Part shown: piece by piece, positions 1-59,608 of the stretch | Numbering within the stretch: position 1 is the stretch's first letter | Layout of the letters: every line of letters begins with the position of its first letter | Source: Sulfuricella denitrificans | GTDB lineage: Bacteria; Pseudomonadota; Gammaproteobacteria; Burkholderiales; Sulfuricellaceae | Length of the DNA: 59,608 bases | Assembly: GCA_002632355.1 (NCBI GenBank) | Contig: NSJJ01000019.1 | Coordinates: forward strand, 1 to 59,608 | Direction of reading: 5' to 3' | Notes under the pieces: generated by a model | What the model was told of the DNA's origin: nothing | Database searches by the model: none | What the model saw: the letters and a program-made list of their open reading frames with translations, nothing else | Made by a program: the position numbers and the translations under genes

Positions 1-1
1 G

Positions 2-859
2 GCCTTCGCGGCGCTGCTGGCCTGGTATTTCTCGAAACCGATCCGCAGCCTGCGCTCGGCATTCGAAGATATGGTCGGGGGCAATCTGGGGGTCCGTCTC
101 GGCCCCGCCATGGGGAAACGCCGTGACGAGCTGGCTGATCTTGGCCACAATTTTGATCTCATGGCCAGTCACCTCAATGCCATGATCGAGGGCCAAAGGC
201 GCCTGCTGCACGATGTTTCGCATGAATTGCGCTCGCCCCTGGCCAGACTGCAGGCGGCGATTGGACTGGCGCGCCAGGAGCCGGAAAAGCTGGCATCGTC
301 CCTGGAACGGATCGAGCGCGAAAGCATGCGCATGGACAGCCTGGTCGGGGAGCTGCTGACGCTTTCCCGCCTCGAAGCCGGTGTGATGGGCACGATGGAC
401 GAAGAAATCGATTTGGGGGAAATCGTTGCCAGTGTCGTTGCCGATGCCCGCTTCGAGGCCGAAGTAAACGGACGCACGCTGGCATTTTCCGGGTGCGGCG
501 AAGTGCTCCTCAAGGGCGATGCCGAGCTGCTGCATCGCGCACTGGAAAATGTCGTGCGCAATGCCTTGAGGCATGCTCCCGAAGGCGGCCAGGTGGTGCT
601 TGAAATCCATCCGGGTGCAAACGAGGTGCGGCTTGCCATCCTCGATCGGGGGCCGGGCGTTCCGGAAAATGATCTGAATGGCATTTTCCAGCCTTTCTAT
701 CGCGGTGACGGATCGCAGAATACCGATGGGCACGGCCTCGGGCTGGCGATCGCGCGCCGCGTGGCGGAGTCGTTCGGCGGCAGCATTCGTGCAGCGAATC
801 GGGAAGGCGGCGGCCTGTGCGTCGAAATCGTCCTGCCTGTCGAACGGGCGGCCTGGTAG
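2..859 (+). CDS. Sensor histidine kinase, 3' part (5' end outside window)
   Basis: The reading frame is open from base 2, so the gene begins upstream of the window. It starts in the end of a membrane helix (ALLAWYF), followed by a HAMP linker. A HisKA dimerisation domain carries the H-box HDVSHELRSPLARL, with the phospho-accepting His near base 208. A HATPase_c domain shows the N-box (ENVVRNALRHA), G1 (DRGPGVP) and G2 (GHGLGLAIA). All catalytic motifs are present, so the kinase should be active. The H-box style resembles the CpxA/RstB group of EnvZ-type kinases. Its response regulator is presumably upstream and not visible. Stimulus unknown. Confidence 0.93.
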   Translation, partial: AFAALLAWYFSKPIRSLRSAFEDMVGGNLGVRLGPAMGKRRDELADLGHNFDLMASHLNAMIEGQRRLLHDVSHELRSPLARLQAAIGLARQEPEKLASSLERIERESMRMDSLVGELLTLSRLEAGVMGTMDEEIDLGEIVASVVADARFEAEVNGRTLAFSGCGEVLLKGDAELLHRALENVVRNALRHAPEGGQVVLEIHPGANEVRLAILDRGPGVPENDLNGIFQPFYRGDGSQNTDGHGLGLAIARRVAESFGGSIRAANREGGGLCVEIVLPVERAAW

Positions 860-1016
860 CCAGTCACGTTGAATTTTTGTGAAACACATCGTCGGCCTTT
901 AAACCCCTCCCATCCTCCCCTTGTGCGAGCATCCGCTGTGCGGATTGCCTGCTTGACCCGCTTCAGGGGGAGGATGGGAGGGAGTTTAAATTATCCGTGT
1001 GTTTCTTGTTGACTGG
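860..1016. repeat. Large imperfect inverted repeat (MITE-like)
   Basis: Three nested pairs of complementary arms are visible: 860-866 with 1010-1016, 881-888 with 998-1005, and 898-920 with 966-990. The inner arms are C-rich then G-rich and end in TTTAAA. The element begins directly after the kinase stop codon and fills most of the gap before the next gene. It may act as a transcription terminator, but its nested arms also fit a miniature mobile element. Similar inner cores occur near 5755 and 33850. Confidence 0.7.
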
Positions 1017-1104
1017 CTCCTGAACCCCAGTTCGTTTCCCAAATACCGGGCGTCCCGCGCTAGAATGCAGCATTTTTCTGCCCCTTCACCGAGCGCCTCA
1101 AACT

Positions 1105-4100
1105 ATGGTCCTGCGTGGCCCGCACCGCCCCGATTTTCTCCTCAACGAAACCCTGCCGGATATTCTCGAAGCCACTGCCGCGCGCCTGCCGGACAAGACG
1201 GCGCTGGAGTTCGGCGAGCATGCCCTGAGCTACGCGCAACTGAATGCGCTGGCGGACCGGGTGGCGAGCGCCCTGATCGGGCTGGGTGTGCGCAGTGGGC
1301 AGCGGCTGGGCCTGTGGCTGCCGCGCGGGCTGGACCTGCTCGTGGCCCAGGCGGGAATCTCCAAGGCGGGCGCGGCCTGGCTGCCTTTTGATGCGGATAC
1401 GCCGGTAGCCAGGATCGAGGTCTGCCTCGATGACGCTGGCAGTCCGGGCCTGCTGACCTGCCGCGCGCTGCTGCCGCTGCTGGAAGCGTTCGCCCGGCCG
1501 GTGTGGGCGCTGGAAGACCTGCTCGAAGCCGCGCCCGCCGGTGAGCCTCTGGCGCGGCGGGATGCGGATTTCACGCCGGACAGCCCGGCCTATGTGATCT
1601 ACACTTCCGGCTCCACCGGCAAACCCAAGGGCATCGAGGTCAGCCAGCGCAGCATCACCCATTTCCTGCGCAGCGAGAACGCAGTGCTGGGCGTGCGCGC
1701 CGAAGACCGGGTGTACCAGGGCTTCTCGGTGGCCTTCGACATGTCCTTCGAGGAAATCTGGATTTCCTATCTGGCCGGGGCCACGCTGTGGCTGGCGCCG
1801 CGCCATGTGGTGGGCGATCCGCACGCGCTGCCGGAGGTGCTCGAAACCAACCGCATCAGCGTGCTGCACGCCGTGCCCACGCTGCTCGCGCTGTTTCCGC
1901 GCGACGTGGCCGGGCTGCGCCTGATCAATCTGGGCGGCGAGATGTGCCCGCAGGCGCTGGTCGAGCGCTGGGCCACGCCGCAGCGGCAACTCTTCAATAC
2001 TTACGGCCCGACTGAAGCCACGGTCTCGGCCAGCCTGGCCGAACTGCATCGCGGCGAACCGGTAACCATCGGCAAGCCGCTGCCCAATTACGGCCTGCTG
2101 GTGGTGGATGGAGAACTCAATCAATTGCCGCCGGGCGAGACCGGCGAGCTGTGCATCATCGGCCCCGGCGTGGCACAGGGCTATCTGGGCCGTCCCGACC
2201 TCACGGCTGAAAAATTTGTCCCCAATCCCTATGCCGTGGGCGAGCATGAAGCCCGGTTGTACCATACCGGCGACCTGGCGCGCATCGATGCCTCCGGCAA
2301 CGTGCAATGCCTGGGGCGGGTGGATGACCAGGTAAAAATCCGCGGTTTTCGCGTCGAATTGGGCGAGATCGAGGCCGTGCTCGCCAAAGAACCTGGCGTG
2401 GGCACGGCGGCGGTGGTGATCAGGGAGCTGGGCGGCGTGGAGCAGCTCGTCGCCTGCTACGTCGCCGAGACTGGTGCCGCGCCAAAGGCAGCCGGGTTGC
2501 GCATGTCCCTTGCTGCGCAGTTGCCGCCCTACATGGTGCCGGCACACTTCGAGGCAGCGCAGGTGCTTCCTCGCCTGACCTCCGGCAAGGTCGACCGCAA
2601 GGCGCTGCGGTTGCTGCCACTGATGGTGACGATTACTGCCGCCGAGGGTGAATCGGACATCCCCGAAGGCAACGCAGAGGAGGCCCTGTTCGAGGCATTG
2701 GGACATCTCTTTCCGGGGCAGGCGCTGTTGCGCGGGGCGGATTTCTTTGGCGATCTCGGCGGCCATTCCCTGCTCGCGGCCAGGCTGGTATCGCTGCTGC
2801 GCGCCGACCCGCGCTTTGCCAGCGTGACGGTGCACGACATTTACTGCGAGCGCAGCCTGGGCGCAATCGCAACAGTTCTGGCGCAAAAAGAGCTCTCCGT
2901 TCCGGAAGGAGAGGTCGCCCCGGAAATTGTGGAAACGCCCAGGCTGCGCCGCGTGCTGTGCAGCCTGGCGCAGGCCGCCACGCTGCCGCCGCTGGTATGC
3001 CTGAAGATGGCGCAATGGCTGTCGCCCTTCTTTACCTATCATTATTTCACCGGCGACGAGGGCGACAGCATGTGGCGCGCGATCCTCGCCGCGCTGCTGG
3101 TTTATCTGCTCGCCAATCTCGGCAGTTTTTTGTTCGCCATCGTCGCCAAGTGGCTGGTGCTCGGCCGGGCCCAGGCGGGACGCTACCCCCTGTGGGGCGT
3201 GATGTACTTCCGCTGGTGGCTGGCGGACCGGATTGCGGAAGTGCCGCCGCGCCATCTGCTCTCCGGCTCGTCGCTCAATGCGTTGTATCTTCGCGCCCTG
3301 GGGGCGAAGATCGGCAGGGATACGATCATCGGCGCATTGTCCATCCGGGCACCCGACCTGCTGTGCATTGGCGATGGCGTCTCGATCGGTTCCTCGGTCA
3401 ATCTGGAGAATGCCCGCGTCGAGCGCGGCGAACTGGTCCTTGGGCCAATCAATATCGGCAACGAAGCCGTGGTGGATTCCTACGCGGTGATGGAAGGCGA
3501 TAGCGCAATCGGGGATTACGGCCAGCTCGGCGGGCTGTCTTCGCTGGCGGCCGGGCAGCAGGTGCCGGCTGGCGAGGTGTGGGAGGGGGCTCCGTCGCGT
3601 TTTTCACGGCGGGCGGAGATTGCCAGCCGCAGGCCGCGTCCGCATGTGTCCGCCAATCGCGCTGCGTGGGAAGCCCTGTTCTACTTTTTTGGTGCCGGTC
3701 TGGTCGCCGTGGTGTTTTTCCTGCCGGTGTTCCCCAGCTTCATCCTCATCGACTGGCTGGACGTGCGCTGGCTGAAAGAAGTCGATGCCATGCGCTCGCC
3801 CTTGAACGCCTTCTTCACCTATCTGCTGCTGTCGATTCCAGCCAGCGCGGTGCTGGTGCTGGCCACCGTGCTGGCCTCGGCCGGTTTCCGCTGGCTGGTG
3901 CTGCCGCGTCTCAAGGCCGGTTCGTGGCCGGTCCATGGCAGGGTGTATTTCAGCAAATGGCTCGGCAACCAGATCCAGGAGGCCAGCCTGTTCGTTCTGC
4001 ACGGGCTGTATGCCACGGTGTATGCGCCGTGGTGGTACCGCCTGCTCGGCGCCCGGGTCGGGCGCGGCACCGAGATTTCCACCGCTCTGGGCGTGGTGCC

Positions 4101-5088
4101 GGACATGCTCACCATCGGCGCCGACAGCTTCGTGGCGGACGGCGTGATGCTCGGCGACGAGCGCATCGAGGGCGGCTGGATGCACCTGCGCCCTACGCTC
4201 ATCGGCGATCGCAGTTTCCTCGGCAACGGCGCCTTTGTGCCGGACGGCAGCGTGCTGCCCGACGACGTGCTGATCGGCGTGCAGTCCAGGGTGCCGGAAA
4301 ACGCGCGCATGCATTCCGGCGACACCTGGGTCGGCAACCCGCCCATCATCCTGCCGGCGCGCGAGCAGTTCGAGGGCTTCGATCCGGCGCTCACCTTCCA
4401 TCCCAGCCTGCCGCGGCGCCTGAGCCGGGGACTGGTCGAAGGCCTGCGCATCGTGATGCCGATGGCGGTGGTGATCGCGGTGGGCTATCTCACCGTGGCG
4501 CTGGTGATGCCGCTGGCCGCGGCCGGGCGCTTCGTGGATACCGCACTGGCGCTGGCGCTGGCGGGCTTTCTCTACGGCGCGGGCTCTTTCCTGTTCGTGG
4601 TGCTCATCAAGTGGCTCGTCATCGGCCGCTACCGGCCCCGCTCGGCGCCGATGTGGACGCCCTTCGTGTGGGCGAGCGAGGCGGTGACCAATCTCTACGA
4701 ATCCATCGCCGTGCCCAATTTCGTGGACTTTCTGCGCGGCACGCCGATGCTGCCGCCCTGCATGCGCCTGCTCGGCTGCAAGACTGGCAAGGGGGTCTAC
4801 ATGGACACCACCTTCGTCACCGAATTCGATTGCGTCAACATCGGCGACTATGCCGCGCTCAACGGCTGGTGCGGCCCGCAGACCCATCTGTTTGAGGACC
4901 GCATCATGAAAATCGGCGCGGTGCACATCGGGCGCGGCGTCACCGTCGGGCCGCGCAGCATCATTCTCTACAGTGCCCGCGTCGGCGACGGCGCTTCGCT
5001 CGGGCCGCTGACCCTGGTGCTCAAGGGCGAGGACATCCCGCCTGGATCGCGCTGGACCGGGTCGCCGGCGGAGCCATGGGTGAACTGA
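1105..5088 (+). CDS. Pls/PosA-type membrane non-ribosomal peptide synthetase (A-T-TM-LbH x3)
   Basis: The 1327-residue protein opens with an adenylation domain: A3 YTSGSTGKPKG near residue 165, A5 NTYGPTE, A7 YHTGDL, and A10 with SGKVDRKAL. A thiolation domain follows, with GGHSLL and the attachment serine at about residue 555. The rest has three pairs of hydrophobic segments (about 650-690, 855-935 and 1115-1175), each followed by a left-handed beta-helix domain of hexapeptide type. There is no condensation or thioesterase domain. This order and length match epsilon-poly-lysine synthetase (Pls) and the Pls/PosA family, which make isopeptide homopolymers or short amides at the membrane. The pocket starts FDMSFEE, with an acidic residue where a basic substrate would pair, which is only a hint. 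It overlaps the next gene by 13 bases. Confidence 0.88.
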   Translation: MVLRGPHRPDFLLNETLPDILEATAARLPDKTALEFGEHALSYAQLNALADRVASALIGLGVRSGQRLGLWLPRGLDLLVAQAGISKAGAAWLPFDADTPVARIEVCLDDAGSPGLLTCRALLPLLEAFARPVWALEDLLEAAPAGEPLARRDADFTPDSPAYVIYTSGSTGKPKGIEVSQRSITHFLRSENAVLGVRAEDRVYQGFSVAFDMSFEEIWISYLAGATLWLAPRHVVGDPHALPEVLETNRISVLHAVPTLLALFPRDVAGLRLINLGGEMCPQALVERWATPQRQLFNTYGPTEATVSASLAELHRGEPVTIGKPLPNYGLLVVDGELNQLPPGETGELCIIGPGVAQGYLGRPDLTAEKFVPNPYAVGEHEARLYHTGDLARIDASGNVQCLGRVDDQVKIRGFRVELGEIEAVLAKEPGVGTAAVVIRELGGVEQLVACYVAETGAAPKAAGLRMSLAAQLPPYMVPAHFEAAQVLPRLTSGKVDRKALRLLPLMVTITAAEGESDIPEGNAEEALFEALGHLFPGQALLRGADFFGDLGGHSLLAARLVSLLRADPRFASVTVHDIYCERSLGAIATVLAQKELSVPEGEVAPEIVETPRLRRVLCSLAQAATLPPLVCLKMAQWLSPFFTYHYFTGDEGDSMWRAILAALLVYLLANLGSFLFAIVAKWLVLGRAQAGRYPLWGVMYFRWWLADRIAEVPPRHLLSGSSLNALYLRALGAKIGRDTIIGALSIRAPDLLCIGDGVSIGSSVNLENARVERGELVLGPINIGNEAVVDSYAVMEGDSAIGDYGQLGGLSSLAAGQQVPAGEVWEGAPSRFSRRAEIASRRPRPHVSANRAAWEALFYFFGAGLVAVVFFLPVFPSFILIDWLDVRWLKEVDAMRSPLNAFFTYLLLSIPASAVLVLATVLASAGFRWLVLPRLKAGSWPVHGRVYFSKWLGNQIQEASLFVLHGLYATVYAPWWYRLLGARVGRGTEISTALGVVPDMLTIGADSFVADGVMLGDERIEGGWMHLRPTLIGDRSFLGNGAFVPDGSVLPDDVLIGVQSRVPENARMHSGDTWVGNPPIILPAREQFEGFDPALTFHPSLPRRLSRGLVEGLRIVMPMAVVIAVGYLTVALVMPLAAAGRFVDTALALALAGFLYGAGSFLFVVLIKWLVIGRYRPRSAPMWTPFVWASEAVTNLYESIAVPNFVDFLRGTPMLPPCMRLLGCKTGKGVYMDTTFVTEFDCVNIGDYAALNGWCGPQTHLFEDRIMKIGAVHIGRGVTVGPRSIILYSARVGDGASLGPLTLVLKGEDIPPGSRWTGSPAEPWVN

Positions 5089-5693
5089 GTCCGGTTATTT
5101 TGCTTCCCTCCCCCCCGCCTTCGACTGCGCTCAGGCAACGGTGGGGGGAGGGCAGCTTGCTGCGCGCGTTTCACGATAGGGGGCTTGCGCTCCTGCTGCT
5201 GCCCTTGCCCGCAGAAAGCTTGCGGGCGGCTGCCCGCCGTCTTGCGCGGCAGGTGCTGCGGGAGGTCATCGGCGGCTTGCTGGCGTTGCCCGCTGAGGCC
5301 GTGCCGCTAATTGAAGGGCCGCAGGGGCCGGTGCTGGAAGGCGCAGCCAGGGATATCCGCATCAGCCTGAGTTATGCCGGCGGCTGGGCCCTGATCGGGC
5401 TGGCCGAGGGGCGGGCGCTGGGCGTGGACCTGGTGCGGATCGAGCGTTTGCCGGAGGTCGAGGCGCTGGCCCGGCTTTATCTGCCCTCTGCCTCCAGGCA
5501 TGCCGTGCTCGATGCACCAGCCGGGATGCGGGATGCCCGCTTTGCGCAGGGCTGGGCGGAGATGGAAGCCCGCAGCAAATGCCTGGGTTTGCCGCTGGCG
5601 GAGATCAGTGCGGAGCGTGAGCTGATCCTGGAACGCTGTGAATTGATGGCTTGCGGGCAGGTCGAGGGCTACCGGATTGCTGTCGCTGTCTGA
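5076..5693 (+). CDS. 4'-phosphopantetheinyl transferase superfamily protein
   Basis: The 205-residue product carries the two signatures of the superfamily: GVDLVRIE near residue 113 (Mg/CoA binding Asp) and WAEMEARSKCLGLPL near residue 152 (W..xEAxxK motif). These enzymes load the pantetheine arm of coenzyme A onto carrier domains. Its overlap with the synthetase upstream suggests that the synthetase's thiolation domain is its target. The first 27 codons after the ATG run through a G/C-rich palindromic repeat and look unlike protein (PSPPPSTALRQRW). A TTG at 5157 in the same frame is therefore a possible alternative start. Function is well supported; the start is not. Confidence 0.82.
   Translation: MGELSPVILLPSPPPSTALRQRWGEGSLLRAFHDRGLALLLLPLPAESLRAAARRLARQVLREVIGGLLALPAEAVPLIEGPQGPVLEGAARDIRISLSYAGGWALIGLAEGRALGVDLVRIERLPEVEALARLYLPSASRHAVLDAPAGMRDARFAQGWAEMEARSKCLGLPLAEISAERELILERCELMACGQVEGYRIAVAV
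5106..5152. repeat. G/C-rich hairpin repeat inside the transferase 5' end
   Basis: Arms at 5106-5115 (CCCTCCCCCC) and 5143-5152 (GGGGGGAGGG) are exact complements. The loop holds TTCGACTGCGCTCAGG, a motif close to the one repeated at the very end of the window (near 59570 and 59594). Confidence 0.75.
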
Positions 5694-5709
5694 GCGGGCG
5701 CGGCGCTAA

Positions 5710-5786
5710 CCCCCCTTTCAACAGGGGGAAGGTTGCTTGCCTCTCCCCGATCTGCCCCTCCCCTGACAAGGGGAGGATGGGAGGGG
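5710..5786. repeat. Dispersed G/C-rich palindromic repeat
   Basis: It contains two small hairpins, CCCCCTTTCAACAGGGGG near 5710 and CCCCTGACAAGGGG near 5760, followed by GGATGGGAGGGG and a TTTAAA at 5795. It lies between the transferase and the convergent exporter gene, so it may end transcription from both sides. The core matches those at 898-990 and 33819-33884. Confidence 0.7.
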
Positions 5787-5795
5787 TTGGAAGGT

Positions 5796-6644
5796 TTAAA
5801 GCGTGGGCAGCCGGGGCGTGGTTCTCAGGCTGATGACGCCGCTCAGGACAATCAGGGCAATCGCCAGCCAGCTGCCGAGCGGCAAAATTTCCTGCCACAG
5901 CAGCACGCCCCACAGGCTGGCGAAAATCACCGTACTGTAGGCCAGGCTGCCGACCACCAGCGTATTCCCGGTGCGGTAGGCACGGGTCATGGCGAGTTGC
6001 GCCAGGGTGGCGGTGGTGCCCAGTGCCAGCAGGATGGCAAGGCGGGTCAGGGTGAGGGCGTGGAAGGTATGGAACAGCATCCAGATGCCGCCGCCCAGGG
6101 TGCTGAACAGGGTGAAGTAGAACACCACGCGCCATTCCGGCTCGCCCAGCGCACCGAGTTGCCTGACGTTGAGGTAGGCAATGCCGGCGAGAAATCCCGA
6201 AAACAGTCCGAGCAGACCGGCGCTGAGCTGTTCGGCGTGCAGGGTGGGGCGCAGCAGCAGGACCACGCCGGCAAAGCCCAGGATGATGGTGAAGATCAGC
6301 AAGGGGCGCGGCCCTTCCCTGAGCATCACCGTGGTGAACAAGGCCAGGAACAGCGGCGAGGTGTAGTTCAGGGTGATCGCCGTCGCCAGCGGCAGCGCGC
6401 TGATGGCGTGAAAGAACAGCATCAGCGCCACAAATCCGGAGAGGCCGCGCCAGAAGTGCATTTTCAAATTGGGCGTGGCGAGGCTCAGGCCCTGAAGTCT
6501 TATGATGAGGTAAATCACCAGCAGCCCGAACAGCGAGCGGTAAAACACCAGTTCCGCGCTGGAGAAGTATTGCGCCCCGAGTTTGACGAATACCCCCATG
6601 ATGCTGAACAGAATGCCGGCGACGATCATCCAGGAAGAGGTCAT
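5796..6644 (-). CDS. EamA/DMT-family membrane transporter
   Basis: About 282 residues, almost entirely hydrophobic, with roughly ten predicted membrane helices in two similar halves (EamA duplication). This is the layout of drug/metabolite exporters such as RhtA and YdcZ-like proteins. The ATG at 6644 (MTSSWMIVAGILF) was chosen because it puts the first helix at the N-terminus; a longer TTG form from 6680 adds 12 residues without hydrophobic character. The stop codon touches the repeat on its 3' side. The substrate cannot be read from the sequence. The gene is convergent with the transferase and could, speculatively, export a small amine or amino acid. Confidence 0.85.
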   Translation of the reverse strand: MTSSWMIVAGILFSIMGVFVKLGAQYFSSAELVFYRSLFGLLVIYLIIRLQGLSLATPNLKMHFWRGLSGFVALMLFFHAISALPLATAITLNYTSPLFLALFTTVMLREGPRPLLIFTIILGFAGVVLLLRPTLHAEQLSAGLLGLFSGFLAGIAYLNVRQLGALGEPEWRVVFYFTLFSTLGGGIWMLFHTFHALTLTRLAILLALGTTATLAQLAMTRAYRTGNTLVVGSLAYSTVIFASLWGVLLWQEILPLGSWLAIALIVLSGVISLRTTPRLPTL

Positions 6645-6655
6645 ATGTGAAGATC

Positions 6656-6796
6656 CAGCCGCGAAGACGCATAGGCGCAAAGAAAAGCAAGGTATGAGAA
6701 TAGTCTGTGCGTGCTTGAATCCACGCCAGGCGGATTAACATGGAATACCTTACGGGAATATCTTGGCGTCTTTGCGCCTTTGCGGTTCAATGGGTT
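6656..6796. repeat. Pair of inverted 'gcgcaaag' dispersed repeats
   Basis: The segment 6659-6686 (with GGCGCAAAG at 6674) and the segment 6766-6793 (TTGCGCCTTTGCGG) are related sequences in opposite orientation. They lie in the gap between nadC and the exporter, both on the minus strand. This motif type is a common dispersed repeat of proteobacterial genomes. No open reading frame is seen between the copies. Confidence 0.55.
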
Positions 6797-6801
6797 TTAT
6801 C

Positions 6802-7635
6802 TTACAGAACGATGCGCATGGACAGGTCGATGGCCTTGATGTCCTTGGTCAGGCTGCCGATGGAGATGCGGTCCACGCCGGTTTCGGCGATGGCGCGCAC
6901 GCTCTGCAGGGTAATGCCGCCGGAGGCTTCCAGCACGGCACGTTTGGTTGTGATGGCAACCGCCTGCCGCATGTCTGCGAGGCTGAAATTGTCGAGCAGG
7001 ATGAGTTTTGCGCCCGCCAAAAGCGCCTGTTCAAGTTCGTCCAGGCTTTCCACTTCGATCTGTACCGAAACGCCGGGCGGGGCAACGCGATGCGCCTGCG
7101 CCAGCACGGCGGCAATGCCGCCTGCGGCAAGGATATGGTTTTCCTTGATCAGGATGCCGTCGAACAGCCCTGTGCGCTGGTTGGTACCGCCACCGCTCCT
7201 GACGGCATATTTCTGTGCCAGCCTCAGGCCAGGAAGCGTCTTGCGCGTATCCAAAATTAGCGCGCCGGTGCCCTCGATGGCATCCACATAGCGGCGCGTG
7301 GCAGTGGCAGTGGCTGAGAGGGTTTGCAGAAAATTCAGGGCAGGGCGTTCAGCGGAGAGCAGGGCACGAGCGTTGCCCCTGATTTCGCACAGAACCTGAT
7401 TGGGCGAAATCAGGTCGCCTTCCCGTGCCAGCCATTTGATTTCGGCTTGCGGGTCGAGCTGACGAAAACACGCATCGAACCAGGGTATGCCGCACAGCAC
7501 GGTGGCTTCGCGGCAGATCACCGTGGCCCGTGCGGCGGTGCTGGCGGAAATGAGACTGGCGGTCAGGTCGCCGTCGCCGATATCCTCGGCCAGGGCAGTT
7601 GCGACGTTCCTTGCGATTTCTGCAGCCAGCTCCAT
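6802..7635 (-). CDS. nadC: Nicotinate-nucleotide pyrophosphorylase (quinolinate phosphoribosyltransferase)
   Basis: The enzyme converts quinolinate and PRPP to nicotinate mononucleotide, the committed step of de novo NAD synthesis. The 277-residue product has the family's usual length. It shows the substrate-binding TRKTLPGLR motif near residue 151, the KENH loop near 183, and the C-terminal barrel strands LILLDNF, EASGGI and ISIGSLTKD. These hold the residues that bind quinolinate and PRPP. It starts with ATG and has no co-directional neighbour overlapping it, so it is probably transcribed alone from the gap that also contains the candidate small RNA. Confidence 0.97.
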   Translation of the reverse strand: MELAAEIARNVATALAEDIGDGDLTASLISASTAARATVICREATVLCGIPWFDACFRQLDPQAEIKWLAREGDLISPNQVLCEIRGNARALLSAERPALNFLQTLSATATATRRYVDAIEGTGALILDTRKTLPGLRLAQKYAVRSGGGTNQRTGLFDGILIKENHILAAGGIAAVLAQAHRVAPPGVSVQIEVESLDELEQALLAGAKLILLDNFSLADMRQAVAITTKRAVLEASGGITLQSVRAIAETGVDRISIGSLTKDIKAIDLSMRIVL

Positions 7636-7764
7636 GCTTACTTCCCGTAAATGCCGATCCCGAAAAGCGGATTGTACCCAAGGATAATGATCCGATGTTG
7701 GGCGCGATTTGTTGGCTGGGCCGGGAATATGGGGATGCGATGCGGCCGGGCTGAATTTTTTGAT

Positions 7765-7793
7765 TTGAATTTGCCGGAAAACAGGCGTATAAA
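7765..7793 (+). promoter_or_regulatory. Sigma70-type promoter of the candidate small RNA
   Basis: TTGAAT at 7765-7770 and TATAAA at 7788-7793 are separated by exactly 17 bases. The predicted start is near 7800. No plus-strand gene follows within reach, which argues for a non-coding transcript. Confidence 0.55.
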
Positions 7794-7800
7794 ATAATTG

Positions 7801-7970
7801 TGGCTCGCGAACCGCACATCCGGGAAAGTAACCAGAAATGGGAGATGCTTATCGAAACTTCAACGGTAAATTATCTTTAAAGTAGCTACCCATGTCAGGG
7901 TTCGTGACTGACGATATCGGCATCCCTTAAGCCGATACATAATGCCGCTTTAATGCGGCATTATTATTTG
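7801..7970 (+). ncRNA. Candidate structured small RNA, about 165-170 nt
   Basis: This gap (7636-8021) holds no credible protein gene but does hold an ordered set of RNA signals on the plus strand. After a sigma70-type promoter, bases 7805-7813 (TCGCGAACC) can pair with 7899-7907 (GGTTCGTGA; one G-U pair), closing a domain of about 100 nt. A 7-bp hairpin follows at 7915-7921/7931-7937 (TATCGGC with GCCGATA). A 10-bp hairpin at 7939-7948/7955-7964 with a T/A-rich tail then ends the unit. I do not recognise an Rfam family. It runs opposite to both flanking genes. It could be a trans-acting small RNA, or antisense to the 3' end of the GGDEF gene. Confidence 0.45.
7939..7970 (+). terminator. Hairpin terminator of the candidate small RNA
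   Basis: A perfect 10-bp stem (ATAATGCCGC with GCGGCATTAT) and a 6-base loop are followed by TATTTG. The T run is short, so termination strength is uncertain. It could also serve the minus-strand GGDEF gene ending at 8022. Confidence 0.5.
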
Positions 7971-8021
7971 AGTCGGGCGTTTGCTTGTTCCTGATTTCGG
8001 GAGATTGCACCCGAAAATGAA

Positions 8022-10526
8022 CTAGGTCGCGGCGCGATCAAATTCCTGTATGCTGCTTTCGCTTTCCGGGCAGCATTTTGCGCCAGTGTATCCAGGAGGA
8101 CAGGAGCAAAAGCGGTATTTGTTTCTCCCCGCCTCTTTGGCCGCATACATTGCCATATCCGCCTTTTTCATCAGTTCCCTGGTGTCTTCGGAGTCGTCCG
8201 TGGGAAGCGTGGCGATCCCGATGCTGGTGGTGATATGCAGTCGGTTCTCGCCGATTGAAATCGGTTGCTCCAGGGCTTTCAGGATTTTTTCAGCCACCAG
8301 CGCGGCATCTTTCGGCTGAGTGATTTCCGGCAGGACAATCACGAACTCATCCCCACCCTGCCTGGAGACGGTATCCCCGCTGCGCACGCAGGCCAGCAAC
8401 CTGTGTGCGACCTCCTTGAGAAGCTCATCGCCGACGTCATGGCCCAGGGTATCGTTGATTTTCTTGAAGCGATCCAGGTCGAGGAACATGAGTGCCATGG
8501 GGCGCTTATGGCGTTTTGCGTGAGTGACGGCGTAATTGAGTCGGTCGAGCAGGAGGCGGCGGTTGGGGAGATTGGTCAGGGTATCGAAATAGGCCAGGTG
8601 CTGGATTTGCTCTTCCGTTTTTTTGCGCTCGGTGATGTCGCGCGTCACACCAACGAGCGCAATAATTCCGCCTTCCCTGTCCCGCAGGGGGGTCGCATGG
8701 GTATCCAGCCAGCGTTGCGTGCCGCGCTTTCCCCTGATGGGAAATTCCAGCGTGCCGGCTTCTCCCCTGAACACACGCCTGGATAGCCGGAGAAAGGCCT
8801 CCTGGTATTCGGAAAGAATAAAGTCTGTTAGATTGTGCTGCTGCGCTTCTTCAAGCGTATCCACCTCCAGCATGGCCAGGCCGGCTGCGTTCATCTGCAT
8901 GAGTTTGCCCTCTGTCGAGATGACTTTCACGCACTCGGGCTCACTCTCCAGGATGGCATTCAGGTACTCCTTCTGCTCGAACAGGGCTTCTTCAACCTGC
9001 CTGCGCTCGGTGATGTCGATACCGAAGGTAATGAGCCCGGTAATCTGGCCATCTGTAAGCACCTCGCTGTTTTTCCAGACGATATAACGTTCCTCGCCGG
9101 TCTTGGTGAGGATGGGGTTTTCAAAGTGACTTAGCAGCCCACCCGCAGACAGACGTTCGAACATTTCCCATACTTTAGGATAGCGGTCCCTGGGGGTCAT
9201 TAAATCGAACCAGTTGCGGCCCTTCACTTCTTCAAGGGTGTAGCCGGTGATCTCTTCTGCCGCCTGGTTGAAAAGCTTCACGTTTCCTTCAACATCCAGT
9301 TCCACGAAAATGGCATTGGCCGTGTTGATCAGGTTCTCGGCGTAGTTTTTTGCGGTTTGCAGGGCAATATCAGCCTGCTTGCGTTCGGTGATGTCACTGA
9401 AAGCCGTTACGGAGCCGACAATGACCCCGTCTCTCATAATGGGGCTGGCGCTGATCCTGACATTGAGCGGCGATCCATCCTTGCGCCAGAACACCTCTTC
9501 TTCAGAGCGGTAGCTCCGGCCTGTATTGACCACGTTCCTGATATTGCATGCTTCACTGGGGTGGGGCTCATGGTTGGCTTTCTTGTGATGGAACAGCGGG
9601 TGGGCTTCATGATGGATCAGCTCATTTCCGGTCCAGCCCAGCAGGTGGTGAGCCTCGGGGTTGGTGTAGGTAATGTATCCATGCCTGTCCATGACATACA
9701 GGCCTTCGCCTATCGTGGCGGCGATGTCGCGCAGACTAGCTTCGCTTTCCGCCAGTTCGCGGGCGCGTTCGTCAGCCAGCGCCAGTGAGGCCCTGAGTCT
9801 TGCACGCGCTTCCTCGTGAAAGACGCGAAGGATGTTACCTATGGCGATGGTGGCCAGTACCGCGCAGGCGGCGCGAAACAACTGGACGGGAATCTGGAAT
9901 GCCGCAATAAATCCTTCCTGGTTGATGATATTCGCGGGGAAAGCGTTCGCTGCAGGAACCACCAGTCCACCCATGACGCCATAAAGCAGGAAGGCGACGG
10001 CCGCCAGGATGAAATATTTTTTTGCCCAGGAAATTTTTACCAGGATTGCTTGCGGTTCGAGATTCTTGTGGAAACACAGGAGAAATCCAATCCCCGTCAG
10101 GGTGGACCCTGAAAATCCCAGGAAATATCTGGATGCGATGATCGTTGCCAGTTTCCAGTCCGGAATCAGCATGAATTCAAGCAGAAAGCCGAACGCTACT
10201 GCGATATAGGCGGGTTTTCCAAGCAGGGTCCGGGTAAGCGCCGAAACCGGCGTGACCAGGATCAGGCGACGGCCGAATTCGAACAGAAAGCCGAAGGATA
10301 GAAACAGGAAAAGTATTTTCCCCATTTCAAGGGTGGGATTCCCGCCTCGAACAACCGTCCAGAGGTCCATCCACTCCAGCAGTCCGTGGGTAAATCCGAA
10401 AGCAATCAGCAGCCAGATGAAATGCGTGAAATCATGCTGGCTTTCTTCCCTGGGCTGGACAAGGATGACCAGCGCCAGGCTAATAAATGCCAGGCCATAT
10501 ACAAAATAAATGACATCCATGTTCAT
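8022..10526 (-). CDS. Diguanylate cyclase: seven-helix membrane sensor, three PAS domains, GGDEF
   Basis: The product has about seven hydrophobic helices in its first 230 residues, then three PAS domains (about 260-380, 390-505 and 510-630), each ending in DITERK-like linkers, and a C-terminal GGDEF domain near residue 724. The active-site GGDEF is intact, with an inhibitory RxxD (RSGD) five residues before it, so it should make cyclic-di-GMP with feedback control. The ATG at 10526 (MNMDVIYF) starts just before helix 1; a TTG at 10643 would add 39 less likely residues. The last 28 residues form an odd cysteine-rich tail (CSCPPGYTGAKCC). The signal it senses is unknown. Confidence 0.9.
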   Translation of the reverse strand: MNMDVIYFVYGLAFISLALVILVQPREESQHDFTHFIWLLIAFGFTHGLLEWMDLWTVVRGGNPTLEMGKILFLFLSFGFLFEFGRRLILVTPVSALTRTLLGKPAYIAVAFGFLLEFMLIPDWKLATIIASRYFLGFSGSTLTGIGFLLCFHKNLEPQAILVKISWAKKYFILAAVAFLLYGVMGGLVVPAANAFPANIINQEGFIAAFQIPVQLFRAACAVLATIAIGNILRVFHEEARARLRASLALADERARELAESEASLRDIAATIGEGLYVMDRHGYITYTNPEAHHLLGWTGNELIHHEAHPLFHHKKANHEPHPSEACNIRNVVNTGRSYRSEEEVFWRKDGSPLNVRISASPIMRDGVIVGSVTAFSDITERKQADIALQTAKNYAENLINTANAIFVELDVEGNVKLFNQAAEEITGYTLEEVKGRNWFDLMTPRDRYPKVWEMFERLSAGGLLSHFENPILTKTGEERYIVWKNSEVLTDGQITGLITFGIDITERRQVEEALFEQKEYLNAILESEPECVKVISTEGKLMQMNAAGLAMLEVDTLEEAQQHNLTDFILSEYQEAFLRLSRRVFRGEAGTLEFPIRGKRGTQRWLDTHATPLRDREGGIIALVGVTRDITERKKTEEQIQHLAYFDTLTNLPNRRLLLDRLNYAVTHAKRHKRPMALMFLDLDRFKKINDTLGHDVGDELLKEVAHRLLACVRSGDTVSRQGGDEFVIVLPEITQPKDAALVAEKILKALEQPISIGENRLHITTSIGIATLPTDDSEDTRELMKKADMAMYAAKEAGRNKYRFCSCPPGYTGAKCCPESESSIQEFDRAAT

Positions 10527-10690
10527 TGGATTGGAGAGGAAGATGAACGTTTTTTCATTAAGAGAATGCTGGAGGGCACTTAAATTCCTCAACGGGTCTG
10601 CCTTGATCGGCCGCCAGAACAGCCTGGAAGCCCATATTGGCAAGGGTTACGGAATATATTGTGAATCAGGGACCTGAAAATCCTGGATGC

Positions 10691-10719
10691 ATTATATCCA
10701 GATAGATCATGGATATAAA
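10691..10719 (-). promoter_or_regulatory. Predicted promoter with overlapping palindrome, GGDEF gene
   Basis: On the minus strand TTTATA (10719-10714) and TATAAT (10696-10691) are 17 bases apart. A perfect 8-bp palindrome (TTATATCC at 10692-10699, GGATATAA at 10711-10718) spans both boxes, as an operator would. The rest of the gap 10527-10921 holds only a small hairpin (10750-10754 with 10762-10766) and no gene that I can support. Confidence 0.45.
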
Positions 10720-10921
10720 TGGCCGTGTAGGAATTATCCGTAATAATTTGTAGGGGAATCGCCTACCTGCTTATAAGGGTAAAGCCAGAAACGCTGCTGT
10801 GGCGGTATTCAGGCAATGATGGAAAGGGCGATACCCGATCGGTGTGATCCGTCAGGGTTTCACGTGCAGGAACAATCCGACGTGTGCGGCCGGTCAGATC
10901 AGGTATGGCGTCTGGTTGATT

Positions 10922-11422
10922 TTATTTGGCAGGCAGAAGTTCGCTGATGGCCTTGACGTATACCGGCTCGTCCCATTCCGCCCCGCCTTGCAGGGTGTAG
11001 CGCACGTTGCCCTGGGGGTCGATCAGGAAAGTGGAAGGCGCGACGAAGACTTTCCATGCACCCACGCCATTACCTTCTTCGTCCATCAGCACGGTGAAGT
11101 TGATTTTCATTTTGTTGACGAATTCGCTGACGTCCTTCTCGGACTCGCCCATGTTCACCGCCAGGATGGCAAAGGGCTTGCCGGCCATTTTCTTTTCCAG
11201 ACGCTGCATGGCAGGCATTTCCTTGAGGCAGGGCGGGCACCAGGTGGCCCAGAACTGCACCATGACCACCTTGCCGCGATAATCTTCCAGTTTGTGGATT
11301 TTGCCGCTGGTATCTTTCAGCGCCAGGGGCGGGGTTGCGCCCCCCTTCCATGGCTTGAGCTCATGGGCATGGGCGGTCGAGAACAGAAACAGGCAAAACA
11401 GGCCAAGAAGCAGTTTTTTCAT
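10922..11422 (-). CDS. TlpA-family thioredoxin-like periplasmic protein
   Basis: The 166-residue product begins with a clear signal peptide (MKKLLLGLFCLFLFSTAHA), so the mature domain works in the periplasm. The thioredoxin fold has the active site WATWCPPCLKEM near residue 62, the WCPPC form typical of TlpA/ResA reductases that keep periplasmic thiols reduced, often during cytochrome c maturation. It overlaps the gene before it by four bases (ATGA type), so the two are translated together. Client proteins are not indicated by the context. Confidence 0.92.
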   Translation of the reverse strand: MKKLLLGLFCLFLFSTAHAHELKPWKGGATPPLALKDTSGKIHKLEDYRGKVVMVQFWATWCPPCLKEMPAMQRLEKKMAGKPFAILAVNMGESEKDVSEFVNKMKINFTVLMDEEGNGVGAWKVFVAPSTFLIDPQGNVRYTLQGGAEWDEPVYVKAISELLPAK

Positions 11423-12183
11423 GGGTTGATTTCCAGTTGTTTAAGCGCGTCCAGCACCAGCTCCGGCAGTTTTTCTGCCATGGCGTTTTCCGCTTCCGTG
11501 GCGTCGGGCCGGACATAAAAGTGGCTGCGCACCTTGGGCAATATGCTACTGATGACTTTGGTGCCGCCACGGGCGAATTCTACCTTGAGGTGCTCCAGCC
11601 ACCAGCGTCCGGGAGAAAGCTGGCCCTGGTAGATGTATAAAGGCAAATGGGTCTGGGCGACAATGGTGTGATACTGCGCTTCCACGCCAGGAGCCGGTGC
11701 GACGGAATAGAGATCGGGGTAGAACAGCAGGGCGCCGGCGAGCGCGTTCCTGTCCTGCTCCGTTACTCCATCCTGCCAGGCTTTTGCGCCGCGCAGAATC
11801 GGGGTGGCGCCATGCCCTCCCGTGATGAGCACGATTTTTTTGCCGCTCTGCCTGATCGCATAAGCGATGATTTCCCTGATTTCGTCCGGCGGAAGCTGTT
11901 CCAGGCTGCTGGGCAGGATGGGCAGGAAATGAGCGTCGAGCATATCCGGAAACCAGGTTTCGTAGCCGTGGGCGGCAATTTCCATGGCGGTGCGTGCTTC
12001 ATTGCTGCTGTGGCCCTCGTCGCAGACGAACCATAGCAGCAAGGTATTGCCCTTGGCCGGATAGGTGCGCAGCGGAACATCAATACCGGTGGACAGGCTC
12101 AGTGAATGCGGCGGAGAGGCAAGCGCCGTGCCTACGGAGAACAGCAACGCCAGTCCAAGCGCGTAAAGCCGGGTGAAAGCCAA
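11419..12183 (-). CDS. DUF3530-like alpha/beta-hydrolase-fold exported protein
   Basis: The 254-residue protein has an N-terminal signal sequence (MAFTRLYALGLALLFSVGTALA). The body contains hydrolase-fold strands (TLLLWFVCDE, KIVLITGGHGATPI) that resemble the DUF3530 family. The usual GxSxG nucleophile elbow appears as ITGGHGATP, with Gly or His where Ser is expected, so it may not be an active esterase. It is the first gene of a two-gene unit with the TlpA-like protein. The real function is unknown; assignment to DUF3530 is from general resemblance only. Confidence 0.6.
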   Translation of the reverse strand: MAFTRLYALGLALLFSVGTALASPPHSLSLSTGIDVPLRTYPAKGNTLLLWFVCDEGHSSNEARTAMEIAAHGYETWFPDMLDAHFLPILPSSLEQLPPDEIREIIAYAIRQSGKKIVLITGGHGATPILRGAKAWQDGVTEQDRNALAGALLFYPDLYSVAPAPGVEAQYHTIVAQTHLPLYIYQGQLSPGRWWLEHLKVEFARGGTKVISSILPKVRSHFYVRPDATEAENAMAEKLPELVLDALKQLEINP

Positions 12184-12251
12184 GGCCGGATTCCATTCAG
12201 ATTTAAGGAGTGGCCTAGTTTAACCCAAACTGTCCGGGCTGTAATGGCACG

Positions 12252-12286
12252 AATGGACTAGGGCGTTCCGCCCGGGATTGTCCATT
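12252..12286 (-). terminator. Hairpin downstream of the N-ATPase operon
   Basis: AATGGAC at 12252-12258 pairs with GTCCATT at 12280-12286, and inside it GGGC pairs with GCCC. It follows the atpG stop by two bases. There is no good T run on the minus strand, so it may be a transcript-stabilising or rho-assisted end. Confidence 0.4.
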
Positions 12287-12288
12287 AA

Positions 12289-13131
12289 CTATGTCTCCGC
12301 AGGCGTCAGTGCGTCGGCGCTGAGCATCAGAATCTCGATTTCCTCGATGATTTCCTCCTGACGCAAGCCGTTGTATTTAAGTCGCAGGGTGTCCTGATTT
12401 TTTTCCAGGCGGCGGATGGCGCTGTCCATATGCTCCAGGCGGCGCCGGTTTTCCACCATCAGCGAGCTGTAGAAAATCTCGTAGAGGACGGCGTGAAGGT
12501 AGTGGTCGGTCAGTTCTGCATAAAATTCCGGTGGTGTCAGGTAGAGCCGGGGCGGGTAGGGAGAAGCCGGTTTTCCGGCAGGCAATTCGGCCAGGGGAAG
12601 CAACTGGCGCATGCGCACCTGCCGTGTTTCGTCGCAATGGTACAGGGCGCTCAGTCTGAGGGGCGCTTTTTCTGGGCCCCGGTGCAGGCTGGCCAGCTGT
12701 GCGCTCAGGCGCTCCAGCGTGGGATGGATTTCAGCCGCTACCGTGGCGCCCTCCACCTGCGCCATGCGGCGCGCATCGTTTTCCAGCCCGGCATCCAGGC
12801 GGCGCCCCACCGCGATCAGCGTGAAATTGCCCGGTGCTCGTGTTTTCAGGGCGTCGAGCAACTGTTCGTTGAAATCGCCGCAAAATCCACGCTCCGAGCC
12901 CACCAGGACAAGCAGTTCTACCCTGGGGCGCGCCATTTGCATGTCCTTGCCATGGAAGGCGAGGAAGTGGCCGGCAGCCGCTTCCATGCTTGCCACCACG
13001 CGCCGTTGCGCTTCAAGAAATCCGGTCAGGGTGCGGATTTCAAGCAGGGCCAGACTCTTCATCGCGGTCAGGATGCCGTCGATGTCGTTCAGGGTGGAGA
13101 TGCGCTTCTGCACCTCACGCCGCTTGCTCAT
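12289..13131 (-). CDS. atpG: N-type ATPase gamma subunit
   Basis: The 280-residue product is the central shaft of the soluble N1 part. Its N-terminus ([23 protein letters not shown]) and C-terminus ([16 protein letters not shown]) are the two coiled-coil ends that enter the alpha/beta ring. The middle has the [18 protein letters not shown] strand typical of gamma subunits. It is the last gene of the operon and overlaps atpA by 17 bases. It diverges from ordinary F-type AtpG, as N-ATPase gammas do. Confidence 0.9.
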
Positions 13132-14614
13132 GCCCGGCCTCGCTCAACCACAGTCTGACGGCGTTGCGCCACTGCTCCCTGCCGCCGGAAAGGGAAAGTT
13201 CCGAGGCATGCACCTTGAGGAGCAAGTCCTGCAGCAGCGGCTTGATGCGTTCCGGCGCCAGGCCATCGAGCAGGCCGCAATTGAAGGCAGTCATCCAGGC
13301 CATCTGGAATTCGACCGGCAGGGGGGCGAGGCGCTCCTGCTTGAGGATTTCGCGCAGCAGCTGGCCGCGCTTGATGCGTGCTTCCATGCTGGCCTCGAGC
13401 CGTGAGCCGAAACGGGTGAACACTTCCAGATCGAGGAACTGGAGATAGTCCAGCTTCATCCGTCCGGCTTCTTTCTTGATGCCGGGGTCCTGCGCCGCGC
13501 CGCCGATGCGCGAAACCGAACGGGTGACGTCAATGGCGGGCAGGAAGCCGCGGGCGAACAGGTCCTGGTCGAGATAGACCTGGCCGTCGGTGATGGAAAT
13601 GAGATTGGTGGGGATGTAGGCGGCGATTTCGCCCTGCTCCGTTTCCACGATGGGCAGGGCCGTCATGCTGCCGCCGCCGTGTCTGGCGGCCAGGACAGTG
13701 GAGCGCTCCAGCAGGCGGGCGTGGAGGTAGAAGATGTCGCCGGGGTAGGCCTCGCGGCCCGGCGGGCGGCGCAGCAGCAGAGACAGCTCGCGGTAGGTGC
13801 GGGCGTGGGTGGTGAGGTCGTCGTAGATCACCAGGGTGTCGTGACCCTGCCACATCCACGCTTCGGCCAGGGTGCAACCGGCGAAGGGCGCCAGGTATTT
13901 CAGCCCGGGCATGGCCGTGGCCTCGGCCACCACCACACAGGTGTATTCCAGGGCGCCGGTCCGGCGCAGGGTTTCGATCAGGCCGATGACCGAGGAACGC
14001 TTCTGGCCGATCATGACGTAGACGCAGCGGATGTTCTTGCCCTTCTGATTGATCAGCGCATCCAGCGCAAGGGCGCTTTTTCCCGTGCCGTTGTCGCCGA
14101 TGATGAGCTGGCGCTGGCCCTTGCCGATGGGAATCAGGGTGTCGATGATCTTGTTGCCGGTATAGAGCGGGCGGTTGACAAAATCCCGCTCGATGATCGG
14201 GGGCGACAGGATATCGAGCGCGCGGCGGGCTGTAAGATGGGGCGCCGGCAGGTCGTCGAGCGGGATGCCCAGCGGGTCCACCACCCGGCCCATCAGGCCT
14301 TCGCCGACCGCAATGCTCAGGCGCTGGCCGGACAGCAGGGCGGTGGTGCCAGCGGTGAGGCGTTCGGTCTGGTGCAGCAGGATGGCGCCGAAACGTTCGC
14401 GGGCCAAGTGAAATACCAGGGCGGTGCTGCCGTCTTCGAGCAGGACGATCTCGTCCATGCGGGCGGAAGGCAGGCCTTCGATCCAGGCGATGCCGTCGCC
14501 CACGGAGACCACCTTGCCCTGCTCCGAGATGCGCAGCCCGAAGCGGTAGTGGCGCAGCCGCTCCGCCTGTTTGGCAAGCGGGGAGGGGGCGGCGAGCAGG
14601 TCCTCGAACGGCAT
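13115..14614 (-). CDS. atpA: N-type ATPase alpha subunit
   Basis: The 499-residue nucleotide-binding subunit carries the P-loop [10 protein letters not shown] near residue 170 and the alpha signature [15 protein letters not shown] Walker-B-like segment ([11 protein letters not shown]) and the run of arginines after it are also present. The ATG at 14614 (MPFEDLLAA) was chosen because it follows the atpF stop directly; a longer form from 14656 would overlap atpF. It pairs with the beta subunit to form the ATP-hydrolysing hexamer. Confidence 0.95.
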
Positions 14615-14615
14615 G

Positions 14616-15344
14616 CTATTCCCCGAAAAACCTGAGTTCGTCGCGCAGGTTGGCATGCATCACCCAGGGGCCGACGGTAATCAGGAAACCGGCCACCAGA
14701 TCGGGTTGCTCGCCGAATCCGGCTGGCAGTTCCCTGCCCAGCACAGCCTGCAGGGCGGCCGTCAATTCATTACGCTGCTCCGCTGCGAGGGGATAGGCGC
14801 TCAGGACATCGAGTCTGGCCTCACGGCCGGCGGCAGCGGCCAGATCCTTGCGCTGCTGCTCCGGCAGTTGCGCCAGATCCTGCAGCAGCAATCCGAACAG
14901 CCCCGCCTCCAGTTCGGGCCCGGCGAGGCGTTCCAGCAGGCGGGAGGCGAAGGCCTGTCCCTGTGCCACGCCCTGTTCGGCCGCAGTCCGCAGCCAGTCC
15001 TGCTGCTGCCGCTCCACGATGGCCTTTCTTTTCGCCTTTTCCTCGTCCATGGCCTTGGCGACCGCAGCCATCAGATGTTGCCGCTCAATGGCGACTTCCT
15101 CCAGCAGTTTGGCATGGGCCGCTTCCCGCTCCGTTTCCCAGCCGGCCAGCCGGCCCTCGAATTGTTCCTTGAGCGTGTCGGCCTGCTGCCGGGTGTCGCG
15201 CGCCTCGCTCAGGGCTTCCTCGATCTGGGTGCGCCGCCGGGCAATGACTTCGAGCACCGGCCGGTAGAGGAAGCGTTTGAGTATCCATACCAGTACGAGG
15301 AAATTGACGATTTCCAGGATGAAGGTGGTCCAGTCCAGATCCAT
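14616..15344 (-). CDS. atpF: N-type ATPase b subunit with delta-like C-terminal domain
   Basis: The 242-residue protein begins with one membrane helix ([15 protein letters not shown]) and a long, charged coiled coil, as in b subunits of the peripheral stalk. From about residue 160 onward it resembles the C-terminal half of the delta subunit ([32 protein letters not shown]). No separate delta gene is present in the operon, so this protein probably does both jobs. This b-delta arrangement is expected for N-ATPases. It lies 12 bases after atpE. Confidence 0.88.
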
Positions 15345-15356
15345 CTTGGTGCGTCC

Positions 15357-15623
15357 TTACTTGATGATGTATTCGAGCAGCGGGTTGCGGAACAGGATGA
15401 TCAGCACGATCACCAGCACGTAGATGGCCAGCGACTCGATCATGGCCAGGCCGATGAACAGGGTGCGGGTGATGGACTTCTCGGCTTCCGGCTGGCGCGC
15501 CAAAGCATCGAGCGCCTGGCTGATGGCCTTGCCCATGGCCATGGCGGGAAACATGATGCCGATAGCGATGGCCAGGGCGGCCCCCACGGTGGAAATGATG
15601 GTAAACCACGTCATGTCGTTCAT
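15357..15623 (-). CDS. atpE: N-type ATPase c subunit (rotor ring)
   Basis: The 88-residue hairpin protein has two membrane helices joined by the polar loop ARQPEAEKS. The ion-binding carboxylate is Glu63, followed by Ser64 and Tyr68, as in sodium-type c subunits. The helix-1 position that holds Gln32 in the Ilyobacter sodium ring is Met30 here, and Thr67 is replaced by Leu65. The glycine-rich GxGxG pattern of helix 1 is also weak. The residues fit proton rather than sodium coupling better, but this is inference. It overlaps atpB by four bases. Confidence 0.93.
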   Translation of the reverse strand: MNDMTWFTIISTVGAALAIAIGIMFPAMAMGKAISQALDALARQPEAEKSITRTLFIGLAMIESLAIYVLVIVLIILFRNPLLEYIIK

Positions 15624-16306
15624 GTTTCGGACCTTTCCTTTTCATGGTTGATTTCGGTTCGGGACTGCATGGCGCCGGCCACGTAGATCAGCGCCAGCAT
15701 CCCGAAAATATACGCCTGCACCAAAGCTTCGATGATGTGCAGCATAAGGAGCGGTATTGGCACCAGCAGTCCCGCTACCAGCAGCAGCAGTAATGCCGCC
15801 ATTTCCAGGCTCATCATGTTGCCGAACAGTCGTACCGCCAGGGCCACGGTGCGGGTCAGTTCGCTGATGATGTGGAAAGGCAGCAGGATCGGGCTGGGGC
15901 TGAGATAGTGGCGCAGGTAGGCGATCAAACCTTCGTTGCGGATGCCGAACCAGTGCACGGAGAGGAAGACCAGCAGGGCCAGCCCGGTAGTCACCGACAG
16001 ATGCGCGGTAGGCGAGCCGAGGCCGGGGATCAGCCCCACCAGGTTGGCGGTGACGATGTAGAACCACAGGGTGGCGATGAAGGGCAGCACTTTTTCGCCA
16101 CCCTGGGGCAGGACGGCCTTGATTGCGGCCTCGATGGCGCTGATGCTGCCCTCCAGCATGGCCTGGAGCGGGCCGGGGTCGGTGGACAGGTGGCGTGTGG
16201 CGAGCCAGGAGAACAGGCCGAGGAAGGCCATGATGCCCCAGGTGGTCACCACGATGGAGCTGATGGCCAGGGGGCCGAGGTGGAACAGAATGGCGGCCTT
16301 TTCCAT
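15620..16306 (-). CDS. atpB: N-type ATPase a subunit
   Basis: The 228-residue integral membrane protein forms the ion half-channels beside the c ring. It has the essential arginine in VRLFGN and the family segment LPFHIISELTRTVALAV. Several hydrophobic helices are present, including VLPFIATLWFYIVTANLVGL. The ATG at 16306 shares its A with the atpQ stop (TAATG), which fixes the start. It is followed by atpE with a four-base overlap. Confidence 0.94.
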   Translation of the reverse strand: MEKAAILFHLGPLAISSIVVTTWGIMAFLGLFSWLATRHLSTDPGPLQAMLEGSISAIEAAIKAVLPQGGEKVLPFIATLWFYIVTANLVGLIPGLGSPTAHLSVTTGLALLVFLSVHWFGIRNEGLIAYLRHYLSPSPILLPFHIISELTRTVALAVRLFGNMMSLEMAALLLLLVAGLLVPIPLLMLHIIEALVQAYIFGMLALIYVAGAMQSRTEINHEKERSET

Positions 16307-16578
16307 TACTGGTGTTCCCTGAAATAAAGATAGGCGTTGAAGCCGCCGATCACCAGTCCGAGCAGGAGCAGGCCGATGGTCCAGTGGATCGAGTAGCCTT
16401 CCGCCATTTCGTCCAGCCAGCGTCCGAGATAGGCGCCCAGGATTACCGGCAGCACGAACAGCAAAGTCAGTGTGCCCATGAACACAGTCTGCGCCAGCAG
16501 GGTAGGCTGCTCCTTTTGGGCCTTTTGCATGCGACGCACCTGTTTTTCGACGTTCTCGCGCAGTTTGTCTTCGTTCAT
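16306..16578 (-). CDS. atpQ: N-type ATPase AtpQ (AtpI-like small membrane protein)
   Basis: The 90-residue protein has a charged N-terminus (MNEDKLRENVEKQVRRMQ) and two membrane helices (TLTLLFVLPVILGAYLG and IGLLLLGLVIGGFNAYLYF). This is the pattern of the AtpI/AtpQ family, which helps assemble the c ring in related enzymes. In canonical N-ATPase operons atpR follows atpQ. Here atpQ is joined directly to atpB with no room for atpR. Confidence 0.85.
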   Translation of the reverse strand: MNEDKLRENVEKQVRRMQKAQKEQPTLLAQTVFMGTLTLLFVLPVILGAYLGRWLDEMAEGYSIHWTIGLLLLGLVIGGFNAYLYFREHQ

Positions 16579-16584
16579 GGTCTT

Positions 16585-18413
<1,829 letters not shown>

Positions 18414-18494
18414 TCATCACCTTACACGCAATGGAGGGCGCAATTCAAGGCAAACGAAGCGCATCCCCGGGAAAAACCATTTCGTTGGCCGGGG

Positions 18495-18520
18495 CTTGAA
18501 ATTCACCTGCACTTCCCTAT
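18495..18520 (+). promoter_or_regulatory. Sigma32 heat-shock promoter of clpB
   Basis: CTTGAAA at 18495-18501 and CCCTAT at 18515-18520 are 13 bases apart. This is very close to the RpoH consensus (CTTGAAA, 13-14 bases, CCCCAT). It lies about 40 bases before the clpB ATG, fitting a heat-shock chaperone. Confidence 0.85.
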
Positions 18521-18561
18521 CTAGGATGTTGATATCGTCATTATTTCAGAGAGGTTGAATC

Positions 18562-21144
<2,583 letters not shown>

Positions 21145-21162
21145 TGGTTATGACCCCGAAAG

Positions 21163-21189
21163 CCGGGCGCTGCTGCGCCCGGTTTTTTT
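21163..21189 (+). terminator. Rho-independent terminator after clpB
   Basis: An 8-bp G/C stem (CCGGGCGC at 21163-21170, GCGCCCGG at 21175-21182) with a TGCT loop is followed by seven Ts. Confidence 0.92.
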
Positions 21190-21219
21190 ATGTTCAAAGC
21201 CGGGGGTTATAATGTCTTC

Positions 21220-21639
21220 ATGAAACAGACCCAAGGGATTCTTGAACTTGCCAATCGTGGGCGCGGTTTATATGCTTTCACGCCCGAGGTGGCGCGCTGG
21301 ATCGCGGCTTCGGGCATGACCGACGGGCTGCTGACGCTGTTTGTGCAGCACACCTCTGCCAGCCTGCTGATCCAGGAAAATTACGATCCCGACGTGCAGG
21401 CCGATCTGGAACGTTTTTTCGCCCGCCTGGTGAAGGATGGCGATCCGCTGTTCGCCCACAGTCTGGAAGGCCCGGACGATATGCCTGCGCATGTGCGCGC
21501 TGCGCTGACCCAGACCCATCTTTCCATCCCGGTGAGGCAGGGCGCGATGGTGCTGGGGAACTGGCAGGGTATCTATTTGTACGAACACCGTCATCAGCCG
21601 CAACAGCGCCGGGTGGCGGTACATCTGATAGGGGAGTGA
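21220..21639 (+). CDS. YjbQ/UPF0047 family protein
   Basis: The 139-residue product matches the YjbQ family by length and by QHTSASLLIQENYDPDV, the conserved HTSA segment, and by LGNWQGIYLYEHR near the C-terminus. Members can act as weak thiamine-phosphate synthases, but the physiological role is unsettled. The ATG at 21220 was chosen; an earlier ATG at 21190 lies right against the clpB terminator. The stop overlaps the next gene's GTG, so the two are probably cotranscribed. Confidence 0.88.
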   Translation: MKQTQGILELANRGRGLYAFTPEVARWIAASGMTDGLLTLFVQHTSASLLIQENYDPDVQADLERFFARLVKDGDPLFAHSLEGPDDMPAHVRAALTQTHLSIPVRQGAMVLGNWQGIYLYEHRHQPQQRRVAVHLIGE

Positions 21640-22502
21640 ATTTGCCGATCAAAAGCTTGCTGCTGCATGTTCTGCTTGCCGCGCTGAGTCTTTCCGGTGC
21701 GGGGTCTGTGCTGGCTGCAGGGCTGAATGACGTGAATGCCGTACCCCATCTCAATAATGCCGGCCGCGAGGGGTATCAGGATTTTCTGCGGGCCGGCACG
21801 CATCGCGCTTTTGCCATTGCGCCAGGAGGGGCGTGGTCATGGAAGAGTGGTGAAGTGACTGCGGATATGGCTTCGGATGGAGCGTTGCAAACCTGTCAGA
21901 ACAGCACGCGCCAGACCTGCGTGCTTTATGCGCTGGACGATCAGGTGGTGTTCAATGCGAAGGACTGGAACACTTTGTGGCGCCCATACAGGAACAGGGC
22001 AGAGGCAGCAAAGTCAGGAACCGGCAGTGCGCGTGGTGAGCGATTTTTCGATTTGGCGATCAAGTCGCCGGCCGGCAAGGCCATGAAGCTGTCCGACCTG
22101 CGGGGCAAGGTCCTGCTGGTGCATTTCTGGGGGACCTGGTGTCCGCCATGCCGCAACGAAATGCCCGAGCTGGAGAAGCTGCACAAGGCGCTGGGCAGCT
22201 CATCCGATATTCAGCTGGTGTTGTTGCAGATGCGCGAGGACTATGGCACGGCAAGCCTGTGGGCAGATGCACAGGGTTTCAGGTTGCCGCTGTTCGATTC
22301 CGGCGTGGTGGACGCGGGGTCGGATACCCTGACCCTGGCCGGCGGCAAGCATATACGCGACCGCGAGCTGGCCCGGGTATTCCCGACCACCTATGTGCTG
22401 GACAAGCACGGGATGGTGGTGTTTTCCCATGTGGGGCCGGTGTCGGGATGGTTGCAGTATCTGCCGTTCCTGCGCGATACGGCGGCGAGCTCGGGGAAAT
22501 AG
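21636..22502 (+). CDS. TlpA-like thioredoxin-fold protein with N-terminal extension
   Basis: The 288-residue protein starts at GTG (21636, overlapping the previous stop as GTGA) with a signal sequence ending near SVLAAG. Residues 25-125 form an unusual domain with a cysteine pair (LQTCQNSTRQTC) that I do not recognise. From about 135 it is a TlpA/AhpC-TSA domain with FWGTWCPPCRNEMP. The extra cysteine pair could be a partner of the CPPC site. It lies convergent to the GGDEF-EAL gene. Periplasmic thiol reductase activity is inferred from the motif only. Confidence 0.82.
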   Translation: MNLPIKSLLLHVLLAALSLSGAGSVLAAGLNDVNAVPHLNNAGREGYQDFLRAGTHRAFAIAPGGAWSWKSGEVTADMASDGALQTCQNSTRQTCVLYALDDQVVFNAKDWNTLWRPYRNRAEAAKSGTGSARGERFFDLAIKSPAGKAMKLSDLRGKVLLVHFWGTWCPPCRNEMPELEKLHKALGSSSDIQLVLLQMREDYGTASLWADAQGFRLPLFDSGVVDAGSDTLTLAGGKHIRDRELARVFPTTYVLDKHGMVVFSHVGPVSGWLQYLPFLRDTAASSGK

Positions 22503-22519
22503 GCAGCGCGTTCCGGTAG

Positions 22520-24946
22520 TTATCCCGGATGAAATTCGTCGAGCGGGGCCGGCCTGGCGATGAGATAGCCCTGGGCAAAGTCCACGTCGATCGCCTTTAG
22601 GCGGTCGAATATCGCCTGGTTTTCCACAAATTCTGCAATGGTCTGGATGTTCATGGTGTGGCCGATGTTGTTGATGGCTTCGACCATGGCATTGTTGGTT
22701 TCGTTGCGGTCCATGTCCTTGACGAAGCTTCCGTCGATCTTGAGGTAATCCACGGGCAGATTCTTGAGATAGGCAAAGGAGGATAATCCGGCGCCGAAAT
22801 CGTCAAGGGCAAAACGGCAGCCCATGGCCTTGAGTTCGCCAATAAAGTGGACCGCCTTGGTAAGGTTGCCAATGGCGGCTGTTTCGGTGATTTCGAAACA
22901 GAGATTGTCCGGCGCCACGCCGGTACCCCTGATCTGTGAAATGACAAAGTCGAGGAAGCGTTCGTCACCCATGGATTGGCCCGACAGATTGATGGCGCAT
23001 ATCATGGAAATGCCCTTGTGGGCTGCCAGCCAGTTGAGTGCATTACTTACCACCCAGCGATCCAGCGTCAGCATCAGGTTGTAGCGTTCCGCAGCCGGGA
23101 TGAACACGCCGGGGGCGACCAGTTTGCCCTCTTCATCCAGCATTCGCACCAGGATTTCGAAGTGGGGTAGGTCCATGCTGCCGGGCGCTGCTGGAACAAT
23201 GGGCTGGTAAAAGAGACGGAAGCGATCTTCTTCATAGGCCTTGGCAATGCGCCCGACCCAATGCATCTCATTATGTCGTTGCGCAAGTTCTTCATCATCC
23301 GCGTGGTAGACCTGCAAGCGGTTGCGGCCACGCTCCTTGGCAAGATAGCAGGCGGTGTCGGCATGACTGAGCAGGCTGGCCCAGTCCTGGCTTTCGCTGG
23401 TGATGGCAACGAGACCAACACTGGCGCCGATGGTGAATATCTTGTCTCCCCAGCAGAAGTGGAAAGCTTTTATGGTCTCTATCAGTTCTTCGGCCAGTAT
23501 CTGCGCTTTGCCAAGGGGACATCTTTGCAGTAGCACACCGAACTCGTCTCCGCCCAGACGTGCCAGCATGTCATTTTCACGCACCCGGGTTTGCAGAACC
23601 AGGGTGAGCTGGCGCAGCAATTCGTCGCCAGCTGCGTGACCGCAGGTATCGTTGACGACCTTGAACTGGTCGAGGTCAAGGTAGAGCAGGGCGTGTTGAT
23701 GGTGATCGGTAATTGCGTTGCTGATCAGGCCGCTGAGCTGGTGTTCAAATTCGCGCCGGTTCAGGAGCCCGGTCAGCGCATCGTGGCTTGCCTGATAGGA
23801 TATCTCGCGTGCCATGGCGTGTGACTGGGTGTTGTCGTGGAATACCAGCACCACGCCGATGACGCTGCCGTCCCGGTTGCGGATCGGGGCGGCCGAATCT
23901 TCGATCGAAAATTCGCGGCCGTCGCGGCGGATCAGTACGGTGTGATTGGCAAGGCCAACGATGCGGTTGCCACGCAGGGCCAGATCCACCGGGTTTTCAA
24001 TTTCCGTGCGGGTGTTTTCATTGATGATGTGAAACACTTTTGCCAAAGGCATTCCACAGGCTTCTTCTGTCTTCCAGCCGGTCAGTTCTTCAGCCACCGG
24101 GTTGAGAAATTCGATGTGACCCTGCGTGTCTGTGGTAATGACGGCATCGCCTATGGACTGGAGCGTGATCTGGGCGCGCTCTTTTTCCTCGAACAGGGAT
24201 TTTTCGAAACGGCTGCGCTGTTCCCTGTCCTGTTCCAGCGCTCGCGCCATCAGGTTGAAGTCGCGGCTAAGGCGCGAGACTTCATCACGCCCGGTATTTT
24301 CTGGAAGGGTGTGTTCAAGCTGGCCTTCTGCGATGGCGTCTGCTGCATTGGAGAGTCGTTTGAGCTGTTGCGTCATGCTGCGAACCAGCAGCCAGGCCAG
24401 CAGGCCGCCAAGCAGGATTGCAATGGCGGCGTAAGCCGTGCCCTTGTGCGTGACGGCATCGAGCTCGCTCTGCACGGCCGAGCGGTTCAGGATTACCCTG
24501 GCGTATCCGATCAGATGGCCGTTGCTGACGATTTTGCTGATGCTGTCGACCATATCGTCATGCCAGCTCTGTTTGCCCGTGGCAATCAGCTCATGGCTGG
24601 ATGTGTCTTCGAGAACAAGGTTGAACAGGGTGGGGTCGGTGGAAGCACGAACCTTCCCTTCGTGATCGAGAATAAGGGCGAGTTGCAGGTGCGGTACGGA
24701 TTTCAGGCTGTCAACCAGTTCGCCCAGGGCTGCTACATCATTGCTGAGCAGCCAGACAGGGGCGTTGGCAGCCAGGGAGTTTGCCATGCTCTGGCTTTCA
24801 CTGCCGATCTGAAGCTCCATGAAAGCCTGCTGGCGCGTCACCATGTCGGTGACGATCAAACCCATCAGTACGGCATGCAGTGCAACTACCCCGGCGATAA
24901 TGCGGCCACGGAGACTGTAAAAGAAAAAATTGAGGAGGGTATTCAG
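22520..24946 (-). CDS. Membrane-bound PAS-GGDEF-EAL cyclic-di-GMP enzyme, probable CTG start
   Basis: The order is membrane helix, periplasmic domain (about 40-170), second helix (AIAILLGGLLAWLLV), HAMP, PAS (about 245-370), GGDEF near 464 and EAL near 596. The GGDEF is intact with RxxD (REND) before it. The EAL motif reads EIL, but the other metal and catalytic residues (NLSGQS, EITET, DDFGAG, KIDGSF, EFVE, AQGYL) are present, so phosphodiesterase activity is likely. The first ATG (24865) would cut helix 1 in half. The open frame reaches back to a CTG at 24946 overlapping the upstream stop (CTGA) and restores NTLLNFFFYSLRGRIIAGVV. No ATG, GTG or TTG lies between. It is coupled to the PhnD-like gene. 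Confidence 0.85.
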   Translation of the reverse strand: MNTLLNFFFYSLRGRIIAGVVALHAVLMGLIVTDMVTRQQAFMELQIGSESQSMANSLAANAPVWLLSNDVAALGELVDSLKSVPHLQLALILDHEGKVRASTDPTLFNLVLEDTSSHELIATGKQSWHDDMVDSISKIVSNGHLIGYARVILNRSAVQSELDAVTHKGTAYAAIAILLGGLLAWLLVRSMTQQLKRLSNAADAIAEGQLEHTLPENTGRDEVSRLSRDFNLMARALEQDREQRSRFEKSLFEEKERAQITLQSIGDAVITTDTQGHIEFLNPVAEELTGWKTEEACGMPLAKVFHIINENTRTEIENPVDLALRGNRIVGLANHTVLIRRDGREFSIEDSAAPIRNRDGSVIGVVLVFHDNTQSHAMAREISYQASHDALTGLLNRREFEHQLSGLISNAITDHHQHALLYLDLDQFKVVNDTCGHAAGDELLRQLTLVLQTRVRENDMLARLGGDEFGVLLQRCPLGKAQILAEELIETIKAFHFCWGDKIFTIGASVGLVAITSESQDWASLLSHADTACYLAKERGRNRLQVYHADDEELAQRHNEMHWVGRIAKAYEEDRFRLFYQPIVPAAPGSMDLPHFEILVRMLDEEGKLVAPGVFIPAAERYNLMLTLDRWVVSNALNWLAAHKGISMICAINLSGQSMGDERFLDFVISQIRGTGVAPDNLCFEITETAAIGNLTKAVHFIGELKAMGCRFALDDFGAGLSSFAYLKNLPVDYLKIDGSFVKDMDRNETNNAMVEAINNIGHTMNIQTIAEFVENQAIFDRLKAIDVDFAQGYLIARPAPLDEFHPG

Positions 24947-25851
24947 CGCCGTTGGACCTTCATCTGGGGAGGCAGGCCGATTACCTCGTCATAGCGCTTG
25001 AGGAAAGCCGCCATGGGCTGATAGGTTTCATTGATGGCCAGCTCGAAGTGCGCCTGCTCAAGCTTGAACTGGCTCTGGTCCAGTTCCTTGTCCTTGTCCA
25101 TTCCGGCCAGTACAAGGGCTACCTGATGAGCCAGTTCGGGTGGCACATCGTCGCGGGCAATGACGCCATTGTGAGGCAGGGATTTTGTTGGCCACAGGGT
25201 TTCCATCTCTGCTGCCTTGTCGGGATTGTCGCGTGACCAGTTGCGCCAGAAGCGTACCGTGGTGCCGCACGCCAGCGCATCGCCGGTATAGGCGTTCATG
25301 ATGGCGGAAATGGGTGAGCCGACATATTTGATCGGATTGTCCTTCACCTTGAGGCCGAGTTCATGCAGGTGCAGTAATGGCAGCATGGTTGCCGCGACGG
25401 CGGAGGGGGAAGAGAAACACAGCGTTTTTCCGCTCAGGTCGAGCGGGTTGCCGAGTTTGCTGTCTTTTCGCGCCACCATCATGCCGCGGAAATTTTCATC
25501 CGGGGTCATCTTGGCGATGACGCGGTAGCCAAAATTCTGGCTGAATACGGTCTGGTACGGGTTGGGCAAGCCGAAGTGAATGTGGCGGGTGCGGATCTTG
25601 TCTTCGTAAGCAGCATAATCACGGGAGGTTTCCACCCTGAAGCGTGTGCCTGGAATCTTGAGTTCCAGATAACGCGCGACGGGTTCATATGCGTTATGAA
25701 GGTCCTGCGGGTTGAGGTAGGGGTGGGGGGCAAAGATGTATGTCGTTTCTGCTGATGCGGCGCCACTTGGTTTGTAACCGCTTTCGGCGCCAGCGGGGTT
25801 GCCAATAACGAAAAGTAACAGCCAGCAAATCGTCGTTAACAGTTTATTCAA
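24943..25851 (-). CDS. PhnD-like periplasmic substrate-binding protein
   Basis: The 302-residue protein starts at a TTG at 25851, preceded by GGAGG four bases away. That start gives a clean signal peptide (MNKLLTTICWLLLFVIG, cut near PAGA); an ATG at 25905 has no such site. It belongs to the phosphate/phosphite/phosphonate binding family (PhnD): YLELKIPGTRF, then IHFGLPNPYQTVF, and GKTLCFSSPSAVAATMLP near residue 140. No ABC permease or ATPase is near, and its stop overlaps the GGDEF-EAL start. A sensory partner role is more likely than transport. Ligand unknown. Confidence 0.88.
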   Translation of the reverse strand: MNKLLTTICWLLLFVIGNPAGAESGYKPSGAASAETTYIFAPHPYLNPQDLHNAYEPVARYLELKIPGTRFRVETSRDYAAYEDKIRTRHIHFGLPNPYQTVFSQNFGYRVIAKMTPDENFRGMMVARKDSKLGNPLDLSGKTLCFSSPSAVAATMLPLLHLHELGLKVKDNPIKYVGSPISAIMNAYTGDALACGTTVRFWRNWSRDNPDKAAEMETLWPTKSLPHNGVIARDDVPPELAHQVALVLAGMDKDKELDQSQFKLEQAHFELAINETYQPMAAFLKRYDEVIGLPPQMKVQRR

Positions 25852-26037
25852 GTTGCCTCCATAATGGAAAACATCCCACGGACCCAAACGCAGAGCCGGC
25901 CTCATGTTATCACAGCCTTCCGCTTGTCAGGCCCTTTCCATCACGTGGGGCATGGACGTCAGGCAAGCCACATAAAGCTGTAACAATCGACTGATAAGCT
26001 CCGTTTTCTTTTTCTCGTGGCCCAGCCGGGTGGCAAC

Positions 26038-27177
26038 ATGAACAGACTGTTTTTCCTGAGCGCAGCACTTTTGCTGTTGTCCTTACCGATGGTTTTGGCC
26101 AGTGTTTCGACGGCGCATGCCCGCGATATCGTGATTGCCCAGTCCGTCGACATTTCGGGGCCGCTCGGATACATCGGCCAGGATTACCTGACTGGCGCCA
26201 AGGTCTATTTCGATCACATCAATGCTACAGGCGGCATAAACGGGCGAAAAATATCCCATCTGATCGTGGATAATTCGGGGGCAACGGAAAAATCTGCCCG
26301 TATCAACCAGCAGTTCCTGGCTTCTGAGCAAAAAATCGATGTGTTTTTTGGTTATTTTGGCGAGGGAAGCCTTGAAAGCCTGGTCAGCAACAGTGCGTTC
26401 AAAAACTCAGGCATCCCGCTGGTTGCTCCGCTTTCAGGCAGCGAGGCCGGTGAGCAGGGAAAAAACGTCTTCTTTATCCGGCCTGGTTTTGACGGGGAGG
26501 CAGTGAAGCTGGCCGGACCGATGCTTTCTGCTGGCCTGACCCGCGTCGCTGTGGTCTACGCGGCAAACGGTGACGGAAAGTCCGCGTTGAAAGCTGTTGA
26601 GGCAATGCTGGCGGGTAGAAACATGAAGTTGACCGGGAAGTATCCCGTCATGACGGATGGCAGCGGCCTCAACGAGGCGATCGGTTCAGCCATTTCGGGT
26701 AGGCCGCAAGCCATTATCCTGGCGATCGATACCCTGCCAGCCGCACATTTCGTGAAAAGATATCGTCAACTCGATGCCGGTGCATTCATTCTTGGCCTGT
26801 CCCGGATTGACCATAAAATCCTGTTCGATATTGCAGGGAAAGATCTGGCAGCCGGCGTGATGATTGCCCAGGTTGTGCCGCCCCCCGGCGACTGGAAGGT
26901 GCCTGTGGTCCTGGAGCACAAAAAAATCATGGAGATCTACCGGGATGAAGCGCCGACCCATCTCACGCTGGAGGGCTTCATTGCTGCGAAAACGCTGGTC
27001 AATGCGATGAAAAGTCTTGGCAGGGATTTTACGCCAATGCAACTCGGTGATGCATTGAGAGCGTCCAGAAGCATGGATGTTGGCGGCTATTACCTGAATT
27101 TCTCCACACGCCACAACCGTGGTTCCAGCTATGTGGATATCAATGCCATTTCCCGCAACGGCAAGTTGCTGAACTAG
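26038..27177 (+). CDS. Liv-type (Peripla_BP_6) substrate-binding protein
   Basis: The 379-residue exported protein starts at ATG 26038, with GGTGG five bases before it and a signal peptide (MNRLFFLSAALLLLSLPMVLA). The mature part shows the two-lobed type I fold: DIVIAQSVDISGPLG, DYLTGAKVYFDHINATGG, FGYFGEGSLESL and a late GVMIAQVVPPP. These match LivJ-like and amide-binding ABC proteins. No permease genes flank it. It is divergent from the PhnD-like/GGDEF-EAL pair across about 190 bases, so it could be a stand-alone sensor or serve a distant transporter. Confidence 0.85.
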   Translation: MNRLFFLSAALLLLSLPMVLASVSTAHARDIVIAQSVDISGPLGYIGQDYLTGAKVYFDHINATGGINGRKISHLIVDNSGATEKSARINQQFLASEQKIDVFFGYFGEGSLESLVSNSAFKNSGIPLVAPLSGSEAGEQGKNVFFIRPGFDGEAVKLAGPMLSAGLTRVAVVYAANGDGKSALKAVEAMLAGRNMKLTGKYPVMTDGSGLNEAIGSAISGRPQAIILAIDTLPAAHFVKRYRQLDAGAFILGLSRIDHKILFDIAGKDLAAGVMIAQVVPPPGDWKVPVVLEHKKIMEIYRDEAPTHLTLEGFIAAKTLVNAMKSLGRDFTPMQLGDALRASRSMDVGGYYLNFSTRHNRGSSYVDINAISRNGKLLN

Positions 27178-27203
27178 CCGGGTTGCAGCGCGAAGGCTTG
27201 GGG

Positions 27204-28004
27204 CTACTGGGCTTTGAGTTCTTCGCTCAGATGCGGTGCGATGGCCTGCAGCAGTTGGCCGAAGATTTTCGGACTGCCGGCGATGATGTTACCGCTTTTC
27301 AGATAATTCTCGTTACCCTGAAAATCCCCCACCAGCCCCCCTGCTTCCTGTACCAGCAGGCAGCCCGCCGCGATATCCCAGGGTTTCAGTCCGATCTCGA
27401 AAAAGCCGTCGAACCGGCCTGCGGCGGTATAGGCCAGATCGAGCGCGGCCGAGCCCGGGCGGCGCAGACCTGCGGTCTTCTGGATAAGGTCGCGGAACAT
27501 ACCCATGTAGGCATCGATGTGGTCAAAGTTGGTGTAGGGAAAGCCGGTGCCGATCAGGGCGTTCTTGAGATGGATTTCCTTGCTGACCCGCAGGCGGCGG
27601 TCATTGAGGTACGCGCCGCGGCCCTTGGTGGCCATGAAGAGATCGTTGCGCGCCGGGTCGTAAATCACCGCCTGATTCAGTACGCCCTTGTGGAGCAGGG
27701 CGATGGAAACCGCATACTGCGGAAAACCGTGAAGAAAATTGGTGGTGCCGTCGAGTGGGTCGATGATCCACTGGTATTCGGATTCGCCGCGAACACCACT
27801 CTCTTCTGCTAGAATTTCGTGGTTTGGATAGGCTTCCAGCAGGATTTCAATAATCGCGTTTTCCGCTGCGCGATCCACTTCGCTGACAAAATCATTGTGT
27901 TTCTTGCGCGTGACAGTCAGTTTGTCGATGTCAAGAGTGGCGCGGTTGATGATGTTGCCGGCGCGGCGCGCGGCCTTGACCGCAATGGTGAGCATGGGAT
28001 GCAT
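27204..28004 (-). CDS. suhB: Inositol-1-monophosphatase (SuhB)
   Basis: The 266-residue enzyme has the metal-binding motifs of the family: EES near residue 68 (LAEESG), DPLDGTTNF near 83, and the late [15 protein letters not shown] near 210. SuhB removes phosphate from myo-inositol monophosphate and, as known in E. coli, also helps rRNA transcription complexes. It is divergent from trmJ, with 63 bases between them, the same neighbourhood as in enterobacteria. Its 3' end faces the Liv-type gene. Confidence 0.97.
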
Positions 28005-28067
28005 ATTTGGTTTCGATGACTTTAATGAACAGAAATTTGGCGCTATTTTACATGGGAAAGACCAGTT

Positions 28068-28796
28068 TTGAGTAACTCCGTGCTAGACAACATTCGTGTC
28101 GTGCTGAGTCATCCCAGCCACCCCGGCAATATTGGCGCGGCGGCGCGGGCCATGAAGACCATGGGACTGCACAATCTTTTTCTGGTGAACCCCAGGCAAT
28201 TTCCTGATGCAATGGCTGATGCCATGGCATCCGGCGCGAATGACGTGTTGCAGAATGCCGTGATCTGCACCAGCCTGGAACAGGCCTTGCAGGGCGCGGT
28301 GCTGGTGGTGGGGTTGACAGCGCGGCACCGTGACTTGTCGCATGTCATGTTGACGCTGCGGGATGCTGCGCCGCAGATTATGAGCAAAGCCACGAATGCG
28401 CCAATAGCACTGGTCTTTGGCACGGAAATGTCGGGCCTTTCCAATGCCGAGCTGGAAAAATGCCAGCTGCTGATTACCATTCCGGTCAATCCCGCATATG
28501 GTTCACTCAATCTGGCTGCTGCGGTACAAGTGGTGAGTTATGAGTTGCGCACTTGCGGCATTGTGACAGAGCCCATATCAAAAGACTTTCCCCTTGCCCC
28601 TTTCGAGGATGTGGAGCGGTTCTATGAACATTTGGAGAGCACTCTGGTCGAGATAGATTTTCATGATCCCCTGGACCCCCGGCGCCTGATGACGAGATTG
28701 CGGCGCCTGTTTTCCAGAGCCGGGATGGAAAAGGAAGAGGTAAATATACTGCGGGGAATTTTGACGAAGGCCTGTCGAGGGCGGGTCCCCAAGTAA
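28068..28796 (+). CDS. trmJ: tRNA (cytidine/uridine-2'-O)-methyltransferase TrmJ
   Basis: This SPOUT-class enzyme methylates the ribose of position 32 in tRNAs. The 242-residue product has [16 protein letters not shown] near the start and the knot motifs [14 protein letters not shown] and [13 protein letters not shown], which form the deep trefoil knot binding S-adenosylmethionine. The start is TTG (28068). Its stop is followed at once by the IscR box in front of cysE. Confidence 0.95.
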
Positions 28797-28829
28797 ATAG
28801 TTGACTAAATCACTTGGTTATAGAATAAT
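28797..28829 (+). promoter_or_regulatory. cysE promoter with IscR type-1 box
   Basis: The 25 bases 28797-28821, beginning ATAGTTGACTAAATCA, agree with the IscR type-1 consensus (ATASYYGACTRwwwYAGTCRRSTAT) at about 22 positions. The TTGACT (28801) serves as -35, and AATAAT (28824) lies 17 bases further on. The holo-IscR protein would cover the promoter and repress it. Confidence 0.75.
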
Positions 28830-28855
28830 GCGATCATTGTATCCTGTTAGACATC

Positions 28856-29608
28856 ATGTTCAAACATTTACGTGAAGATATTGCAGTGGTGTTCGAGCGC
28901 GATCCCGCTGCCCGCTCCCGTTGGGAGGTGCTGACCACCTATCCCGGGGTGCATGCCGTGCTGTTTCATCGCCTGACGCATCGCTTGTGGGGGTGGAAGT
29001 TTTTCTGGCTGGCGCGTTTTACTTCCCATTTTGCACGCTGGATCACCGGCATCGAAATCCATCCTGGCGCACGGATCGGGCGGCGCGTGTTCATTGATCA
29101 TGGCATGGGCGTGGTGATCGGGGAGACGGCCGAGCTGGGCGATGACGTGACGCTGTATCACGGCGTCACGTTGGGCGGTACTTCATGGAAAAAGGGCAAG
29201 CGCCATCCCACACTTGGCAAGGGCGTGGTCATTGGCGCCGGCGCCAAGGTGCTGGGGCCGATTTTTGTCGGTGATGGTGCCAAGATCGGCTCCAATGCGG
29301 TGGTGGTCAAGGATGTCCCGGCCGGGGCCACGGCGGTGGGCATACCGGCGCGTATTCTGGACAACAACCAGGCGGAAAAACGGGAAAATCAGGCCAAGAA
29401 AATGGGTTTTTCAGCTTACGCGATCAGTGAGGACATGAATGATCCCATGGTCAAGGCGGTGCACAGCCTGCTTGATCATACTGTGGTTACCGACCATCGC
29501 ATCCAGCAGATACTGGCGCATCTCACCCGCCTCGGGGTGGATATCAGTGAAGATGACAAGACGGCGGAGAAATTTGATGTCAATTATTTGAATAAAATAG
29601 TTGACTAA
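28856..29608 (+). CDS. cysE: Serine O-acetyltransferase
   Basis: CysE makes O-acetylserine, the carbon skeleton for cysteine. The 250-residue protein has the N-terminal helical domain and a left-handed beta-helix with [29 protein letters not shown] and HGVTLGGT. The ATG at 28856 is next to the promoter given above. It sits between trmJ and iscR. The last codons (ATA GTT GAC TAA) are also the left half of the IscR box of iscR. Placement next to the Isc genes suggests cysteine production for Fe-S assembly. Confidence 0.96.
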
Positions 29609-29629
29609 AATGGTAGGGTTTCATATAGT
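29597..29629 (+). promoter_or_regulatory. iscR promoter with IscR type-1 box
   Basis: Bases 29597-29621 agree with the type-1 consensus at about 22 of 25 positions. TTGACT (29601-29606) and TATAGT (29624-29629) are 17 bases apart. The box shares its first 14 bases (ATAGTTGACTAAA plus one) almost exactly with the cysE box and lies partly inside the cysE stop region. Confidence 0.82.
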
Positions 29630-29664
29630 GTGCACTAGATGTACCCACCACTAAGAGGCTAAAC

Positions 29665-30132
29665 ATGCGTTTGACCACCAAAGGACGTTTTGCGGTAACG
29701 GCGATGATCGATCTGGCCATGCGCCATGGCGAAGGGCCGGTGACCCTGGCCGGAATCAGCGACCGGCAACGGATTTCCCTTTCCTATCTGGAGCAGCTGT
29801 TCGGCAAGTTGCGCCGCCACGGCCTGGTAGACAGCGTACGCGGACCGGGCGGGGGCTATTGCCTGGCCAAGGAACTGGAAGGGATTTCAGTTGCGGACAT
29901 CATTCAGGCGGTGGATGAGCCGATCGATGCCACCAAGTGTGGCGGCATGGGGAATTGTCACGACGATCTGCCCTGCATGACTCACGATCTGTGGACGAAT
30001 CTCAATGTCAAGATTTTCGATTATCTGCAGTCCGTGAACTTGGCCCAGTTGGTGGCTTCCCAGCATGGGCACAAGCATTCGACACAGCTGGACAAGCGCT
30101 TTAACCACGGCGAAGCGGCCCTTCTGGCTTGA
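29665..30132 (+). CDS. iscR: Fe-S cluster assembly regulator IscR
   Basis: The 155-residue Rrf2-family repressor has a winged helix at residues 1-80 (MRLTTKGRFAVTAMIDLA, QRISLSYLEQLFGKLRRHG). Three cluster-ligand cysteines lie at 92, 98 and 104, the spacing of E. coli IscR. When it carries a [2Fe-2S] cluster it represses the isc operon through type-1 boxes. Two such boxes are visible upstream. It leads the operon iscR-nifS-like-iscS-iscU-iscA-hscB-hscA-fdx-iscX. Confidence 0.97.
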   Translation: MRLTTKGRFAVTAMIDLAMRHGEGPVTLAGISDRQRISLSYLEQLFGKLRRHGLVDSVRGPGGGYCLAKELEGISVADIIQAVDEPIDATKCGGMGNCHDDLPCMTHDLWTNLNVKIFDYLQSVNLAQLVASQHGHKHSTQLDKRFNHGEAALLA

Positions 30133-30135
30133 TCA

Positions 30136-31284
30136 ATGGTTCAGGTCTATTTCGACCACAATGCCACAACGCCGCTCGATGAGGACGTGATGGCAGCGAT
30201 GATGCCCTACATGCGCGGGCACTTCGGCAACCCTTCCAGCCGGCACGGTTTTGGATGCGCAGCTCGCCAGGCGGTTGAAGAAGCGCGAGAGCGGGTGGCA
30301 TATGCAGCAGGCGCTCAGCCTTCACAGGTGATTTTCACCAGCGGAGGGACGGAAGCCAATAATCTGGCCATACGCGGCATGGCAGCGGCTTTGGTTCCAT
30401 CGCAGGTGGTCTGGGGAAGCACTGAGCATCCCTGTGTGGCCCGGACATGCCAGACCCTGAAAACACAGGGCTGGACCGAGCGCAAGGTGAGCGTGGATGG
30501 CGACGGCCGGTTTGATATGGATGATCTGGCACTGGCCTTGCGTACGACAACGGGCCTGGTCAGCATGATGCTGGCCAATAATGAGACTGGCGCACTGCAG
30601 GATGTGACCGAGGTGGCGCGGCAGGCGCGCGCGGCTGGCGCCTGGGTGCATACCGATGCGGTACAGGCGCTGGGCAAGGTGAGGCTGGATTTTGCAGCAC
30701 TCGGCGTACATGCCATGAGCCTGTCGTCGCACAAGATTTACGGACCGAAGGGCGTCGGAGCGTTGGTGCTTGACAAGCGTGTCGATCTGGTGCCCCAGAT
30801 GACCGGAGGCAGCCATGAAAAGGGTTTGCGGGCTGGCACCGAGAATGTGCCGGGGATTGTCGGGTTTGGCGCCGCCTGTGAACTGGCGCTTGAACGAATG
30901 GCGCAGGATGCGCAGCGAATGAGTGGCATGAGGCGCGAACTGGAAGCCGGTGTCGCCAGTCTGGGCGGCGTAATTTTCGGCTCCGGCGCGCAGCGTCTGG
31001 CGAATACCAGCGACTTCGCTTTCCCCAGCATCGAAGGAGAAACCCTGCTGATGGCGCTGGACCGGATGGGTTTCGCAGTGGCGAGCGGCTCAGCCTGCTC
31101 GAGTGGCAGCGCAGAGCCGAGCCCGGTGTTGCGGGCGATGGGGATCGAGCCAGAACTGGCCAAAGGCGCGATCAGGGTAAGCCTGGGGCGTGGCAACAGC
31201 AAGCAGCAGGTAGAAGAATTTATCAGGGTCTTGCAGGTGCAACTTGAGCGTTTGCGAACCCTGTCAGCCGTAGCAGTCATGTGA
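30136..31284 (+). CDS. Second cysteine desulfurase, NifS-like
   Basis: The 382-residue protein is a class V aminotransferase-fold enzyme that removes sulfur from cysteine. It has the PLP lysine in [11 protein letters not shown] and the catalytic cysteine at residue 321 in SGSACSSGS. It is clearly related to, but different from, the IscS just downstream, and shares the ATTP start ([13 protein letters not shown]). Only three bases separate it from iscR. It might be the NifS-like desulfurase seen between iscR and iscS in some beta- and gammaproteobacteria. A separate target (tRNA thiolation or other cofactor) is possible. Confidence 0.93.
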
Positions 31285-31300
31285 TTTTTTGGAGAATGTA

Positions 31301-32509
31301 ATGAAGTTGCCGATTTATCTGGATTACTCCGCAACAACGCCAGTGGATCCTCGCGTGGCGGAGAAAATGATTCCCTATCTGACCGAGAAATTCGGCAATC
31401 CGGCGAGCCGTTCCCATGCCTTTGGCTGGGAAGCCGACGAAGCGGTGGAAAATGCCCGCAAGCAGGTGGCCGAACTGGTCAATGCTGATCCAAAAGAAAT
31501 CATCTGGACTTCCGGTGCGACGGAATCCAACAACCTCGCCATCAAGGGCGCGGCACACTTCTACTCGGGCAAGGGCAAGCATCTCATCACCGTGGCCACC
31601 GAGCACAAGGCGGTGCTGGATACCTGCCGTGAGCTGGAGCGCCAGGGTTTCGAGGTAACTTACCTTATCCCTGAATCCAATGGTCTGCTGGATCTGGATA
31701 AATTCACTGCGGCGATCCGCCCCGACACCATCCTGGCCTCGGTGATGTACGTCAACAACGAGATTGGCGTGATCCAGGACATTCCAGCGCTGGGCGAGAT
31801 TTGCCGCAGCAAGGGCGTGATCTTCCATGTTGATTCCGCCCAGGCGAGCGGCAAGGTGGTGATTGACCTGCAAAAGCTGAAAGTGGACCTGATGTCCTTT
31901 TCCGCGCACAAGATCTACGGCCCCAAGGGCATCGGTGCCCTGTACGTGCGCCGCAAGCCGCGCATCCGCCTCGAAGCCCAAATGCACGGCGGCGGCCATG
32001 AGCGCGGCATGCGCTCCGGCACGCTGCCTACCCACCAGATCGTCGGCATGGGCGAGGCGTTTCGTCTTGCCAGGGAAGAAATGGCTGCGGAAAATGAACG
32101 CATGCGCATGCTGCGCGACCGCCTCTACAATGGCCTCAGGGAAATCGAAGAGGTATACGTGAACGGCGACATGGACAACCGCGTGCCGCACAATCTCAAT
32201 ATCAGCTTCAGTTTCGTCGAGGGCGAATCGCTCATCATGGCGATCAAGGATCTCGCGGTGTCGAGCGGTTCCGCTTGTACTTCCGCCAGCCTCGAGCCTT
32301 CCTATGTGCTGAAGTCATTGGGGCACAGCGACGAGCTGGCGCACAGCTCGATCCGTTTCTCCATCGGGCGTTTCACCACCGAGGAAGAAATCGACTACGC
32401 GATACAATTGCTCAAGAACAAGATTGGCAAGCTGCGCGAACTGTCGCCGCTGTGGGAAATGTTCAAGGATGGCATCGATCTGAATACCGTGCAGTGGGCG
32501 GCACATTAA
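31301..32509 (+). CDS. iscS: Cysteine desulfurase IscS
   Basis: The 402-residue enzyme supplies sulfur to IscU. It shows [17 protein letters not shown] at its N-terminus, the PLP-lysine segment [15 protein letters not shown], and the catalytic loop [13 protein letters not shown] with Cys at residue 326. The C-terminus ends [11 protein letters not shown], the IscU-contacting type of tail. The ATG at 31301 has GGAG six bases before it. A longer start at 31289 overlaps the ribosome site and was rejected. Confidence 0.98.
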
Positions 32510-32524
32510 GTCTAGGAGAATAAA

Positions 32525-32941
32525 ATGGCATATAGCGAAAAAGTTCTGGATCACTACGAAAATCCGCGCAACGTCGGCTCTTTCGGCAAGGAAGAGGATG
32601 GCGTGGCAACCGGCATGGTGGGCGCTCCGGCCTGCGGCGACGTGATGAAGCTGCAGATCCGCGTCAACAAGGATGGCGTCATTGAGGACGCCAAGTTCAA
32701 GACCTACGGCTGCGGCTCGGCCATCGCATCGAGTTCGCTGGTGACCGAATGGGTCAAGGGCAAGACGCTGGATCAGGCGCTGGATATCAAGAACACCCAG
32801 ATCGCCGAGGAACTGGCCCTGCCGCCGGTAAAGATCCACTGCTCGATCCTGGCGGAAGATGCGATCAAGGCCGCCGTGGCTGACTACAAGGCCAAGCATG
32901 GCGAAAACGTGGTGGCCGATGCCTGCAAGGGAGCTTGCTGA
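32525..32941 (+). CDS. iscU: Fe-S scaffold protein IscU
   Basis: The 138-residue scaffold has its three cluster-ligand cysteines: Cys37 in GAPACGD, one in YGCGSAIA near 63, and one in KIHCSIL near 106. The LPPVK motif recognised by HscA sits just before the last of these. It ends with a short cysteine-containing tail (DACKGAC), slightly longer than in E. coli. Clusters are built here from IscS sulfur and passed on with help of HscA/HscB. Confidence 0.98.
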
Positions 32942-32943
32942 TC

Positions 32944-33267
32944 ATGGCAATTACGATGACCGAGCAGGCGGCCAAGCACGTCAGCAACTTTATTACCAAG
33001 CGTGGCAAGGGTGTGGGTCTGCGCCTGGGTGTGCGCACCTCGGGCTGCTCCGGGATGGCGTACACGCTGGAATTTGCCGATGAAATCGGCGCGGATGACC
33101 TCCAGTTCGAAAGCCATGGCGTAAAAGTGCTGATCGACGCCAAGAGCCTGGCCTATCTGGACGGCACCGAACTGGACTACACGCGTGAAGGGCTGAATGA
33201 GGGTTTCAAGTTCAATAACCCCAACGTCAAGAACGCCTGCGGTTGCGGCGAGAGCTTCAACGTATAA
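32944..33267 (+). CDS. iscA: Iron-sulfur assembly protein IscA
   Basis: The 107-residue A-type carrier has the three conserved cysteines: one in [10 protein letters not shown] and two in the C-terminal CGCGESF. A-type proteins carry iron or preformed clusters to target enzymes, notably [4Fe-4S] proteins. The ATG at 32944 was chosen over a TTG that lies inside iscU. It ends a few bases before hscB. Confidence 0.95.
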
Positions 33268-33272
33268 ACCTG

Positions 33273-33806
33273 ATGCACTTCGACTTCAGCAAAAACCATT
33301 TTGAGCTGTTCGGTTTGGCGCCCGCGTTCCATATAGACATGGATCGCCTGGACCAGGCCTATCGCGAAATCCAGACGCTGGTGCATCCGGACAAGTTTGC
33401 CCATCAGGGCGAGCAGGAGAAACGCCTGTCGATGCAGTGGGCAACGCATGCCAACGAAGCTTACCAGGCGCTGAAAAAACCACTATCACGGGCCCGTTAC
33501 CTGCTGCACCTGAATGGCGTGGATACGCAAGAGGAAAGCAACACCGCCATGCCGGCGGAATTCCTCATGGCCCAGATGGAATGGCGCGAGGCTATCATGG
33601 AGGCGAAGGAAGCGCAGGATGTTTCGGATATGGAACAATTGCACAAGCGGCTTCGTGCCGAGATGCGCGGGCAGCATGAGGAACTGGGGCGGCTGCTGGA
33701 CGAAAAGGCCGATTATCAGGAGGCTTCTGGGCTGGTGCGCAAGCTGAAATTCATGGAAAAGCTGGGCGATGAAATCGATAGCGCCCTGGAGTTGATGGAA
33801 GCTTAA
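33273..33806 (+). CDS. hscB: Co-chaperone HscB
   Basis: The 177-residue J-protein has the HPDKF motif near residue 32 in its N-terminal J domain and a C-terminal three-helix domain that binds IscU. HscB brings IscU to the HscA ATPase and speeds ATP hydrolysis. The start at 33273 ([15 protein letters not shown]) matches the usual N-terminus; an ATG-like extension from 33243 would lie inside iscA. It is followed by a repeat before hscA. Confidence 0.95.
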
Positions 33807-33818
33807 TCCCCCTCATTT

Positions 33819-33884
33819 CCCCCTTGTCAGGGGGAAGCCGCTTTTCTCCTCCCCTGACAAGGGGAGGCCGGGAGGGGTTGGGGC
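33819..33884. repeat. Dispersed palindromic repeat between hscB and hscA
   Basis: CCCCCTTGTCAGGGGG (33819-33834) and CCTCCCCTGACAAGGGGAGG (33848-33867) are each self-complementary hairpins and also complement each other. GGGAGGGGTTGGGG follows. It is the same family as at 5710-5786 and sits within the isc operon. Confidence 0.75.
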
Positions 33885-33903
33885 CTGTTTGAAAAGGATT
33901 TTC

Positions 33904-35766
33904 ATGGCATTACTGCAAATCGCCGAACCCGGCATGAGCGCCGCACCTCACCAGCACCGGCTGGCAGTGGGGATTGATCTGGGGACCACCAATTCGCTGG
34001 TTGCCACAGTGCGCAGTGCGCTCGCCGTGGTGCTGAACGATGAACATGGGCGCTCCCTGCTGCCTTCGGTGGTGCGTTATCACGCTGATGGCGTGGATGT
34101 CGGCTGTCACGCCCAGCAGAAGCAGGCGATGGACCCGCAAAATACGATCGTTTCGGTGAAACGCTTCATGGGGCGTGGCCTTTCAGATATTGCCGATGCG
34201 GCCCACATGCCCTATCGCTTTGTAGACCAGCCCGGCATGGTGCAGATCAGCACGCTTGCCGGGGTGAAAAGCCCGGTGGAAGTGTCGGCTGAAATTCTCA
34301 AGGTTTTGCGTCAGCGCGCGGAAAAAGCCCTCGGCGGCGAACTTGTGGGCGCGGTCATTACCGTGCCGGCCTATTTCGACGATGCCCAGCGCCAGGCCAC
34401 CAAGGATGCAGCCAGGCTGGCAGGCATCAACGTGCTGCGCCTGCTCAACGAGCCCACCGCCGCCGCCGTGGCCTATGGTCTTGATAATGGTGCTGAGGGG
34501 GTCTATGCGGTATTCGATCTGGGTGGCGGGACTTTCGATATTTCCATTCTCAAGCTGTCGCGCGGCGTGTTCGAGGTGCTCTCCACCAACGGTGATTCCG
34601 CCCTGGGCGGAGATGATTTCGATCACCGGATTTATTGCTGGATACTCGAACAGGCCGGCCTGTCCGGTCTGAGCCATCAGGATACGCGCCTGTTGCAGAC
34701 TCACGCCCGGGCTGCCAAGGAGGTTCTGACAGAGCATGAGGAAGCGCCGATTACTGCCGTGCTTTCAACAGGTGAAATGGTGGATCTGAAGCTGACCACC
34801 GGGGTTTTTGCAGAAATCACCAGAAGCCTGGTCAGCAAGACGCTGGCACCGACCCGCAAAGCGCTACGCGACGCCGGTTTGTCCGTCGAAGAGGTCAAGG
34901 GCGTGGTCATGGTTGGCGGTTCCACCCGCATGCCGATCATCCAGCATGCGGTAGGCGAGTTTTTCGGCCAGGAACCGCTCAATAATCTCGATCCGGACAA
35001 GGTGGTGGCGCTGGGCGCAGCGATCCAGGCCAACGTGCTGGCTGGCAACCGGGGCGAGGATGAATGGCTGCTGCTGGATGTGATTCCCCTGTCGCTGGGC
35101 CTGGAAACCATGGGTGGCCTGGTAGAGAAGGTGATTCCGCGCAACTCGACCATTCCAGCCGCACGCGCGCAGGAGTTTACGACGTACAAGGATGGCCAGA
35201 CCGCCATGAGCATCCACGTGGTGCAGGGCGAACGCGAACTGGTGAGCGACTGCCGCGCCCTGGCGAAGTTCGAATTGCGCGGCATTCCGCCCATGGTGGC
35301 CGGTGCGGCGCGCATCCGCGTCACCTTCCAGGTCGATGCCGATGGGCTGCTTTCGGTGACAGCGCGGGAACAGAGCACCGGGGTGGAGTCTTCAGTGACG
35401 GTCAAGCCTTCCTATGGTCTTTCGGACGAACAGATCACGCAGATGCTGCAAGCTTCGCAGGCGTATGCCAAGGACGACATGATGGCCCGCGCACTGCAGG
35501 AAGCGCGGGTGGAAGGCGGGCGCCTGATCGAGGCGGTTGAGGCGGCGCTGGCAGAAGACGGACGCTTGCTCAAGGAAGGAGAGGGCGAGAGAATTGCTGT
35601 CAGGATCGATGCGCTGCGGGCAGCCATTGCCGGTGACGATCACAGGCTTGTCACCCAGGCCCTGGAAACCCTGAACCGCGCCACGGAATCCTTTGCCGCA
35701 CGGCGCATGGACGCAAGCGTCAACAAAGCCCTGACCGGGCACAAGCTGGAAGAACTGGAGAGTTAA
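33904..35766 (+). CDS. hscA: Fe-S specialised Hsp70 chaperone HscA
   Basis: The 620-residue protein has the Hsp70 ATPase domain with [47 protein letters not shown] and [11 protein letters not shown] substrate-binding domain follows from about residue 390. Its partner is IscU, through LPPVK. AAGGA lies six bases before the ATG at 33904, so this start is preferred over the TTG at 33889. It is separated from hscB by a repeat of about 80 bases but remains in the same direction. Confidence 0.98.
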
Positions 35767-35771
35767 GTAAT

Positions 35772-36113
35772 ATGCCGCAATTGATTGTATTGCCCCACGT
35801 CGAACTGTGTCCGGATGGCGCCGTGATTGAAGCCAAGCCCGGCGTGTCCATTTGCGACACGCTGCTCGACAATGGTATCGAAATCGAACATGCCTGCGAG
35901 AAGTCCTGCGCTTGCACCACCTGCCATGTAATCGTGCGCGAGGGGCTGGAATCCCTTAACGACGCCGAGGAGCTGGAAGAGGACATGCTAGACAAGGCAT
36001 GGGGACTGGAACCCAACTCGCGCCTGTCCTGCCAGACGATTGTGGATGCGCAGGATCTGGTCATCGAGATTCCCAAATACACCATCAACATGGTCAAGGA
36101 AGGGCATCACTAA
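35772..36113 (+). CDS. fdx: ISC-type [2Fe-2S] ferredoxin
   Basis: The 113-residue adrenodoxin-like ferredoxin has the ligand cysteines in [15 protein letters not shown] and the final one in LSCQT near residue 87. It supplies electrons for cluster assembly. The start lies six bases after the hscA stop. Its stop is one base before iscX. Confidence 0.97.
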
Positions 36114-36114
36114 A

Positions 36115-36309
36115 ATGCTTTGGACCGATGTGCACCAGATTGCCGAGGCGCTGTACGACAGTCAGCCAGATACCGATCCCCAATACGTGCGCTTTACCGA
36201 TTTGCACCAGTGGGTAACGAAACTGGATGGCTTCAGCGACGACCCCAACCGCTCCAGCGAAAAAATTCTTGAAGCCATCCAGATGGCCTGGATAGACGAA
36301 GCCAGCTGA
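36115..36309 (+). CDS. iscX: IscX (YfhJ) small Fe-S assembly protein
   Basis: The 64-residue acidic protein ([15 protein letters not shown], then [19 protein letters not shown]) matches IscX by size and sequence. IscX binds IscS and iron and slows cluster synthesis under some conditions. The ATG at 36115 is one base after the fdx stop. It is the last gene of the isc operon. Confidence 0.95.
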
Positions 36310-36353
36310 AATAACTATGATTGAGCGCATCACGATTTCATCGCCGAGGCGCA

Positions 36354-37484
36354 ATGTTCGATCACCAAGATGCTCTGGATGCGCTCAACCAGAGCATCCC
36401 CATATCCGAAAAACTGGGCTTGCTGCATGTTTTCCTGCGCAAGAAATTCGGCTTCATCGACCGGATCGCGATCGCCTTGCATGAGGAAAAGTCAGATACC
36501 CTCAAAACATTCGTATACAGCAACAGCAATAACGAACCGACGCTGGTTCATTATGAAAGCAGTCTGAAGGACGCATCATCCCTGCAGGAAATTCTTGAAA
36601 AGAAACGTCCGAGAGTGGTCAACGATCTGGCTGTTTTTCGCGCCGGATCTCATCAGCACACCCAGATCATCGAGGCCAGCGGTTTTGGTTCAAGCTATAC
36701 CATGCCGATGTATTCGAACGACAATTTCTTCGGTTTTCTTTTTTTTAATTCCTACTGCAAGGATGTTTTTACCGAGCAGGTGCTCCATTATCTCGACCTG
36801 TTCGGTCATCTGCTTTCACTGACTGTGATCAGCGAAATTTCCAATATTCGCACCCTCATGGCTTCAGTAAAGACAGCAAATGACATCGTTCACCACCGCG
36901 ATTTCGAAACGGGCGCCCATCTGGACCGCATGGCCAATTATTCGCGGCTGATCGCAACCCATCTGGCGGATAAATATCAGCTAAACGACGAACTGATCGA
37001 GCATATCTTCCTGTTTTCTCCCCTGCACGACATCGGCAAAATCAGCGTGGCGGACAGTATTCTGCTCAAACCGGGAAAACTGGATGAGGCGCAGTATGAG
37101 GAAATGAAAAAACATACCACCAAGGGGCGTGAAATTGTCGATGAGTTGCTGGGCAATTTCGGCCTGGGAAATATGGGGCATGTGGATATCCTGCGCAATA
37201 TCGCGCAATATCATCACGAGGCTGTCGATGGTAGTGGTTATCCCCAGGGGCTGAAGGCGCATGAAATCCCGGTTGAAGCCCGGATTGTTGCCGTGGCCGA
37301 CGTGTTCGATGCCCTCACCAGCCGTCGCCCGTACAAGGAAGCCTGGCACAATCAGGAAGCGTTCGATCATCTGCTGAAATTGTCGGGGACGATATTTGAC
37401 CAGGATTGTGTCAACGCACTGGTCGCGCAGCGTGATGAAATCGAGCGTATACAGGCGCATTTCAGGGAAAACTCCGGTATTTGA
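36354..37484 (+). CDS. GAF-like / HD-GYP cyclic-di-GMP phosphodiesterase
   Basis: The 376-residue protein has a GAF-like sensory half (residues 1-170) and an HD-GYP half. HDIGK sits near 225, HHE near 285 and DGSGYPQGL near 292, all required for metal binding and cyclic-di-GMP hydrolysis. The ATG at 36354 (MFDHQDALDAL) is likely; a longer start at 36321 adds 11 residues without merit. It lies between isc and flhB and may act on flagellar output, but no direct evidence exists here. Confidence 0.92.
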   Translation: MFDHQDALDALNQSIPISEKLGLLHVFLRKKFGFIDRIAIALHEEKSDTLKTFVYSNSNNEPTLVHYESSLKDASSLQEILEKKRPRVVNDLAVFRAGSHQHTQIIEASGFGSSYTMPMYSNDNFFGFLFFNSYCKDVFTEQVLHYLDLFGHLLSLTVISEISNIRTLMASVKTANDIVHHRDFETGAHLDRMANYSRLIATHLADKYQLNDELIEHIFLFSPLHDIGKISVADSILLKPGKLDEAQYEEMKKHTTKGREIVDELLGNFGLGNMGHVDILRNIAQYHHEAVDGSGYPQGLKAHEIPVEARIVAVADVFDALTSRRPYKEAWHNQEAFDHLLKLSGTIFDQDCVNALVAQRDEIERIQAHFRENSGI

Positions 37485-37549
37485 AAGACACTGCAGATTC
37501 CCATTTGGCAGGCTGTTTTTGCTAAACTGGTGCTCCGGAGAGAGTGAAT

Positions 37550-38692
37550 ATGGCTGAAGACAGCGATCTCGAACGTACAGAACCTGCGTCGGGACGGCGA
37601 ATAGAGCAGGCAAGGGAGAAGGGGCAGGTCGCCCGATCTCGCGAACTGACCACAGTCTCCATTCTGCTTGCCGCGGGCGGCAGCCTCATTTTCATGGGGG
37701 GCGGCCTGATGGAGCACATGCGCGCCCTGATGCGGAACGGCCTGACGCTGGACCGGGCCGTCATTTTCGATCCCGATCAGATGCTGATGCAACTGCATCT
37801 TCTTTCTCTGGATATCCTGATGACGATGCTGCCTTTTCTGGGCTTGCTGATGGTTGTCACTGTTGCTTCTTCCATATTGATTTCCGGCTGGCTCTTTTCG
37901 ACACAGGCGCTGATGCCGGATTTTGGCCGCCTCAACCCCATGAAAGGGATTACCCGCATCGCTTCCTGGTCCGGCATCGTGGAAATGGTCAAGGCGATCG
38001 GCAAATCCGCCCTGATTGGCGGCGTTGCCTTGTGGGTGGTGTGGCAGAACGTGGGCGACGTTGTTTCGCTGGTCGCCGAGCCGCTCGAGTCGGGCCTTCC
38101 TCACCTGGCCCGCATGGTCGGTTTTACTTTCATGGCAGCATCGGGGTCGATGCTGCTGATTGTCGCAGTCGATGTTCCTTTTCAGTTGTGGAATCATGCC
38201 AAGCAGCTTCGCATGACCAAGGAAGAAGTGCGGCAGGAATCCAAGGAAACCGAGGGTGATCCGCATGTCAAGGCGCGCATCCGCCAACTCCAGCGAGAGG
38301 CGGCAAGGCGTCGCATGATGTCTGAAGTGCCCAAGGCCGATGTGATCGTCACCAACCCAACTCATTATGCTGTCGCACTGCGCTATCAGGAAGGCAAGAT
38401 GGGCGCGCCCCAGGTAGTGGCCAAGGGCGCGGGGATACTGGCGCAACGTATCCGCGATCTGGGGGAGGAGAATCGTGTGCCGATCCTGGAAGCCCCTCCT
38501 CTGGCCCGGGCGCTCTTCCGGCACGCAGAACTGGGGCAGGAAATCCCCGCCAGGCTGTATACTGCGGTAGCGGAAGTGCTGGCCTACGTATACCAGTTGC
38601 GCCGCTATCGGACCTACGGCGGCGCAGCACCCGAAACACCACGAGAGTTGCCCGTGCCGCCAGAACTGGATTTTGTAAGGGAAGAAGTTTGA
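37550..38692 (+). CDS. flhB: Flagellar export switch protein FlhB
   Basis: The 380-residue membrane protein regulates the substrate switch of the flagellar export gate. It begins MAEDSDLERTEPASGRRI, has four membrane helices, and carries the self-cleavage site NPTH at 269-272. GGAGAG lies a few bases before the ATG. It is the first gene of the flh-fli-mot block; the 65-base gap after the HD-GYP gene holds no convincing sigma54 or sigma28 promoter. Confidence 0.97.
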   Translation: MAEDSDLERTEPASGRRIEQAREKGQVARSRELTTVSILLAAGGSLIFMGGGLMEHMRALMRNGLTLDRAVIFDPDQMLMQLHLLSLDILMTMLPFLGLLMVVTVASSILISGWLFSTQALMPDFGRLNPMKGITRIASWSGIVEMVKAIGKSALIGGVALWVVWQNVGDVVSLVAEPLESGLPHLARMVGFTFMAASGSMLLIVAVDVPFQLWNHAKQLRMTKEEVRQESKETEGDPHVKARIRQLQREAARRRMMSEVPKADVIVTNPTHYAVALRYQEGKMGAPQVVAKGAGILAQRIRDLGEENRVPILEAPPLARALFRHAELGQEIPARLYTAVAEVLAYVYQLRRYRTYGGAAPETPRELPVPPELDFVREEV

Positions 38693-38711
38693 TTCGATCA
38701 GGAATGATTAA

Positions 38712-40793
38712 ATGAATGCACGGGTGGATGCACCGCCCCTGCTCAACCGCCGTGGCCTGAAAGGCCTGGTGGGGCCGGTTCTCATCATCCTGATTCTGGG
38801 GATGATGGTGCTTCCGTTGCCGCCATTTCTGCTCGATCTGCTGTTTACGTTCAACATCGCCATTGCAATGATCGTGATGCTGGTCAGCCTGTATACCCAG
38901 AAGCCGCTGGAATTCGCGGTATTTCCGACCGTGCTGCTGGTCACGACCTTGCTGCGACTTTCGCTCAACGTGGCGTCGACCCGGGTTGTGCTGATGGAAG
39001 GCCACACCGGTCCGGATGCTGCAGGTAAGGTGATTGAAGCGTTCGGCCATTTTTTGGTGGGCGGCAATTACACCGTAGGCATCATCGTTTTCATCATCCT
39101 GGTGATTATCAATTTTGTGGTGATTACCAAGGGTGCAGGCCGGATCGCCGAAGTCAGCGCGCGTTTTACCCTGGACGCCATGCCCGGCAAACAGATGGCC
39201 ATCGACGCCGATCTCAATGCAGGTCTGATCGGTGAAGATGAGGCGCGCAGGCGACGCGCTGAGATTTCGCAGGAAGCGGATTTTTTCGGCTCCATGGACG
39301 GTGCCAGCAAGTTCGTGCGCGGCGATGCCGTCGCCGGCATCCTCATCCTCTTCATCAACGTCATCGGTGGTTTGCTGGTGGGCATTTTCCAGCACAATCT
39401 GGATGTGGCGACCGCCGCCAACAACTACACCCTGCTTGCCATTGGCGATGGTCTGGTGGCGCAGATTCCTGCCCTGATCATTTCCACCGCTGCCGGCATG
39501 GTGGTGAGCCGCGTGGCAACGGATGAGGATGTGGGTCAGCAACTGGTTGGCCAGCTCTTCAACCGGCCTGCCGTGCTTTACATCACCGCTTCCATTCTGG
39601 GTTTGCTGGGCGTGATCCCGAACATGCCGCATATCGCATTTTTTACCCTGGCAGGCGTACTGGCGGGCACCGCCTATTACCTGGAGCAAAAAGCCAGAGC
39701 GCCGGAATTGTCCACGGCTCCACCGGAAGTCGTGCCGCCGCCAGAAATGCAGGAAGTGAGCTGGAATGACGTGATGCCGGTGGACGCGCTCGGGCTGGAG
39801 GTCGGCTATCGCCTGATTCCGCTGGTGGATCGGGCCCAGGATGGCGAACTGTTGCGCCGGATTCGCGGCATCCGCAAGAAATTCGCGCAGGATATGGGCT
39901 TTCTGGTGCCGCCGGTGCATATCCGCGACAACCTCGAATTGCGTCCCAATGCCTACCGCATCAGCCTGAAGGGGGTCGAGATCGGGCAGGGCGAGGCTTA
40001 TGCCGGCATGTATCTGGCGATCAATCCGGGCCGGGTGCTGGGTACGCTGCCGGGAAACCAGACCACCGATCCGGCGTTCGGCCTGCCCGCAGTGTGGATC
40101 GATGCCAATCAACGCGATCAGGCCCAGACTTTCGGCTATACAGTGGTGGATTCCAGCACGGTGGTGGCAACCCATCTCTCGAATATTATCCAGACCCATT
40201 CCGCAGAGCTGCTGGGGCGCGAAGAGACGCAGCAATTGCTGGATCACCTCGCCAAGGAATCGCCCAAGCTGGTGGAAGAGCTGGTGCCCAAGCTGCTTTC
40301 CCTGGGCGTGGTGCAGAAAGTGCTGCAGAACCTGCTTGATGAGGGCGTGCATATCCGCGATATGCGCACCATTATTGACACCCTGGCCGATCATGCGGCA
40401 CGTACGCAGGACACCGCTGACCTGACAGCCGCGGTCCGCGTTGCGCTGGGCCGTGCTATCATGCAGCAAATTTACCCGGGAGCCGCAGAGTTGCAGGTGA
40501 TGACCCTCGAACCCGATCTCGAACAGATCATGATGCATGCCGCGCAGGGCATGGGCGAAGGTTTGGGACTTGAGCCCGGTCTGGCGGAAAATCTCATGCA
40601 GCAAACTGCCCAGGCGGTTCAGCAGCAGGAGCAGATGGGCCTGCCGGCAGTGTTGCTGGTACCTGCTGCGTTACGTCCGCTGCTGTCCCGCTTCCTGCGC
40701 CGGGTGGCGCCTCAGCTTAAAGTGGTTTCCCACGCTGAAATTCCCGATTCCAGAAACATCCGTGTGACTGCCGTTCTGGGCGCCCGGGCATGA
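38712..40793 (+). CDS. flhA: Flagellar export gate protein FlhA
   Basis: The 693-residue protein has about eight membrane helices in its first 330 residues, including GLVGPVLIILILGMMVLPLP and the FHIPEP-type segment near ARFTLDAMPGKQMAIDADL. The large cytoplasmic domain binds export chaperones. The length fits FlhA. It overlaps flhF by four bases (ATGA). Confidence 0.98.
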   Translation: MNARVDAPPLLNRRGLKGLVGPVLIILILGMMVLPLPPFLLDLLFTFNIAIAMIVMLVSLYTQKPLEFAVFPTVLLVTTLLRLSLNVASTRVVLMEGHTGPDAAGKVIEAFGHFLVGGNYTVGIIVFIILVIINFVVITKGAGRIAEVSARFTLDAMPGKQMAIDADLNAGLIGEDEARRRRAEISQEADFFGSMDGASKFVRGDAVAGILILFINVIGGLLVGIFQHNLDVATAANNYTLLAIGDGLVAQIPALIISTAAGMVVSRVATDEDVGQQLVGQLFNRPAVLYITASILGLLGVIPNMPHIAFFTLAGVLAGTAYYLEQKARAPELSTAPPEVVPPPEMQEVSWNDVMPVDALGLEVGYRLIPLVDRAQDGELLRRIRGIRKKFAQDMGFLVPPVHIRDNLELRPNAYRISLKGVEIGQGEAYAGMYLAINPGRVLGTLPGNQTTDPAFGLPAVWIDANQRDQAQTFGYTVVDSSTVVATHLSNIIQTHSAELLGREETQQLLDHLAKESPKLVEELVPKLLSLGVVQKVLQNLLDEGVHIRDMRTIIDTLADHAARTQDTADLTAAVRVALGRAIMQQIYPGAAELQVMTLEPDLEQIMMHAAQGMGEGLGLEPGLAENLMQQTAQAVQQQEQMGLPAVLLVPAALRPLLSRFLRRVAPQLKVVSHAEIPDSRNIRVTAVLGARA

Positions 40794-42145
40794 ACGTAAA
40801 AAAATTCCGCGCCGCCAACACCCGTGAGGCATTGCGTCAGGTCAGGGATGCCCTGGGCGCGGATGCCATCATTCTCTCCAACCGTTCCGTTGACGGCATG
40901 ATCGAGATCATGGCGGTGGCCAACATGGATGTGGCCTCCCTTGCAACGCCGGCGCTGGCTTCGGCTCCGGTGATCAGTCAGCCGCGCAGGCCGCAATACC
41001 AGGAACGTATTCAGGAACCGCGCCTGAGCCCAACGCCCGTTCGCGAAGAGGCGCGTCCGGTCGGGAGGGAAGATATCAGCGTACTCCAGCGCATCCGTCA
41101 GGAAGCCATGCTGGATGCCGTTTCCCCGGCTTCATCCAGACAACCCGCGCCGTCACCGGCTGCACCCAATCCCATGGATGGCGTGGTGCAGGAAATGATG
41201 CATGAAATCCGCTCCCTGCGCGGCATGCTGGAAGGACAACTGGCCGGCCTGGCGTGGGGCGAATTGCAGCGTAGCGATCCGGTCAAGGTGGAAGTGCTGC
41301 GCCATATGCTGGCAGTGGGGTTCAGCCCCGCGCTTTCGCGCCAGTTGCTGGAGAAACTGCCGCCCGGCGGCGATTTCAATCGCGGCATGAAGTGGGTCAA
41401 GGCGGCGCTCGTGCACAATCTGCGCGTGGTCAAGGAAGGTGACGACATTATCGACCGTGGCGGCGTCTATGCCCTGGTCGGCCCTACCGGTGTTGGCAAG
41501 ACCACGACCGTGGCCAAACTCGCAGCGCGCTGCCGGCTCAAGCATGGCGCCAACAAACTGGCGCTGCTGACGACCGACAGCTACCGGATTGGCGCGCACG
41601 AGCAGTTGCGGATTTATGGAAAAATTCTTGGCGTGCCGGTGTATGCAGTCAAGGATGAGGCGGATTTGCAGTTCACGTTGGCCGATCTGCAGAACAAGCA
41701 TCTGGTCCTGATCGATACCGTCGGCATGAGTCAACGCGATCGCCGCCTGGAAGAGCAGGTGGCCCTGCTGACCAGTGGTGGCCGTAGCGTCAAACGCCTG
41801 CTCCTGATCGGCGCGAACGCCCAGGGCAGCACGCTGGAAGATGTGGTTCGTGCCTATAAAGGGTCAGGAGTGGATGGCTGCATTCTGACCAAGGTGGATG
41901 AAGCCATCAGCTTCGGCGGGGCGCTCGATGTCATTATCCGTCACCAGCTACCGCTACATTACATCACCAACGGCCAGCGCGTGCCGGAAGACTTGCATCT
42001 GGCAAAGGCTACGTATCTGGTAGACCGGGCATTCCGCCCGCCTGAAACACATGCTTCGTTCAGCCTCGAAGAAGGCGAGTTCCCTCTTGTGATGGCTGGC
42101 GTCAGCGATGACGGCGCTTCAGGCGCGGGGACGCTGCGTGGCTGA
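40790..42145 (+). CDS. flhF: Flagellar placement GTPase FlhF
   Basis: The 451-residue SRP-type GTPase sets the position of polar flagella. It has an N-terminal B domain with a low-complexity stretch, the P-loop [18 protein letters not shown] near residue 230, LIDTVGMSQRD and TKVDEAISFG. The C-terminal NG domains match the FlhF length. It overlaps both neighbours by a few bases. Confidence 0.97.
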   Translation: MNVKKFRAANTREALRQVRDALGADAIILSNRSVDGMIEIMAVANMDVASLATPALASAPVISQPRRPQYQERIQEPRLSPTPVREEARPVGREDISVLQRIRQEAMLDAVSPASSRQPAPSPAAPNPMDGVVQEMMHEIRSLRGMLEGQLAGLAWGELQRSDPVKVEVLRHMLAVGFSPALSRQLLEKLPPGGDFNRGMKWVKAALVHNLRVVKEGDDIIDRGGVYALVGPTGVGKTTTVAKLAARCRLKHGANKLALLTTDSYRIGAHEQLRIYGKILGVPVYAVKDEADLQFTLADLQNKHLVLIDTVGMSQRDRRLEEQVALLTSGGRSVKRLLLIGANAQGSTLEDVVRAYKGSGVDGCILTKVDEAISFGGALDVIIRHQLPLHYITNGQRVPEDLHLAKATYLVDRAFRPPETHASFSLEEGEFPLVMAGVSDDGASGAGTLRG

Positions 42146-43034
42146 TGTCGCTCAGGATCAGGCTGCGGGATTGCGCCGGCTGCTGTCGGGCGATTTCGTG
42201 AGAATAGTGACGCTTGCCAGCGGCCGGCGCGGTGTGGGCAAAACCACGGCATTGATCAACCTGGCGGCTGCGCTGGCCAAGCGTGGCAAGCAGGTGATGG
42301 TGCTGGATGAACATCAGGGCGCGCATAGCGTGGTCGGCATGCTGGGGCTCACACCCTGTTACGACCTGAGTCATGTCGTGAGGCGCGAACGCAGTCTGGA
42401 ACAGGTCCTGCTGACGGGTCCGGAAGGCATTACGGTGGTTCCCGCCGGCAAGGGTGTAGAGTCCCTTGCCGCCCTGGGCGTCGAGGATCAGGCGTCGCTG
42501 GTGCAATCATTCGGTCAGCTTTCGCAACCCGTAGATGTGGTGCTGGTCGACGCTGTTGCGGGGGTCGCGAGCCATGTTCTTCCGCTCAGCCTGGCGGCGC
42601 AGGAACTGGTGCTGGTGGTGGACCCTCAGCCAGCCTCGATGACCGACGCCTATGCCCTGATCAAGGTACTCAACCAGGGGTTTGCGCGTCGCAGTTTTCA
42701 TATTATCGTGAACCGCGTGTCCGGCACTGAAGAAGGAGAGGCCGTGTTCAGGAAGGTCGCAACAGTGGCGAGCCGCTTTCTCAAGGTGAGGCTGGATTAC
42801 ATGGGATGTGTACCGCGCGACGATAAACTTCACCGCGCGACTCAACTGGGACGTTCGGTCGTGGATGCTTTTCCGGCAACAGCAGCGGCGCAGACGTTTC
42901 GCGACCTGGCAGAGGCGATGGATCAGTGGCCTCATCCTGAGGGCGAGGAGGGGCAACTGGAAGCTTTCATGCAGCGCCTGATCCAGACCAGTCGCGCCAC
43001 GGCAGGGGAATCCGGCCTGCAGGGGCGGATGTGA
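42138..43034 (+). CDS. flhG: Flagellar number regulator FlhG (FleN), MinD-like ATPase
   Basis: The 298-residue protein has the deviant Walker A SGRRGVGKTTALINLA and the MinD-like VVLVDAVAGVA. FlhG limits flagellar number with FlhF, and in Pseudomonas it also restrains the sigma54 activator FleQ. The GTG at 42138 was preferred (eight-base overlap with flhF) over an ATG at 42108 that lies further inside flhF. Its presence beside flhF suggests polar flagellation. Confidence 0.93.
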   Translation: MADVAQDQAAGLRRLLSGDFVRIVTLASGRRGVGKTTALINLAAALAKRGKQVMVLDEHQGAHSVVGMLGLTPCYDLSHVVRRERSLEQVLLTGPEGITVVPAGKGVESLAALGVEDQASLVQSFGQLSQPVDVVLVDAVAGVASHVLPLSLAAQELVLVVDPQPASMTDAYALIKVLNQGFARRSFHIIVNRVSGTEEGEAVFRKVATVASRFLKVRLDYMGCVPRDDKLHRATQLGRSVVDAFPATAAAQTFRDLAEAMDQWPHPEGEEGQLEAFMQRLIQTSRATAGESGLQGRM

Positions 43035-43765
43035 GCGTCAGCATGTACCAGGCGAACGGCAAGCTGCAGAGCAACGAGCAATATGTGGCGCAGTATGCGC
43101 CGCTGGTCAAGCGAATTGCCCATCATCTGGTGGCGAAGCTGCCATCGAGCGTTCAGGTGGATGATCTGATCCAGGCTGGTCTGATTGGCTTGCTGGATGC
43201 AGTAGGGCACTATGACCCTTCTCAGGGGGCTCAGTTCGAGACTTATGCCAGCCAGCGTATCCGCGGGGCCATGCTGGACGAGTTGCGCGAGGCCGACTGG
43301 GCGCCGCGTTCGGCACGCAAGAACATGCGCGTCATCGAAGCTGCTGTCAGCAAACTCGAACAAAGGCTGGGACGCGCTCCCGGCGAGCAGGAACTGGCAA
43401 AAGAATTGCAGGTTCCGCTGGATGAGTACCATCAGATGCTGCAGGAGGCGCGTGGCCACCAGTTGGTACACTACGAAGATTTTTACTCTGATGGCGATGA
43501 TGATTTTTTTGAGCGCCACGCGGCAGACGAGCGGCCCGATCCTCTGGCGCAGATCGAGGACGGAAGCTTCCGTGCCGCGCTGGTGGAAGCAATCAAACAG
43601 CTGCCGGAAAGGGAACAATTGATGATGAGTCTGTATTACGAAGAGGAGCTGAATTTGAAGGAGATCGGTGCGGTGCTGGGGGTGACCGAATCCCGCGTCA
43701 GCCAGCTTCATAGTCAGGCTGTGGCACGCCTGCGAGGCCGGCTCAAGGACTGGTTGAACCACTGA
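43031..43765 (+). CDS. fliA: Flagellar sigma factor sigma28
   Basis: The 244-residue sigma factor has region 2 (YAPLVKRIAHHLVAKLP, DDLIQAGLIGLLDA), region 3 (RAPGEQELAKELQV) and region 4 (LPEREQLMMSLYYEEELNLKEIGAVLGVTESRVSQLHS split as such). It directs late flagellar genes, and sites of its type are visible before flgM and flgK. The GTG at 43031 overlaps the flhG stop (GTGA); an ATG at 43043 is a possible alternative. Confidence 0.97.
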   Translation: MSVSMYQANGKLQSNEQYVAQYAPLVKRIAHHLVAKLPSSVQVDDLIQAGLIGLLDAVGHYDPSQGAQFETYASQRIRGAMLDELREADWAPRSARKNMRVIEAAVSKLEQRLGRAPGEQELAKELQVPLDEYHQMLQEARGHQLVHYEDFYSDGDDDFFERHAADERPDPLAQIEDGSFRAALVEAIKQLPEREQLMMSLYYEEELNLKEIGAVLGVTESRVSQLHSQAVARLRGRLKDWLNH

Positions 43766-44517
43766 TGCGCGGCGGTGTGGATCTGATCAGTATTGCCGGT
43801 CTGCTGCTGGCATTGACTGCCATTGTCGGCGGACAGATTCTGGAAGGGGGACATGTTGGTTCCCTGCTTCAGATCACGGCATTCTTCATCGTAATTGGCG
43901 GCACCATGGGCGCGGTCATGCTGCAGAGTTCGTTGCCGGTTTTCCTCAATGGCATGAGGCTGCTCAAATGGGTATTCGTGCCGCCACAGGTGCACCCGGC
44001 TCAACTGATCGAGGAAATACTCCACTGGAGCAGTATCGCCCGCAAGGGAGGCTTGCTGGCGCTGGAGCCGCTGATCGACGACCTCTCCGACCCATTCAAG
44101 CGCAAAGGGCTGCAGATGCTGGTTGATGGCGCCGAGCCGGACAAGATCCGTGAAGCCCTGGAGGTGGAAATCAATACCTACGAGGAACACCAGCGCCAGG
44201 CTGCCAAGGTGTGGGAATCGGCCGGCGGCTATGCGCCCACCATCGGGATTCTGGGCGCGGTGATGGGGCTGATTCACGTGATGGAGAACCTGTCCGACCC
44301 GTCCAAACTGGGCGGGGGCATCGCCGTGGCATTCGTTGCCACCATTTACGGCGTAGGCTCGGCCAACATGCTGTTCCTCCCTGTCGCCAACAAGCTCAAG
44401 GTGCTGATCGGGCATCAGGTGACGTTGCGGGAGTTGCTGATAGAAGGGCTGGGCTCGATCGCCAATGGTGAAAACCCACGCATTATTGAAACCAAGCTTC
44501 AGGGCTATATTGTGTAA
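43765..44517 (+). CDS. motC: Flagellar stator protein MotC (MotA family)
   Basis: The 250-residue protein has four membrane segments with LLLALTAIVGGQILEGG and the PTIGILGAVMGLIHVM segment of the ion channel. Charged residues of the torque-generating loop lie in the middle. The MotC form (adjacent to fliA and motD) matches the second stator set of Pseudomonas. Start shares a base with the fliA stop (TGATG). Confidence 0.93.
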   Translation: MRGGVDLISIAGLLLALTAIVGGQILEGGHVGSLLQITAFFIVIGGTMGAVMLQSSLPVFLNGMRLLKWVFVPPQVHPAQLIEEILHWSSIARKGGLLALEPLIDDLSDPFKRKGLQMLVDGAEPDKIREALEVEINTYEEHQRQAAKVWESAGGYAPTIGILGAVMGLIHVMENLSDPSKLGGGIAVAFVATIYGVGSANMLFLPVANKLKVLIGHQVTLRELLIEGLGSIANGENPRIIETKLQGYIV

Positions 44518-44523
44518 CCGCAC

Positions 44524-45309
44524 ATGGCGCGCAAGAAAAAACCTGAAGAACACGAAAATCATGAGCGCTGGCTGGTTTCCTACGCCGACTTCATCACGCT
44601 GCTGTTTGCGTTTTTTGTTGTGATGTATGCCATTTCCTCGCTCAACGAGGGAAAATACAGGGTTCTCAGCGATTCGCTCGTCGATGCCTTCAAACGTGCG
44701 CCCAGCAGCCCGGAAGTCATCAAGTTGAACAGTGAAACACCTTCACTGTCCCCGACCGGGAGGCCCAATGTCATCATTCAGCGTGTTCCGGTTAAGAGTG
44801 ATCCGGCGCAGGAAGTCAAGCGCAAGAAGCAGGAAGAAAACATGAAAGGGATCGCCAGCGACATCCTCAAGGTGATGGAGCCGCTGGTTAAGGAAGGCCA
44901 GGTTCGTGTCACACAGGGACCGCTTGGCGTCTCGATTGAAATCAATGCCAGTGTGCTATTCGCTCCCGGTCAGGCATTACTGGAAAAACAATCCACCCAG
45001 GTTTTGAGCGCAGTGGCCCAGGTGGTGGCAATGGTGCCCAATGCGGTGCAGATCGAAGGGCATACGGACAATATCCCGATTTCCACGCCCGGCTACCCTT
45101 CCAACTGGGAACTTTCGACTGCGCGCGCCAGCAGCGTGGTGCGTCTGTTCATCGAGAATGGCGTCGATCCTGCGCGACTGATGGCTGTTGGCTATGCTGA
45201 CCAGCGTCCGGTGGAGCCCAATGACACCAATGCGGGTAGAACGCGCAACCGGCGCGTGACGGTCATGATAGAGCCGGATGTCAAAGTGCAAACCAAGGTG
45301 CTTCAGTAG
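44524..45309 (+). CDS. motD: Flagellar stator protein MotD (MotB family)
   Basis: The 261-residue protein has one membrane helix with the ion-carrying aspartate in VSYADFITLLFAFFVVMYA. A C-terminal OmpA-like domain anchors it to peptidoglycan (EGHTDNIPISTPGYPSNWEL, AVGYADQRPVEPN). It forms the stator with MotC and is the last gene of this block. The sequence is compatible with proton use. Confidence 0.94.
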   Translation: MARKKKPEEHENHERWLVSYADFITLLFAFFVVMYAISSLNEGKYRVLSDSLVDAFKRAPSSPEVIKLNSETPSLSPTGRPNVIIQRVPVKSDPAQEVKRKKQEENMKGIASDILKVMEPLVKEGQVRVTQGPLGVSIEINASVLFAPGQALLEKQSTQVLSAVAQVVAMVPNAVQIEGHTDNIPISTPGYPSNWELSTARASSVVRLFIENGVDPARLMAVGYADQRPVEPNDTNAGRTRNRRVTVMIEPDVKVQTKVLQ

Positions 45310-45324
45310 TTTACTGATGGACTG

Positions 45325-45807
45325 TCAGGCTTTGTCGAGGCGACGTCCGCTTGCTGCGCCGCTGATCTGTCCATTGGGTCCGTACAAACTGGCACTCGGG
45401 TTGGCTGCGCTCTGAAGCACTGAAAGGGTTTGCTGGTTGTGACGCAGACGGGTATCGATCAGGATGCCATTGCTGCGATTGATCTGGTCGACTTCACGGG
45501 CCAGATCAAGCAACTTGTTCCACCTGTCTCGCGTGGCGGTTTGGACTTTAGCGGCGTCAAGATAGGCGGAAATGCCGGAGGCGTTGTTTTCGTAGCCGGC
45601 TGCAGTGATGAGGCGAATGCGCTGGGTGCTGAGTCCGGTCAGCTTTTCAATCAGATCGGATTTGCTTGCTGAAAGCTGCAACAGCAGGTCTACATCGCCC
45701 TTGATCAGGGCGCCCTGCTCCTGCTTGAGCAGGTGGTGAAATTCCTGAAAGCCACTGTACTCCGCCTCGATCAGGCCGGCAAAGGTGGCGCCTGGGTTCT
45801 GGTCCAA
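45325..45807 (-). CDS. flgN: Flagellar hook-filament chaperone FlgN
   Basis: The 160-residue, largely helical protein fits FlgN by length, context, and the pattern EFHHLLKQEQGALIKGDVD. FlgN keeps FlgK and FlgL soluble and delivers them to the export gate. The TTG start at 45807 lies just after the flgM stop, so flgM and flgN are translated together. It is convergent to motD. Confidence 0.88.
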   Translation of the reverse strand: MDQNPGATFAGLIEAEYSGFQEFHHLLKQEQGALIKGDVDLLLQLSASKSDLIEKLTGLSTQRIRLITAAGYENNASGISAYLDAAKVQTATRDRWNKLLDLAREVDQINRSNGILIDTRLRHNQQTLSVLQSAANPSASLYGPNGQISGAASGRRLDKA

Positions 45808-45808
45808 A

Positions 45809-46117
45809 TCAGGCCTTATGGCTTGTCAGCAATTCTTTGACGGAGTTCAGCAGACCGTCGGCAATTTTTTCCGGATTGATTTTGAAACGACCCTCGGAGA
45901 TGGCCTGTTTGATGGCTTCCACTTTGGCAGTATCCACGGGCTGGGCTTCCCCTGTTCCACCGCTCAAAGCCTGAAGCTGGCTTGAGGAAGTCAGGTTTAC
46001 CCTTGCTGCACTGTCCGCTTTGGTATTTTCCTGAGTGCCCGTGGACTTGTTGCGCACGGTCTTGCTCTCGCCGCTTGCGGTAGCAATGGTCTTGCTGATT
46101 GAGCTGTCAATTTTCAC
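45809..46117 (-). CDS. flgM: Anti-sigma28 factor FlgM
   Basis: The 102-residue, low-complexity protein has a disordered N-terminal half and a C-terminal FliA-binding half (VEAIKQAISEGRFKINPEKI). FlgM holds FliA until the hook is complete, then is exported. It sits between flgN and flgA. Both a sigma28 and a sigma54 promoter can be read upstream. Confidence 0.93.
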   Translation of the reverse strand: MKIDSSISKTIATASGESKTVRNKSTGTQENTKADSAARVNLTSSSQLQALSGGTGEAQPVDTAKVEAIKQAISEGRFKINPEKIADGLLNSVKELLTSHKA

Positions 46118-46168
46118 GATATATCCTTTGCGCTGATCCTGAGTGTTCAGGCAATCCTGTCATATGTC

Positions 46169-46195
46169 ATAGCGGCATGCGTGAAAGAAACTTTA
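46169..46195 (-). promoter_or_regulatory. Sigma28 (FliA) promoter of flgMN
   Basis: On the minus strand TAAAGTTT (46195-46188) and GCCGCTAT (46176-46169) are 11 bases apart. This fits TAAAGTTT-N11-GCCGATAA almost exactly. Transcription would begin about 45 bases before flgM. Confidence 0.85.
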
Positions 46196-46228
46196 GCGGC
46201 ATCCGGGAAATTTTTCTCGCCACAGTAT

Positions 46229-46244
46229 AGCTAAAGAAGTGCCA
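46229..46244 (-). promoter_or_regulatory. Sigma54 (RpoN) promoter of flgMN
   Basis: TGGCACTTCTTTAGCT on the minus strand has GG and GC ten bases apart, fitting TGGCACG-N4-TTGCW. It lies upstream of the sigma28 site and shares bases with the flgA-end hairpin. Confidence 0.65.
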
Positions 46245-46274
46245 TTCTGAAATCCTGTTTCAGAATGGCACTTC
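46236..46274 (-). terminator. Long hairpin across the flgA stop codon
   Basis: A 17-bp perfect stem with a 5-base loop (46253-46257) covers the last flgA codons and stop. CTTTA follows it on the minus strand. It may end or protect the flgA transcript, separating it from flgMN. Confidence 0.65.
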
Positions 46275-46952
46275 CACGATACCGCCTTCCCGCGCAGTGC
46301 CCTTGATGACCTGCCCCGAGCCGCTACGCACCGAGACGATCTGGCCTGCCGCTGCGTTGGTCAGCGCCTTGCCTTCCGCATTGACCTGGAAGCCCTGGCC
46401 CCGGGCAAGGATTTTTACACTCTGCCCCTGCTGAATCACATAGGCTGCACGCAGCATGTCGATACGCAGCGGATATCCGGCGGCCACGCTAATGGTGGCG
46501 GTTTTCCCCAAAGCCTGCCTGGGATCGGTAATGACGCCGGACGCAAACTGGGTGACATCTTCGCTTCTTGACATGATGTCCGCTTCGGTAAGTGTATGGC
46601 CCGAGTTGAAGGGGCGGGCGGCGAACACGACTTCGCTGGTGATGCTGACACTGACCGGAATATATACCGTCCAGGGCGAAGGGACGTTGCACCGGGCGCC
46701 AATACTGCTGTTGCCCCACAGTCGGGTTCCGGCGGGAATGAAAAATTCCATGGACTGGCAAACGGGCAGTCTCAACCGGGGATCCAGTGGCGTGGCAGTG
46801 ACAGAGACAGTGCCGGGCTGTGCTGTACTTTGTTGTTTTGCGTACTGGATGGCGCCATTCCGGATGGATTCGAGATCCTGCCACTGAGAGCTGGCAAACG
46901 AGGAGAAGGAGAGAAGCAGGAGCAGAAAAAAAGACGAAACGTATGTCGGCAT
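46260..46952 (-). CDS. flgA: P-ring assembly chaperone FlgA
   Basis: The 230-residue periplasmic protein has a signal sequence (MPTYVSSFFLLLLLSFSSFAS) and a C-terminal SAF-like domain (ARPFNSGHTLTEADI, GQSVKILARGQGFQVN, AREGGIVEVPF). FlgA helps FlgI form the P ring. It is divergent from the GGDEF gene and leads toward flgMN, as in many beta- and gammaproteobacteria. Confidence 0.95.
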   Translation of the reverse strand: MPTYVSSFFLLLLLSFSSFASSQWQDLESIRNGAIQYAKQQSTAQPGTVSVTATPLDPRLRLPVCQSMEFFIPAGTRLWGNSSIGARCNVPSPWTVYIPVSVSITSEVVFAARPFNSGHTLTEADIMSRSEDVTQFASGVITDPRQALGKTATISVAAGYPLRIDMLRAAYVIQQGQSVKILARGQGFQVNAEGKALTNAAAGQIVSVRSGSGQVIKGTAREGGIVEVPF

Positions 46953-46959
46953 GGCCTGA

Positions 46960-46989
46960 TTGTAACCGAAAAAGTGGGGGTGCTATACT
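46960..46989 (+). promoter_or_regulatory. Sigma70-type promoter of the GGDEF gene
   Basis: TTGTAA (46960-46965) and TATACT (46984-46989) are 18 bases apart, about 30 bases before the ATG at 47018. Confidence 0.55.
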
Positions 46990-47017
46990 GCTGCGGCGAA
47001 TCTCCACACGGCCAATA

Positions 47018-48694
47018 ATGATCATGCCTGCCTTTACCAATCCCACCGATATTGCCCGAGAAACCTTGAAAGCGCTGGCGGCAAGGCGGATTGCCCCGAA
47101 CCCTGAAAATTATCAGACCATCTATAACGAAATTGCGGGCATACCACCTACGGATAAGCAGGCTAAAGAAGGTCAGGTGTCGCCAAAGTCAGCGGCTCGG
47201 AGCGATGCCAATTGGGCTGAGTTGATCCGGGAACTGATCCGCCAGTGGGACCTCAAGCAGAGCGGGGTGACTGCATCGCGCAAGAAAGAAGGATTGGCGC
47301 GGGTGTTGAGCAATTTCGCCAAGGACTCTGCCGTGCTGCATACTAAATTGCAGGCGCTGGTTGGCTCGTGGGGCGAGAAGGTCGCCCAGGCGGGTGTGCC
47401 GGTCGACGGCGTCGAACCGGAGGCGGGGGTGCAACTTGGTCCGGCTGCCATTGCACCGGAGCCGGTGGCTGGTGTCGAGATTTCTCTTTCCGATGTGCCC
47501 GGTGCCTTGCGGGAAATGCTGGCGCAAACCATTCAGACTGGCGTGGCGCCACGTCTGTCGCAGTTTCCCGATCTGCGTGACGAGGCCATTCTGCTGGCCC
47601 AGCAGGCACGTGAAGCGCGCGATACACTGACGATCCAGGGCCTGGCAAAGAAACTCAAGCAGTTCTGGATCAAGCTGGAACTGCGCAACGATTCCGATGC
47701 TCAGGTGCTGGATGGGCTGGTTCGCCTGTTGAGACTGCTGGTCGATAATATCAGCGAATTGCTGCTGGATGACAAATGGCTGACCGGCCAGATTGCCGTG
47801 GTGCAGGACATCATTTCCCAGCCTCTGGATAGTCGCGTGCTGTATGACGCCGAGCGTAGTTTCAAGGAAGTGATATTCAAGCAGGGAAATTTGAAACACA
47901 GTCTGATGGAAGCCAGAACGACCATCAAGAACATGATGGCGACGTTTATCGACCGCATGTCGGAAATGTCGGCCAGTACCGGCGAGTATCACAGCAAGAT
48001 CGAAATCTATGCAGCAGAAATCAGCAAAACAGAGGATATCAACCAGCTTAACCAGATTCTGGGCAATCTGATGAAAGATACCCGCGGGATGCAGCTCGAC
48101 ATGATGCGCTCCCGCGATGAGCTGGAAAAGGCGCACCTGCAGGTCAAGGATGCCGAAGAAAAAATCCGCCAGCTTGAAACGGAACTGGATCATGTCAGCG
48201 AGCTGGTGCACGAAGATCATTTGACCGGCACGCTCAACCGGCGTGGCATGGAAGAAGCCTTCGGTCGTGAACTGTCGCGTGCGGATCGGTTGAACTCGCC
48301 GATGTGCGTTTCGCTGCTGGATATCGACCACTTCAAGCGCCTGAACGACACTTACGGCCACGATGCGGGAGATGATGCCCTGGTGCATCTGGTGCGGGTA
48401 ACCAAGGAGGCCTTGCGCCCTTCCGATGTGATCGCACGTTTCGGCGGCGAGGAATTCGTGATCATTCTTCCGGATACGGGCATGGATGAAGCGGTCAAGG
48501 TGATGACCCGGGTGCAGCGTCAACTCACCAAGAATTTCTTCATGCACGACAATCAGCGCCTGCTGATTACCTTCAGTGCCGGTGTGGCGCTGAGAGGGGC
48601 GGGAGAGGGCGCTGAATCCATGATCTCCCGTGCCGACCGGGCGCTTTATCAGGCCAAGGAATCGGGGCGCAACCGGGTGCTTCCCGCCGACTGA
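47018..48694 (+). CDS. Soluble diguanylate cyclase (GGEEF) with long N-terminal region
   Basis: The 558-residue protein has no membrane helix. Its first 380 residues form a helical region with likely coiled coils (about 330-395). The GGDEF domain is at the C-terminus with an intact GGEEF near residue 476 and RxxD (RPSD) five residues before it, so it should synthesise cyclic-di-GMP under product control. The ATG at 47018 (MIMPAFTNPTDIA) is near a promoter. It lies between flgA and flgB. The N-terminal region has no domain I can name. Confidence 0.9.
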   Translation: MIMPAFTNPTDIARETLKALAARRIAPNPENYQTIYNEIAGIPPTDKQAKEGQVSPKSAARSDANWAELIRELIRQWDLKQSGVTASRKKEGLARVLSNFAKDSAVLHTKLQALVGSWGEKVAQAGVPVDGVEPEAGVQLGPAAIAPEPVAGVEISLSDVPGALREMLAQTIQTGVAPRLSQFPDLRDEAILLAQQAREARDTLTIQGLAKKLKQFWIKLELRNDSDAQVLDGLVRLLRLLVDNISELLLDDKWLTGQIAVVQDIISQPLDSRVLYDAERSFKEVIFKQGNLKHSLMEARTTIKNMMATFIDRMSEMSASTGEYHSKIEIYAAEISKTEDINQLNQILGNLMKDTRGMQLDMMRSRDELEKAHLQVKDAEEKIRQLETELDHVSELVHEDHLTGTLNRRGMEEAFGRELSRADRLNSPMCVSLLDIDHFKRLNDTYGHDAGDDALVHLVRVTKEALRPSDVIARFGGEEFVIILPDTGMDEAVKVMTRVQRQLTKNFFMHDNQRLLITFSAGVALRGAGEGAESMISRADRALYQAKESGRNRVLPAD

Positions 48695-48730
48695 ATCTGT
48701 TTGCCGTTGCGGCAATTATTGCCGCCTGTC

Positions 48731-48845
48731 TGTGAAAGCTAAAGCCGCTTGGCTTTGCCTTCGCTGTGAAGTGTGAAGCGTGAAAGGCAGGGTTTTTGCA
48801 TTTCACGGCGCAGCGGCTTCACCTTTCACGGCGCAGCGGTTTCAC
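48731..48845. repeat. GTGAA/TTCAC-rich repeat upstream of flgB
   Basis: Direct copies of a 22-bp unit (TTTCACGGCGCAGCGG then cTTCAC or tTTCAC) lie at 48801-48822 and 48824-48845. Several GTGAA blocks on the other side (48732-48785) can pair with them. The gap between 48695 and 48920 holds no gene. A related block is found near 51716-51826. Confidence 0.7.
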
Positions 48846-48864
48846 TTTTTGCTTCCTGCCGTCC

Positions 48865-48880
48865 TGGCATGTTCCGTGCT
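48865..48880 (+). promoter_or_regulatory. Sigma54 (RpoN) promoter of the flgB operon
   Basis: TGGCATGTTCCGTGCT has GG (48866-48867) and GC (48878-48879) ten bases apart, the fixed spacing of the sigma54 -24/-12 type. Transcription would start near 48890, about 30 bases before flgB. Confidence 0.75.
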
Positions 48881-48919
48881 TAATGATCTCCACTGGCAGT
48901 GTTATTGGGGGTTGTGGTG

Positions 48920-49321
48920 ATGGTAAGCAGGATAGACGAAGAAATCGGATTCATGAGCAAGGCGCTCAATCTGCATGCGCATCGTCAGCAATTGCTGGCC
49001 GGAAATATCGCCAATGCCGACACGCCAGGTTACAAGGCGGTCGATATCAATTTTTCCCAGGCGCTGAAGGATGCTGTCGGCTCCAGTCAGCCAGTGGGTT
49101 TGAATACGTCTGCTCCCGGTCATCTGCAACCCCAGGGCGCCAACCCTTTCGGCGCAAAGACGCTTTACCGTCAACCCGCTCAGCCCAGCATTGATGGCAA
49201 TACGGTGGATATGGATGTAGAGCGTACCCAGTTCATCGATAACGCCATTCGCTATCAGTTCGCCCTGGATCGGGTCAGTGGCAAATTCAAGACCCTTGAA
49301 CTTGCATTGAGAGGTCAATAA
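48920..49321 (+). CDS. flgB: Flagellar proximal rod protein FlgB
   Basis: The 133-residue rod protein has the N-terminal rod signature [18 protein letters not shown] near residue 30 and the C-terminal helix. FlgB is the first rod piece on the MS ring. The ATG at 48920 ([11 protein letters not shown]) agrees with other FlgB proteins; an earlier start at 48899 was rejected. It begins the run flgB to flgL. Confidence 0.95.
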
Positions 49322-49323
49322 TC

Positions 49324-49734
49324 ATGTCCCTGTTCAATCTGTTCGATATTTCCGGTTCGGCCATGACGGCGCAGTCGCAGCGCCTCAATGTGGTGGCGAG
49401 CAATCTGGCCAATGCCGATAGCGCCACCAGCGCCACCGGGCAGCCTTATCGTGCCAAGCAGGTGGTGTTCAGCGCCACCCCGCTGGGTGGCAATAATGGT
49501 GCTGCAGCCGGAGTGCGTGTAAGCAAAGTAATCGACGATCCGGCGCCGATGAAGCTGATGTATGACCCGAAAAATCCACTTGCCGATGCCAAGGGTTACG
49601 TCACCATGCCCAATGTCAATGCCGTGGAAGAAATGGTGAACATGATTTCAGCCTCGCGTTCCTATCAAAGCAACGCGGATGTGATGAATACAGCAAAAAC
49701 CCTGCTGCAGAAAACCCTGCAGCTGGGCCAATAA
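49324..49734 (+). CDS. flgC: Flagellar rod protein FlgC
   Basis: The 136-residue protein has the rod/hook N-terminal motif ([15 protein letters not shown]) and the C-terminal [18 protein letters not shown]. It is a proximal rod subunit. Two bases separate it from flgB, so they are cotranscribed. Confidence 0.97.
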
Positions 49735-49749
49735 GGAGATTAGTCAATC

Positions 49750-50403
49750 ATGACCACGGTTAATGCAGTCACGAGCTCGACTGGCGCTGCCACCACTACC
49801 AGGACCGCCGCGCAGCAAAGCGAGGACCGTTTTCTCAAGCTGCTGGTGACGCAGATGAAGAATCAGGACCCTTTGAATCCGCTTGATAACGCACAGGTGA
49901 CAAGCCAGATGGCACAGCTTTCCACCGTGACGGGTATCGATAAGCTGAATGATGCAGTAAAAGCGCTTTCCAGCTCATTCTCTGCCAGTCAGTCGCTCCA
50001 GGCGGCGTCACTGGTCGGGCATGGCGTGATGATTCCCGGTAATAAGCTGGAGTTGGCAAATGGCGCTGCCTATGGCGGCGTTGAGCTGACGCAGGCTGCC
50101 GACAAGGTGACCGTCATGATCAAGGATGCTTCCGGCAAGGTCATTCATACCGCTGATCTCGGGCCGCAGAAAACCGCTGGCAGCGTGCCTTTTCAGTGGG
50201 ATGGCACGGTTGACGGAGGAAGTGCCGCGCCGGACGGTGCCTATACCTTCGAGGTCAGCGCTATGCAGGGTGGGAAAAAAATCGATGCCGCCGCACTGGC
50301 TGTGGGAATGGTGGGTAGCGTCTCTCTGGGTGTGCAGGGCGCTACGCTGAATGTGGCCGGATACGGTCCGATTGCCTTGTCTGAAGTTAAACAGATTCTG
50401 TAA
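49750..50403 (+). CDS. flgD: Hook capping protein FlgD
   Basis: The 217-residue scaffold protein guides hook assembly and is then replaced. It has the typical N-terminal stretch (FLKLLVTQMKNQDPLNPLDN) and a C-terminal FlgD Ig-like/Tudor domain (FQWDGTVDGGSAAPDGAYTF split as seen). Eleven bases and a good ribosome site separate it from flgE. Confidence 0.96.
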   Translation: MTTVNAVTSSTGAATTTRTAAQQSEDRFLKLLVTQMKNQDPLNPLDNAQVTSQMAQLSTVTGIDKLNDAVKALSSSFSASQSLQAASLVGHGVMIPGNKLELANGAAYGGVELTQAADKVTVMIKDASGKVIHTADLGPQKTAGSVPFQWDGTVDGGSAAPDGAYTFEVSAMQGGKKIDAAALAVGMVGSVSLGVQGATLNVAGYGPIALSEVKQIL

Positions 50404-50414
50404 GGAGATAAACC

Positions 50415-51710
50415 ATGGGTTTTCAAACCGGACTAAGCGGCCTTAACGCATCCTCAAAGAACCTGGATGTCATCGGCAATAACGTGGCCAATGCGAGCAC
50501 GGTAGGCTTCAAGACGTCGCAGGCGCAGTTCTCTGACGTGTTTGCCGCCTCGCTGGCAGGCGCTGGGGCAAGCCAGATCGGCATCGGCACCAAGCTGGCG
50601 GCAGTGGCGCAACAGTTCACCCAGGGCAATATCAGCGTCAGCAACAATACGATGGATGTGGCGATCAACGGGCGGGGGTTCTTTGTTTTGAGCAACAATG
50701 GCACGGCGACTTATACCCGTAACGGCCAGTTTCAGCTCGACAAGGAAGGCTATATCGTCACCAGTGGCGGATTGAATGTCACTGGATTCCAGGTTGACAG
50801 TTCTGGCAACGTGACCGGCGCGATGGGGAACCTGCGGATGAATACCGCGGATATCAGCCCGAAGCCAACTGCGATCGCATCGCCCGTGGTGAATCTCGAC
50901 TCGCGTTCGACGGTGCCTACCGGCGGAGCATTCCCGGCAGCGCTCACTGCCATTGTGCCGGCCACCACGCCGCCCACTTACGTGCAGCCTACAACCGACA
51001 TGTACAACTCATCGACGTCCACGACTATCTACGACAGTCTGGGTAACCCGCATGTGGCAACCCTGTTTTTCGGTAAAACCGCAGCGGCAGGCACCTGGGA
51101 CGTGCATGCCATTATTGATGGTGGTTCTTACAACGCCGGTGCGGTGCTCACATTCGACCAGCTGGTGTTCGATACCTCTGGCAATCTGACTGCTCCGGCA
51201 GGGCCACCGATTGGTCTGGGAACAGCACAGGCCATAGCCTGGGATGCAACCATGGGCGTGGATGTGGCGCAAACGCTCAATCTGAATTTCAATGGCACGA
51301 CCCAGTTCGGCAGCCCCTTCGGTGTTAATGCGCTGACCCAGGATGGCTTTGCATCGGGCCGTCTGTCAGGTTTTAGCATCGGAAGCGATGGCGTCGTGCA
51401 GGGGCGTTACACCAACGGGCAGGTCAATACCCTGGGGCAGCTTGCACTGGCGAACTTCGCCAATCCGCAGGGTTTGCAGCCTCTGGGAGATAACCAGTGG
51501 ACCGAAAGTCCATCTTCAGGTCAGGCGCTGATCGGTGCTCCCGGTACTTCCAGTCTCGGGGTGCTGCAATCCGGTGCAGTGGAAGAGTCCAACGTCGATT
51601 TGACGGCCGAACTGGTCAACATGATCGTGGCACAGCGTGCTTATCAAGCCAATGCTCAGACCATCAAGACCCAGGATCAGGTGCTGCAGACGCTGGTGAA
51701 CTTGAGGTAA
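50415..51710 (+). CDS. flgE: Flagellar hook protein FlgE
   Basis: The 431-residue hook subunit starts with MGFQTGLSGLNASSKNLDVI and ends with the shared SNVDLTAELVNMIVAQRAYQ motif. Its middle has the hook D1/D2 beta domains. AAGGAG precedes the ATG. It is followed by a repeat-rich gap of 132 bases before flgF. Confidence 0.97.
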   Translation: MGFQTGLSGLNASSKNLDVIGNNVANASTVGFKTSQAQFSDVFAASLAGAGASQIGIGTKLAAVAQQFTQGNISVSNNTMDVAINGRGFFVLSNNGTATYTRNGQFQLDKEGYIVTSGGLNVTGFQVDSSGNVTGAMGNLRMNTADISPKPTAIASPVVNLDSRSTVPTGGAFPAALTAIVPATTPPTYVQPTTDMYNSSTSTTIYDSLGNPHVATLFFGKTAAAGTWDVHAIIDGGSYNAGAVLTFDQLVFDTSGNLTAPAGPPIGLGTAQAIAWDATMGVDVAQTLNLNFNGTTQFGSPFGVNALTQDGFASGRLSGFSIGSDGVVQGRYTNGQVNTLGQLALANFANPQGLQPLGDNQWTESPSSGQALIGAPGTSSLGVLQSGAVEESNVDLTAELVNMIVAQRAYQANAQTIKTQDQVLQTLVNLR

Positions 51711-51715
51711 GTCGA

Positions 51716-51826
51716 GTGAAGCGTGAAGTCGCTGCGCTGTGAAATGTGAAGGGTGTATGGAGAATGATGATTTTCCATTTCACGCTTCACAACGAAGGCG
51801 CAGCCAAGTGGCTTCACTTTTCACAC
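51716..51826. repeat. GTGAA/TTCAC-rich inverted repeat between flgE and flgF
   Basis: GTGAAGCGTGAA at 51717-51728 and TTCACGCTTCAC at 51779-51790 are exact complements. Further GTGAA blocks (51739-51750) and TTCAC blocks (51813-51824) flank AGGCGCAGCC. The composition matches the block at 48731-48845. Confidence 0.72.
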
Positions 51827-51842
51827 GTAAAAGGGAATTCGT

Positions 51843-52586
51843 ATGGATAGATTGATCTACATCGCCATGTCCGGGGCCAAGCATACGCTGTGGCAGCAGG
51901 CTTCAACGGCGCACAATCTGGCCAATGTCACAACCACCGGATATCGCGCTGAAAGCAATGCTTTCCGTGCGCTGCCTGTTATTGGCGAAGGCGCCAGGAC
52001 CCGGGCTTTTGTGGTCGATTCCACTACAGGAACGGATTTCAGTCCGGGGGTTGTCCAGAACACGGGGCGCGAGCTGGATGTGGCGATCCAGGGAAAAGGA
52101 TGGATTGCGGTGCAGGCGCCTGATGGCAGCGAGGCCTATACCCGAAGCGGTAGTTTTCAGATCAGCCCGAACGGCGTGCTGCAAACCCGCAATGGCCTGA
52201 ACGTGACGGGTGATGGCGGCCCGATTGCCATTCCTCCCGACAATGACATCACTGTGGCCAAGGATGGTACGGTTTCTGCCATTCCTACCGGCCAGACGCT
52301 GACTTCAGTGACCGCGCTGGGGCGTATCAAACTGGTCAACCCATCCGAATCGGACCTGGTAAAGGGGCAGGACGGGCTGTTCCGGCTCAAGAGCGGGCAG
52401 CCCGCAGCGGCAGATGTGAACGTTGCGCTGGCATCGAATTCGCTCGAGAGCAGCAACGTCAGTATGGTGGAGTCACTGGTGAATATGATCAACCACGCCC
52501 GCAGCTTCGAATTGCAGACCAAGCTGCTGCAGAAAGCCGAAAGCAATGATGCCAAGGCCGGTCAGGTTTTGAGTTTAAATGGTTAA
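51843..52586 (+). CDS. flgF: Flagellar rod protein FlgF
   Basis: The 247-residue distal-proximal rod protein begins MDRLIYIAMSGAKHTLWQQ and ends with the SNVSMVESLVNMINHARSFE motif. It continues the flg run with flgG thirteen bases later. The repeat-rich gap before it is the largest break in the run from flgB to flgI. Confidence 0.96.
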   Translation: MDRLIYIAMSGAKHTLWQQASTAHNLANVTTTGYRAESNAFRALPVIGEGARTRAFVVDSTTGTDFSPGVVQNTGRELDVAIQGKGWIAVQAPDGSEAYTRSGSFQISPNGVLQTRNGLNVTGDGGPIAIPPDNDITVAKDGTVSAIPTGQTLTSVTALGRIKLVNPSESDLVKGQDGLFRLKSGQPAAADVNVALASNSLESSNVSMVESLVNMINHARSFELQTKLLQKAESNDAKAGQVLSLNG

Positions 52587-52599
52587 TGGGGGTTAGGAC

Positions 52600-53382
52600 A
52601 TGATTCGTTCTTTGTGGATTGCAAAAACTGGCCTTGATGCCCAACAGACCCAGATGGACGTGGTGTCGAACAATCTGGCCAACGTCAGTACCAACGGTTT
52701 CAAACGCAGTCGGGCAGTGTTCGAGGATCTGCTCTACCAGACCCTGCGTCAGCCTGGCGCGCAGTCTTCGCAGCAGACGCAGATACCGTCTGGGCTGCAA
52801 TTGGGCACCGGCGTACGGCCGATTGCCACCGAGCGTATCCATATGCAGGGCAATCTGCAGAAGACAGAGAACCCGCTGGACATCGCGGTGAATGGCAAGG
52901 GCTTTTTCCAGATTCTGATGCCGGACGGTAGCACAGCCTATACCCGTGACGGTTCGTTCCAGCTCGATAGCCAGGGGCAGCTCGTGACCGCAAGCGGTTA
53001 TCCGGTGCAGCCGGCCCTGACCATTCCTGCCGATGCCGTGAGCGTGACGGTCGGGCGTGATGGAACAGTATCGGTGTTGCAGGGTGGATCTACTGCGCCG
53101 ACTCAGGTAGGGAGCTTGCAACTGGCCAATTTTATTAACCCGGCCGGGCTGCAAAGCGAGGGTGAAAATCTTTACAAGGAAACCGCCTCGTCGGGTTCGC
53201 CATCGGCGAATACGCCTGGCACCAACGGCCTTGGGGTGCTCAATCAGGGTTATGTGGAAACCTCCAACGTCAATGTGGTGGAGGAGATGGTCAACATGAT
53301 CCAGACGCAGCGTGCATACGAAATCAATTCGAAAGCCATCACGGTTTCCGACCAGATGCTGCAGCGCCTGACGCAGATCTGA
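52600..53382 (+). CDS. flgG: Flagellar distal rod protein FlgG
   Basis: The 260-residue protein starts [20 protein letters not shown], with the rod motif [19 protein letters not shown], and ends in [20 protein letters not shown]. These are conserved in FlgG, the main distal rod subunit. It lies directly before flgH. Confidence 0.98.
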
Positions 53383-53396
53383 TAAGGAGCTAGCAC

Positions 53397-54065
53397 ATGT
53401 TTGACAGCCTGAAATATGTCGTTCTGGTCGCGCTGGTTCTGGCGGGTTGCACCACGGTGCCCCCGGCGGCCGTTCATCAGCCGATGACGGCACGCCCTGC
53501 TCCGGCAGCCGAGGCGCCTGGCGGCAATGGATCGATCTATCAGGCGGGTTACACCAATCGCTCGCTGTTCGAGGATCGTCGTGCGCGTAATGTCGGGGAT
53601 ACCCTGATCATCACCATCAACGAAAAGATATCCGCCAGCAAGAAATCCAGCTCTACGGCGGACCGCAAGGGTAGCACCAGCATGACCGTGCCTCTGCTGG
53701 GTACGCTGTCAGGCGCAAATGTGCTGAAAACCCCGATTTCCGGCAGCTCGGAAAGTACATTCGAAGGCAAGGGCGATAGTAGTGCCAACAATGCCTTTAC
53801 CGGAACCATCGCCGTAACGGTGATCGAAGTGCTGCCCAATGGCAACCTGCTGGTCAGTGGCGAGAAGCAGATGAATATCAACCAGGGCGGCGAATTCGTG
53901 CGCTTTTCCGGAGTGGTCAATCCGACGACTGTGAGTGCAGCCAATACGGTATCCTCGACCCAGGTGGCAGATGCGCGCATGGAATACAAGGGTACGGGTT
54001 ATATCGACGAAGCGCAGACCATGGGTTGGCTGGCGCGCTTCTTTCTTTCTGTGTTGCCATTCTGA
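53397..54065 (+). CDS. flgH: Flagellar L-ring lipoprotein FlgH
   Basis: The 222-residue protein has a lipoprotein signal (LVLAGC, modified Cys at 18). The mature part shows FEDRRARNVGDTLIITINEK and the late VNPTTVSAANTVSSTQVADA, as in FlgH. It forms the ring in the outer membrane around the rod. The stop lies 22 bases before flgI. Confidence 0.97.
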   Translation: MFDSLKYVVLVALVLAGCTTVPPAAVHQPMTARPAPAAEAPGGNGSIYQAGYTNRSLFEDRRARNVGDTLIITINEKISASKKSSSTADRKGSTSMTVPLLGTLSGANVLKTPISGSSESTFEGKGDSSANNAFTGTIAVTVIEVLPNGNLLVSGEKQMNINQGGEFVRFSGVVNPTTVSAANTVSSTQVADARMEYKGTGYIDEAQTMGWLARFFLSVLPF

Positions 54066-54087
54066 TTTTGGCAAGGGGTGATGAGCG

Positions 54088-55185
54088 ATGAGTAATGTTA
54101 GGAAATTTGCGGTTGCCCTGGTTCTTCTATTATCCAGTACGGTTAACGCCGAACGGATCAAGGATATTGCTTCAGTACAGGGCGTGCGAACCAACCAGCT
54201 GGCAGGTTACGGGCTGGTTGTGGGGCTGGATGGCAGTGGTGACCAGACGACTCAGACGCCATTCACCGTGCAGAGCATCATCAACATGCTGGGCCAGATG
54301 GGCGTGAATTTGCCGTCTGCCAGCCTGCAGCTGAAAAACGTTGCTGCAGTGATGGTCACGGCCAACCTGCCTGCTTTTGCCCGGCCCGGCCAGAATATTG
54401 ACGTGACTGTATCATCGCTCGGTAATGCCAAAAGCCTGCGTGGCGGCACGCTGATCATGACGCCGCTGAAAGGTGCTGATGGGCAGGTTTATGCGATTTC
54501 CCAAGGCAATGTGCTGGTGGGCGGCGTGGGCGCATCCGCTGGCGGCAGCAGTGCCCAGGTCAATCACCTGGCTGTTGGCCGTATTCCTGCGGGCGCAACG
54601 GTCGAGAGGGCGGTTGATACTCAGCTGGGGCAGGGTGACTTTATCAGCCTGGACCTGAATACGGGCGATTTTACTACCGCAAACCGGGTTGTTCAGGTGA
54701 TCAACAGCCGCTTTGGCGCAGGCACGGCAAGTGCCAGCGATGCGCGCCAGATCCGGGTAGTGGCTCCGCGTGACAATAACCAGCGGGTGGCGTTCCTGTC
54801 TCAGGTGGAAAACCTGTCGGTCACGGCAGGTAATGGTGCCGCCAAGGTCATCGTCAACGCGCGTACCGGATCCGTGGTGATGAACCAGAACGTGGAAGTC
54901 GACAATTGCGCAGTGGCGCACGGCAATTTGGCGGTCACGATCAGCAGCGATACCCAGGTAAGCCAGCCAAATCCCCTGTCGCAGGGAGAAACGGTGACCA
55001 CGCAGAATGCCCAGATCGATATTACGGCACAGAAAGGCGGGCTGGTGGCTTTGCAGGCCAGCCCTTCGCTTGGCGAAGTGGTGAAAGCGTTGAATGCCGT
55101 GGGTGCTTCCCCGCAGGACCTGCTGGCCATTCTTCAGGCCATGAAGGCCGCAGGTGCTTTACGGGCCGAGCTTGAAATTATTTAA
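54088..55185 (+). CDS. flgI: Flagellar P-ring protein FlgI
   Basis: The 365-residue periplasmic ring protein has a signal sequence (MSNVRKFAVALVLLLSSTVNA). ERIKDIASVQGVRTNQLAGYG and the conserved GLDGSGDQT follow. The length is as usual for FlgI. Its assembly needs FlgA, also in this window. A 105-base gap with a possible sigma54 site separates it from flgJ. Confidence 0.98.
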   Translation: MSNVRKFAVALVLLLSSTVNAERIKDIASVQGVRTNQLAGYGLVVGLDGSGDQTTQTPFTVQSIINMLGQMGVNLPSASLQLKNVAAVMVTANLPAFARPGQNIDVTVSSLGNAKSLRGGTLIMTPLKGADGQVYAISQGNVLVGGVGASAGGSSAQVNHLAVGRIPAGATVERAVDTQLGQGDFISLDLNTGDFTTANRVVQVINSRFGAGTASASDARQIRVVAPRDNNQRVAFLSQVENLSVTAGNGAAKVIVNARTGSVVMNQNVEVDNCAVAHGNLAVTISSDTQVSQPNPLSQGETVTTQNAQIDITAQKGGLVALQASPSLGEVVKALNAVGASPQDLLAILQAMKAAGALRAELEII

Positions 55186-55271
55186 GGTGCGTAGACACCC
55201 TGTTCATCCCCCTGTTTTCTCTTAGCATGTTGATGGTATAGGCGAGGACAACACCACGCCTCGTGCTGGAT

Positions 55272-55287
55272 TGGCATGGAAACTGCT
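55272..55287 (+). promoter_or_regulatory. Candidate sigma54 promoter at flgJ
   Basis: TGGCATGGAAACTGCT matches the -24/-12 pattern with correct ten-base spacing. Transcription would start at about 55297, after the ATG at 55291 and just before the ATG at 55300, so a chance match is possible. Confidence 0.4.
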
Positions 55288-55290
55288 TGA

Positions 55291-56262
55291 ATGCGGACCA
55301 TGATCTCCTCCGTATCCGATATTTCCTCTCGGCTGGCGCTCGACGCGCAAAGTGTCGGCCAGTTGCGTCTGCAGGTCAAAACAGACCCTGTTGCCGGCGC
55401 ACGTGCGGCGGCACAGCAATTCGAGGCATTGTTCCTGAATATGATGCTGAAGAGCATGCGGGAAGCAACCCCAGAGGAAGGGCTGTTCGATAATTCCAAT
55501 ACCCAGCTCTATACCAGCATGATGGATTCGCAACTAGCACAAAGCATGAGCAAGGGTAAGGGAATCGGGCTGGCGGATATGCTGGTGCGACAGATGCAGA
55601 TGCAGGGTGTCATCCCGAAAGATTCCCCGGTGAGTCAAGGCAAGCTGGCAAGCGGACAATTCGACCGGCAGATTTTGCCGGTTGCGGTGACGAGGCCAGT
55701 TCAGGTGAGCCGGCTGCTGCTTGAACAGGCCTTGCCCGAGATTGGTGTCACACCAGATGTTTCAACGAATGCCGGCAACAAACCGGGCTTTTCCGATCCT
55801 GCCGATTTCGTGAATTCGCTTTGGCCGCAGGCTACCGATGCGGCAAGGACGTTGGGTGTTCCGGCGCATTTTTTACTGGGACAGGCTGCGCTGGAAAGTG
55901 GCTGGGGCAAGCGGGAAATTATCGATGCCGCTGGCAATGCAAGCCATAACCTGTTCGGCATCAAGGCCGGGAAGGGCTGGAATGGGCCTGTGGTAGAAGC
56001 CCAGACGACCGAGTACGTCAATGGCGCAGCTCAGAAGAAAATTGAGCTTTTCCGGGCATATGATTCTTATTCGGATGCATTCAGGGATTATGCAAGCATG
56101 CTCAAAAACAGCCCGCGATATGCCGCTTTGTTCGGCCAGAACCTCGATGCTTCGGGTTTTGCGCGTGGTTTGCAGCAAAGCGGTTATGCAACCGATCCCC
56201 AGTATGCCGACAAGTTGATGCGCGTTATCAACAGCAGCACTTTGCGCCAGGCGCTGGCTTAA
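55291..56262 (+). CDS. flgJ: Rod cap and peptidoglycan hydrolase FlgJ
   Basis: The 323-residue protein has the rod-binding domain first (AAQQFEALFLNMMLKSMREA near residue 37) and a glucosaminidase domain (GH73) from about 165. The catalytic glutamate lies in QAALESGWGKRE. It digests peptidoglycan so that the rod can pass. ATGs at 55291 and 55300 are both possible starts. Its stop codon TAA is part of the sigma28 box of flgKL. Confidence 0.96.
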   Translation: MRTMISSVSDISSRLALDAQSVGQLRLQVKTDPVAGARAAAQQFEALFLNMMLKSMREATPEEGLFDNSNTQLYTSMMDSQLAQSMSKGKGIGLADMLVRQMQMQGVIPKDSPVSQGKLASGQFDRQILPVAVTRPVQVSRLLLEQALPEIGVTPDVSTNAGNKPGFSDPADFVNSLWPQATDAARTLGVPAHFLLGQAALESGWGKREIIDAAGNASHNLFGIKAGKGWNGPVVEAQTTEYVNGAAQKKIELFRAYDSYSDAFRDYASMLKNSPRYAALFGQNLDASGFARGLQQSGYATDPQYADKLMRVINSSTLRQALA

Positions 56263-56286
56263 AGTTTCTGGACTTTATGCCGTTAA
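56260..56286 (+). promoter_or_regulatory. Sigma28 (FliA) promoter of flgKL
   Basis: TAAAGTTT (56260-56267) and GCCGTTAA (56279-56286) are exactly 11 bases apart, fitting TAAAGTTT-N11-GCCGATAA at all but one position. The -35 box begins with the flgJ stop TAA. Confidence 0.88.
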
Positions 56287-56305
56287 ATAGCCAGAGGAAT
56301 TCAAA

Positions 56306-58261
56306 ATGAGCGACGGAATATTCGGTATCAGTATCACGGGTCTGCGGGCTGCGCAGATAGGCTTGTCCACGGCGGGGCACAATATCACCAATGCCAACAC
56401 GCCTGGCTTCAGCCGCCAGTCGATTGTGCAGGGCACCAACGCGCCCCTGTATACCGGTGCCGGTTTTCTCGGCCAAGGCACCAATGTCAGCACGGTCAAG
56501 CGGATATACAGTCAGTTCCTGGATAATCAGGTTCAGTCAGCCCAAACCAAGAGCAGCTACCTCGACACTTATTATTCCCAGATCAGCCAGCTGGACAATA
56601 TGCTGGCTGATTCCAGTGCCGGATTGTCACCCGCATTGCAGGAGTTTTTCCAGGGGGTGCATGACGTCGCGGCGAACCCCGCATCGGTTCCTTCGCGCCA
56701 AAGCATGCTCAGCTCATCCGAGGCGCTGGTCGCCCGTTTTCAGGCGCTGAATCAGCGCTTTGTCGAAATCCGGGACGGCGTGAATTCCCAGGTCAGCTCC
56801 AGTGTCGGCCTGATCAATTCCTATGCCCAGCAAATCGCCACGCTCAACCATCAGGTGTCTATTGCAGAGGCCAGCGCGAACGGGCAGCCGCCCAATGATC
56901 TTTATGATCAGCGTGACAAGCTTGTAGCGGACCTCAACAAGGAAGTCAATGTCAGCGTGGTGAAGCAGGATGACGGCAGCTACAACATTTTTATGGGAAA
57001 GGGTCAGGCGCTGGTGGTGGGACAGCAGGCGCTGGCCCTGAGCGCCAGGCCGATGCCGGATGACCCGGAAAGCATCGGGGTGGCCTATGTGAATTACGGC
57101 GGATCAGCACAGATGTTGCCGCAGGGGAGCCTGGATGGAGGCAACCTGGGCGGGTTTCTGGCTTTCCGCAGCGAATCGCTCGACAAGGCCCAGAACGAAC
57201 TGGGCCGCGTGGCGATCGGCCTGGCGCAAACCTTTAACGATCAGCATCGTCTGGGGCAGGATCTGAATGGAGATCTGGGGGGGTATTATTTCAACGTCAG
57301 GGGGGCAAGCGGAGTACCCGGCCAGAATGCCGTTCCGAGCGCCAAAGTGCTTGCGAATACGCAGAATAACGTAGCTTCCGGTGCCCCCGCCGTGACGTTG
57401 ACCGATATCAGCAGCGTGACGAGCAGCGATTACACGTTGACTCGTTCCGCGACCGGATTCACGCTGACACGCCTTTCGGATAATACGGCATTGTTCACCA
57501 ATGCGGCCTTGCCGCAAACGGTGGATGGACTGACCATCGCTGCACCGGGCGCTTTTTCGACAGGGGATAGCTGGCTGATCCAGCCGACCCGCGATGGCGC
57601 CAGGGATTTCGGCGTGGCGATCAGGGATACGGCAAAAATCGCTGCTGCCGCCCCGGTTATCGGCAAAGCGGATCTTGCAAACACCGGCACTGGCAGGATC
57701 AGCTCCGGAACGGTCAATACGCCGCCGCCCCCGAACGTCAATTTGCAGAAACCGCTGACCATTACTTTTACCAGCGCCAATACCTTCAATGTTTCCAGCC
57801 CGACTTCTGTTCCGCCTGTCGCTCTTGTGGGTGTGGCTTATACCGAGGGCGCCGATATCACATACAACGGATGGACGGTGCAGATCTCGGGCGCGCCAGC
57901 GACGGGCGATGTTTTTACCGTCGATCGCAATACCAATGGTGTCTCGGATAACCGCAACATATTGTTGCTGACCGGGCTTCAGACCACGAAAACCCTGGAG
58001 GGCAGCACGGCAACTTATCAAAGTGCCTATAGCCAGATCGTCAGCTCGGTCGGTGTGAAGTCTCGCGATATCAATGTCACCGGGCAGGCCCAGGCCAGCC
58101 TGGTGATGCAAAACCAGCAGGCACAGCAGAGCATGTCAGGCGTCAATCTGGACGAAGAGGCCGCCAATCTGTTGCGCTATCAGCAGGCCTATCAGGCGTC
58201 TGGCAAGATGATGCAGGTTGCCACCACCTTGTTTGAAACTTTGCTAAGTCTGGGCAAATAA
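56306..58261 (+). CDS. flgK: Hook-filament junction protein FlgK (HAP1)
   Basis: The 651-residue protein joins hook and filament. The N-terminus has GHNITNANTPGFSRQSIV and the C-terminus has SGVNLDEEAANLLRYQQAYQ, the conserved helices of hook-associated proteins. The middle is variable, as usual. AGAGG lies before the ATG. It is a late gene, in agreement with the sigma28 promoter upstream. Its chaperone FlgN is encoded at 45325. Confidence 0.97.
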   Translation: MSDGIFGISITGLRAAQIGLSTAGHNITNANTPGFSRQSIVQGTNAPLYTGAGFLGQGTNVSTVKRIYSQFLDNQVQSAQTKSSYLDTYYSQISQLDNMLADSSAGLSPALQEFFQGVHDVAANPASVPSRQSMLSSSEALVARFQALNQRFVEIRDGVNSQVSSSVGLINSYAQQIATLNHQVSIAEASANGQPPNDLYDQRDKLVADLNKEVNVSVVKQDDGSYNIFMGKGQALVVGQQALALSARPMPDDPESIGVAYVNYGGSAQMLPQGSLDGGNLGGFLAFRSESLDKAQNELGRVAIGLAQTFNDQHRLGQDLNGDLGGYYFNVRGASGVPGQNAVPSAKVLANTQNNVASGAPAVTLTDISSVTSSDYTLTRSATGFTLTRLSDNTALFTNAALPQTVDGLTIAAPGAFSTGDSWLIQPTRDGARDFGVAIRDTAKIAAAAPVIGKADLANTGTGRISSGTVNTPPPPNVNLQKPLTITFTSANTFNVSSPTSVPPVALVGVAYTEGADITYNGWTVQISGAPATGDVFTVDRNTNGVSDNRNILLLTGLQTTKTLEGSTATYQSAYSQIVSSVGVKSRDINVTGQAQASLVMQNQQAQQSMSGVNLDEEAANLLRYQQAYQASGKMMQVATTLFETLLSLGK

Positions 58262-58272
58262 GGAGTTTATTC

Positions 58273-59559
58273 ATGCGTATCAGCACAGGTACTCTCTATG
58301 ACCAGGGCGTTTCCAGCGTTCAGCAGCAGACCTCGGCCTTGCTCAGGACCAATCAGCAGGTTTCCAGCGGACGGCGCATTCTTACGCCGCAGGATGATCC
58401 AGTCGCTGCGGCCAGAGTGCTGGAAGTCTCCCAGTCGAAGGCGCTGAACAAGCAATATGACGTGAACACAAATTCAGCTACCAGTGCGCTGGGGGTTCAG
58501 GAAGTTTCACTGGAAAGTCTCAGCAATCTGATCCTGGACGTGAGAACGGTTGCCGTCTCTGCCGGCAGTTCCACTGTTGATCATACCAGCCTCTCAGGTC
58601 TGGCGTCCGGCCTGCGCGGGCGTTACGAAGAGTTGCTCGCTATCGCCAACACCAAGGACAGCAACGGGCAATACATGTTTTCCGGTTACAAGGGCTCAAC
58701 GGCGCCGTTCTCGCAAATGTCGCCCGGAAATGTGACTTATCAGGGCGATCAGGGGCAGCGGCTGATTCAGATCAGCCCTTCGCGCCAGATTGAAGTGAGC
58801 GATGCCGGTTCCGATGTTTTCATGCAGATCAAGAATGGCAATGGCACCTTCGTGACCGCCGCCGGGGCAGGAAATACCGGCACTGGGCTGGTCAGCCCGG
58901 GGAGCGTTCTGGATCCCGCATTGTGGAATGCACCTGGCAATAACAAGGATTTCACCATCAAGTTCGCCGTGAGTGCAGCGGTTCCTCCGGTGACGACCTA
59001 TGACATCATTGATAATGTCTCTGGCAACTCACTGCTGACCGGCGCTGCGCCGGGTGCTGCGCCCTATCCAAGAACCTATACCAGCGACAGTACGATCAGT
59101 CTGAAAAGCCAGGGGGCGGAGCCGGCATTCGATTACGGAGCAGACCTCAGTATCAAGGACGCCCCGGCAAATGGCGATACATTCAGCATCAAGGCCAGCA
59201 CCAACGAGAGCATCTTCACTACGCTCAATAACCTGATTACTGCACTGGATACTGCTGTCGTGCCCGGTAATCAGGCTGCATTGTTGAATAATCTGACAAC
59301 CGCGATTTCGAACCTGGACAATGGCCTCGTTCGGGTTATGACGGTGCGTGCCTCGGTAGGCACGCGGATGCAGGAAATCGATGCGGTCAAAAGTAGCGGG
59401 GAAAGCACTGCATTGGAGTATGAACAGACCCTCTCCACGCTTCAGGATCTGGACTACGCCAAGGCGATCACCGATCTGACACGGCAGCAGGTCGGGCTGG
59501 AAGCCGCACAGAAGTCATTTCTGAAAATACAGGGATTGTCGCTGTTCAATTACATTTAG
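58273..59559 (+). CDS. flgL: Hook-filament junction protein FlgL (HAP3)
   Basis: The 428-residue protein begins MRISTGTLYDQGVSSVQQQT and ends with a flagellin-like helix (QQVGLEAAQKSFLKIQGLSLFNYI, in part), as in FlgL. AAGGAG precedes the ATG, and it lies eleven bases after flgK. It is about 100 residues longer than E. coli FlgL, due to an enlarged middle. It ends the visible flagellar run. Confidence 0.96.
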   Translation: MRISTGTLYDQGVSSVQQQTSALLRTNQQVSSGRRILTPQDDPVAAARVLEVSQSKALNKQYDVNTNSATSALGVQEVSLESLSNLILDVRTVAVSAGSSTVDHTSLSGLASGLRGRYEELLAIANTKDSNGQYMFSGYKGSTAPFSQMSPGNVTYQGDQGQRLIQISPSRQIEVSDAGSDVFMQIKNGNGTFVTAAGAGNTGTGLVSPGSVLDPALWNAPGNNKDFTIKFAVSAAVPPVTTYDIIDNVSGNSLLTGAAPGAAPYPRTYTSDSTISLKSQGAEPAFDYGADLSIKDAPANGDTFSIKASTNESIFTTLNNLITALDTAVVPGNQAALLNNLTTAISNLDNGLVRVMTVRASVGTRMQEIDAVKSSGESTALEYEQTLSTLQDLDYAKAITDLTRQQVGLEAAQKSFLKIQGLSLFNYI

Positions 59560-59569
59560 ATTTCCCCTT

Positions 59570-59608
59570 CGGCTACGCTCAGGGGGCGGGTTGCGGCTAC
59601 GCTCAGGG
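59570..59608. repeat. Direct repeat at window end
   Basis: CGGCTACGCTCAGGG occurs at 59570-59584 and again at 59594-59608, with GGCGGG between. It resembles the loop of the repeat at 5106-5152. The element is cut by the window edge. Confidence 0.7.

Follow-up and report, generated by a model that had tools for sequence, protein, structure and literature searches.

A posA-like gene overlapped by a phosphopantetheinyl transferase gene in Sulfuricella denitrificans: a probable two-gene unit for δ-poly-L-ornithine

The 59,608-nucleotide stretch of Sulfuricella denitrificans DNA analyzed here (the window), which is the start of contig C20 in a 3.09-Mb genome, carries a two-gene unit that very probably makes a short polycation joined by isopeptide bonds, with δ-poly-L-ornithine as the likeliest product. 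The unit is composed of a posA-like gene for a 1327-amino-acid synthetase (positions 1105–5088) and a gene for a 205-amino-acid Sfp-type 4′-phosphopantetheinyl transferase (PPTase; 5076–5693), both on the + strand; by sequence tests, the 1327-residue protein is a predicted PosA-type δ-poly-L-ornithine synthetase. The original prediction held that polycation or amide production in such a Gram-negative would be of interest; a precedent for a polycation synthetase in a Gram-negative is PosA of Acinetobacter baumannii, published in 2023 (PMC10522769, cited throughout from part of its text; PDB 8G95–8G98). The enzyme kind is therefore already known, Gram-negatives included, and the window adds a new example of a described family, extending a recently characterized Gram-negative polycation synthetase to another lineage. 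The window protein shares with A. baumannii PosA its end-to-end architecture, 55% identity over the full length, ten pocket residues and a clade.

The posA-like open reading frame (ORF) starts with ATG and is intact, and its identity is supported by Pfam, NCBIfam and PDB matches. Pfam detects AMP-binding at residues 21–361 (E = 4.8e-76) and AMP-binding_C at residues 421–495; together with PDB matches and alignment, these define an adenylation (A) domain at residues about 1–502 (1105–2610, +). The Pfam PP-binding model gives no carrier-domain call, but a carrier domain is nevertheless supported by the conserved serine of a GGHS motif and by alignment to NRPS A-T chains. This residue, S555 (2767–2769, +), is Ser in 95/95 aligned rows (window included) and is the presumed phosphopantetheine site, and alignments to several A-T chains in the PDB extend to residues 560–601. 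The C-terminal polymerization domain (residues 622–1322; 2968–5070, +) is covered by the NCBIfam model TIGR02353 ("Pls/PosA family") from model position 2 to 695 of 695, scoring 768 bits where the curated cut-off is 423. Pfam also identifies a hexapeptide repeat at residues 1273–1304 and, below its cut-off, a weak β-helix match at residues 983–1061. Used alone as a PDB query, the terminal domain matches γ-carbonic-anhydrase and hexapeptide acyltransferase chains, which fits the left-handed β-helices predicted for it. No condensation or thioesterase domain was called in the protein by Pfam or NCBIfam. An A domain, a carrier domain and a putative membrane domain of about 730 residues (TIGR02353), with neither condensation nor thioesterase domain, is the Pls/PosA architecture, and on these matches the protein is a Pls/PosA family member, in agreement with the A-T-TM-LbH organization originally proposed.

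The evidence for the substrate comes from the A-domain pocket. The ten-letter code of the window enzyme, DMEHNGTVSK, is identical at all ten positions to that printed for A. baumannii PosA in PMC10522769, and the exact code is common to 46 of the 95 aligned rows, the window included. D212, M213 and E216, correctly read in the original prediction as the start of the pocket (codons at 1738–1752, +), align with the A. baumannii PosA residues Asp217, Met218 and Glu221, which are among those (D217, M218, E221, T304 and S313) assigned roles in the part of PMC10522769 consulted. The suggestion that an acidic pocket residue could accommodate a basic amino acid is supported. D212 and E216 supply the Asp and Glu found at pocket positions 1 and 3 of Pls and PosA enzymes, and the window pocket also contains the features of PosA, namely Met at position 2 together with Thr and Ser; the Ala of Pls at position 2 is absent, M213 occupying its place. 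The best PDB matches are the A. baumannii PosA A-domain entries 8g95 and 8g97 (E = 2e-156 and 7.6e-156); one sequence serves 8G95 and 8G96, with 8G97 and 8G98 next among the matches. Linear gramicidin synthase LgrA (6mfz) scores nearly as well (E = 1.9e-153, in two stretches and over a longer alignment), so the whole-chain score alone cannot give the substrate.

According to the portion of PMC10522769 available, A. baumannii PosA prefers L-ornithine to L-lysine by >160-fold in kcat/KM and makes polymers of 7–12 ornithines, whose δ linkage was assigned by dansyl labeling. The pocket and these properties point to ornithine (PosA type) rather than lysine as the likely substrate of the window enzyme, and short δ-linked poly-L-ornithine is its most likely product. 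With overall identity to A. baumannii PosA at 55%, the terminal domain could alter chain length or linkage.

The original prediction had likened the protein to poly-ε-lysine synthetase, a comparison that holds for family, length and domain order but probably not for substrate. Streptomyces Pls (7WEW) has the same A-T-terminal membrane domain arrangement and, in its pocket, Asp at position 1 and Glu at position 3 (PMC10522769, in part), its A domain is among the PDB matches, and A. baumannii PosA itself activates lysine weakly. The match to 7wew (ε-poly-lysine synthase A domain) is much weaker, however (E = 1.2e-78), A. baumannii PosA formed no polymer from lysine, and the lysine enzymes described in that article carry Ala, not Met, at the M218 position, where the window has M213. 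The window enzyme also falls in the PosA clade, apart from the Ala-type relative L131, whose branch is long and position unsure in a tree containing no verified Pls. That the window encodes an ε-poly-L-lysine synthetase (Pls proper) is thus very unlikely.

Polymerization of 2,4-diaminobutyrate, 2,3-diaminopropionate, β-lysine or D-ornithine by the window enzyme is also improbable, only slightly less so than a Pls assignment. Family members with several such products exist, but enzymes for poly-diaminopropionate (PDAP) and poly-diaminobutyrate (PDAB) have Phe at the M218 position and the reported β-lysine enzyme has the code DGESISVVNK (PMC10522769, part of the text). Among relatives in our set, Phe occupies position 2 in the diaminobutyrate-type Streptomyces locus L129, where the synthetase gene has diaminobutyrate transaminase and aspartate kinase genes next to it, and also in L130 and L133; L131 has Ala in its pocket, DAESIGTVVK. 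Because L129 and L131 thus carry the residues that PMC10522769 names, in the part consulted, for PDAP/PDAB and lysine enzymes, respectively, they provide a check on the pocket mapping. Unlike at L129, no diaminobutyrate supply gene occurs among the four identified neighbors in the window (kinase, PPTase, EamA transporter and nadC). D-Ornithine is used by A. baumannii PosA at about half the efficiency of L-ornithine (kcat/KM about two-fold apart; PMC10522769, in part), and the pocket by its sequence does not decide between the L- and D-forms. Poly-L-ornithine is nonetheless the preferred assignment.

Phylogenetic analysis used a 34-row tree (30 rows drawn from the 95 aligned, with four actinobacterial ones added) and a quicker 90-row tree that omitted five truncated rows from the 95. 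In the former, the window and A. baumannii PosA share an 18-row clade with support of 100/100, all 18 rows having D-M-E-H-N-G pockets; in the latter, the PosA grouping was recovered with 48 of the 90 rows and an SH-aLRT value of 100. The pocket groups with PosA and not with hydrophobic-substrate enzymes, the placement that the original prediction had named as contrary to it. Four of the five Bacteroidota rows in the 34-row tree have D-M-E-H-N-G pockets outside the PosA clade, so the pocket is wider in distribution than the clade. The rows nearest to the window are G015, from the same genus (87% identity), and G206, from a different family in the order (76%). Tree positions are unsure for the long or deep rows L131 and L020, and L130 has two overlapping open frames of similar length, the second of which was used (aligned at 39% identity).

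L020, from a genome of the same order (G299), encodes a deeper Pls/PosA relative (1429–5406) with the pocket DFECNGTASK and has a PPTase gene directly downstream (5403–6044). It grouped, at its unsure position, with the Phe-type actinobacterial enzymes and is possibly a poly-diaminobutyrate or poly-diaminopropionate synthetase. Another pocket type, DLEDIG/DLEDLG...K, occurs in 27 of the loci L028–L107, which represent the best 80 of 562 relatives. These alphaproteobacterial relatives (Methylobacterium, Azospirillum, Bosea and others) resemble the window protein in architecture, with 41–47% identity, and differ from it in pocket and in forming a separate clade. A DLED-type pocket is listed among the unique signatures in PMC10522769, in the part available.

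The PPTase ORF overlaps the posA-like ORF by 13 bases, consistent with the original description of the synthetase as having its own transferase gene. As a single sequence, the PPTase scored 22.3 bits against the Pfam ACPS model, under the cut-off of 25. A profile built from the window protein and 16 neighboring homologues (17 rows) found human AASDHPPT (E = 1.1e-7) and Bacillus Sfp (E = 1.5e-6) in the PDB, the matched entries being 2cg5 and 1qr0. G116, D118, W160, E164, A165 and K168 are invariant in the 17 rows and fit the PPTase signature, GxD and W...EA..K. These results identify the 205-residue protein, at the level of sequence family, as an Sfp-type PPTase. In a Pfam ACPS search of the S. 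denitrificans genome, only the window PPTase and an AcpS-type gene, located on contig C23, scored at E ≤ 0.001, and no condensation domain was found in the genome at the same threshold. Since the window PPTase is the sole one found besides the AcpS-type and no condensation domain was detected, it would be the obvious activator of the PosA-like protein.

The frequency of this arrangement was surveyed in the best 80 of 562 relatives, a selection in which close relatives are over-represented; 76 loci were readable, and four ended before the PPTase site. A same-strand PPTase gene, detected by profile, lay directly downstream in 25 of the 76, and one was found elsewhere nearby in three more. Among readable loci with a pocket identical to that of the window, the PPTase was directly downstream in 19/30 and absent there in 11/30; among those with DLED pockets, the figures were 2/26 and 24/26. 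Synthetase matches at E ≤ 1e-100 were also obtained in 17 of 300 sampled genomes of the order. In 14 of these 17, the PPTase gene adjoins the synthetase gene in eight, lies about 2 kb away in G189 and about 42 kb away in G028, and gave no match at E ≤ 0.01 in four. The posA gene of A. baumannii (locus L006) has no PPTase gene beside it and is described as a single-gene operon in the part of PMC10522769 consulted, in contrast to the overlapped pair in the window. These counts indicate that the pairing of posA and PPTase genes is common but not obligatory. The covered parts of PMC10522769, PMC13291983, PMC11342130 and PMC4361855 make no mention of posA/pls–PPTase adjacency (PMC4361855 has a passage on enrichment of the PPTase class), and with the literature covered in part, the recurrent pairing is possibly new. 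Holo-PosA from A. baumannii was made by adding Sfp (PMC10522769, in part); posA and its partner PPTase together are a small cassette of two genes, open to testing in a laboratory host with no Sfp supplied.

In the proposed pathway, the small PPTase would attach 4′-phosphopantetheine to the carrier-domain residue S555. The A domain would adenylate L-ornithine, with D212 binding the α-amine, E216, T299 and S308 binding the δ-amine, and M213 restricting side-chain length, and would then transfer the ornithine to the carrier thiol. Repeated attack on the thioester by the side-chain amine of ornithine would take place in the putatively membrane-embedded C-terminal domain, with its three predicted β-helix repeats, and give the isopeptide chain. 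A three-fold β-helix is not a new idea, since the published AlphaFold/RoseTTAFold model of A. baumannii PosA has three five-turn β-helices with approximate three-fold symmetry (PMC10522769, part of the text). From residue 600 on, 75 positions match the window at 97% identity or more in the 90-row set and 48 are invariant in the 34-row set, which includes the four actinobacterial relatives. The invariant positions in the 34 rows include 14 charged ones (D, E, K, R or H), 13 of which lie after residue 970. H1261, in the QTHLxEDR motif (4879–4902, +), is the only one of the ten window histidines from residue 600 on that is invariant (34/34); L131 lacks the E of this motif. From this conservation, we infer that aminolysis may occur at a single site including H1261, a candidate general base. 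A search of the available text of PMC10522769 for "histidine" and "catalytic" found no catalytic residue named for the terminal domain, and the candidate base of this uncharacterized polymerization domain is possibly new. The pattern of one invariant histidine and invariant charged residues concentrated after residue 970 makes the mechanism of isopeptide bond formation and of chain-length control testable by point mutants of the window enzyme.

An alternative to homopolymerization, in which the thioester is handed on to a partner so as to form an ornithine amide or to cap some other product, is suggested by a Pls/PosA-like module found in one hybrid PKS-NRPS-lipid cluster (PMC13291983, in part). 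It is the least probable of the alternatives and highly unlikely here, given that the genome has no condensation domain at the threshold above, no PKS or NRPS is present among the identified neighbors, and the next best match to the synthetase in the same genome is 28% identical and covers part of the A domain only. A homopolymer is therefore still favored, and its role as an antifungal, in competition or at the cell surface is a guess by analogy with A. baumannii.

Directly 5′ of the posA-like gene is an ORF for a CpxA-like sensor histidine kinase (71–859, +), whose N terminus is probably cut by the contig end and which is reported as context. Downstream of the PPTase gene, Pfam and NCBIfam identify an EamA transporter gene and nadC on the opposite strand. 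Neighbors were clustered over 83 loci (the window, L006, L007 and L028–L107, the last being the best 80 of 562 relatives). PPTase was the commonest clustered neighbor (20/83 loci; clustering loses some overlapping ORFs), and within the first eight clusters only PPTase recurred at a fixed place in loci with the window pocket. DLED-pocket loci have recurrent genes upstream in 12 and in seven loci and downstream in seven, presumably enoyl-ACP-reductase-like, histidine-phosphatase-like and chorismate-synthase-like, respectively. A same-strand CpxA-type kinase gene occurs within 1 kb upstream in only two of the 83 loci, the window and L094, and the kinase was rejected as a conserved posA partner. 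A more elaborate proposal holds that posA and PPTase form a portable, self-sufficient polycation module behind the kinase, that envelope stress controls a δ-poly-ornithine coat or weapon, and that the terminal domain has a single QTHL..DR active site near its C terminus despite three-fold pseudo-symmetry; the 2/83 count lowers its odds, and it is considered unlikely. An annotated sensor kinase is also found upstream of the synthetase in the Streptomyces locus L129, outside the 83 loci.

The synthetase gene is patchily distributed, occurring in 2 of 22 genomes of the family, the S. denitrificans genome included. Among the 17 matches in the order, G036 and G118 were matched by the A domain only and G092 covers the terminal domain only. 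In G221 (C1:1142761–1146342), the posA homologue is read in three separate pieces, still followed by a PPTase gene, and may be a broken gene. The G015 locus contains kinase, posA, PPTase, EamA and nadC genes, with flanks on both sides as in the window. In G017, of the same genus (L125, about 3467–7861), the kinase and EamA-nadC flanks are as in the window and the posA-PPTase slot holds other genes, presumably a small one of Spy type together with an istA/istB pair resembling that of IS21; no posA piece was found at the G017 site between the kinase and EamA-nadC. This comparison shows gain or loss of posA-PPTase at one site, with the direction undecided, and the patchy occurrence fits both transfer and loss. 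Third-position GC is 0.83 for posA, 0.84 for EamA, 0.71 for the kinase and 0.73 for nadC, and total GC is 0.67 for posA, 0.62–0.63 for EamA, kinase and nadC and 0.59 for the window; composition alone gives no origin.

The gap between the kinase and posA genes contains a hairpin (898–989) with 26-nucleotide arms that are 85% complementary and an RNA fold z-score of −6.96. A hairpin arm occurs on both sides of the posA-PPTase unit (906–924 and 5766–5784). The flanking hairpin was rejected as the boundary of a mobile unit: with two mismatches allowed, the arm is absent from the G015 region carrying the posA-PPTase genes, and the 19-base arm pattern is dispersed over 10 places in the genome at ≤1 mismatch, including the two that flank the unit. 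It is treated here as a putative dispersed intergenic palindromic repeat.
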